Assembly: GCA_024276355.1 (NCBI GenBank)
Contig: JAJRXJ010000298.1
Coordinates: 1-33,225 of the forward strand
Source of the DNA: Actinomycetes bacterium
Lineage (GTDB): Bacteria; Actinomycetota; Acidimicrobiia; Acidimicrobiales; Aldehydirespiratoraceae
DNA: 33,225 nt
Direction: 5' to 3'
Made by a program: the position numbers and the translations under genes. The number at the start of each line of letters is the position of its first letter. The stretch's first letter is position 1. Shown in pieces: positions 1 through 33,225 of this stretch. The notes beneath the pieces are model-generated. The model was not told the DNA's origin. It did not search any database and saw only the letters and a program-made list of their open reading frames with translations.

Positions 1-306
1 GATCGCAGCCCCACTCCCGCGGCCACCCTCACACGGGCCAGGCGGATCGCCATCGACAACGGTGTCAACCACGCCTACACGGGAAACGTCCACGATCCCG
101 GCGGGCAGAGCACCACATGTGTCGAATGTGGTTCGACGTTGATCAGACGCGACGGCTACACACTCGACCGCTGGAACCTGACCGACGACGGACGCTGCAA
201 CAGCTGCGGTGCCTCCCTGGCCGGGGTGATCGACGGTCCGCCCGGCAATTGGGGACCTAGGCGTCAGCCGGTGAGAATGTCAGCACCGGGGAGGCCCCGA
301 CCATGA
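1..306 (+). CDS. amrS: AmmeMemoRadiSam system radical SAM protein AmrS, C-terminal part
   Basis: Only the last 101 codons lie in the window; the gene starts upstream, so the radical SAM CxxxCxxC motif is not visible. The visible part reads GVNHAYTGNVHDP, followed by two CxxC pairs (CVEC at visible residues 40-43, CNSC at 66-69). This matches the C-terminal tail of radical SAM proteins of the AmmeMemoRadiSam system, where the cysteines look like a zinc ribbon. The stop TGA (304-306) overlaps the ATG of the next gene in a 4-base ATGA, so the two are translationally coupled. The next two genes are the other partners of the same system, which makes the call firm despite truncation. The reaction of this enzyme group is not established. 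Confidence 0.85.
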   Translation, partial: DRSPTPAATLTRARRIAIDNGVNHAYTGNVHDPGGQSTTCVECGSTLIRRDGYTLDRWNLTDDGRCNSCGASLAGVIDGPPGNWGPRRQPVRMSAPGRPRP

Positions 307-1106
307 GTCCCACACAGCGTCGAGTGAGGCCACCGGTTGTGGCCGGCACGTTCTACCCGTCGAATCGCGAGGTTCTCGAGGCCGAGATCGCGAGGTCGTT
401 TCGCCAAGCGGTCCCCGCCGATCCCGACATTGTGCCTCGCGCCCTTGTGGTACCACACGCGGGCTACGTCTACTCCGGGGCCATCGCGGCGTCGGCATTT
501 TCCCTGCTCGATCCGATACGTCACGACATCAGCCGGGTGGTGCTCCTCGGCCCGAGCCACCGGGTCTACCTCGACGGGATCGGGGTCACCTCAGCCGATG
601 CATGGGACACCCCCTTGGGACGCGTGGCCATCGACGACGAGCTCCGCTCGACCGTGCTCGGATTCCCGTGGGTCCACGTCAACGACCGCGCCCACGCGCC
701 CGAGCACAGCCTGGAGGTGGAGGTGCCGTTCTTGCAGACCGTGCTCGACGACTTCACCCTGCTGCCCCTGGTCGTCGGCGAGACCGACCCGTCGGAGGTA
801 TCCGACACGATCGATGCCGTATGGGACACCCCAGGGACGATCGTCGTCGTGAGCACCGACCTGTCCCACTATCTACCCCACGGAGAGGCCGTCAGCCGCG
901 ACAATTCCACCGCCCGACACATCCTCGCCATGGACCCGACCCGGATCGGGGACCACGACGCCTGCGGTTGCCGGCCCCTGCGAGGCCTGCTCCGATCAGC
1001 CAAGAACCGGGGCCTCACCGTTCACCAGCTCGATCTTCGCAACTCCGGCGATACCGCCGGCGACAAGGAAAGGGTGGTTGGCTATGGAGCCTTCGCAGTT
1101 TCCTGA
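303..1106 (+). CDS. amrB: MEMO1-family protein AmrB of the AmmeMemoRadiSam system
   Basis: A 267-residue cytoplasmic protein of the MEMO family, which is related to nonheme-iron extradiol dioxygenases (LigB fold). Visible family motifs are PHAGYVYSG (H52), LGPSHR (H86), EHSLEVEVPFLQ (134-145), STDLSHY (184-190) and a cysteine at 221 in DACGCRPLRGLL. The two histidines and a cysteine correspond to the metal ligands described for human MEMO1 (H49, H81, C244); the exact cysteine alignment is inferred. The C-terminal NSGDTAGDKERVVGYGAF is also typical. The start overlaps the amrS stop by ATGA, and the end overlaps amrA by 23 bases, so the three genes form one unit. Length is normal for the family. 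Function in bacteria is unknown. Confidence 0.93.
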   Translation: MSPTQRRVRPPVVAGTFYPSNREVLEAEIARSFRQAVPADPDIVPRALVVPHAGYVYSGAIAASAFSLLDPIRHDISRVVLLGPSHRVYLDGIGVTSADAWDTPLGRVAIDDELRSTVLGFPWVHVNDRAHAPEHSLEVEVPFLQTVLDDFTLLPLVVGETDPSEVSDTIDAVWDTPGTIVVVSTDLSHYLPHGEAVSRDNSTARHILAMDPTRIGDHDACGCRPLRGLLRSAKNRGLTVHQLDLRNSGDTAGDKERVVGYGAFAVS

Positions 1107-1695
1107 GCCGGTCGCTCCCGACATTCCTCCTGAGGCCGGCGAACTGCTGCTCGACCTGGCGGAGGCAGCCATCGCCGACGGACTCGCCGGCCGCTCCACG
1201 CAGCCGGCCGACCTCCACCGCCTACCCGACGTTCTGGGGGAGCCCCACGCCACGTTCGTGAGCGTCCACGTCGACGGTCAGCTCAACGGCTGCATCGGCA
1301 TGCTCGAATCCACCGACCCGCTCGCCCATGAGGTTCAGCGCATGGCCCGATCCGCGGCGTTCGCGGACCCGAGGCTGCCCCCGCTTCGGCCCGACGAATT
1401 CGACCGCTGCGAACTGGAGGTATCGGTTCTGTCGGCCATGCAGCCGATCAGCGCCTCGTCACGTGCTGAGCTGCTCTCACGAATACGACCGCGTGTCGAC
1501 GGCCTGGTACTCAGCCTGGGCAACCATCGTGGCTTGTTCCTGCCTGTCGTCTGGGACCAACTTCCCGACCCCGACGAGTTCCTGGATCACCTTCACCTCA
1601 AGGCCGGTCTGTCTCCCGGCGGATGGAATCCGGCTATGCGATTCGAACGTTTCGTCGCCCGTGAGTTCTCCCGGCGTCGTTCGGTCAGACCCTGA
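1084..1695 (+). CDS. amrA: AMMECR1-domain protein AmrA
   Basis: A 203-residue AMMECR1-domain protein, third member of the AmmeMemoRadiSam set. Family features are LNGCIG (residues 68-73, with the conserved cysteine), LEVSVLS, the GLFLPVVW segment and the C-terminal FLDHLHLKAGL plus GGWNP. ATG 1084 is preferred over an in-frame TTG at 1078, because AAGGAAAGG (1065-1073) sits 10 bases before the ATG but only 4 before the TTG. The gene begins inside amrB and is probably the last gene of the operon; the next gene is convergent and its end overlaps by 11 bases. AMMECR1 proteins have no proven biochemical activity, though the fold and the conserved cysteine suggest binding or transfer chemistry. 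Confidence 0.92.
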   Translation: MEPSQFPEPVAPDIPPEAGELLLDLAEAAIADGLAGRSTQPADLHRLPDVLGEPHATFVSVHVDGQLNGCIGMLESTDPLAHEVQRMARSAAFADPRLPPLRPDEFDRCELEVSVLSAMQPISASSRAELLSRIRPRVDGLVLSLGNHRGLFLPVVWDQLPDPDEFLDHLHLKAGLSPGGWNPAMRFERFVAREFSRRRSVRP

Positions 1696-2242
1696 AGGTG
1701 GGGGCTCCGTCCTCGAGCTGAACTCCGAGCGAGTTGAGGGCCATCGACACCAAGTTGTATTGGCCCACGGTGAAGATCAGGTCGAGAATCTGTTCGGTGG
1801 TCATCGACTCGGCCAGTTCGGCCCACACCTCATCGGTTATGAACGCGTCTCGGAGAAGATCGTCTGCCGCTCGCAGCACGGCCCGATCGGCGGGGTTCCA
1901 GCCCTCGGCCTCCGGGCCGGCCTGAATCCGTCTGATCTCCTCGTCGGTGAACCCGCACTCGCGAGCGATCTCGACGTGTTGACCCCACTCGTATTCGGCC
2001 CGACACACCCAACCCACGCGAAGGATGGCCAACTCGCGTACCCGCGCCGACAGGGTCGACTTCACCAGCACGTGGGTGGCGAACACCATCCATCGTCGGG
2101 CCAGGTCGGCGTGGTTGGCAACGGTGCGGAAGATTCCCAGGACCTCCCCGTCGGGGCGTCTGAGACGATCGAAGAGCTGCTGCTGGGCCTCGTCGGCCTC
2201 TTCGTCGCTGACCGGTTGAACACGGGGATGATCGAGTCGCAT
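1685..2242 (-). CDS. Carboxymuconolactone decarboxylase (CMD/AhpD-like) family protein
   Basis: A 185-residue protein of the CMD family. Its core reads RELAILRVGWVCRAEYEW followed by H89, with C80 and H89 as the likely catalytic or redox pair. This is the single-cysteine variant CxxEYEWxxH rather than the CxxC of AhpD peroxidase-partner proteins. The start is ATG 2242, opening MRLDHPRVQP; in-frame codons further upstream run into the divergent transporter and read as non-coding. The gene ends inside amrA (11-base convergent overlap) and is divergent from the MFS gene. Family members include gamma-carboxymuconolactone decarboxylase and alkylhydroperoxidase-like proteins. Nothing here fixes the substrate. 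Confidence 0.88.
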   Translation of the reverse strand: MRLDHPRVQPVSDEEADEAQQQLFDRLRRPDGEVLGIFRTVANHADLARRWMVFATHVLVKSTLSARVRELAILRVGWVCRAEYEWGQHVEIARECGFTDEEIRRIQAGPEAEGWNPADRAVLRAADDLLRDAFITDEVWAELAESMTTEQILDLIFTVGQYNLVSMALNSLGVQLEDGAPTFRV

Positions 2243-2279
2243 GACCGGCGATGATGTCACACTTGGGCGCGTGACCGGA

Positions 2280-3533
2280 ATGCCGAACCTCGATGCGAAC
2301 AAGCCGTCGGTTCGGTCGACCCTCGCCGCAACCTGGGCGCTGCTCGGAGGCGTCTTGTTCCTGATGGTCGGCAACGGCCTTCAGTCAACGCTTCTTGGGG
2401 TCAGGTCCACCCTCGAAGGGTTCGACACCGTTGCCATCGGCGTGATCATGGCCAGCTACTACGCCGGATTTCTGATCGGTTGCCGAGCAACGTTCGTCGC
2501 CCTTTCGCGCGTGGGTCACATCCGGGTGTTCGCGGCGTTCGCGTCGTTGGCATCGGCAGCGGTTCTGTTCCACAGTCTTTGGCTCAACCCGGTCAGCTGG
2601 ACCCTGATGCGCTTCGCCACCGGATTCTGCATGGCCGGTCTGTTCGTGGTCTCGGAGAGTTGGCTGAACGACCGGGCCACCAACACCACCCGCGGAACGA
2701 TCATGTCGGCCTACATGGTGGTGGCCACGGGCGGCACCGCGGTGGGTCAACTCATGCTCAACGTGGCCGATCCCGCGAGTTTCAAACTGTTCGTGATCGC
2801 CAGCGCTCTCGTCTCGGTCTCGCTCGTTCCCATGGCCTTGTCAGCGCAGAGCTCACCGCCGATCGCCGAGCCCGAACCGATGTCGTTTCGCGAGATGCGG
2901 GCCACCATCCAGACCGGGCTGATCGCCATTTTCCTGGCCGGGCTCGCGGGCGGGACCATCGGTGGGCTGGCTGCCGTCCATGCCGTGCAGGTCGGAATGT
3001 CCACTGCCCAGATCTCCATATTCGTCACCGCTGTGGTCGTGGGCGCGGTGGTGTTTCAGATTCCTCTCGGCACCATCTCCGACCGGGTCCCACGACGACC
3101 GGTGATGCTCGCCACCGCCGTCGCCGCCACCTTCTTGTCTCTCGGGGGCTTGGTGGCCCCTGACACCGGTTGGATTCCCACGCTTCTGATTCTGGGCGTC
3201 GGCGGTGCCTCCTACCCGCTCTACAGCCTCTCAGTCGCCTACTCCAACGACTGGATACCGGACGAGAAACGGGCTGGGGCAGCGAGCCTGCTGATCATGA
3301 CCAACGGGGTTGGCGCCACCATCGGCCCTCTCGTGGGAGCCGTCGCCATGCACTGGTGGGCTTCGGGCTTCTACTGGACTCTAACCGTGTCGTTCGCTCT
3401 GATGGCACTGTTTCTCGCTTTCAGGATCGTGGTCGAACCACCGGTTCCGGTCGGAGAGCAGTCACGGTTCGCACCCATCACCCAACGCTCCACGGCGGTG
3501 CTCTATCCCCAGGCCGAAGACAACGCCTCGTGA
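2280..3533 (+). CDS. MFS transporter, YcaD-like
   Basis: A roughly 417-residue polytopic membrane protein with about 12 hydrophobic segments. It resembles the YcaD-like subgroup of the major facilitator superfamily: an N-terminal LLGVRSTLEGF, then YYAGFLIGC, VGHIRVFAAF and TGFCMAGLFVVSESWLN, and a central DRVPRRPVM that matches the MFS loop motif. The substrate is unknown. The start is uncertain. ATG 2280 leaves about 14 residues before the first membrane segment and gives a short gap to the divergent gene at 2242. ATG 2241 would extend the protein by 13 residues, but its start codon would overlap that of the divergent gene. The C-terminus is convergent with the kinase gene, with three bases between them. 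Confidence 0.87.
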   Translation: MPNLDANKPSVRSTLAATWALLGGVLFLMVGNGLQSTLLGVRSTLEGFDTVAIGVIMASYYAGFLIGCRATFVALSRVGHIRVFAAFASLASAAVLFHSLWLNPVSWTLMRFATGFCMAGLFVVSESWLNDRATNTTRGTIMSAYMVVATGGTAVGQLMLNVADPASFKLFVIASALVSVSLVPMALSAQSSPPIAEPEPMSFREMRATIQTGLIAIFLAGLAGGTIGGLAAVHAVQVGMSTAQISIFVTAVVVGAVVFQIPLGTISDRVPRRPVMLATAVAATFLSLGGLVAPDTGWIPTLLILGVGGASYPLYSLSVAYSNDWIPDEKRAGAASLLIMTNGVGATIGPLVGAVAMHWWASGFYWTLTVSFALMALFLAFRIVVEPPVPVGEQSRFAPITQRSTAVLYPQAEDNAS

Positions 3534-3536
3534 GGA

Positions 3537-4961
3537 TCAGAGTCTCCTGACGGCGGCCTCGAACGCTTGGTATCGAGCCATGATCGACTCTCGCTGGTCG
3601 GCCTTCATCGATGGTCCGATCGGGTCGGGGACGACCCCGCTGTCGTTGTCCATGGCGAATCCCACCGAGCTCGCCGCCAGCATGGCCGCCCCTCGCAGTG
3701 TGGTTTCGGGATCGGCGGCCGGATGCACGGTGCGACCGGTGAGGTCGGCCACCGCGGCCAGCATGTGGCGGCTTCTGCTGAGGCCTCCGTCGACGATGAC
3801 CGTGTCGCCCACGTTGATGGTGTCGGCGATGATGGCCACGCGCGCCGCGATTCCCTGCACCGCGCCGGCCACCAGATCGGCCGCGGTCGTGTCGAGGCAG
3901 ATCTCACCAATCAAGCCCCGAGCCTCCGGGTCGAGTGCCGGCGACCCCAGGCCCGACAACGCCGGTACGAACCCGACGGGACTCCGCGACCCGGCGACAA
4001 CACGATCGAGCGCCGACGGCTCCGCCAGCAGTCCGACGGACACCAACCATTCGATGGTCGCACCGGCGGTGTTGACCGAACCTTCCAGACAGAACTGATC
4101 CGGCGGAGCCGACGGACCATCAAGGCGCCACAGAGGCAGGGCGTAGGTTCCGTCGGGGGCGGCGGCCACGGTGGAGCCGGTGCTCAGGTCGAGCATCGCC
4201 GAGGTGCCAAGAGTGAGTTTGGCGGCACCTGCCGTCAGGCCGTGGGCGAAGCCGGCCGCCTGCTGATCACCGGCTCTGGCCGCCACCGGGACCGGAGAAC
4301 CCAGCAGGTCTGCCGGCATGGCTCCGGCAAGTTTGTTGGTCGCGGCCACGGTGGGAAGCAGCGAAACGTCGGCACCGAACATCTCGACGACGAAGTCGGA
4401 CCAGTCACCCGATGCAAGGTCGTAGAAACCGGTGGCACCGGCATTCGACGGGTCGGTCACGAACGACCGCTCCGCGGTGAGGGCGTGGGTGAGCCACGAG
4501 TCGACGGTGCCGATCCTGAGCGTCCCCGCCTGCCGGGCTTCCTTGACCCCATCGTCGTTCTGGAGCAGCCACTCGACCTTCGAACATGACGCCGATGTGT
4601 TGAGCGGGATTCCGTTGGCCCGAAACTCGGCCACGCGCGCCGCGGTACGGGTGTCCTGCCACCCGATCGCGGGCCGCAATGGAAACCCGGTGGCCGAATC
4701 CCACGCAACCACGGTCGACCGCTGGTTGGCGATACCCACCGCCGCCACATCGTCGGGTGACAGCCGAGAGTCGGCCAGTGCCCTGAGGAGAAGATCAACC
4801 GACACGTCGCGCATCTCGATCGGGTCCTGTTCGACGGCACCGTCGAACGGATAGCTGATCGAGAGTCGCTTCTGGGCAACGGCAACCCGCGTTCCCTCCG
4901 AGTCGAACAGCCCCACGCGGATGCTGGTCGTGCCGACGTCGATCCCGGCGACAACCGTCAT
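3537..4961 (-). CDS. FGGY-family carbohydrate kinase, glycerol kinase-like with altered substrate pocket
   Basis: A 474-residue FGGY kinase closest in motif layout to glycerol kinase: phosphate-binding GIDVGTTSIRVGLFD at the N-terminus, NQRSTVVAWD (79-88), IGWQDTRT (99-106), GDQQAA (231-236, catalytic D232), EGSVNTAGATIEWL and SGLGSPALDPEARG. Against the E. coli GlpK sequence recalled from memory, R83, W103 and D245 are kept (R81, W101, D232). Three other glycerol contacts are changed: E84 to S82, Y135 to S123 and F270 to M256. The substrate may therefore not be glycerol. The ATG overlaps the stop of the upstream flavoenzyme in a 4-base ATGA, so it is the last gene of the operon after doxX, glpD and the alkyl-DHAP synthase-like gene. 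Automated annotation would probably say glpK. Confidence 0.85.
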   Translation of the reverse strand: MTVVAGIDVGTTSIRVGLFDSEGTRVAVAQKRLSISYPFDGAVEQDPIEMRDVSVDLLLRALADSRLSPDDVAAVGIANQRSTVVAWDSATGFPLRPAIGWQDTRTAARVAEFRANGIPLNTSASCSKVEWLLQNDDGVKEARQAGTLRIGTVDSWLTHALTAERSFVTDPSNAGATGFYDLASGDWSDFVVEMFGADVSLLPTVAATNKLAGAMPADLLGSPVPVAARAGDQQAAGFAHGLTAGAAKLTLGTSAMLDLSTGSTVAAAPDGTYALPLWRLDGPSAPPDQFCLEGSVNTAGATIEWLVSVGLLAEPSALDRVVAGSRSPVGFVPALSGLGSPALDPEARGLIGEICLDTTAADLVAGAVQGIAARVAIIADTINVGDTVIVDGGLSRSRHMLAAVADLTGRTVHPAADPETTLRGAAMLAASSVGFAMDNDSGVVPDPIGPSMKADQRESIMARYQAFEAAVRRL

Positions 4962-6361
4962 GGGGTGTCGTCGCCGATCAGCACTCCGGGGTTCATCAGA
5001 CCATTGGGGTCGAGGGCCCGCTTGATCGAACGAAGCATGTCGAGGCCGGTCTCTCCCAGTTCGACCGCCATCCAGTCGCGTCTCACACGTCCGACGCCGT
5101 GATGGTGGGCCAACCCGGCCCCCACTTCGGCAGCCGCCTCCATGGCCGCCCGCCAACATTGGTCGTAGGTGGAGACAAAATCGCCGCGTTCGGCGGGCAT
5201 GGCTGCGAAAGTGAAATAGAGGTTGGCACCGGATCGGTAACTGTGGGAGGTATGGGCGGTGGCCGCGATGACCCCGGGCACAGCCGAGATTGCCTCGGTG
5301 ACCGCCTTGTAGAGCGCCGGCAGTCTGGTCCAGTCGGTGGCCACCTCGATGGTGTCGGCCAGCACGCCTTGGCTCAGCAGTTCCTCCCACGACGGCACCG
5401 AGTTGCGCGAGTCGAACCAGGCGTCGACCACATCGGCGGCTGCCGCCACACCTCCGTGGGAGACGCATACCTTCTCGGCCGCCGCGGCCTGCAGCGGGGC
5501 CAGCCCCGGGGGGCCTTCGTGGAGGAAGATCAACATGGCGTTGCCTTTCGGCAGTTGATCCCTGAAGTGGCGCCACGATTCGCGACCGTCGTAGAGGCGG
5601 ACCACCGGAGGGCGCCACCCCGGCCGTATGACCTCGCGGATCGCTTCGAGCCCGGCCTCGAAGTCATCGAAATGGAATGCCTGCCTGACCCCGGGTTCGG
5701 GGAGCGGGCGAAGCGAGAAGGTGACCTCGGTGACAATGCCCATGGTGCCTTCGCCTCCAAGGAACAGTTGGCGAAGATCGGGCCCGGCCGAGGCTCTTGG
5801 GGTGGCACGGCTTCGGTAGATGGAACCATCCGGCAGGACCGCCTTGAGCGAATGCACTACATCCTCGGTGTTGCCATAAGCCGTTGAATACTGCCCGGAA
5901 GCCCGGGTGGCCACCCACCCTCCCACGGTCGAGAGCTCGATCGACTGTGGCCAGTTTCCGATCGTGAGCCCTTCGGCCTGCACGAGCATCTCGGCTTCGT
6001 AGCCGTTGGTGCCGGCACCGAACGTGGCCAACAGATTGTGGGAATCGAGTGAGCGCATCCCGGTCATGCGTTCGGTGCTGATCACCACCGAATCGGCCGA
6101 TGCCAGCACCCCGCCGACCACACCCGATCCGCCTCCCCTGGCGATCATCTTCACACCATGGGCACGGCAGATCTCCACCACCTGCGACATCTGTTGGGTG
6201 TCGGCCGGGGCCGCCACGGCAAGAGGAAGTTCGAGGTGGCCTTCTTCCCTGCGCATCTCGGAACGCATCCATGTGTCGCGGGCCCGCGCGGCACGCTCGG
6301 CGTCGCCGCGGATCAGACCGGTGTCGAGCACCCCTTCGAGCTGTTCGATCAGATCACTCAT
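4958..6361 (-). CDS. FAD-binding oxidase, alkyldihydroxyacetonephosphate synthase-like
   Basis: A 467-residue flavoprotein with a PCMH-type FAD domain (about 45-220) and a C-terminal FAD-linked oxidase domain. It closely follows the alkyl-DHAP synthase (AGPS) subgroup: ARGGGSGVVGG (74-84), ELSTVGGWVATRASGQYS, YGNTEDVV, GGEGTMGIVTE, and near the end SHSYRSGANLYFTF with HHHG (419-422). Counterparts of the AGPS catalytic residues are visible as R346, Y375 and H419-H421. AGPS swaps the acyl chain of acyl-DHAP for a fatty alcohol in ether-lipid synthesis. Related oxidases instead oxidise D-lactate or glycolate, so the activity is inferred. It is shorter than human AGPS (658 residues). It overlaps glpD by 8 bases and the kinase by 4. 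Confidence 0.87.
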   Translation of the reverse strand: MSDLIEQLEGVLDTGLIRGDAERAARARDTWMRSEMRREEGHLELPLAVAAPADTQQMSQVVEICRAHGVKMIARGGGSGVVGGVLASADSVVISTERMTGMRSLDSHNLLATFGAGTNGYEAEMLVQAEGLTIGNWPQSIELSTVGGWVATRASGQYSTAYGNTEDVVHSLKAVLPDGSIYRSRATPRASAGPDLRQLFLGGEGTMGIVTEVTFSLRPLPEPGVRQAFHFDDFEAGLEAIREVIRPGWRPPVVRLYDGRESWRHFRDQLPKGNAMLIFLHEGPPGLAPLQAAAAEKVCVSHGGVAAAADVVDAWFDSRNSVPSWEELLSQGVLADTIEVATDWTRLPALYKAVTEAISAVPGVIAATAHTSHSYRSGANLYFTFAAMPAERGDFVSTYDQCWRAAMEAAAEVGAGLAHHHGVGRVRRDWMAVELGETGLDMLRSIKRALDPNGLMNPGVLIGDDTP

Positions 6362-8012
6362 CGGATGTATCCGTTCCTGCGTGGTTGGTCATGAACGCCA
6401 TCTCATCGGCGAAATGTTGCTCGGTGGAGGCGATTTCGAACTTGCGCTGCTCGCTGCTCCAACCAAGTCTCGCGGCCATTCGGTCGGCAACCGCAATCGA
6501 CAACAGGGCTCGTTCGGCGGGTGCGAACCAGGCCGCTCTCGTGCGTCGGTAGACAACGTCTTCGAGCCTGGTAGCCGCCTCGATGTCGATGGCCCAGTCG
6601 ATCTCGCCGACAACCACACGTCCGTCCGTCACCACCGGTTCGGATCCCATCGCCAGCACGGAATCGCTGTCGGAGCCGTACAACCGCACGAGTCGTCGGG
6701 CGACCGGGGACGACACCCCGGTGCGGGTTTGAAGCCCCTCGGCCCAGGCTTCGAGATCGCGGCCAGTGCCGGCACCCGGTATCGCAGCATTTCCCGGGCC
6801 ACCGCGCAGGGATGTGCCGAGCGCCTTCCCGATCTGCTCGACGACCTCCTCGGCCATGTGTCGGAATCCGGTGAGTTTGCCGCCGGCAATGTTGATCATT
6901 CCTCCGGGCCCGACCCAAACTTCGTCCTTGCGGGAGATCTCCTTCGGGTCCTTCTTGTCCTGTGCGACCAACGGCCTCACTCCGGACCAGGCGGCGATCA
7001 CCTCGCTCGGATCGATCGGGTCGGTGTCGAAATAGCGGGTGATCGGATCGAGCAGATAGTCGATGTCGGTGGCATCGATCTCGGGCCACAGCGGACGGTT
7101 GCCGTTGTAGCTCGTGTCGGTGGTGCCGATGTAGACAACATCGCCTCGGGGGATGGCGAATATCGAACGCTTGTCGGTGGTGTTGAGAATCACGAGATTC
7201 TCGACCGGTAGACGCTCGCGAGGCAGGACCGCGTGGACGCCCTTGGAGAGGTGAAGACGGGTTCGCGGCGGGTCGACCTCCATGCGGGCGAGGCTTTCCA
7301 CCCACGGACCGGCGGCGTTCACGATGACGCTGCCGGCGACATCGACGACCCGTCCGCTGATGGCACATTCCGCGGTGACCCCGATGATCCGGCCCGCCTC
7401 CCGGCGAAGGCCGGTGACCCTCAGCATGTTGGCGGCGACGGCCCCGGTGGCCGCGGCGGCGCGCAGCACTCCGATGACGAGCCGGGCGTCGTCGGTGAGA
7501 TATTCGCGATAGGCGATCGCCCACCGGTAGCGGTCGGATCTCAGCAGCGGCTCCTCAACCGCCAGGTCGTCGGCATCCCAGGTGGTGTGGCGATCCCGGT
7601 CTTCGACCGCACCGAGTTTTTCGTAGGTTCCGATACCGGTCCGGAAAGTGGTCAGCGATGCCCTCCCCTTGGCCGGAACCACCATCCAGCACGGCTCCGC
7701 GAGATGTGGGGCCATCGCATGGACCGCTTTGCGTTCGAGTGCCGTGCGACGGACCAGGTTGACCTCGCCCATGGCCAGGTATCTCAACCCACCGTGAATC
7801 AGTTTCGAGGAGCGCGACGAGGTGCCGGCGGCGAAGTCGTCGGCTTCGATCACCGCCACGCTCAAGCCACGGGCGGAGGCATCACGGGCCACGCCGGCGC
7901 CGGTGATGCCGCCTCCGATCACGACTACGTCGAACGACTCTGATTCGAGGGTGTCGAGAAGACCGTCACGTGAGCTCGGCGTGAGAGTCGCCGTGGAGTC
8001 GGCCATGGTCAA
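6354..8012 (-). CDS. glpD: Glycerol-3-phosphate dehydrogenase (FAD-dependent)
   Basis: A 552-residue FAD-dependent glycerol-3-phosphate dehydrogenase, which oxidises sn-glycerol-3-phosphate to dihydroxyacetone phosphate and passes electrons to quinone at the membrane. The dinucleotide-binding motif VVIGGGITGAGVARDA is near residue 30, followed by TSSRSSKLIHGGLRYL, then SIFAIPRGDVVYIGTTD, SGVRPL, and INIAGGKLTGFRHMAEE, which carry the substrate-contact arginines and lysine of the family. The C-terminal domain has the usual VVYRRTRAAWF helix. Length is normal. It starts three bases after the doxX stop and overlaps the alkyl-DHAP synthase-like gene by 8 bases. Its product DHAP is the backbone that the downstream enzyme family uses, which may explain the grouping. 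Confidence 0.95.
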   Translation of the reverse strand: MTMADSTATLTPSSRDGLLDTLESESFDVVVIGGGITGAGVARDASARGLSVAVIEADDFAAGTSSRSSKLIHGGLRYLAMGEVNLVRRTALERKAVHAMAPHLAEPCWMVVPAKGRASLTTFRTGIGTYEKLGAVEDRDRHTTWDADDLAVEEPLLRSDRYRWAIAYREYLTDDARLVIGVLRAAAATGAVAANMLRVTGLRREAGRIIGVTAECAISGRVVDVAGSVIVNAAGPWVESLARMEVDPPRTRLHLSKGVHAVLPRERLPVENLVILNTTDKRSIFAIPRGDVVYIGTTDTSYNGNRPLWPEIDATDIDYLLDPITRYFDTDPIDPSEVIAAWSGVRPLVAQDKKDPKEISRKDEVWVGPGGMINIAGGKLTGFRHMAEEVVEQIGKALGTSLRGGPGNAAIPGAGTGRDLEAWAEGLQTRTGVSSPVARRLVRLYGSDSDSVLAMGSEPVVTDGRVVVGEIDWAIDIEAATRLEDVVYRRTRAAWFAPAERALLSIAVADRMAARLGWSSEQRKFEIASTEQHFADEMAFMTNHAGTDTSDE

Positions 8013-8015
8013 GGA

Positions 8016-8624
8016 TCAGCTCTCCGATTCGGATTCCCCGGTGGCCGCCTCTGACTCCGATTCCTGTTCGACCGGGTCGGGATCGGGTGCCGGTGGGTGG
8101 AAGAAGATGGCGAGCTGCCCGATAGCCGACCCAAGGCCGATCCCGACTGCGATGATCAGGCCCGACCAGCCATCGAGATCATCGACCACCTTGAGGGAGT
8201 TGTCGAGCGAGTAACGGCCGGCACCGGCAACGGCAACCGCCACCGCCATGGCTGCGAGCACGAAGTTGTATTCCCAGCCGTCACCCACGATGAAGAACCC
8301 GTTCTCGCGGTGGACTGTCCAGGCAGCGACAAACATCAGTGCCACGATCGACGCCGCTGCGAGAGGAGTGAGCAACCCGGCAGCAAACATGAGCCCGCCT
8401 CCGATCTCGGTGGAGGCAGCCATGAAGGCGTGGAGTTTGCCGGGCTTCATGCCCATGGAGTCGAACCATCTTGCGGTGCCGGCGATCCTCCCACCCCGGA
8501 AGACCTTGCCGTAACCGTGGGCGGCGATGGTGACACCGATCACGATCCGGACCATCAGCAGGGCGATGCTGATCTGGTCGGACGGCAATTGAAAGGTGTC
8601 ACCTGTGAGTTGTGCTACAAGCAT
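8016..8624 (-). CDS. DoxX family membrane protein
   Basis: A 202-residue membrane protein of the DoxX family, with about four hydrophobic helices: an early LLMVRIVIGVTIAAHGYGKVF, then STEIGGGLMFAAGLLTPLAAA, YNFVLAAMAVAVAVAG and a helix near LIIAVGIGLGSAIGQLAIFF. The start at ATG 8624 is chosen because GAGGGAG precedes it at a normal distance; longer in-frame extensions read as non-coding. The C-terminus is an unusual acidic tail, QESESEAATGESESES, in low-complexity DNA. DoxX proteins are linked to respiratory or thiol redox functions in some bacteria, but no general activity is established. It is the first gene of the operon with glpD, the AGPS-like gene and the FGGY kinase. Confidence 0.88.
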   Translation of the reverse strand: MLVAQLTGDTFQLPSDQISIALLMVRIVIGVTIAAHGYGKVFRGGRIAGTARWFDSMGMKPGKLHAFMAASTEIGGGLMFAAGLLTPLAAASIVALMFVAAWTVHRENGFFIVGDGWEYNFVLAAMAVAVAVAGAGRYSLDNSLKVVDDLDGWSGLIIAVGIGLGSAIGQLAIFFHPPAPDPDPVEQESESEAATGESESES

Positions 8625-8761
8625 GGTGTCTCCCTCATCATCGCGAATGGTAGATCGTGGTATCGGTGTCGACCGTATTAGCCGCTGGGGGCCGGCCAAC
8701 GGGTGCGCCCACCAGATCAGGCGGCTGACACTTAGGCTGAAACGGTCATGAGGAAACGGCC

Positions 8762-9013
8762 ATGAGCATCTACAACATCATCTTCGCCGTGGCTGCTGCC
8801 GTGGTGATGCTGAAGATCGGGTTGGCGATGCTGCGTGGCTTGGCCCAGCCGATACCGGAGCCGCCGCCCGCCGGTGAGCTTCGCAAGGTCAAGATCGGCT
8901 ACCGGTGCAGTATCTGCGGCTCGGAAGTGCGTATGACCATCGCTCCCGACGAGGAGCCGCAGGCCCCGCGCCACTGCCTGGAAGACATGGACCTGATCAC
9001 GCCGGTCGAGTAG
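8762..9013 (+). CDS. Small membrane-anchored zinc-ribbon-like protein
   Basis: An 83-residue protein with an N-terminal hydrophobic helix (IIFAVAAAVVMLKIGLAML, residues 6-24) and a short soluble domain. That domain has YRCSICG, then about 20 residues later PRHCLEDM, giving a CxxC plus HC pattern that could bind one zinc or a similar metal. The start is supported by GAGGA (8750-8754), 7 bases before ATG. A possible -10 box TAGGCT lies at 8733-8738. The protein family is not one I can name. The gene is followed by crgA, 63 bases downstream on the same strand, which has its own -10 box, so an operon is not required. Confidence 0.75.
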   Translation: MSIYNIIFAVAAAVVMLKIGLAMLRGLAQPIPEPPPAGELRKVKIGYRCSICGSEVRMTIAPDEEPQAPRHCLEDMDLITPVE

Positions 9014-9063
9014 GTGCACCGGGCCGCATACGGGCGCGCATGGCCGACCGGCCCCACACCCTC

Positions 9064-9069
9064 TATCCT
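9064..9069 (+). promoter_or_regulatory. -10 box TATCCT of crgA
   Basis: TATCCT stands exactly 7 bases before ATG 9077, the layout of leaderless actinobacterial genes. No clear Shine-Dalgarno sequence is present. Confidence 0.6.
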
Positions 9070-9076
9070 CGTCGCC

Positions 9077-9361
9077 ATGACTGAGAAGCCGACAAAGCGC
9101 AGGGTTCAGAGCGGACGGGTCACCCCCAAGGGAACCCACCCCGACGGCTACACGCCGAGTTCGGTCACCCACACCGGCTACGACATGCAGCCACCAAGCC
9201 CGATGTGGGTGCCGGTTCTCATGTTCGGGCTGATGGGTCTCGGTGTGGCGGTGATCCTGCTCAACTACGTCGGTTCGCTGTGGACCACCAACAACGGCAT
9301 TCTGCTGGTGGGTCTCGGCATGATTCTCGGCGGGATCATCACTGCCACTCAATACCGCTGA
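9077..9361 (+). CDS. crgA: Cell division protein CrgA
   Basis: A 94-residue protein matching CrgA, the actinobacterial divisome membrane protein that interacts with FtsZ and septal peptidoglycan enzymes. It has a basic N-terminal region (TEKPTKRRVQSGRVTPKG), then two membrane segments, roughly SPMWVPVLMFGLMGLGVAVI and GILLVGLGMILGGIITAT. The Trp-Val-Pro-Val start of the first helix and the short loop with Asn before the second are family traits. The start ATG 9077 lies exactly 7 bases after the -10 box TATCCT, so the message is probably leaderless. An upstream in-frame GTG at 9014 is rejected because the extra residues are not CrgA-like. The gene is convergent with dcd. Confidence 0.88.
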   Translation: MTEKPTKRRVQSGRVTPKGTHPDGYTPSSVTHTGYDMQPPSPMWVPVLMFGLMGLGVAVILLNYVGSLWTTNNGILLVGLGMILGGIITATQYR

Positions 9362-9397
9362 GTTCTTGCGGTCGAACGGGCGATCAGTCGCTCGCGC

Positions 9398-9961
9398 TCA
9401 TTCGAAGTTCTCCCAGTAGCGGCTGGGCATCGGCCCCCGCTGGTTGAGGTACTTCGAGCTCAGCTTGCCCGAGCCGTAGGGGTTGTCGGCCGGTGTGGTC
9501 ATCCTCTGGAACGAGATCTGGCCGATCTTCATGTCGGGGTAGAGGGTGATCGGAAGGTTGGCGACATTGGAGAGTTCAAGGGTTAGCTGACCTGCGAAAC
9601 CGGCGTCGACGAATCCGGCGGTCGAGTGGATCAGCAGACCCAGACGGCCGAGACTCGACTTGCCTTCGAGCCGGGCCACGAGATCGTCGGGCACCTCGAC
9701 TCGCTCAAGCGTCGACCCCAACACGAACTCGCCCGGGTGGAGCATGAAGGGATGTTCGTCGTCGGCCTCGATGAGTTGTGTCAGCTCCTCGAGGTTCTCT
9801 TTCACGTCGATGTGGCCCATGGTGTGATTGCGGAACACCCGGAACCACCGGTCGAGGCGCAGATCGACCGACGACGGCTGCAGGCCCTTGGGGTCGAGCG
9901 GATCTATCACGATGCGGCCGGCATCGAGCTGTTCGCGAATCGAGTGGTCGGAGAGGATCAC
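9398..9961 (-). CDS. dcd: dCTP deaminase
   Basis: A 187-residue dCTP deaminase, which makes dUTP from dCTP for thymidylate synthesis. Motifs are ILSDHSI at the start, [54 protein letters not shown] (the catalytic glutamate region) and [11 protein letters not shown]. The sequence resembles actinobacterial enzymes, some of which are bifunctional and also hydrolyse dUTP to dUMP; I cannot settle that by reading. The ATG overlaps the tdk stop in a 4-base ATGA (9958-9961), so the two genes are coupled and jointly serve deoxypyrimidine supply. Confidence 0.95.
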
Positions 9962-10692
9962 TGGGTTGCTCCGGATCGGGTTGCGTGAAGAGGGGTGGGT
10001 ACTGATTGCGGGTGAACCTCGACGGGTCCGCTGCGGTCCGGGTGGCCCGGCTGGCGGGCGGCCTCATCATCGAGGAGTTCGAGTTGATCGCCTGTTGCGG
10101 CCTTGGCGCCTTCCATCCAGTGGCGGCGACAAAGCAGATCGTACGTGACCTCGCCGGCGGCGGGTCCGGTGGTGTCCCCGACCACCTTGAGCTGACCGGA
10201 CACCACTTGATGACCATCGACGAAACGAGCGTTGTGGGTGGCCCGTTCACCGCACCAGCAGCGGGCCTCGACCTGGATCTCGGTGCGGATGTCGGCCAGC
10301 TCGAGTAGACGGGCCGTGGCCGGGAAGAGCTGACCCTGAAAGCTGGTGAGCAGCCCGAAGGCGTATACATCGACCCCCAGATCGTCAACGACCCTCGCGA
10401 GTTGCTCACACTGCACCGGATCGTAGAACTGGGCTTCGTCGCATATGACCGCGTCGACATGGCCATCGGCGGCCACCCTTTGACGCACGAGATCGAACAG
10501 GTCGGTCGATGAGTCGACGATCTCCGCGTCAGCCGAGACACCCAAGCGGCTCGACACCTGGCCCGCGCTGCGATCGAGCTGAGTGGTGAGGATGGTGGAC
10601 AGGCCCCGGGCCCGCAGGTTGTAGTGGATTTGCAGTACCTGAGTGGACTTTCCCGAGCCCATTGTTCCGAAGGTGAATCGCAGTTCAGCCAT
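9958..10692 (-). CDS. tdk: Thymidine kinase
   Basis: A 244-residue type II thymidine kinase, which phosphorylates thymidine for salvage. Walker A is GTMGSGKST (9-17) and Walker B is ICDEAQF (83-89). The zinc site is made by RCWCG (C145, C147) and LLCRRH (C188, H191), with CxC where CxxC is common. About 45 residues after the zinc domain form a Pro/His/Arg-rich tail that looks disordered. The start ATG 10692 is 7 bases after a TACAGT -10 box on the minus strand, so translation is probably leaderless. It is translationally coupled to dcd. Confidence 0.95.
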
Positions 10693-10699
10693 TGGGCGG

Positions 10700-10705
10700 A
10701 CTGTA
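10700..10705 (-). promoter_or_regulatory. -10 box TACAGT of tdk-dcd
   Basis: TACAGT on the minus strand is 7 bases before the tdk ATG (10692), predicting a leaderless tdk-dcd message. No good -35 box is seen. Confidence 0.6.
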
Positions 10706-10831
10706 CACGGATCGGCTGGCCCGTTCCCCGACGGAACGACATCTACGGCTCATCATTGGGTCGCGCTTGCGGGCATGATGGGACGGGGGCAGAGTTGCCC
10801 TGAACCGTCAGCTCCGGGAGAACCTGTCGCC

Positions 10832-11242
10832 ATGACCCATCCTGATCTCGAGTCGGTCGATGCCCACAGCCCGGTGCGGGCGATCACTTCGTTCGATCCG
10901 CTTCGCGGCGATGCCGCCGACGACGCGCTGACTGTCGCGCGTCGCATGCGCGATGCCGGTTGCGGAGCGCTACTGGTCGACGACCCCGACGGTGAGACCG
11001 GGATCGTGACCGAACGCGATGTCGTGCGGGCCCTGGCCTCGGAGTCGACGGACTCCCCTGCGCTCGAGTTGATGACCCGCGATCTGATCGTGGTGCCGGG
11101 CGACATGACCATCGCCGACGCGGCTCTCACGATGCATCAGGCCGGAGTGCGTCACCTGGCGGTTGATCGCGGCGACGGCGTGTTGGGCATCACATCGATG
11201 CGTGATCTGATTGAGCCGCTTCTCGACACGATCGACGCCTGA
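10832..11242 (+). CDS. CBS domain protein
   Basis: A 136-residue protein made of a tandem CBS pair. The first repeat contains ARRMRDAGCGALLVDDPDGETGIVTERD, shown here only by its GIVTERDVVRA end; the second contains ALTMHQAGVRHLAV and GVLGITSMRDLIEPL. CBS pairs bind adenine nucleotides and serve as regulatory modules; a stand-alone pair gives no target. The start at ATG 10832 is chosen because it opens directly into the conserved region and GGGAG lies 12 bases before it. Earlier in-frame codons run back over the divergent tdk promoter. tRNA-Gly follows 23 bases after the stop. Confidence 0.83.
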   Translation: MTHPDLESVDAHSPVRAITSFDPLRGDAADDALTVARRMRDAGCGALLVDDPDGETGIVTERDVVRALASESTDSPALELMTRDLIVVPGDMTIADAALTMHQAGVRHLAVDRGDGVLGITSMRDLIEPLLDTIDA

Positions 11243-11265
11243 CAGCGCTACGATCGGCCCTGCCC

Positions 11266-11336
11266 GCGGGTGTGGTTCAATGGTAGAACATCAGCTTCCC
11301 AAGCTGATAACGCGGGTTCGATTCCCGTCACCCGCT
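11266..11336 (+). tRNA. tRNA-Gly (anticodon CCC)
   Basis: A full cloverleaf is visible. The acceptor stem is GCGGGTG (11266-11272) paired with CACCCGC (11329-11335), then T and an encoded CCA (11337-11339). The D-arm contains GGTTCAATGGTAGAAC. The anticodon stem is TCAGC/GCTGA around loop TTCCCAA, placing CCC at 11298-11300. The T-arm is CGGGTTCGATTCCCG. Glycine identity follows from the CCC anticodon. A possible -10 box TACGAT lies at 11249-11254. The first copy of the palindromic repeat starts 6 bases after the CCA. Confidence 0.96.
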
Positions 11337-11345
11337 CCAAGCAAA

Positions 11346-11411
11346 CCCGGCCGGTTTTGTGAACGTTTGGAGTCCCAAACGGGACTCGAACCGTTCACAA
11401 AACCGGCCGGG
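11346..11411. repeat. Long palindromic repeat, copy 1
   Basis: Two 31-base arms (11346-11376 and 11381-11411) around an AAAC loop pair at 29 of 31 positions. The left arm contains GTTTTGTGAACGTTTGG followed by AGTCCC, which is identical in all three copies in the window. This copy lies between tRNA-Gly and the serpin gene. No T-run follows it, so a simple intrinsic terminator is not obvious. Confidence 0.9.
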
Positions 11412-11453
11412 AGGGCGGCTCGCCGGGAACCAACCCGACATCGGGGTCGTCGT

Positions 11454-12689
11454 ATGACCATGACCAGATCAATTGCCTTGCTGCTCGGGTTGGCGGTGAT
11501 CGGTGCGGCTTGCGGGTCGACCAACACGGAGGTGACCAACGCGGCTGGACCCGTGGCTTCGGATGCCACTCGTGCAACGCCTGACCCTGATGCCCCGATC
11601 GGCCAGTGGATCGCCGGGATCAACGATGCCGGCTGGGACTTTCACCAGCACCTCGAGGGCAACGCCGTGTCTAGCCCGGTGAGTATCGGTATCGCATTCA
11701 GTCTGGCTCGTGCGGGCGCGTCGCCGGCCACCGCGGTCGTGCTTGATAAAATCTTCGCTTTCCCCGCCGAGCGACGTGACGCCGCCGCCAACCTGGCGGA
11801 TCTCATGTTGGCCGATTCGTCGATTCAACCCACGACCCTTGAGGTGGCCAACCGTCTCTTCCCTGACGTTGGTTTCTCCCCGCTGCCGGCTTTCATGGAC
11901 ACCGCCGCCTCTGACTACGGGGCCACCATCGAAACTGTCGCTACGAGCAACGGTTCCGCTGCAGCCGAGGTAATCAACAACTGGGTGTCGGACACCACTC
12001 GCGGGCTGATTCCTACGATCGTCGACGGAAGTGCCATCCAGGATCAGCAGCTTGCTCTGGTCAACACGGTCTATCTCAAGGCCGACTGGGCCAATCCGTT
12101 TCCACCCGATCTCACCATCGACTCGACGTTCACCACCGGCGACGGTTCGACTGTTGCCGCGATGTTCATGCACGATTTCGTTCCCGTCATGAGGCGTTTC
12201 GTGCGTCTCGACAATGCCGACGCGGTCGAACTCCCCTACGAGGGAGACGACCTGGCCATGTGGATCGTGGTCCCGCACGAGGCTGATGGCCTCGCCGTCG
12301 TGGAAGCATCTTTCGATGCAGGGGCCCTGGCCGATCTCTCCGCAGTCTCCGAGGAAGGGATGGTCGATCTCTCACTGCCGAAGTGGGAGCAAACTCTGCC
12401 TCCGAGCGACCTCTTCGAATGGCTCTGCCCGCTCGGGTTTTGTGCCGGCGCCGGCTTCGACGGCATAGCCCCAGGCTTGTTCATCACCAGCGCAGTACAC
12501 GGCGCGAAGGTGATCGTCGATGAGAAGGGCACCGAAGCCGCTGCGGTGACCTCAATGACGTTCGCAGTCTCCGGTCCTCCCCCAGCCGATCTGACAGTTG
12601 TGGCCGACCACCCTTTCCTCTGGGCGATAGTCCACAAGGAGACCGGCGCGTTGGTGTTCGTTGGCCGACTGGTGAACCCAGCGGCGTGA
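11454..12689 (+). CDS. Serpin family protein, predicted lipoprotein
   Basis: A 411-residue secreted protease inhibitor. The N-terminus, MTMTRSIALLLGLAVIGAAC, ends in a lipobox with Cys20, so the mature protein is likely lipid-anchored outside the membrane. The serpin body shows SSPVSIGIAFSLARAGA, a central LALVNTVYLKADWANPF, and a C-terminal DHPFLWAIV followed by GALVFVGRLVNP. The reactive-centre hinge EKGTEAAAVTS matches the small-residue pattern of inhibitory serpins. Counting from the hinge glutamate as P17 puts P1-P1' near Ser-Gly, after FAV. ATG 11460, two codons in, is an alternative start. Bacterial serpins are uncommon; the target protease is unknown. The gene lies between repeat copies 1 and 2. 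Confidence 0.92.
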   Translation: MTMTRSIALLLGLAVIGAACGSTNTEVTNAAGPVASDATRATPDPDAPIGQWIAGINDAGWDFHQHLEGNAVSSPVSIGIAFSLARAGASPATAVVLDKIFAFPAERRDAAANLADLMLADSSIQPTTLEVANRLFPDVGFSPLPAFMDTAASDYGATIETVATSNGSAAAEVINNWVSDTTRGLIPTIVDGSAIQDQQLALVNTVYLKADWANPFPPDLTIDSTFTTGDGSTVAAMFMHDFVPVMRRFVRLDNADAVELPYEGDDLAMWIVVPHEADGLAVVEASFDAGALADLSAVSEEGMVDLSLPKWEQTLPPSDLFEWLCPLGFCAGAGFDGIAPGLFITSAVHGAKVIVDEKGTEAAAVTSMTFAVSGPPPADLTVVADHPFLWAIVHKETGALVFVGRLVNPAA

Positions 12690-12723
12690 GGGGCCAACCG
12701 CGGAGATGATCGCACCGCGCCGC

Positions 12724-13467
12724 TCACGGTTTTCGCCATACCGACACGTGAGACGTGCTTTCGCTGGTGAACGGGTCGCGCTGCCAACCGCTCCAGCGCT
12801 CCGCGAGGTCGAGTCCGGCGATGCGGGCCATGAGGTCGTACTCGGCCGGCCAGGCGTAGCGGTGGGGTGAGTCGAAGATCTCGGCCTTCCCGTCGGAGAT
12901 CCAGTGGTGGTGTGAGGTCAACATCTGGTTGACGACGTCGTACTCGTCGATACCGATGTGGTCGGCAGACACGTCGAACGGCACGAATCTCTCGCCGGGA
13001 GGAAGCCTGCGCAAGGCCGGCACCATCACCTCGATCACGAAGCACCCGCCGCTGCGAAGATGGGCAGCAGCGTTGCGGAAACACTCAACCTGTGCGTCCT
13101 GGGAACGCAGGTTCATGATCGTGTTGAAGACCAGATACACAAGGCTGAACTCACCGTCGACGCGCGTGTTCGCCATGTCGCCGATGGTCACCGGAACCAG
13201 CTCGGCACCTGGCTTCGTCATCATCTGATCCACCATGGGCTGCGACATCTCGATGCCGTGCACATCCACGCCGTGAGCACTCAGAGCCAACGCCACCCGC
13301 CCGGTGCCACCCGCGAATTCGAGGGCTCGACCGCTATCTACCAGACCCGCCAGGAACTCGACGGTAGGGCCCAGAACGTCCGGTTCGTACAATTCGTGGC
13401 ACGAGGCGTCGTAATCGGCTGCCACCCCCTCGCCCCACAACTCACGCGGCCCGGTCGTTTCCGTCAT
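12724..13467 (-). CDS. Class I SAM-dependent methyltransferase
   Basis: A 247-residue methyltransferase of the Rossmann type. The SAM-binding motif is ALEFAGGTGRVALALS (near residue 48), followed by VHGIEMSQPMVDQM for the second strand, with FSLVYLVFNTIMNL as the post-I motif and LRSGGCFVIEV as the last conserved strand. The substrate cannot be read from sequence. It starts 35 bases from repeat copy 2 and is convergent with the serpin gene. The upstream gene on this strand is the helicase, whose stop lies inside the repeat. Confidence 0.9.
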   Translation of the reverse strand: MTETTGPRELWGEGVAADYDASCHELYEPDVLGPTVEFLAGLVDSGRALEFAGGTGRVALALSAHGVDVHGIEMSQPMVDQMMTKPGAELVPVTIGDMANTRVDGEFSLVYLVFNTIMNLRSQDAQVECFRNAAAHLRSGGCFVIEVMVPALRRLPPGERFVPFDVSADHIGIDEYDVVNQMLTSHHHWISDGKAEIFDSPHRYAWPAEYDLMARIAGLDLAERWSGWQRDPFTSESTSHVSVWRKP

Positions 13468-13501
13468 TCAGCAAGTCTCCCACCTCCACCACCACCCTTC
13501 C

Positions 13502-13557
13502 CCGGTTTTGTGAACGTTTGGAGTCCCGTTTGGGACTCGAAAGGTTCACAAATCCGG
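13502..13557. repeat. Long palindromic repeat, copy 2
   Basis: Arms of 26 bases (13502-13527 and 13532-13557) around a GTTT loop pair at 23 of 26 positions. The left arm carries the same GTTTTGTGAACGTTTGG plus AGTCCC as copies 1 and 3. The stop codon and last few codons of the helicase gene lie in the right arm. It sits between two minus-strand genes. Confidence 0.88.
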
Positions 13558-16428
13558 ATTGGTGCGGTGTTGGAGCTCGACGGCAAGGTGGACCGCGGCC
13601 TGTTCCGGGTCGTCTATCCAACGACTCTGGAACGCGTCGGTCAGGGTCCAGCCGGCGCGCAGCAGGGTGAGGTGACGCTCGATGTGGGCGTCAACACCAT
13701 CCGGGTGGACGGTGCATTCGATTCCGAAGGCCGCCGCCCCTTGACCGAGCGCGATATCGACGGTCCAGCCCGCCACCGGATAGTTGACGACCACCCGGCG
13801 GTCCGGGCCACTCAACGCATCGGCCATTCGCCGAACCCACGGTGATGCCTCACCACGTCGCTCCACGAATACCGGTGGGTCGTCGACGAACCTGAAATAT
13901 TCAGCAAGCAAGCCCCTCGGCAGGTCGCCGGGGTCGAACGAATGAATGAGCACGATCCGCCGCCGCGCCCGCGTGACCATCACATTGAACAGGTTGCGGT
14001 CCTCGATGAACCGAAGCGCCTGACCAAGATCGTCAGGGCCGATTCCGAGCGAGATGATCACCGTGTCCCTCTCGGTTCCCTGGAAGCTGTGGACGGTGCC
14101 GGTCCGCAGCCCGAACTGTCGGATCTGGGCCAGCGAGAACCGGTCGAGCACCATCTCGACCATCGCGTCGGCATGCTTGCGGAAGGGGGTGACCACTCCG
14201 ATTGTGCCGGTGTCGAGCCGGTAGCCGAGATCGAGGATCAGATCGCGAACGACGTCCACTTCGGCTTGGTTGACCCCATCCACACGCTTCCCCTCCACCC
14301 GAATCTGGTCGATCGCGTCTTGACCCTCCACCGCCGGATGCTGGGTCATCAGGCGAATCTCGTCGTCGTAGAAGTGTTTCGCCGAGAAGTCGATGAGATG
14401 TGGCACCGACCTGAAATGCTCATCGAGCCATACCACCTCAGAAGCCGCCGCGGCGACATCGAAGATGCTGTTGCGGCGCACATCAAGGAGGCGCCGAAGC
14501 GTGGGATCTTCGAGACCCACCCTGTCGAAGAGATTCTCCATCTGATCGTCGGCGACGAACGACACGTGACGTAGCTGCTTGGGGTCGCCGACGACCATCA
14601 CCCGCCGAGCTCGACACAACGCACCCGCCGCGTGGATCTGATCGATCTGGCTGGCCTCGTCGAGTATCAGCAGATCGAAGAGCTCGGGAATCACCGGCAG
14701 CGTGTGTTCAACCTCGTTGACGGTCCCGACCCATAGCGGAAGAAGGTCGAGGAAGTCATCACTTTCGATGTCCGACAGCAGCGCGGATCGGCGCGCCTGA
14801 CCCGTCCGCAGGACGTTGGCCAACGCAGCAACGCTGGCTCGCGCCCGGCGACGGCGCAACCGGCCCGTGTGTCGCCGTCGCAGGTCCACCAGGTCGGCCA
14901 GATCCGAGCGCCAGGCATCGTCGGCTTCGGCCAGATCAGCCCAGAATGCGTCGAGGCTGACACCACCCGCAACCAACGCCTGCTCGACATCCCTGGCGGC
15001 CAGAGCGGCCCGCACGGCTCTGGTGATCTCGTCGACTTCTGCCGACGACCGTGCATCGACGAGGCGGCGCAGCTCGCGTTGCGCCTTCCTTGATCGCCAA
15101 CGCCCAACTCGGCTCGTTGAGTCGTCGATGCGGGAAAGCAACTCGGCAAGCCGTTGATGGTCGGTGCCGGAACGCAATACTCCGGGGGCATCAGCGGTGA
15201 ACATCGCCAGCGAATCACGGTGACGGAGCCCCTCGTCGATCACCAGTTCTCTTTCGAGTGCCGAACGAATGATCCGAAGGACCTCGTCCCGACGCTCCCG
15301 TGACTTGGACTCCCGGGCCTCGGCTTCAGCGACCAGACGATCGGAGGGGGCCTGAAGCCGACCAGCGGAAAGTCGTTCGGCCACCTCGAGACGATGCTCG
15401 GCGCGACCGAATCTCACGTGGGGCGGCGTCGGATACCGGTCGAGAACCTCCGAAACGCTCTCAGCGGCGTGGTCGGATTGTGTGGCGATGAGAACCGCTT
15501 CTCCACGAGAAATCGCGTCGATCGCCGCGGCCACCACCAGGTGTGTCTTGCCGGTTCCCGGTGGCCCGGACACCACGCTGACCTCAGCACAGCGGGCTTG
15601 GGCGATCGCAGCGCGCTGGCGAGCGTTGGTCGGCAGAGTCGTCTGGAGTTCCGAGCCGCTCTCGTCGAGCTCGGCACTTATCGGATCCTTGCCGTAAAGG
15701 TGGGCGAACGCCGTGCCGTCCGACACCTCACCGGTCCACCGCTTCAGGCCCGCGGCAATGGTCGTCGGGGCGTCAGGTGCAACCACGAAGACGGCGGTGC
15801 CCGGACCGAGATACAACACGTCGGATTCATGACGCGACCTGGCCTTGACCTGGCGGGCCAGCGAGAGTGGGTTCGTGTCGACACCGATCAGTTCAGGATG
15901 GGGCAGACCCAATCGGGCGCACAGCTTTTCGACAACGACGGTGCCGACTCCACGTGCGGCCACCTTGTCGAGCTCGTCTTCGGTCATCACCTCGGCGAAG
16001 ATCGGGTGCACCTCAACATCGGACATCCACTCGGGCTGCACCGTGTTGAGCCCGGCAGCAGGATGTATTCGCACGCGCCTCGAGATGACCGGCAGCAGGA
16101 TCGGATCCAGTGAAGCACCCTCGCGGTGTCGGCCGACCAGCCACATGGCACCGGCACGAAGCGAGTCCTGCTGAGGATCCAGCGCATCGATCGATGCCAA
16201 TCTTTCCAGACCCTCGACCCGCATCTGTTGGGGATACGAATAGGGGTCGAATCCCGGAACGGAATCATCCATCGCGAAGGCCAGACCATCGGCGAACCTC
16301 TCCACTGACCCACGCCCGTACCATCCACGCGGCGGCGGGCGCACGTGAGAGTTGTCGATCAGGGAATGCTTGCCCAGCCAGACGTAGTCGCGAGGCGAAG
16401 AGACCGCCTCGAGGGAGGCCGACACCAT
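13546..16428 (-). CDS. UPF1-like SF1 helicase with C-terminal nuclease-like domain
   Basis: A 960-residue protein. Residues 1-260 are not recognised. The SF1 helicase core shows Walker A SGPPGTGKTH (287-296), LLILDEASQ (586-594), GDPKQLRH (614-621), TGTVHSFQGTERDTV (776-790) and NVMVTRARRRIVLI (815-828). A long Arg/Ala-rich helical insert lies between motifs I and II (about 360-560). The last 105 residues read ASPWVRRM, WTVDIAL, FGIECTVH, RHLTLLRAGW, like a PD-(D/E)xK endonuclease of the Vsr/DUF559 type, but the usual ExK appears as E-C-T. ATG 16428 is the best start seen; about 66 upstream in-frame codons lack coding character. A 7-base inverted repeat lies just before it. The stop lies within repeat copy 2. 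A role in nucleic-acid repair or defence is inference. Confidence 0.88.
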   Translation of the reverse strand: MVSASLEAVSSPRDYVWLGKHSLIDNSHVRPPPRGWYGRGSVERFADGLAFAMDDSVPGFDPYSYPQQMRVEGLERLASIDALDPQQDSLRAGAMWLVGRHREGASLDPILLPVISRRVRIHPAAGLNTVQPEWMSDVEVHPIFAEVMTEDELDKVAARGVGTVVVEKLCARLGLPHPELIGVDTNPLSLARQVKARSRHESDVLYLGPGTAVFVVAPDAPTTIAAGLKRWTGEVSDGTAFAHLYGKDPISAELDESGSELQTTLPTNARQRAAIAQARCAEVSVVSGPPGTGKTHLVVAAAIDAISRGEAVLIATQSDHAAESVSEVLDRYPTPPHVRFGRAEHRLEVAERLSAGRLQAPSDRLVAEAEARESKSRERRDEVLRIIRSALERELVIDEGLRHRDSLAMFTADAPGVLRSGTDHQRLAELLSRIDDSTSRVGRWRSRKAQRELRRLVDARSSAEVDEITRAVRAALAARDVEQALVAGGVSLDAFWADLAEADDAWRSDLADLVDLRRRHTGRLRRRRARASVAALANVLRTGQARRSALLSDIESDDFLDLLPLWVGTVNEVEHTLPVIPELFDLLILDEASQIDQIHAAGALCRARRVMVVGDPKQLRHVSFVADDQMENLFDRVGLEDPTLRRLLDVRRNSIFDVAAAASEVVWLDEHFRSVPHLIDFSAKHFYDDEIRLMTQHPAVEGQDAIDQIRVEGKRVDGVNQAEVDVVRDLILDLGYRLDTGTIGVVTPFRKHADAMVEMVLDRFSLAQIRQFGLRTGTVHSFQGTERDTVIISLGIGPDDLGQALRFIEDRNLFNVMVTRARRRIVLIHSFDPGDLPRGLLAEYFRFVDDPPVFVERRGEASPWVRRMADALSGPDRRVVVNYPVAGWTVDIALGQGAAAFGIECTVHPDGVDAHIERHLTLLRAGWTLTDAFQSRWIDDPEQAAVHLAVELQHRTNPDL

Positions 16429-16439
16429 CGCCCGGCGAG

Positions 16440-16459
16440 TCCTGCGAGATAACGCAGGA
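16440..16459. promoter_or_regulatory. Perfect 7-base inverted repeat before the helicase gene
   Basis: TCCTGCG and CGCAGGA flank a 6-base spacer, AGATAA on the plus strand (TTATCT on the minus strand), 12 bases upstream of the helicase ATG. TTATCT resembles a -10 box, so this could be an operator over the promoter or a 5' hairpin. There is no experimental support. Confidence 0.4.
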
Positions 16460-16531
16460 TGGCCTCCGGTGATGACACGGCCCGAGGGTAGCGCACCGGG
16501 AATGTCAGTCAGAGGCTCCGGCGAGGCCGGA

Positions 16532-17020
16532 CTATTCCGGAGGCACGGTTTGGAGTCGGTGAATCTGACCCTCGAAGTGCTCACGGCTGATCTCGCCCCT
16601 GTTGAGGGCGCGCTCAAGCAGAGCAACGAGCAGCTCGTACTGCTCCATCATTCGAGGGCCCCTGCTGTTCACACGCACGCCGCCATCCGCCAACGTCACC
16701 TTGTACTCGGCGTAGAAATGAGGCTTCTTCTCTCGGCCCAGATTCCGGAGCAACAACAGGGGACTCACCAGGGCAGAGATAAAGAGCCTCTGCGCACTAC
16801 GTTCCAGGCCGAAGGCTTGGACGATCGTGGGCGAGAATCTCTTGATCCCCCGAGCTTTATGGGCAGCCACGACCAACCCCTCGATCTCGCGGCTGACCTG
16901 TTCCCGGGTTCTCTCCGTCGCAATGTCGATGTACGGCACCAACGCCCCCCAACAGATGCATGCAACAGGCGCAAAGTACACGTCATGACGGAGTTGGGCT
17001 AGTACTTGACCATGCAACAC
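16532..17020 (-). CDS. Hypothetical protein with SHOCT-like C-terminus
   Basis: A protein of up to 162 residues that I do not recognise as a whole. It has a hydrophobic stretch near the N-terminus (VYFAPVACICWGALVPYI), a middle region with GLERSAQRLFISALVSPLLLL that could be a second membrane segment, and a C-terminal ELLVALLERALNRGEIS plus REHFEGQIHRL. The end resembles SHOCT domains, short helical oligomerisation motifs with the pattern Leu-x2-Leu...GxIs-x-x-x-Phe. ATG 17020 is the longest start and overlaps the divergent LLM gene by 9 bases; a GTG at 16981 would avoid that. The amino-acid composition looks more coding-like than the opposite strand. Confidence is moderate. Confidence 0.5.
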   Translation of the reverse strand: MLHGQVLAQLRHDVYFAPVACICWGALVPYIDIATERTREQVSREIEGLVVAAHKARGIKRFSPTIVQAFGLERSAQRLFISALVSPLLLLRNLGREKKPHFYAEYKVTLADGGVRVNSRGPRMMEQYELLVALLERALNRGEISREHFEGQIHRLQTVPPE

Positions 17021-17890
17021 GACCTCAAGTTCGGATGGCTCTCACCGGTGATCGGCAACCGTTGGAGCGATCACAAGCCGATCGTGGTCCATCAGGTCGA
17101 CCACATCCTGCCGACCGTCACCCAACACTTCGACTCGGTGTGGATCGCCGATCACTTCTACGGATTCGACGCCAGGACCGACCCGTTCATGGAGGCATGG
17201 ACCACCCTCACCTGGATCGCCGCCAGGTTCGACAACGTTGAGCTCTGCCATCATGTACTGGGTCACGGATACCGACCGCCGGCGCTCACCGCGAAGATGG
17301 CCGCCACACTGCAGGTGTTCTCCAAGGGTCGTTTCATCCTGGGAATCGGCGCCGGCTGGCGGAGCGACGAATACGAGGCCTACGGCTACGACTTCCCGAA
17401 GCCGTCGGTTCGTTTCGCCCAGCTCGAGGAGGTGATCGAGATCTGTCGCCGCATGTGGACCGAGGATCTCCCGAGCTTTCAGGGTGAGCATTACCGGATC
17501 ACCGAAGCGGCCGCTCCCCCGCTGCCCGACAAGGTGCCGCCGATCTGCATCGGCGCTTCCGGCGAGAAGGTCGGGCTGCCCCTCGTGGGGCGTCAAGCCG
17601 ACATGTGGAACTGCTCGTTGCGATCCCCCTCCGACTGGCAGCGCAAGCTCGGAATCGTGCGCGCGTCCGCCGAGTCCGCCGGCCGCGATCCCGACGACAT
17701 CGCGCTCAGCACCACCGTCGAGAAGGCGCTGCCGGAATCCGACTCCGAGTCGGCCGAACTGCTTGAGCTCCTGTCCGGTCACCGCGACCTCGGCATCAGC
17801 CACTTCGTGCTGGACTTCGGCAACCCGCTCGACACCGAACCGATCCTGCGCTTCGCCGAGCAGGTAATCACCCCCATGCGAGCCAGTTGA
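17012..17890 (+). CDS. LLM class flavin-dependent oxidoreductase, probably F420-type
   Basis: A 292-residue luciferase-like monooxygenase-fold protein. Typical elements are FDSVWIADHF (40-49), the strand FILGIGAGW (108-116), EYEAYGYDFP (120-129), RFAQLEEVIEICRRMWTED, and PPICIGASGEK before VGRQADMWN. The LGIGAGW and AYG(Y)DFP features are common in F420-dependent actinobacterial members, which oxidise or reduce alcohols, aldehydes or other metabolites; the cofactor call is inference. ATG 17012 is preferred over a TTG at 17006. A near -10 box TAGTAC lies 6 bases before the ATG. The gene ends 7 bases before repeat copy 3. Confidence 0.9.
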   Translation: MQHDLKFGWLSPVIGNRWSDHKPIVVHQVDHILPTVTQHFDSVWIADHFYGFDARTDPFMEAWTTLTWIAARFDNVELCHHVLGHGYRPPALTAKMAATLQVFSKGRFILGIGAGWRSDEYEAYGYDFPKPSVRFAQLEEVIEICRRMWTEDLPSFQGEHYRITEAAAPPLPDKVPPICIGASGEKVGLPLVGRQADMWNCSLRSPSDWQRKLGIVRASAESAGRDPDDIALSTTVEKALPESDSESAELLELLSGHRDLGISHFVLDFGNPLDTEPILRFAEQVITPMRAS

Positions 17891-17897
17891 CCCTCCA

Positions 17898-17963
17898 CCG
17901 CCAGTTTTGTGAACGTTTGGAGTCCCATTTGGGAGTCCAAACGTTCACAAAACCGGCTGGCGG
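17898..17963. repeat. Long palindromic repeat, copy 3
   Basis: Left arm 17898-17926, loop ATTT, right arm 17931-17963. The inner 23 bases pair with one mismatch, and the outer CCGCCA/TGGCGG also pair. The right arm has four extra bases, giving a bulge. The inner left arm, GTTTTGTGAACGTTTGG plus AGTCCC, is identical to copies 1 and 2. It fills the gap between two convergent genes. Confidence 0.9.
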
Positions 17964-17965
17964 GG

Positions 17966-19009
17966 TCAGGATTCGGTGAGGTCGTCGAGGGCTGGGCGCA
18001 CGCCGTGGTCGGGAGAGTCGAACGCCAGGCGCCGGTCGAGGATCGTGTAGGCGATGAAGCCGACCGGGATCGGTAGCCAGAAGTTGACCAAACGGTAGGC
18101 GACGACCCCGACGGCCGCCACCGACGCCGGCGCGCCGAAAGCCACCAGAGTCGGGATGAGGACCGCTTCGATCACGCCCAGGCCGCCCGGAGTGACGGGC
18201 ACCGCAGCCATCACGTTGGCCAGCCCGTAGGCCACGAGCAGTCCGACGATCCCGGGCGAATGGCCGAATGCAGTGAGAGCAACCCACAACGCCGCCGCAT
18301 CAAGCAACCAGTTGATCGCCGCGATGACCGATCCTCGCCGGAGCCTCACGGGATCCTCAAGCAGGTTCCGGAGCTGGGTGGCAACGGTTCGGATTCCCCG
18401 TTCAACCGCGGCCTCCTCGATCCTGGGGAGGCGCGACAGCAACGCCGCCGCCTTCAACGCAAACGCGTCCTCGCCCCGCATCAGGCCGATCACCGCTGTT
18501 GCCGATGCGACCATGAGGATCGCTCCTACCGCGGCCGCGGCCGCATAGCCCGCCTGGAAGCCCCTGACCGGAATCGACCACACGAGTGCCGCCCAAAGGA
18601 TCAGGTTGAGGATGATCGCAGATCCGATCGCCTGCGCCGCCAACGCGAATCCCAGCTCCGTTCCCGGCACACCGGCACGTCCGTACAGCCGGTAATTGAC
18701 GGCGACCGTGGTGGCGGCGCCGCCGGGCACCACATGGCTGAATCCGAGTGACGCCAGAGTGACTCCCGTGCAGGTTCCCAGACCGGGTCGATGTTCGTCG
18801 CTGAGAAACACCCTGGTCAGCTCGGCGTAGGCGATGATCGCCAGCGTCTCCAGCAGCACCACGAACACCACCCGTATCGGATTGATGTCACCAACCGTAT
18901 GCAGGGCCTTGCGTGCGCCGCCGATCTGCGGGATCAGGAAAACCTGGATCACGAACGCGACAATCAGAAGCCTGATCACGGTCGCCAATCTGATTTTCTT
19001 GTTGCTCAC
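17966..19009 (-). CDS. Flippase-like membrane protein (YbhN / LPG synthase transmembrane family)
   Basis: A 347-residue polytopic membrane protein of the UPF0104/YbhN group, related to the flippase domain of lysylphosphatidylglycerol synthase. Family marks are SHVVPGGAATTVAVNYRLY near residue 90, a central PRIEEAAVERG loop, and the C-terminal VTPGGLGVIEAVLI with AYRLVNFWLPIPVGF. Such proteins are thought to move or handle lipids across the membrane; the substrate is unknown. The start codon is GTG 19009 with GGAT upstream. A second family member lies at 30608-31705. The gene is convergent with the LLM oxidoreductase, with repeat copy 3 between them. Confidence 0.88.
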   Translation of the reverse strand: MSNKKIRLATVIRLLIVAFVIQVFLIPQIGGARKALHTVGDINPIRVVFVVLLETLAIIAYAELTRVFLSDEHRPGLGTCTGVTLASLGFSHVVPGGAATTVAVNYRLYGRAGVPGTELGFALAAQAIGSAIILNLILWAALVWSIPVRGFQAGYAAAAAVGAILMVASATAVIGLMRGEDAFALKAAALLSRLPRIEEAAVERGIRTVATQLRNLLEDPVRLRRGSVIAAINWLLDAAALWVALTAFGHSPGIVGLLVAYGLANVMAAVPVTPGGLGVIEAVLIPTLVAFGAPASVAAVGVVAYRLVNFWLPIPVGFIAYTILDRRLAFDSPDHGVRPALDDLTES

Positions 19010-19082
19010 GACGCTTCATCCAGGTCAGCGGCCGAATCCCGATGGTAGGACGGCCAGCCGGCAGTGCGCGGGTCGGGCCCCA

Positions 19083-19829
19083 TCAGGACACGACGCGAGA
19101 CGCCGGGTCCTGGCCATAGAAGTCGCAAAGAACTGCGTACAAGTCAGGCTCGGATCCGGCCAGTTCCACCGGGACGGTGAAGAACGTCTCCGTTGCCACC
19201 GCGAAGAACTCGGCCGGATTCGTGGCCGCATAATCTCGCAGTCCCGTGGGCTGCTCCCCTCGGCGCAGCCGTTCGTACACCTCCGTGCACACGGCGATCC
19301 ATCGGAGACGCTGCCCCGGGTCGAGGATCGCCGGGGTTCCGTCAAAACCGTTGTCGAGAAGGTCGATCTTGTGGGCGAACTCGTGAATGACGACGTTGTG
19401 GCCACGCGCCGGATGGTTGGTGTCCGACACGACCGAATCCCAAGCCAATACCAACGGCCCGTCGCCCTCGTCGGCTTCACCCGCGAGATACATCGATGAT
19501 TCCTCGACCACTCCGGGCACGGGTCCGTCGCTGACACGGGTCCGTCGCACGGTGGTGGGTCGCACCACAACCGTGCCAACCTTGGCGTAGGCACCAGGGT
19601 CCAGCCCCAGAATCGGCAGCGCCGCCTGGGCTGCTATCTGCACCCGCATGTTGTCGGTCAGCTCGAAGTTGCGGGCCGCTTCCCAACGAAACCGGCGAAG
19701 GAGCTGATCGGCATCCGCTATGACGATGTTGCGCTGATCATCGTTGAGGTGACGCCAGCCGGGCACCACCCGGGCCACGAGCGCGAGGTCGCTGTCGGCG
19801 AGTCCTCGTCTGGCTCGGCGGCGAAACAT
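19083..19829 (-). CDS. MtfA-like zinc metallopeptidase (M90 family)
   Basis: A 248-residue soluble protein with the MtfA signature: GHNVVIHEFAHKIDLLDN (143-160) containing HEFAH (149-153), then GFDGTP, and NPAEFFAVATETFF (204-217), where E207 would be the third zinc ligand. In E. coli MtfA binds the glucose-PTS regulator Mlc and has peptidase activity. No PTS gene is visible here, so the role is open. The start ATG 19829 is 6 bases after TAGCGT on the minus strand. The gene is divergent from crcB, and both starts have leaderless-type -10 boxes. Confidence 0.9.
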   Translation of the reverse strand: MFRRRARRGLADSDLALVARVVPGWRHLNDDQRNIVIADADQLLRRFRWEAARNFELTDNMRVQIAAQAALPILGLDPGAYAKVGTVVVRPTTVRRTRVSDGPVPGVVEESSMYLAGEADEGDGPLVLAWDSVVSDTNHPARGHNVVIHEFAHKIDLLDNGFDGTPAILDPGQRLRWIAVCTEVYERLRRGEQPTGLRDYAATNPAEFFAVATETFFTVPVELAGSEPDLYAVLCDFYGQDPASRVVS

Positions 19830-19835
19830 CGCCCG

Positions 19836-19841
19836 ACGCTA
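19836..19841 (-). promoter_or_regulatory. -10 box TAGCGT of the MtfA-like gene
   Basis: TAGCGT on the minus strand is 6 bases before ATG 19829. It is 44 bases from the divergent crcB -10 box. Confidence 0.5.
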
Positions 19842-19885
19842 CCCGGCATCGCGATCGCCGGCTCGTCGGCAGCGATCCCGTCCAT

Positions 19886-19891
19886 TACCGT
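19886..19891 (+). promoter_or_regulatory. -10 box TACCGT of the crcB operon
   Basis: TACCGT is 8 bases before GTG 19900, a leaderless-type arrangement with a GTG start. Confidence 0.5.
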
Positions 19892-19899
19892 TCGGAGCC

Positions 19900-20295
19900 G
19901 TGAAAGACCCCCACCGCCTCGCACCACTGGCCGCGGTGCTCGCCGGCGGGTTCGTCGGGTCGGGCGCCCGGGCAGGGATCGGCGAAGCATTCCACACCAC
20001 CCCGGGGGCGTTCCCGTCGGCCACGTTCATCGTCAACATCGTGGGGGCGTTCGCCCTGGGCCTCTACCTCGCTCGCCGCGAGCGGGCGATCAGCGGCCCA
20101 TGGTCGCTCGAGTTCTGGGCCATCGGTGGCCTCGGGTCGTTCACCACCTTCTCCACGTTCAGCGTCGGAGTGGTGAAACTCATCGACGCCGGCAGCGCCG
20201 GAACCGCGATCATCTACGTCGTCGCCTCGACATTGTTCGGGCTCGTCGCGGCGATTCTCGGCGACCGCATCGGGAGCGCTCGATGGGCGACGTGA
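19900..20295 (+). CDS. crcB: Fluoride channel CrcB, first subunit
   Basis: A 131-residue four-helix membrane protein of the CrcB/Fluc family, which exports fluoride. Diagnostic segments are GGFVGSGARAGIGEA near the N-terminus, FIVNIVGAFALGLYL, and GGLGSFTTFSTFSV, which carries the Phe and Thr/Ser residues lining the fluoride path. The start is GTG 19900, 8 bases after TACCGT (19886-19891). It overlaps the second crcB gene by 13 bases. Fluc channels are dual-topology dimers, and a tandem pair like this usually forms a heterodimer. No fluoride riboswitch is visible in the 70-base gap upstream. Confidence 0.93.
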   Translation: MKDPHRLAPLAAVLAGGFVGSGARAGIGEAFHTTPGAFPSATFIVNIVGAFALGLYLARRERAISGPWSLEFWAIGGLGSFTTFSTFSVGVVKLIDAGSAGTAIIYVVASTLFGLVAAILGDRIGSARWAT

Positions 20296-20639
20296 TCATC
20301 GCCGCGCTCGCCGGGTCGGTCGGAGCGGTGTGCAGGTACACCGCCGGTGGTTTCGTGCAACGCCGCACCGAATCCTCGATGCCTCTCGGGACGCTGGCCG
20401 TCAACCTGATCGGGGCGTTACTGCTGGGTCTGGTGGCCGGCGCCGACGGACTTTCCCACGGGCCGGCGACCGCAGCAGCGGGTTTCATGGGAGGGTTCAC
20501 CACTTTCTCCACCTGGATGGTCGAAACGAGCCGCCTGGGGTTGCTGCCCAAGCCCACGCCCAGGGCTGTCATCAACCTCACCGCCATGGCAGCATTGGGT
20601 GTCGCACTGGCGGCGGCCGGATTCCACCTCACAATCTGA
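20283..20639 (+). CDS. crcB: Fluoride channel CrcB, second subunit
   Basis: A 118-residue partner of the preceding channel: LAGSVGAVCRYTAGGFVQRR at the N-terminus, LAVNLIGALLLGLVAG, and FMGGFTTFSTWMVE, where the Phe-Ser-Thr-Trp replaces the usual Phe-Ser-Thr-Phe. ATG 20283 is inside the end of the first crcB gene, consistent with translational coupling and 1:1 production. The two proteins differ enough to be obligate partners of opposite orientation, as known for two-gene Fluc systems; the orientation here is inferred, not measured. A DUF190 gene follows 31 bases downstream. Confidence 0.92.
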   Translation: MGDVIIAALAGSVGAVCRYTAGGFVQRRTESSMPLGTLAVNLIGALLLGLVAGADGLSHGPATAAAGFMGGFTTFSTWMVETSRLGLLPKPTPRAVINLTAMAALGVALAAAGFHLTI

Positions 20640-20670
20640 AGGCCATCCCATCAACTGAAGGACCGGACAC

Positions 20671-21012
20671 ATGCTCAGCGGACCCGACAATCGACTTCTG
20701 AGGATCTTCATCGGCGAGTCGGATCGCTTCGACGGCCGGCCGCTCTACCGCGCCATAGTCGACGCGCTCCGGGCCGAAGGTCTGGCCGGAGCGACCGTGC
20801 TCCGTGGTATCGAGGGGTTCGGCAAGGCCAGCAAGCTCCACACCGCCCACATCCTGCGCTTGTCCGACGACCTGCCGATCGTCATCGAATGTGTCGACTC
20901 CTCAGAGAAGATCGAGGCGATTCTCCCGAAGCTCGACTCCATGATCGAGGGCGGGCTGGTCACCATGGAAAAGATCGATGTGAGGGTCTATCGAGCCAAC
21001 ACAACGGACTGA
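20671..21012 (+). CDS. DUF190 protein of the fluoride-export operon
   Basis: A 113-residue soluble protein of the DUF190 family: LLRIFIGESDRFDGRPLYRAIVDALR, GLAGATVLRGIEGFGKAS and DLPIVIECVDSSEKIEAILP. DUF190 proteins have a PII-like ferredoxin fold and are regularly encoded beside crcB genes, so a regulatory or accessory role in fluoride export is likely though unproven. AAGGA precedes the ATG by about a dozen bases. It is probably the last gene of the crcB operon. The 93-base gap to the next gene shows no clear terminator. Confidence 0.92.
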   Translation: MLSGPDNRLLRIFIGESDRFDGRPLYRAIVDALRAEGLAGATVLRGIEGFGKASKLHTAHILRLSDDLPIVIECVDSSEKIEAILPKLDSMIEGGLVTMEKIDVRVYRANTTD

Positions 21013-21105
21013 CCAACCCTTGGACACGAGACAAGAGCTCATGTTCGGAGTGCTCCCACCGATCAATGGACCGTCGGCATCCAGACACCGCCAGGGGGTC
21101 AGCAG

Positions 21106-22260
21106 ATGATCAAGAAGCCTTCCGTCGCGATCTCCGCGTTGCTGAGCGTGCTGGCGCTCGTTGCAGTTTCCTGCTCCGACAGCAAATCGCTCGGCTCGCT
21201 GCCGGCTGGCGATGACCGGGTCGCTCCGCCGACGTCCGCCACGCTGGCAGCATCGACCACACCGTCAACGGTCACCACCACAGAATCGGTGGCGCCTCCC
21301 ACAGCGTTGGGCGAAGGTGACATCACGCCGGTTTACGTCACGATCTTTTCTCACAACGAACGCACGCTCCAGCGATACGAGAAGTATCGCTCCGACCCGG
21401 CGCAGTACGCCATCTGGCGATCGGCGATGATCGACGTCGCCCGGCTGCTGCACGATCGCGGTGCCCACTACAGCTGGCAGAGCGACTATCTGATGATGGA
21501 GGCCATTTACGCGTTCGAATCCGACGCTCTCGCCGCCGATCCGACCGAGACCGATGGGCTGCCGATTCTGCAGTACTTCGCCGACGTTCTCGGCGTGTCG
21601 ATCGAGCCACACGCCCACGAATGCCGGCTCCCTGACCTTGGTGACTGCACCGACAAGCCCTACAACTACGCCGATGTTGCGTACACCATCGAGACCTATG
21701 GAGGGGTGAAGCCCGCCCCGGTGATCGGGGGAAGCAGCGAGGCTGAGCGCACGGTCGACGATTTCGCCGGATGTATCGACGGCAACGTGTTCGACTACCG
21801 ATGGTGTCCGACGATCCTCATCGGGTTCGCCGGCGCTCAGGGCGGCCACCAGAGCGACGATCACCACTCCGGCGTATGGCGCCCCTCAGGCTTCGACCCC
21901 GTTGGATTCCTCACCGACGATCCGACCGGCAGCATCGTGAATGTCGGCCGCGGCTACAGCTTGGGGGCGTTCTCGAACGTAACAATGAGCGATGTCACGC
22001 CGCTGGAGTTCACCACCGGATTGGTGGATCGACTCGCCAGTGGACAAGCCGAACCAGGACGCATCTACACCGAGACGATCAACTTCAACGAGGACACCCT
22101 CATCAGCAACGACCTGCTGCCCCGGATCTCAGCTCTTCTCGATGAACTGGAGCCACTCGCCGCCGACGGCCGCATCGTGTATGCCGATTTCCCCGAGGTC
22201 GTTGCCGCTTGGGAGACCTACTACAACTCGCAACCCAACATCTACAGCTACGACGGTTGA
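21106..22260 (+). CDS. Predicted lipoprotein, function unknown
   Basis: A 384-residue protein with a lipoprotein signal (SVLALVAVSC, Cys23) and a Ser/Thr/Pro-rich linker to about residue 65, so the domain is probably displayed outside the cell. The domain starts with VYVTIFSHNE (76-85), has YSWQSDYLMM, VSIEPHAHE (164-172) and a late GFAGAQGGHQSDDHHSG. The SHNE and PHAHE pairs resemble metal-binding strands of polysaccharide deacetylase-like barrels, but the NodB TxDD-type motif is not obvious, so no enzyme name is given. Four cysteines in the middle suggest disulfides. The start has AGGGGGT about 8 bases upstream. The gene is convergent with a methyltransferase gene. Confidence 0.82.
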   Translation: MIKKPSVAISALLSVLALVAVSCSDSKSLGSLPAGDDRVAPPTSATLAASTTPSTVTTTESVAPPTALGEGDITPVYVTIFSHNERTLQRYEKYRSDPAQYAIWRSAMIDVARLLHDRGAHYSWQSDYLMMEAIYAFESDALAADPTETDGLPILQYFADVLGVSIEPHAHECRLPDLGDCTDKPYNYADVAYTIETYGGVKPAPVIGGSSEAERTVDDFAGCIDGNVFDYRWCPTILIGFAGAQGGHQSDDHHSGVWRPSGFDPVGFLTDDPTGSIVNVGRGYSLGAFSNVTMSDVTPLEFTTGLVDRLASGQAEPGRIYTETINFNEDTLISNDLLPRISALLDELEPLAADGRIVYADFPEVVAAWETYYNSQPNIYSYDG

Positions 22261-22304
22261 ACCGATCCTGCGTGGAGCGATCCGGGTCAAGGCCGCCGGC
22301 CCGG

Positions 22305-22961
22305 TCAGGTCTTGCGCATCGTGACCGAGATCAGGCGTCGCGGCAATCCGCCCTCGGTGAACTCGAAGCGATCGATGATCTCGAACCCGTCGGACAGGCG
22401 TTCTATCAGTTCGGGGCTGAAGAAGTGGACGATGAATCCACCGTGCTCCCACATGTCGTCGCCGCAATCGATGCCCTCGCCGTAGTGGGCGTCGCTGGTG
22501 TTTCGGGCCGTGTACGCAACGAGCCCGCCGGGTTTTAGAACCCGCCTGACCTCGGCCATCAGAGCCACCAACTCGTCAGTGGTAAGCGCCATGCAGAACA
22601 GCATGTGGGAATAGCAGGCGTCGAACGAGTCGTCGGCACATGGGAGGGGTGACCTCACATCGTGGCGCCGACATCGAACGACCGCCCCCATCTGATCGGC
22701 TCGCGATTCGATCGATGCCAAGCCTCGATGGGAGAAGTCGAGTGCGGTCACGTCGAATCCGCGGCGGACGAAGTGGAACGTGTCGCGCCCTTGTCCGGCC
22801 CCCAATTCCAACACGGTCACCGCCCCGACCTCACCGAACCGTGCAGAGGCAGCCAAAGCCGACTCGCTGGGATCCAACCCGTACATGTCGGGGTTGTCGG
22901 ACAGGATTGAATCCCAGTGGTCGTGCTGGCCGGCGATCGCCTGACGGTCGGGCTCGGTCAT
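22305..22961 (-). CDS. Class I SAM-dependent methyltransferase
   Basis: A 218-residue methyltransferase. Motif I is VTVLELGAGQGRDTFHFVRRG (near 48-68), motif post-I is VTALDFSHRGL, then DDSFDACYSHMLFCMAL and VLKPGGLVAYTARN. The layout suggests the small-molecule or thiol methyltransferase type (Methyltransf_11/25), with no clue to the substrate. The start ATG 22961 is 6 bases after TACGTT on the minus strand, so it may be transcribed alone as well as with the upstream dsrE gene, whose stop is 12 bases before it. The C-terminus is convergent with the lipoprotein gene. Confidence 0.9.
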   Translation of the reverse strand: MTEPDRQAIAGQHDHWDSILSDNPDMYGLDPSESALAASARFGEVGAVTVLELGAGQGRDTFHFVRRGFDVTALDFSHRGLASIESRADQMGAVVRCRRHDVRSPLPCADDSFDACYSHMLFCMALTTDELVALMAEVRRVLKPGGLVAYTARNTSDAHYGEGIDCGDDMWEHGGFIVHFFSPELIERLSDGFEIIDRFEFTEGGLPRRLISVTMRKT

Positions 22962-22967
22962 CGCCGA

Positions 22968-22973
22968 AACGTA
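22968..22973 (-). promoter_or_regulatory. -10 box TACGTT of the 22305-22961 methyltransferase gene
   Basis: TACGTT on the minus strand is 6 bases before ATG 22961 and directly abuts the stop of the upstream dsrE gene, so the methyltransferase may have its own start of transcription. Confidence 0.45.
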
Positions 22974-23441
22974 TCAGGTGAACACGATGTGGCCGCCGTG
23001 AGCCATCTCGTAGAACTCGCCAACGGTGATGATGTCGTCGACGCCCTCGATGAAGTCGGACTTGTCCATGCCGAACAGGTCAACCGATGCCTTGCAGGCG
23101 TAGAGGCCGGCTCCGGTGTCGGAGATGAGTTCGACGAACTCGGGAATCGACGGTATGTCGAGCTTCTCCATCTTGTGTTCCATCACCTGGGTCATGGCGG
23201 ACGACACGCCCGGTAGACCGCCGGCCCAGGTGGGCACGTGGAGCGCCGGGTTGCCGACAGTGGCCACCTTGATGTGCTCCTGGTGCTTCTTGTGGATCGC
23301 ATCCAGACCGAAGAATGTGAAGAACAGATTCGCCTCCATGCCTTCGGCTCGGGCTCCGTTGGCCATGATCAGGCCCGGGTAGACCCCCTCGAGGCTTCCT
23401 TGGGAGATGACTATTGAGATCTTGTCGTTGCTGAGGTCCAT
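22974..23441 (-). CDS. DsrE2-family sulfur-carrier-like protein
   Basis: A 155-residue protein of the DsrE/DsrF/DrsH-like (DsrE_2) family. It opens with DKISIVISQGSLEGVYPGLIMANGA, has ANLFFTFFGLDAI and VGNPALHVP, and carries one cysteine, C116 in GLYACKASVDLFGM, the position that bears persulfide in this family. It probably passes sulfane sulfur between partner proteins in the cytoplasm. AGAAGGGA lies 7-8 bases before the ATG. It follows the dsrC/tusE gene by 36 bases and the SQR-like gene, which supports sulfur transfer during sulfide oxidation or sulfur assimilation. Confidence 0.88.
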   Translation of the reverse strand: MDLSNDKISIVISQGSLEGVYPGLIMANGARAEGMEANLFFTFFGLDAIHKKHQEHIKVATVGNPALHVPTWAGGLPGVSSAMTQVMEHKMEKLDIPSIPEFVELISDTGAGLYACKASVDLFGMDKSDFIEGVDDIITVGEFYEMAHGGHIVFT

Positions 23442-23477
23442 GGTGGTTCCCTTCTCATCGGTGGCTGTCGGGCACTC

Positions 23478-23795
23478 TCAGATGCAGCCGCGTGGTTTGG
23501 AGATGCCGGCCAGCCGGGCGGCGACCTTGGCCGGGCCCTTCGGGAAGAGCTTGTAGAGCTGCTTCTCGGTGTATCCTGATGTCTTGCCGTGCGCCCTGAC
23601 GTTGGGTCCCGTCCCGTTCTCTAGGTATTCCTTGCGCATGAATCGGATGACCGTCCAGTGATCGTCGGTCAGTTCGTCGATTCCGTCGGCGGCGGCGAGT
23701 GCTGGCACCAGGTCTTCGCTCCACTGGGACGGGTCGGCGAAGAAACCGTCGTCGGTGAGTTCGACCTGTCGATCAGCGAATGTCGTGGTTGTCAT
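23478..23795 (-). CDS. DsrC/TusE-like sulfur carrier with a single C-terminal cysteine
   Basis: A 105-residue member of the DsrC/TusE family. It has FFADPSQWSEDLV, DDHWTVIRFMRKEY, and the C-terminal arm YKLFPKGPAKVAARLAG followed by ISKPRGCI. The penultimate Cys104 (CysA) is present. The second cysteine of true DsrC, 11 residues earlier, is Ala93, so it cannot form the intramolecular trisulfide of dissimilatory DsrC and should act as a single-thiol carrier, as TusE does. ATG 23795 is chosen from AGAAGGGAAC just upstream; it lies 17 bases after the SQR-like stop. No tusBCD or dsrAB genes are nearby. Confidence 0.9.
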   Translation of the reverse strand: MTTTTFADRQVELTDDGFFADPSQWSEDLVPALAAADGIDELTDDHWTVIRFMRKEYLENGTGPNVRAHGKTSGYTEKQLYKLFPKGPAKVAARLAGISKPRGCI

Positions 23796-23812
23796 GATTG
23801 TTCCCTTCTTGA

Positions 23813-25048
23813 TCAGTTGAGGTGCTTGCCGGAGGTCGGCATGTCGGGATTGATTCCCGGAATGTCGCGACCGGGGAGGAGGCTGTGCCAGTAGAACCAC
23901 TGGAACATGAGCTTCCCGAGATGGTTGAGCCGTGATTCCTTCAACAGCGGCATCCCGACCTTGGTTGGGTAGTGCCCCTCGACCGGTTCCTGGTTGTAGT
24001 TGAAGTCGATCAGCAGTGCCTTGGAGAACCCGGTCTCGATGAAGCAGTTGGCGTGGCCGTCGAAGCTGGCATCCAGCTCCTTGTCGGCAAGGAATCTGAT
24101 CACGTTCTCGACGAGGATTTCGCCTTCGAAGTGACTTACCGAGCCGGCCTTTGACGCCGGGAGGTTGGCCGCATCGCCGATGGCGAAGATGGCCGGGGAT
24201 GCCTTCGACTGGAGCGTGTGCTTGTCGGTCTCGACAAAGTCGAGGGCATCACCGAGACCTTCGGACCTACCGACGAACTCGGCGCCCGAATGAACCGGTA
24301 TCACGACAGCAAGGTCGAACGGTACTTCTCGCTCGTCGTAGCTGATGAGGCGGCCTCCGGGCCCATCAACCTCACCGGTGTTGAACTCGGTGACGAGCTT
24401 GACCCCTTTTTCGTCGAGCAGCCCGGCGAGCGCCGAGGCAGCTCGCGGCTTCGTGAATGCGTTGTCGAGAGGGGTCACGTAGGTGATCTCGACCTTGTCC
24501 CGGATTCCCTTCTCCTGGAAGTACCAGTCGGTCAGGAAGCAGAACTCGAGCGGAGCCACCGGGCACTTGATGGGCATGTCGGCAACGTTGACCACTATGC
24601 GTCCACCTTCGAATTCGTTGTAGGCCCTGGCGAGGGCGGTTGCACCCGGGGCGTCGTAGAAGGTGAACATCTTCTCCATCCAGCCATCGCCGGTGAGGCC
24701 TTCGGTCTCCTCGGGAACGATCCGAGCGCCGGTGGCGATGATCAGGGCGTCGTAGGCCAGCGCCCGGCCGTCGTCGAGGAACACCTTGCGGCCCTCGATG
24801 TCGACATGGTCGACTTCGCTTTCGTAGAAGTCGATGCCCTTCTTGAACTGGCGCTCGCGTGGTCGAATCAGATCATCGGCGTAGGCCAGCCCGAAGGGCA
24901 CGAAGAGCAGCCCGGGTTGGTAGATGTGGTAACGATTCTTGTCGACGACCGAGATGACGGCATCGCTGGGCTTGAAGTGTTTGCGTAGGCGGTTGGCGGT
25001 GAGAGTTCCACCGGTTCCGCCACCGAGAATGACGATGTTGCGTGGCAT
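23813..25048 (-). CDS. Sulfide:quinone oxidoreductase-like FAD-dependent oxidoreductase
   Basis: A 411-residue flavoprotein of the SQR/NDH-2 group. FAD-binding parts are NIVILGGGTGGTLTANRL (4-21), LIIATGARIVPE and AIFAIGDAANLP (286-297). Cysteines 162 (MPIKCPVAPLEF) and 335 (GHANCFIETG) correspond to the redox pair of sulfide:quinone oxidoreductases; a third, N-terminal cysteine of classic SQR is not present, but C170 is nearby. The C-terminal KLMFQWFYWHSLLPG looks like an amphipathic membrane anchor. Sulfide oxidation with electrons to quinone is the likely reaction. The start ATG 25048 is 6 bases after TATGTT. It is the first gene of the operon with dsrC/tusE and dsrE2. Confidence 0.88.
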   Translation of the reverse strand: MPRNIVILGGGTGGTLTANRLRKHFKPSDAVISVVDKNRYHIYQPGLLFVPFGLAYADDLIRPRERQFKKGIDFYESEVDHVDIEGRKVFLDDGRALAYDALIIATGARIVPEETEGLTGDGWMEKMFTFYDAPGATALARAYNEFEGGRIVVNVADMPIKCPVAPLEFCFLTDWYFQEKGIRDKVEITYVTPLDNAFTKPRAASALAGLLDEKGVKLVTEFNTGEVDGPGGRLISYDEREVPFDLAVVIPVHSGAEFVGRSEGLGDALDFVETDKHTLQSKASPAIFAIGDAANLPASKAGSVSHFEGEILVENVIRFLADKELDASFDGHANCFIETGFSKALLIDFNYNQEPVEGHYPTKVGMPLLKESRLNHLGKLMFQWFYWHSLLPGRDIPGINPDMPTSGKHLN

Positions 25049-25054
25049 GTATTG

Positions 25055-25083
25055 AACATAAGTCCGTACATATTTTGCGGTAA
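25055..25083 (-). promoter_or_regulatory. Promoter of the sqr-dsrC-dsrE2 operon
   Basis: On the minus strand a -10 box TATGTT (25055-25060) stands 6 bases before the ATG, with TTACCG (25078-25083) 17 bases further upstream as a weak -35 box. The segment is AT-rich compared with its surroundings. This spacing predicts a leaderless message. Confidence 0.6.
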
Positions 25084-25105
25084 GGGTCTTAGGTCCTGCT
25101 GTATC

Positions 25106-25121
25106 TGTGACAGCGGTCGCA
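25106..25121. promoter_or_regulatory. Candidate Crp/GlxR-type operator
   Basis: TGTGA-CAGCGG-TCGCA matches the Crp-family consensus TGTGAN6TCACA at 9 of 10 fixed bases. Its centre is about 65 bases from the predicted start of the sqr operon and about 71 from that of the divergent diiron protein, close to the -61.5 and -71.5 positions used by Crp activators. No regulator gene is visible here. Confidence 0.35.
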
Positions 25122-25172
25122 TCGCACGATGTAATCTCTGATGGAGATGCAATTGATCACCCGACCGTGCAC

Positions 25173-25178
25173 TATGGT
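25173..25178 (+). promoter_or_regulatory. -10 box TATGGT of the diiron MBL-fold gene
   Basis: TATGGT lies 6 bases before ATG 25185, the same leaderless layout as on the divergent sqr side. No good -35 box is seen at 16-18 bases. Confidence 0.5.
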
Positions 25179-25184
25179 CCGGCG

Positions 25185-25964
25185 ATGGCCCTTGATGTGA
25201 TTGAACTCTCCGATGGCATTTCAGCGATTTCCGGGCGGAATCATCTGCCCGGTGTCGGCCATCTCACCATCAACTCGTTCCTTCTCAACGGGCCGGAACC
25301 GACCCTGATCGACACCCAGGTGGCATCCGAACAGGTGTCATTCGTGGAACTTCTGGGCCGACTCGTCGACCCCGAGAGCCTCCGTTGGGTTGCCATCACC
25401 CACACCGACGCCGACCACATCGGCAATCTCGCCACCGTGCTCGACCTGGCCCCCAACGCGACACTCGTCACCAACTACACCGGCTTCATCAAGCTCTCCA
25501 CACACTCGCCGGTGGATCCTCGCCGTGTACGCTTGGTGCGTTCCGGCGACGAGATCAGGCTCGGCGATCGAAGGGTCACCGCAGTGCGGCCGCCCCTGTA
25601 CGACGCTCCCGAAACTCTGGCCTGGTTCGATCACGGCAGCCGCAACCTGTTCGCGGCCGACTGCTTCGGGGCCATCGAACCCGAATCCGACCGTCAACCC
25701 CGCAGCCTTCCCGACTGCGAATTCACCGATGCGATGTCGTGGTGGGTGTCGATCGACACCCCATGGGCCCATGTGGTCGATCCGGTCAAGTTTCGCGAGA
25801 CCGTTTCCGTTGTGGAGAAACTCGACCCCGTATCGATCAGGGCCGGTCACCTTCCGCTCTACGTCGACGACCCGGAGACGCTGATCGCGGGTTTGCTCGA
25901 CTCACTGGACGGTGATGAGTTCATCGGCCCTTCGCATCAGGAATTCCTGTCGCTGTTGGGCTGA
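25185..25964 (+). CDS. Metallo-beta-lactamase-fold protein, oxygen-binding diiron (ODP/flavodiiron) type
   Basis: A 259-residue MBL-fold protein without a flavodoxin domain. It follows the flavodiiron core: AITHTDADHIGNL (71-83, giving H73, D75, D77, H78), a lid segment PPLYDAPETL, LFAADCFGA (D159) and AGHLPLY (H222). Spacing matches rubredoxin:oxygen oxidoreductase, whose ligands are H79, E81, D83, H84, H146, D165 and H226 (recalled from memory), except that the H146 position is Asp140 here, next to Tyr139. A diiron site for O2, NO or related chemistry is likely but unusual. ATG 25185 is preferred over GTG 25107, since the extra 26 residues lack family similarity. It is divergent from the sqr operon. 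Confidence 0.83.
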   Translation: MALDVIELSDGISAISGRNHLPGVGHLTINSFLLNGPEPTLIDTQVASEQVSFVELLGRLVDPESLRWVAITHTDADHIGNLATVLDLAPNATLVTNYTGFIKLSTHSPVDPRRVRLVRSGDEIRLGDRRVTAVRPPLYDAPETLAWFDHGSRNLFAADCFGAIEPESDRQPRSLPDCEFTDAMSWWVSIDTPWAHVVDPVKFRETVSVVEKLDPVSIRAGHLPLYVDDPETLIAGLLDSLDGDEFIGPSHQEFLSLLG

Positions 25965-25970
25965 GCCACA

Positions 25971-27020
25971 TCACCGACATCCCTCGAGGAATCGGCCGAG
26001 GTTCGGCGTGATCAGGTCGTCGTCGGGAGCACCGACTGCATCATTCACTCCATCGTGGCTGAGACCCGTGGCTTCCAGGAACTCGGTTGCCACCCCCGCA
26101 CCGGTGAGAGCATCGGCGAACTCATGAGCCTGGGCCAGACGTAGAGCCGAGCCTCGCACCACCACGAAGAAGTTCGGGATGTCCTTGCCGGCCTCCACAT
26201 GGTTGAGGGGCGAGGCGATGTCCCAGTCTTGGGGCGAGTCACCGAAGGCATTGAGGTAAAGATCCGCCGTGAGGCTGCTCTCTGCCCGTGCTCTTATGTC
26301 GTACGCGGCCGTGTCGAGCGGGACGGCGCACCGGATCGAGCCGAGCTCAAGTCCGTGGCCGCCGAGATAGGTCTCATCGGTGGCGATGGCGGCGACGATT
26401 CCGGCGCCCGCGGAATGACCCATGATCGAAATCAAATCGCCGTCCGCACCAAACTCGGCCGCGTGGTCGTGGACCCATGAAATGGCGTTGGCCACGTCGT
26501 TGTTGTGCACCGGAAACATGATCCGGTCCGGATCAAGCTGCGACGGATCGGAGTCGCCTCTGTCCGGCGTCAGCCTGTAGTTGACGCTCACGAACACCCA
26601 GCCCATCTCGTTGAACCAGCTGACCTTGTCGGCGACCGCATGGGACTTGTCCCCTCGGACCCACCCACCGCCATGGACATAGACCATCACCGGCGGCAGC
26701 GGACAATTCGCCGTCGTGTCCGGTACGTACATGTCGAGGCTGAGGAGATTGGGGTCGACTCCTGGAATCGTGTCGTAGACAAGCTCGCGATGAGCGGTTG
26801 TCGCGGTGCCAGGGCACGGCGCCTGGGCCGTGTCCACGGTGGTGGTCGGCACCACCGACGACCCGGCCGGAGGAGATGTTGTCGTCGTGGCAACCACGTC
26901 GGCTGCGCCCTCCTCGGAATCGGGCGGAGAGGAGGAGCAGGCTGCCGCCAGAAGCACGAATCCGGCCAATAGAGCGGTGGTTCCAGAAGTGAGCTTGCGT
27001 GGGCGGATCGTGTGGCTCAT
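25971..27020 (-). CDS. Alpha/beta hydrolase (esterase/lipase-like), predicted lipoprotein
   Basis: A 349-residue lipoprotein with signal TALLAGFVLLAAAC (Cys28), then an acidic and Thr/Pro-rich linker to about residue 65. The hydrolase domain has MVYVHGGGWVRGD (112-124, oxyanion hole HGGGW), IMGHSAGAG (199-207, nucleophile S203), FGDSPQDW in the region of the acid, and GLSHDGVNDA with H322 as the catalytic base. This is the HGG esterase type (BD-FAE or lipase-like); the substrate is unknown. ATG 27020 is chosen because it opens directly into the signal sequence. GATACT lies 6 bases before it on the minus strand. It is convergent with the diiron protein gene and divergent from the molybdopterin oxidoreductase gene. 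Confidence 0.9.
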   Translation of the reverse strand: MSHTIRPRKLTSGTTALLAGFVLLAAACSSSPPDSEEGAADVVATTTTSPPAGSSVVPTTTVDTAQAPCPGTATTAHRELVYDTIPGVDPNLLSLDMYVPDTTANCPLPPVMVYVHGGGWVRGDKSHAVADKVSWFNEMGWVFVSVNYRLTPDRGDSDPSQLDPDRIMFPVHNNDVANAISWVHDHAAEFGADGDLISIMGHSAGAGIVAAIATDETYLGGHGLELGSIRCAVPLDTAAYDIRARAESSLTADLYLNAFGDSPQDWDIASPLNHVEAGKDIPNFFVVVRGSALRLAQAHEFADALTGAGVATEFLEATGLSHDGVNDAVGAPDDDLITPNLGRFLEGCR

Positions 27021-27040
27021 GAACCAAGTATCCCCGACAA

Positions 27041-27051
27041 TCACACTGTGA
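27041..27051. promoter_or_regulatory. Short palindrome in a divergent promoter gap
   Basis: TCACACTGTGA, with perfect 5-base arms, sits midway between the divergent starts at 27020 and 27085. It may be an operator. TGTGACAGC at its right edge also occurs in the candidate Crp-type site near 25106. Confidence 0.3.
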
Positions 27052-27084
27052 CAGCATGTGGGCTTCTCGACGGAGGAGCCACTG

Positions 27085-29109
27085 ATGGCGCACCAAGAAA
27101 CGCGGGTCACCTGCACCCATGATTGCCCCGACGCCTGCAGCGCCATCGTGAGCGTCGACGCCTCCGGCCGGGCCGTCGACATTCGGGCCGACCCGTCGCA
27201 CCCGATCACCGGCCGTCACCTGTGCGTGAAGGTCGACCGGTATCTCGAACGGGTCTACAGCCCCGACCGTGTCATGACCCCGCTGCGACGTACCGGGCCC
27301 AAGGGCGAGGGTCGGTTCGAGCCGATCACCTGGGATGACGCTCTCGACGAGATCGCCTCCCGCTGGCAGCAGATCATCGAGACCCACGGCGCGGAGGCGA
27401 TCCTGCCGTATTCCTACCTCGGCTCGATGGGGATGCTTGATGCCTTCGGCACCTGCGACGCCCTGTTCAACCGACTCGGAGCCACCCTGCTCGACCGGTC
27501 GATCTGCGGACCGCAGGGATTCGCGGTCACATTTGGGGCCGGCGTTCAATGGTCGGACCCCGAGAATCTTCCCGATGCCGAAACCATCGTGGTGTGGGGA
27601 ATGGACCCGGTCTCAACCTCGATCCACACGTGGGAGCTGATCCGCCGAGCCCGCAAACACAACCATGCCAAGCTCGTGGTGATCGACCCGTACCGCAGCC
27701 GCACCGCGGCCTACGCCGACATCCATCTGCGACCCCATGCCGGCACCGACGGCGCACTGGCCCTCGCCATGGGTCATGTGATCCTGCGTGACGAACTGGC
27801 CGACGACGAGTTCATCGCCCGGCACACCACCGATATCGACGACTACCGGACCGCGGTCGCCGACTGGACACCGGAGCGTGCAGCCGAGGAGACCGGACTG
27901 TCGGTCGCGGAGATCGTCGAGTTCGCCCACCTGTATGCCACTGCTCGCCCCGCCGCCATCCGGTACGGGGTGGGAATGCAGCGTTCGGCTGGATCAGGGT
28001 CGGCACTACGGGCCATCCAATGCCTACCCGCGCTCACCGGTCAACAACGCTGGGCCGCGGGTGGAATCAGCAATGCGGTCTCCATCGGGGCCTTCAATCT
28101 CGACTCCATATCCAGGCCCGATTTCACCCTGGACGGCACCCGCTCGGTCAACATGATCCAGCTCGGTCGCACACTCACCGATGCTGATCTCGATCCTCCG
28201 ATCAGGGCGCTCCACGTCTGGAACAGCAACCCGGCTGTCATCGCCGCCGACCAACAAAAGGTGCTCGAGGGGCTCCGCCGCGACGACCTGTTCACCGTCG
28301 TTCACTACCAGTTCCTCACCGACACGGCCCGCCACGCCGACATCGTGCTGCCGGCCACCACCATGCTCGAACATGCCGACCTGGTCGGATCGTGGGGGTT
28401 CTCCTACATCTCGTGGAACGAGGCCGCCATCAAGCCCGTCGGCGAGTCGAGGTCCAACGCCGAGGTCGCCCGGCTCCTGGCATCACGGCTCGGGCTCGAC
28501 GACGAACTGTTCAAGCTCGACGACCACCAACTCATGGAGCTGGCGCTCACCGACTCGGCCGCTGCCGGAGAGGGCATCACCCCCGAGACGCTGAGGCAAG
28601 ACGGTTTCGCCAGGGTCGGACCATCCAGCGGTGAACCCGTGGGGCCGGATTTCATGTTCGCGTTCTCGGCCGAGGGTCTGGCTTCGGCCGGGATCCATCC
28701 GGTCGCGCAATACCGGCCACCCGCGAACGTCCCCACACCTGACGGGTCCTTCCCGCTGCGACTCCTCACCCTCAAACGCCACCATTCGATCAACTCGTCA
28801 TACACGTCCCTTCCGGTGTTTCTCGGCGCTGAACCGGAGACGCTCTGCGAGATCCATCCCGACGACGCCGAACCACGCGGGATCAACGATGGCGACCACG
28901 TGAGGGTCGTCAACGGCCTGGGCGAGATGGAGTGCGTCGCCTCGCTCACCGAAAAGGTCACACCCGGCACCGTCACCGTTCCGTTCGGACGCGGGCAGGG
29001 ACAGCACCGGTCCGCCGGAGCCAACTCGCTGACCAGCGACCTGCTCGGCGACATCGCCGACGGACCCACCTTCTGCGACAACCTGGTGGAGGTCGGGCCG
29101 CTCTCGTGA
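27085..29109 (+). CDS. Molybdopterin-dependent oxidoreductase with one 4Fe-4S cluster
   Basis: A 674-residue protein of the DMSO reductase superfamily (molybdopterin oxidoreductase plus C-terminal dinucleotide-binding domain). The N-terminal cluster motif is CTHDCPDAC (C10, C14, C18) with a fourth cysteine at 47 in GRHLCVK. Later marks are PITWDDALDEIA, DAETIVVWGMDP, HYQFLTDTARHADIVLPATTMLEHAD, and HPDDAEPRGINDGDHVRV near the end. No Tat signal is present, so it is cytoplasmic. The Mo ligand is not certain; C in DRSICGPQG is a candidate. The start ATG 27085 has GGAGGAG 6 bases upstream. No electron-transfer partner is adjacent, so donor, acceptor and substrate are unknown. Confidence 0.9.
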   Translation: MAHQETRVTCTHDCPDACSAIVSVDASGRAVDIRADPSHPITGRHLCVKVDRYLERVYSPDRVMTPLRRTGPKGEGRFEPITWDDALDEIASRWQQIIETHGAEAILPYSYLGSMGMLDAFGTCDALFNRLGATLLDRSICGPQGFAVTFGAGVQWSDPENLPDAETIVVWGMDPVSTSIHTWELIRRARKHNHAKLVVIDPYRSRTAAYADIHLRPHAGTDGALALAMGHVILRDELADDEFIARHTTDIDDYRTAVADWTPERAAEETGLSVAEIVEFAHLYATARPAAIRYGVGMQRSAGSGSALRAIQCLPALTGQQRWAAGGISNAVSIGAFNLDSISRPDFTLDGTRSVNMIQLGRTLTDADLDPPIRALHVWNSNPAVIAADQQKVLEGLRRDDLFTVVHYQFLTDTARHADIVLPATTMLEHADLVGSWGFSYISWNEAAIKPVGESRSNAEVARLLASRLGLDDELFKLDDHQLMELALTDSAAAGEGITPETLRQDGFARVGPSSGEPVGPDFMFAFSAEGLASAGIHPVAQYRPPANVPTPDGSFPLRLLTLKRHHSINSSYTSLPVFLGAEPETLCEIHPDDAEPRGINDGDHVRVVNGLGEMECVASLTEKVTPGTVTVPFGRGQGQHRSAGANSLTSDLLGDIADGPTFCDNLVEVGPLS

Positions 29110-29139
29110 CCCGGTGAGGGACCATTCAGGCGGCACGAA

Positions 29140-29145
29140 TATCAT
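29140..29145 (+). promoter_or_regulatory. -10 box TATCAT of lipoprotein paralogue 1
   Basis: TATCAT is 7 bases before ATG 29153, and no ribosome-binding site is visible between them. Confidence 0.55.
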
Positions 29146-29152
29146 CGACCCC

Positions 29153-30538
29153 ATGCGCAGGATCAAGGCTCTGATGATCGTCGCCGCTCTCGCTCTGGTC
29201 GCGGCCTCGTGTGGCAAGGACGGAAAGCCCCTCGGCAGCGGCCCCCCACCCACTCTGGCGCCCACGACCGAAACGGTCGCCCAATCCGAGACCGCCACCA
29301 CCGCCGCCCCGACGACGGAAGCGACCACAACCGCGCCCGTGGAGTCCACCACATCGACCACCACCTCCACTCCCGACAACCCCCCTACCGGGCCTGATGC
29401 CGCAGCGGTGGCAACCGCTCTGGCGAGCGGATGGGACGCGGTCACGCTGAGGCCGGGCGACACGGGTATGCCCGACAGGATCGTCGACAACGCCGGCCTG
29501 CAGGTGATCGTGGGGAGTTCGTTCTCAGGGTGCTGTTTCGAGTACGGCTCACTGTTCGTGCTCCAGGACGACGGCACGTGGGCCGATGTCACCGACCCGG
29601 CCATGCAACCGCTCGACCCGCTCCCCGCCGACGCCCAGCCGTTCATCGGCGACGGTCCTTACGACCTCACGGTGATCGACGGTTCGTTCGTGGCTCCCGG
29701 CGCCACCATCTTCGATCCCGGCACCGGCGAACAGCCGGTCCCGTCGCCACGCATCTGGACCAGTCCGGACGGCACCGCTTGGGCGTCTCATCGGATTGCG
29801 GGCGAGGGAACCGTCACCTCGGTGGTCAGCACCTCCAGTGGTGAGATCGCCATCATCGACGACGGCGCCGGAACCAACTCCCTGTGGCGATCTGCCGATG
29901 GCCAGACCTGGGCAGTCGACCCGACGATCGACATCACCGCCGCCGAGGACAAGTCGTCGGGCGATTTCAGTTTCGGCTCCACCGATCGGGTCGACCGGGT
30001 CGGTGAAGTCATCGTGATCAGCTCCGACGTCGGGCCGGCCCTGTTGGTGTCGGATGACGACGGGATCACATGGCATTCGCCCGACGCCGCCATGTCAGCC
30101 GGCAGCTTCGTGGTCACCAACGGCGGCGCGCTGGTGCTCACACCGGACCAGATCTGGCGCACATCCAACGGGACCGATTGGACACCGATCGGCGGCACTC
30201 CAACACCTCTGGTGAGCGATTCGGGAGTAAGCACCGATCCGTTCGGATTGGTGGCCATCGACATCGGGAGTTCCACGATCCTGTGGCCCGGTGGCGATCC
30301 CTTCGGTCCCAGCGGAAGCCGTTTCTGGGTGGCCGATGAGTCGTCGGAATGGCTCGAGGTGCCGGTCGACCCGGTGTTCGCGCCAGTGGCCGAAGGCCCG
30401 ATCTTCATCACCGACATGATCCTCGGGGTCGACGGAAGAGTTGAGGCCATCGGCACGGTTCCCGTTCCTTTCGAGGGCAACAAGCCGTTGAGCGACTACA
30501 TGATCTGGACCCACTCGACGCTCATCTCCGACCAGTGA
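29153..30538 (+). CDS. Predicted lipoprotein with Asp-box-like repeats, paralogue 1
   Basis: A 461-residue lipoprotein: signal LMIVAALALVAASC (Cys20), a long Thr/Pro/Ala linker to about residue 85, then an extracellular domain. The domain starts with VATALASGWDAVTLRPGD, has a double-cysteine SGCCFEYGSLFV, and contains repeats of the type WTSPDGTAW, WRSADGQTW, VSDDDGITW and WRTSNGTDW, which resemble Asp-box (BNR) beta-propeller repeats. It ends with FWVADESSEW and DYMIWTH. ATG 29153 is 7 bases after TATCAT (29140-29145). The paralogue at 31781-33157 has the same plan. Asp-box propellers occur in sialidases and in non-enzymatic proteins, so no activity is inferred. Confidence 0.88.
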   Translation: MRRIKALMIVAALALVAASCGKDGKPLGSGPPPTLAPTTETVAQSETATTAAPTTEATTTAPVESTTSTTTSTPDNPPTGPDAAAVATALASGWDAVTLRPGDTGMPDRIVDNAGLQVIVGSSFSGCCFEYGSLFVLQDDGTWADVTDPAMQPLDPLPADAQPFIGDGPYDLTVIDGSFVAPGATIFDPGTGEQPVPSPRIWTSPDGTAWASHRIAGEGTVTSVVSTSSGEIAIIDDGAGTNSLWRSADGQTWAVDPTIDITAAEDKSSGDFSFGSTDRVDRVGEVIVISSDVGPALLVSDDDGITWHSPDAAMSAGSFVVTNGGALVLTPDQIWRTSNGTDWTPIGGTPTPLVSDSGVSTDPFGLVAIDIGSSTILWPGGDPFGPSGSRFWVADESSEWLEVPVDPVFAPVAEGPIFITDMILGVDGRVEAIGTVPVPFEGNKPLSDYMIWTHSTLISDQ

Positions 30539-30607
30539 TACCTCGTCCCTGAGCGGCGATTCAGGTTCTTTCAGCACTCCTTAAGGCTGGAGGTTCATGC
30601 TGGCGGC

Positions 30608-31705
30608 GTGCACTGTGATACCGCGACGCCCACCAAATCCGCCAGTCATCCCACCCGGCGCCTGGTCGCGTTGGCGCTGACAGGTGGCCTGTTGGTTCTC
30701 GCAGCGACCGAATCTACGATCCTCGCCACCATCGTGTCAGGAGTCGGCCAGGTATCACCGTTGCCTGCCGTCATCGGCATCATTCTCTCGGTTGCGGCGA
30801 TTCTCAATCGAGGACTCCTGTCAACGTGGTCCCATCGCGGAGTGGGCCTCGATGTCGACGTGATGCCGATGACCCGCACCGCCACCGTGGGGTTCGCAGC
30901 CAACAAGATTCTTCGCTCCGGTGGCGCATCCGGACTGGCCGTCTACGTCCGTGACGGTAAACGCCGCCATCTCCCGCCGGGGCGGGTGGTCGGGGCGTGT
31001 GCCGTCGCGTCGGTGGCATCGTTCGCCGCTCTCGGCCTGCTCATGGCCGGCACCGTCGCGTTGCTGGCCTTGTCGGGTCGGCTGGCCGGCTGGTGGGTCG
31101 CTGCGGCAATCGGATTCAGCGTCTACTCAGTGCTTCTGGCCACTTTGATCGCGGCCGTGGTCAGAAGCCCGATGATCACCCGGAAGATCTTCATTCTCGG
31201 CTGGCGCCTGAAGGCCCGGGTCACCCGCGGCAGCCCCCTCACGGCCGCCGGTCGTGCGGTGACCGCGGCCGACGACCTCCACCGATCGATCGCCGCCGCC
31301 CGGCGACACCCGGACGAGACCCGGCGGGTCCTGGCCCACGCAGTGATGTCGAAAGTTCTCGGTGCTGCGGCGCTTTTCGCGGCGGCTGCGGCAGCAGGAA
31401 TCTCGATGTCGCCGGTCACCGCCATGATTCTCTACTCATCTGCTTTGGCCACTTCACTCGTGTCGGTGGCTCCCGGTGGGGTCGGCCCGGTAGAGGCCTC
31501 GACCGCGGCGATGATGGTCGGAGTGGGCGCATCAGTGCCGGCGGCAGCCCTCGCCGTGGGGCTGTTCCGGGTGTTCGACATGTGGTTGCCTGTGGCCGCC
31601 GGGGCTTACCTGGGCAGGCACGAGATCCGCCGCGGTGACCCGACGGTCGAGACCGTGACCCCCACGTCTCCTCAGGTGCTCACCGCCGCCCCGCTGGCGG
31701 CCTGA
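30608..31705 (+). CDS. Flippase-like membrane protein (YbhN / LPG synthase transmembrane family), second copy
   Basis: A 365-residue polytopic membrane protein. Family features include TVGFAANKILRSGGASGLAVYV near residue 95 and, near the end, SVAPGGVGPVEASTAAMMVGVG followed by FRVFDMWLPVAAGAYLG, the counterpart of the PGGLGxxE...W(L/M)P segment of YbhN proteins. It is divergent from the member at 17966-19009 and probably has a different substrate. The start GTG 30608 is the best in-frame choice; GGAGG lies 13 bases upstream, rather far. It is placed between two paralogous lipoprotein genes on the same strand, with gaps of 69 and 75 bases. Confidence 0.85.
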   Translation: MHCDTATPTKSASHPTRRLVALALTGGLLVLAATESTILATIVSGVGQVSPLPAVIGIILSVAAILNRGLLSTWSHRGVGLDVDVMPMTRTATVGFAANKILRSGGASGLAVYVRDGKRRHLPPGRVVGACAVASVASFAALGLLMAGTVALLALSGRLAGWWVAAAIGFSVYSVLLATLIAAVVRSPMITRKIFILGWRLKARVTRGSPLTAAGRAVTAADDLHRSIAAARRHPDETRRVLAHAVMSKVLGAAALFAAAAAAGISMSPVTAMILYSSALATSLVSVAPGGVGPVEASTAAMMVGVGASVPAAALAVGLFRVFDMWLPVAAGAYLGRHEIRRGDPTVETVTPTSPQVLTAAPLAA

Positions 31706-31766
31706 TCAGCCATTCGGTGCGATGCGTCGGTCAGCGCCGAGCATGCCATGAGAGCGGGACGTTCAC

Positions 31767-31772
31767 TACCAT
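31767..31772 (+). promoter_or_regulatory. -10 box TACCAT of lipoprotein paralogue 2
   Basis: TACCAT is 8 bases before ATG 31781. The paralogue at 29153 has the similar TATCAT at 7 bases. Confidence 0.5.
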
Positions 31773-31780
31773 CGCGCACC

Positions 31781-33157
31781 ATGTCGGGTGGACCCACACG
31801 CTTCGGACCGTTTCGGTTGACTCACCTTCTGGTAGTGGTCGCCATGACGGCCGCGGCCTGCGGTGGATCCAGCGGCATCACGACCTCAACATCCCCCACG
31901 ACCAGCACGTCGCCACCAACGACGGTCGCCACCACCTCCACAACAACCACCACAACCACGGCCCAGCCGACCACAGCTCCCTCGACCACGGCCTTCACGA
32001 CAACCGCGGCCCCGTCTACCACGGCAGCCCCGGCCGGGCTCACCGCCACCGACGTCGCCGCGGCTCTCGCATCCGGTTGGACGGCAACAACACTGCGCGC
32101 CAACGACAACGGCGGACCCACACTGTGGGCCGACAACGGGTCCACCCAGGTGGTCGTGGGCGACGCGCTCCGCGGATGCTGTTTCAAGCACACAGCGTTG
32201 TTCGTGAACGATTCGGGCACATGGCAGGACCTGGCGGACACAACCGATCTGGGTCTGTCCCCGACGATGAGCCCCGTGCCCACGCTGGACGGAGGAGTAT
32301 GGGATCTCACCATCGACGGAACCGACTTCTTGGCCGTCGGCGCCACGCAGGACGAACCCGACCAGCTCCTGACCCCCACCGTTTGGCGTTCTTCCGACGG
32401 GCGCACGTGGACCCCCATGGTGATGACCGATACCGGCTTCCGGTTCGACTCGGTGGTTTCCAACGGTTCGATTCTGATCGCCACCGTGCAGTTCGATCGC
32501 CGGGGGATACAGATCTGGGAGTCGAGCGACGGCGGGTCCACATGGACGCCACAAGACTCAATCGATGTGAGCCAAGCCATCAGCGACGTGCTCGGAGCCG
32601 GCATGTCCGAGGAGCCCACCAGCGTCGACCGGATCGGTGATCGTCTGGTGGTCCACACCGACAGCGGCTACCCGTTGTTCCAGTCGCCCGACAACGGAGT
32701 CTCGTGGACCGACCAACTCGGTGAGTTCGGGGGCGGAAGCGTCCTCTTCGGCGAGGGAGTGGCGATGAGATTCACATCGGCCGGCACCCACCGCACCACC
32801 GATGGCGAGAGCTGGGAACAGATCCCGGGCCCACCCCCCGACCTGTTCGGCTGCGACTGCGACTTCACCGACCTGAACCACGTTCACGCCGCCCAGTTGG
32901 GTGACGTCACCGTCTTGTGGAATTCGGCCGACTACTCGTCGACCGGACACTTCTGGGTGGCCGACCCCGACACGCCATGGATCCCGGTCGAACTCGACCC
33001 GGCCTTCGGCCCAGTGCCCGAGGGCCCCACGTCTGTGAGTCGGATCGGGGTGGCGAGTGACGGTTCGATCATCGCCATCGGCTCGATCCCCGTACCGATC
33101 AACCTGAACAAGCCCACCGCTGACTACCTGATCTGGACCCACCCGCCGGTGGGTTGA
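31781..33157 (+). CDS. Predicted lipoprotein with Asp-box-like repeats, paralogue 2
   Basis: A 458-residue lipoprotein closely related in plan to the one at 29153-30538: signal LLVVVAMTAAAC (Cys27), a Thr-dominated linker of about 60 residues in low-complexity DNA, then DVAAALASGWTATTLRANDN, RGCCFKHTALFV, and repeats WRSSDGRTW, ESSDGGSTW, SPDNGVSW and TTDGESW. The end, FWVADPDTPW, GSIPVPINLNKPTADYLIWTH, aligns with the paralogue's end. A pair of CDC cysteines (GCDCDF) is extra here. ATG 31781 is 8 bases after TACCAT (31767-31772). The likely role is a surface beta-propeller of unknown ligand. Confidence 0.88.
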   Translation: MSGGPTRFGPFRLTHLLVVVAMTAAACGGSSGITTSTSPTTSTSPPTTVATTSTTTTTTTAQPTTAPSTTAFTTTAAPSTTAAPAGLTATDVAAALASGWTATTLRANDNGGPTLWADNGSTQVVVGDALRGCCFKHTALFVNDSGTWQDLADTTDLGLSPTMSPVPTLDGGVWDLTIDGTDFLAVGATQDEPDQLLTPTVWRSSDGRTWTPMVMTDTGFRFDSVVSNGSILIATVQFDRRGIQIWESSDGGSTWTPQDSIDVSQAISDVLGAGMSEEPTSVDRIGDRLVVHTDSGYPLFQSPDNGVSWTDQLGEFGGGSVLFGEGVAMRFTSAGTHRTTDGESWEQIPGPPPDLFGCDCDFTDLNHVHAAQLGDVTVLWNSADYSSTGHFWVADPDTPWIPVELDPAFGPVPEGPTSVSRIGVASDGSIIAIGSIPVPINLNKPTADYLIWTHPPVG

Positions 33158-33225
33158 TCAGGCCATCACCACGCCCACCGTTCCCATGAGCACCGCGGCG
33201 ATGCCGAGAACCTGGGGTCGGCTCA
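33158..33225 (-). CDS. C-terminal end of a probable EamA/DMT-family permease
   Basis: The last 22 codons of a minus-strand gene are visible before the window ends: SRPQVLGIAAVLMGTVGVVM, then Ala and a stop (TCA at 33158-33160 on the plus strand). A hydrophobic final helix that follows RPxQxLG is typical of EamA-type drug/metabolite transporters, but so little is seen that other membrane proteins are possible. It is directly convergent with the lipoprotein gene: the stops are adjacent with no gap. Confidence 0.5.
   Translation of the reverse strand, partial: SRPQVLGIAAVLMGTVGVVMA

Follow-up and report, generated by a model that had tools for sequence, protein, structure and literature searches.

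The window analysed here, a 33,225-nucleotide stretch of DNA from an Acidimicrobiales MAG (G000; 3.6 Mb, 388 contigs, 90% complete), carries three long palindromes at gene boundaries, which raises the question of what kind of element they are and which enzyme could be responsible for their spread. The spread of most bacterial families of short palindromic repeats is unexplained, with RAYT accounting for some proteobacterial ones. The first-pass annotation of the window proposed a REP-like or non-autonomous mobile family and noted that no RAYT-type transposase was seen.

Hairpins in the window

Both a repeat search and a palindrome scan found the three palindromes again where they had first been placed (Table 1), with the third extended beyond its scan span by an outer stem containing one mismatch. 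They constituted the longest repeat family of the window (66 nt; identity to the reference copy 80–85%), and the repeat search also picked up the arms that fold back on each other in copies 1 and 3. A 23-base arm, GTTTTGTGAACGTTTGGAGTCCC, was identical in 3/3 copies, as originally described, and the reported contexts (after a tRNA, across the stop codon of a helicase gene and in the gap of a convergent gene pair) agreed with the gene and tRNA calls. For none of the copies did any of 200 shuffled sequences fold equally well (0/200). The tRNA was the sole Rfam match in the window besides a weak match of the hairpin to mir-969, which was rejected as a chance similarity.

Table 1. Positions and properties of the palindromes and neighbouring features in the window. 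Arm start, first position of the 23-base arm; energy, folding energy in kcal/mol; z, approximate folding z score.
Feature	Position	Strand	Scan span	Arm start	Energy	z	Remarks
tRNA-Gly (CCC)	11266..11339	+					directly upstream of copy 1
Palindrome copy 1	11346..11411	.	11346-11411	11354	-60	-10	31-nt arms, 4-nt loop AAAC, outer stem CCCGGCCG/CGGCCGGG; tRNA-Gly(CCC) 7 nt before, serpin gene on other side
Palindrome copy 2	13502..13557	.	13502-13557	13505	-37	-6	26-nt arms, loop GTTT; gives helicase (- strand) its TGA stop
Helicase TGA stop codon	13546..13548	-					inside copy 2 arm (...GAT TTG TGA); the -8 position
Superfamily-1 helicase-like gene (AAA_11/AAA_12)	13546..16428	-					ends in copy 2
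Luciferase-like monooxygenase gene	17012..17890	+					left convergent neighbour of copy 3
Palindrome copy 3	17898..17963	.	17900-17957	17904	-53/-57	-10/-11	convergent genes on both sides, stops 13-14 nt from core
Lysylphosphatidylglycerol synthase-type membrane protein gene	17966..19009	-					right convergent neighbour of copy 3

A dispersed family in the genome

The family core, GGTTTTGTGAACGTTTGGAGTCCC-NNNN-GGGACTCCAAACGTTCACAAAACC, was used for a pattern search of the whole G000 genome. Arm matches numbered 39 in forward and 39 in reverse orientation; every one of them was paired, which gave 39 hairpins, and the reversed-pattern control had 0 matches. After discounting C270:42, which repeats the C179:16672 site, about 38 distinct sites remained, 36 of them with usable flanks. 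The proposed family was thereby borne out: neither a total of only three copies nor a collection of unrelated terminators was found. Nearly all strong palindromes detected in a de novo scan of 444 kb belonged to the core family. The arms were perfectly complementary in 22/36 copies and had the consensus in both arms in 19/36. Each arm in the genome was half of a hairpin, with no solitary arms ending longer elements. Contigs of G000 break at palindromes, and the fold-backs at the starts of contigs C126, C270 and C301, which carry perfect 66-bp mirror arms, look like assembly artefacts. Hairpin telomeres, as an interpretation of these fold-backs, were rejected, since contigs join at the palindrome (C179/C270). 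Palindrome pairs around other genes (SDR, MDMPI, luciferase-like) were also considered; these genes had no mobile function in common.

The earlier observation that many changes in the arms preserve the hairpin held for the family as a whole. Copy-specific outer stems paired over a mean run of 5.03 bp, versus 2.84 bp when the right flanks were swapped (0/5000), and several copies (L103, L111, L116:5656 and L119:5197) had the same core change in both arms. Both-sided changes numbered 60 versus 26 in shuffles and, in an unrelated palindrome family found in congeners (see below), 51 versus 26. Such paired changes may stem from selection on the hairpin, from copying of one arm onto the other or from insertion into hairpins already in place.

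Placement at gene ends and stop codons

Placement was determined with our own codon-model gene calls. All sites except one contig-edge case lay at gene boundaries; convergent gaps contained 13, tandem gaps 19 and divergent gaps none (0/32), with the last type making up about 34% of the sampled intergenic bases. The TGA in the arm served as the stop codon of 21 flanking genes, among them the helicase gene of the window, at offset -8 and in the frame GTT TTG TGA, the sole exception to this position being a call in L119 that runs further in (-24). The 30-nt flanks, read toward the hairpin, contained 51% C and 16–18% G, versus about 36% C and 30% G at other gene ends. The side of the hairpin that faces away from the end of a tandem gene showed the same bias, which therefore goes with the palindrome, not with gene ends generally.

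Gene-end placement, the avoidance of divergent gaps, very stable folding on both strands and C-rich flanks would all suit selected two-way transcript-end hairpins (terminators or 3'-end protectors) that resemble each other through recombination or gene conversion, with the nuclease gene described below simply flanked by terminators. We consider this explanation unlikely. The C-rich flanks away from gene ends speak against it, as do the missing U-tract and the terminator scan, which detected none of the three window copies. An intrinsic terminator with a T-run was rejected for these three sites: the G+C-rich hairpin was present and no T-run followed it.

Distribution in relatives

The G000 core was missing from all 396 other genomes from the order, and the 50 other genomes from the family contained nothing but two isolated unpaired partial matches to it. 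It was likewise absent from 85k GTDB species genomes (r220), IMG/VR, phages and plasmids, collections in which its own genome is possibly missing. The congeners OFTM89 (G423) and OFTM81 (G424) carry a CCGAAATC...GATTTCGG palindrome family instead, with no apparent homology between its core and that of G000; two CCGAAA-like matches in G000 were rejected as members, being coding sequence with no hairpin. The complete genome G006 contains yet another family, GCGTGAACAAACTGCGGAA, in 29 copies.

Orthologous sites were compared, as the first-pass annotation had suggested. At C43:756 and C43:1991 the palindrome was absent in seven relatives, and the neighbouring genes in these relatives stop within a few codons of the G000 ends. 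Empty sites combined with nearly unchanged gene ends indicate gain of both copies within the lineage of G000. No target-site duplication was resolved at the empty sites, where the relatives are only about 74% identical. Neither the emptiness of these sites nor the near-identity over 50 bp within one genome, together with absence from congeners, is explained by transcript-end hairpins. That reading gains from four other sites (C16:9372, C326:3474, C326:4490 and C343:17957), at which congeners have a palindrome of their own family in the same place, the palindrome thus being kept across species though the core differs; C343:17957 was found via a palindrome search and is a biased example.

No movement event was seen among the genomes compared, none of which formed a strain-level pair differing by a copy; this counts against a mobile element.

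A nuclease gene bracketed by palindromes

A gene for a 312-aa protein (L112:3560-4498) lies between two copies in G000 that are 1 kb apart, C326:3474 and C326:4490, the whole unit measuring about 1.1 kb (L112:3470-4545). The gene is neighboured by ETF-alpha and IclR genes and was assigned by Pfam to an AbiEi_4 winged helix plus a MTES_1575/DUF559 (Vsr-like) nuclease; no AbiEii toxin gene adjoins it. The protein is 31% identical to its congener counterpart, with the genes on either side well conserved. In the predicted structure (mean pLDDT 77), the N-terminal half, which also resembles AbiEi in sequence, matched the AbiEi antitoxin 6y8q (Foldseek, E 2e-8), and the C-terminus gave a weak match to the catalytic domain of I-Bth0305I, 3r3p (Foldseek E 6e-3, target TM 0.73–0.75). 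Residues D241, E252, D254, H259 and D268 were invariant in the nuclease alignment.

The same arrangement recurred with other palindromes. The nuclease counterparts in OFTM89 and OFTM81 have CCGAAATC palindromes on their flanks, and an AbiEi plus Vsr-like nuclease gene in OFTM10 (G422) is bracketed by AGGTTTTCTGAGCG palindromes. In G006, a palindrome pair 1,069 bp apart was predicted to bracket such a nuclease, and the gene was found there. The order palindrome-nuclease-palindrome thus occurs with unrelated cores in three lineages besides that of G000. In the relative G418, the genes on either side adjoin each other directly, and this junction, which lacks both the nuclease and the palindromes, is an empty site for the whole unit. 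A second nuclease of G000 (C106) is bracketed by a different palindrome family, CCCCCGCTTTTSTGACCTCG; this family is dispersed too, and C140, C158, C231, C278, C288 and C301 carry further copies; a second nuclease in OFTM10 is bracketed by CCGTTCTGGTGTAGCC. Since two nucleases go with two palindrome families in one genome, the pairing is nuclease-specific and not only species-specific. Our proposal is that every lineage of the nuclease goes with a separate core and that cores therefore turn over between species. Two nuclease genes lacking palindromes, on C58 of G423 and at C1:2902110 of G006, speak against a palindrome-nuclease partnership.

The absence of a RAYT transposase, originally noted for the window, extended to the whole of this 90% complete MAG: no Y1_Tnp (PF01797)/RAYT was found in G000, in its three congeners or in the further genomes G407 and G002. 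The complete genome G006 has one Y1_Tnp, with none of its family's palindromes beside it. These results, and the fact that every arm is half of a hairpin and none ends a longer element, make it very improbable that the palindromes are classical MITEs or REPs moved by an ordinary transposase missing from the assembly, even though the copies are dispersed, non-coding and intergenic and the contigs of the fragmented MAG break at them. The unit that was found in G000, palindrome-nuclease-palindrome, encodes no known transposase.

Recurrence across Actinobacteria

Flank statistics were based on 80 GTDB nuclease loci from many actinobacterial orders, chosen by protein pattern alone and blind to palindromes. 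Strict long palindromes numbered 51 in the 61.9 kb beside the nuclease versus 7 in the remaining 444.8 kb, a density about 50 times that of the rest of those loci. With a more sensitive inverted-repeat search, a palindrome was detected on at least one side in 59/80 loci, on both sides in 30/80 and on neither in 21/80. This concentration at one nuclease family across Actinobacteria is left unexplained by transcript-end hairpins.

AbiEi antitoxins bind their own promoter at inverted repeats, and in many loci a palindrome lies 60–120 bp upstream of the nuclease start. Both facts would fit palindromes that are operators of the AbiEi-like protein, serving autoregulation and a dispersed regulon, with another role for the nuclease domain. 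We judge this reading highly improbable, given that promoter-type (divergent) gaps are avoided, that a palindrome downstream of the nuclease gene, present in 44 loci, overlaps the stop codon of that gene in 36 of them, and that near-perfect palindromes of 50–60 bp are far longer than usual operators. A palindrome that lies upstream only might serve as an operator of the AbiEi type, a point that weighs against the mobile reading.

Arm similarity rose with nuclease identity overall (permutations 0/2000), and the trend also held within Mycobacteriaceae, Micromonospora and Pseudonocardiales; species relatedness may contribute part of this correlation. A strict division of the mycobacterial nucleases along palindrome types was also considered and dropped, as full-length nuclease identity did not separate the types cleanly.

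Proposed mechanism

A two-part selfish element is the simplest reading. Each of the three alternatives fits part of the data and none fits the concentration of palindromes at the nuclease family. The palindromes are probably selfish elements of a REP/RAYT-like kind that double as hairpins at gene ends, RAYT being replaced by an AbiEi-Vsr nuclease. The mobile unit would be the 50–70 bp palindrome, the window hairpins would be non-autonomous copies, and the autonomous form would be the 1.1-kb unit on C326. We infer that the nuclease binds, cuts and mobilises the palindromes and that the hairpins function as terminators. The N-terminal AbiEi-type winged helix would bind the palindrome arms, and the C-terminal Vsr/EDxHD-type domain, putatively of the homing-endonuclease kind, would cut at or near the palindrome or a cruciform, after which repair or strand transfer would generate further palindrome copies at other sites close to gene 3' ends. 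Such insertions would be tolerated because each arm provides an in-frame TGA and the hairpin may act as a two-way transcript end that needs no U-tract.

The wider claim, which we consider as likely as not, is that this is an undescribed class of actinobacterial selfish DNA, made up of long palindromes with in-frame stops, in which each family is served by a separate AbiEi-Vsr nuclease; the enzyme would bind the arms and copy the palindrome, along with its own gene when that lies between two of them, into gene 3' ends, the job of RAYT thus being done by an unrelated enzyme. A specific and testable partner enzyme is thereby named for palindromes across Actinobacteria, and a role is suggested for a nuclease family that has until now had no name beyond DUF559/MTES_1575/'AbiEi' and is frequently given a defence annotation. 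The palindromes would also exemplify a mobile element whose stop codons and hairpins suit it to settling at gene ends.

Comparison with known systems

MIRU repeats of mycobacteria are short dispersed elements at gene ends that are able to supply a stop codon; they are not long palindromes, and we know of no described nuclease partner. The G000 family shares with them the dispersal of short elements lodged at gene ends and the supply of stop codons, and differs in consisting of long palindromes with a candidate nuclease partner.

REP/RAYT systems (PMC3116915, PMC8266576) are similar in having short intergenic palindromes in tens of copies with lineage-specific cores and a single-copy or near-single-copy enzyme gene bracketed by family members. 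The enzyme of REPs is a Y1 HUH protein (TnpA-REP), whereas that found here is an AbiEi plus Vsr-like nuclease, and REPs are 20–40 nt long, compared with near-perfect palindromes of 50–70 bp. REPs carry a GTAG/CGTC tetranucleotide tag at their foot (PMC3733652); no such tag was found at the G000 palindromes, whose arms are 25–31+ nt long and whose stem foot is CCGG and variable. Lacking a Y1 enzyme and having a different arm form, the family was not assigned to REP/RAYT. The initial interpretation as a REP-like or non-autonomous mobile family agrees with the copy number, gene-end placement, empty sites and co-changing arms; the candidate autonomous partner, the nuclease on C326, lies outside the window and sets the family apart from the RAYT-linked REP class.

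The catalytic domain of the Vsr-like EDxHD homing endonuclease I-Bth0305I (PDB 3r3p) is weakly matched in fold by the C-terminal domain found here; unlike I-Bth0305I, the G000-type nuclease has an AbiEi-type N-terminus, palindrome flanks and many nuclease-free palindrome copies, and it does not lie in an intron or intein. The N-terminal half links the nuclease to the type IV toxin-antitoxin system AbiEi/AbiEii, from which it differs by its fusion to a nuclease and by having no AbiEii toxin beside it. No description of a pairing between AbiEi-Vsr nucleases and palindromes was found in the open-access literature searched; the general idea of a dedicated enzyme serving dispersed palindromes is known, and this particular pairing is without a match there. 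The stem-loop families of Cozzuto et al. 2008 (PMC2267715), a study that also lists MIRU repeats and names neither an AbiEi/DUF559 partner nor any Acidimicrobiia, are similarly species-specific and dispersed and include mycobacterial and corynebacterial families.

ETF-alpha/IclR junction and second palindrome families

The genes between ETF-alpha and IclR differ among relatives of the metagenome-assembled genome (MAG) holding the window (G000, contig C326; loci L290, L295, L296 and L297 were compared), which gives the junction the appearance of a hotspot where nuclease genes insert. The second gene of G000 for the AbiEi-Vsr nuclease, on contig C106, was bracketed by palindromes of a second dispersed family, CCCCCGCTTTTSTGACCTCG..., some copies of which lay in 60-bp tandem arrays. 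A second family of long palindromes, GGGGTCGGATACGTTTCGTCG..., was also present in the complete genome G006.

Junction contents and coordinates of features
Feature	Genome	Content or coordinates
Junction	G000, OFTM89, OFTM81	AbiEi-Vsr nuclease
Junction	OFTM10	DUF222-HNH and palindrome
Junction	G407	DUF4143 ATPase
Junction	G412	379-aa gene of unknown kind
Junction	G418	no gene in between
CCCCCGCTTTTSTGACCTCG, C106	G000	L292:6278-6338, 7274-7333
CCCCCGCTTTTSTGACCTCG, further sites	G000	L101:4153-4213; L100:2542-2662; L105:6142-6202; L107:6036-6156; L292:5251-5430
GGGGTCGGATACGTTTCGTCG	G006	L217:12038-12089; L159:4159-4216
GTGAACGATCGTTCAC-like operator		L116:18050-18080; L093:3290-3310
Serpin gene	G000	window 11454-12689
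Alike proteins	G000	window 29114-30538; 31835-33157

Palindromes were located at contig starts, or contigs folded back on them, in G000 (C126, C270, C301) and OFTM81 (C210, C43, C105). Because assembly breaks at palindromes, their counts in MAGs are probably underestimates.

Surroundings of the palindromes

Copy 1, the palindrome after tRNA-Gly, was immediately followed by a gene for a serpin (serine protease inhibitor), a protein unusual in bacteria. In the congener G379, the same tRNA-Gly was followed instead by an apparent integrase gene, with no palindrome (L150:12516-12760), which suggests that more than one kind of mobile element makes use of the end of this tRNA.

Two main-family copies had a GTGAACGATCGTTCAC-like operator palindrome nearby, which had GTGAACG in common with the main-family core and lay upstream of the L116:18088 gene as well as its orthologues. 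Two alike, secreted-looking proteins in the window, both with ...DYxIWTHP... at the C-terminus, are probably tandem paralogues.
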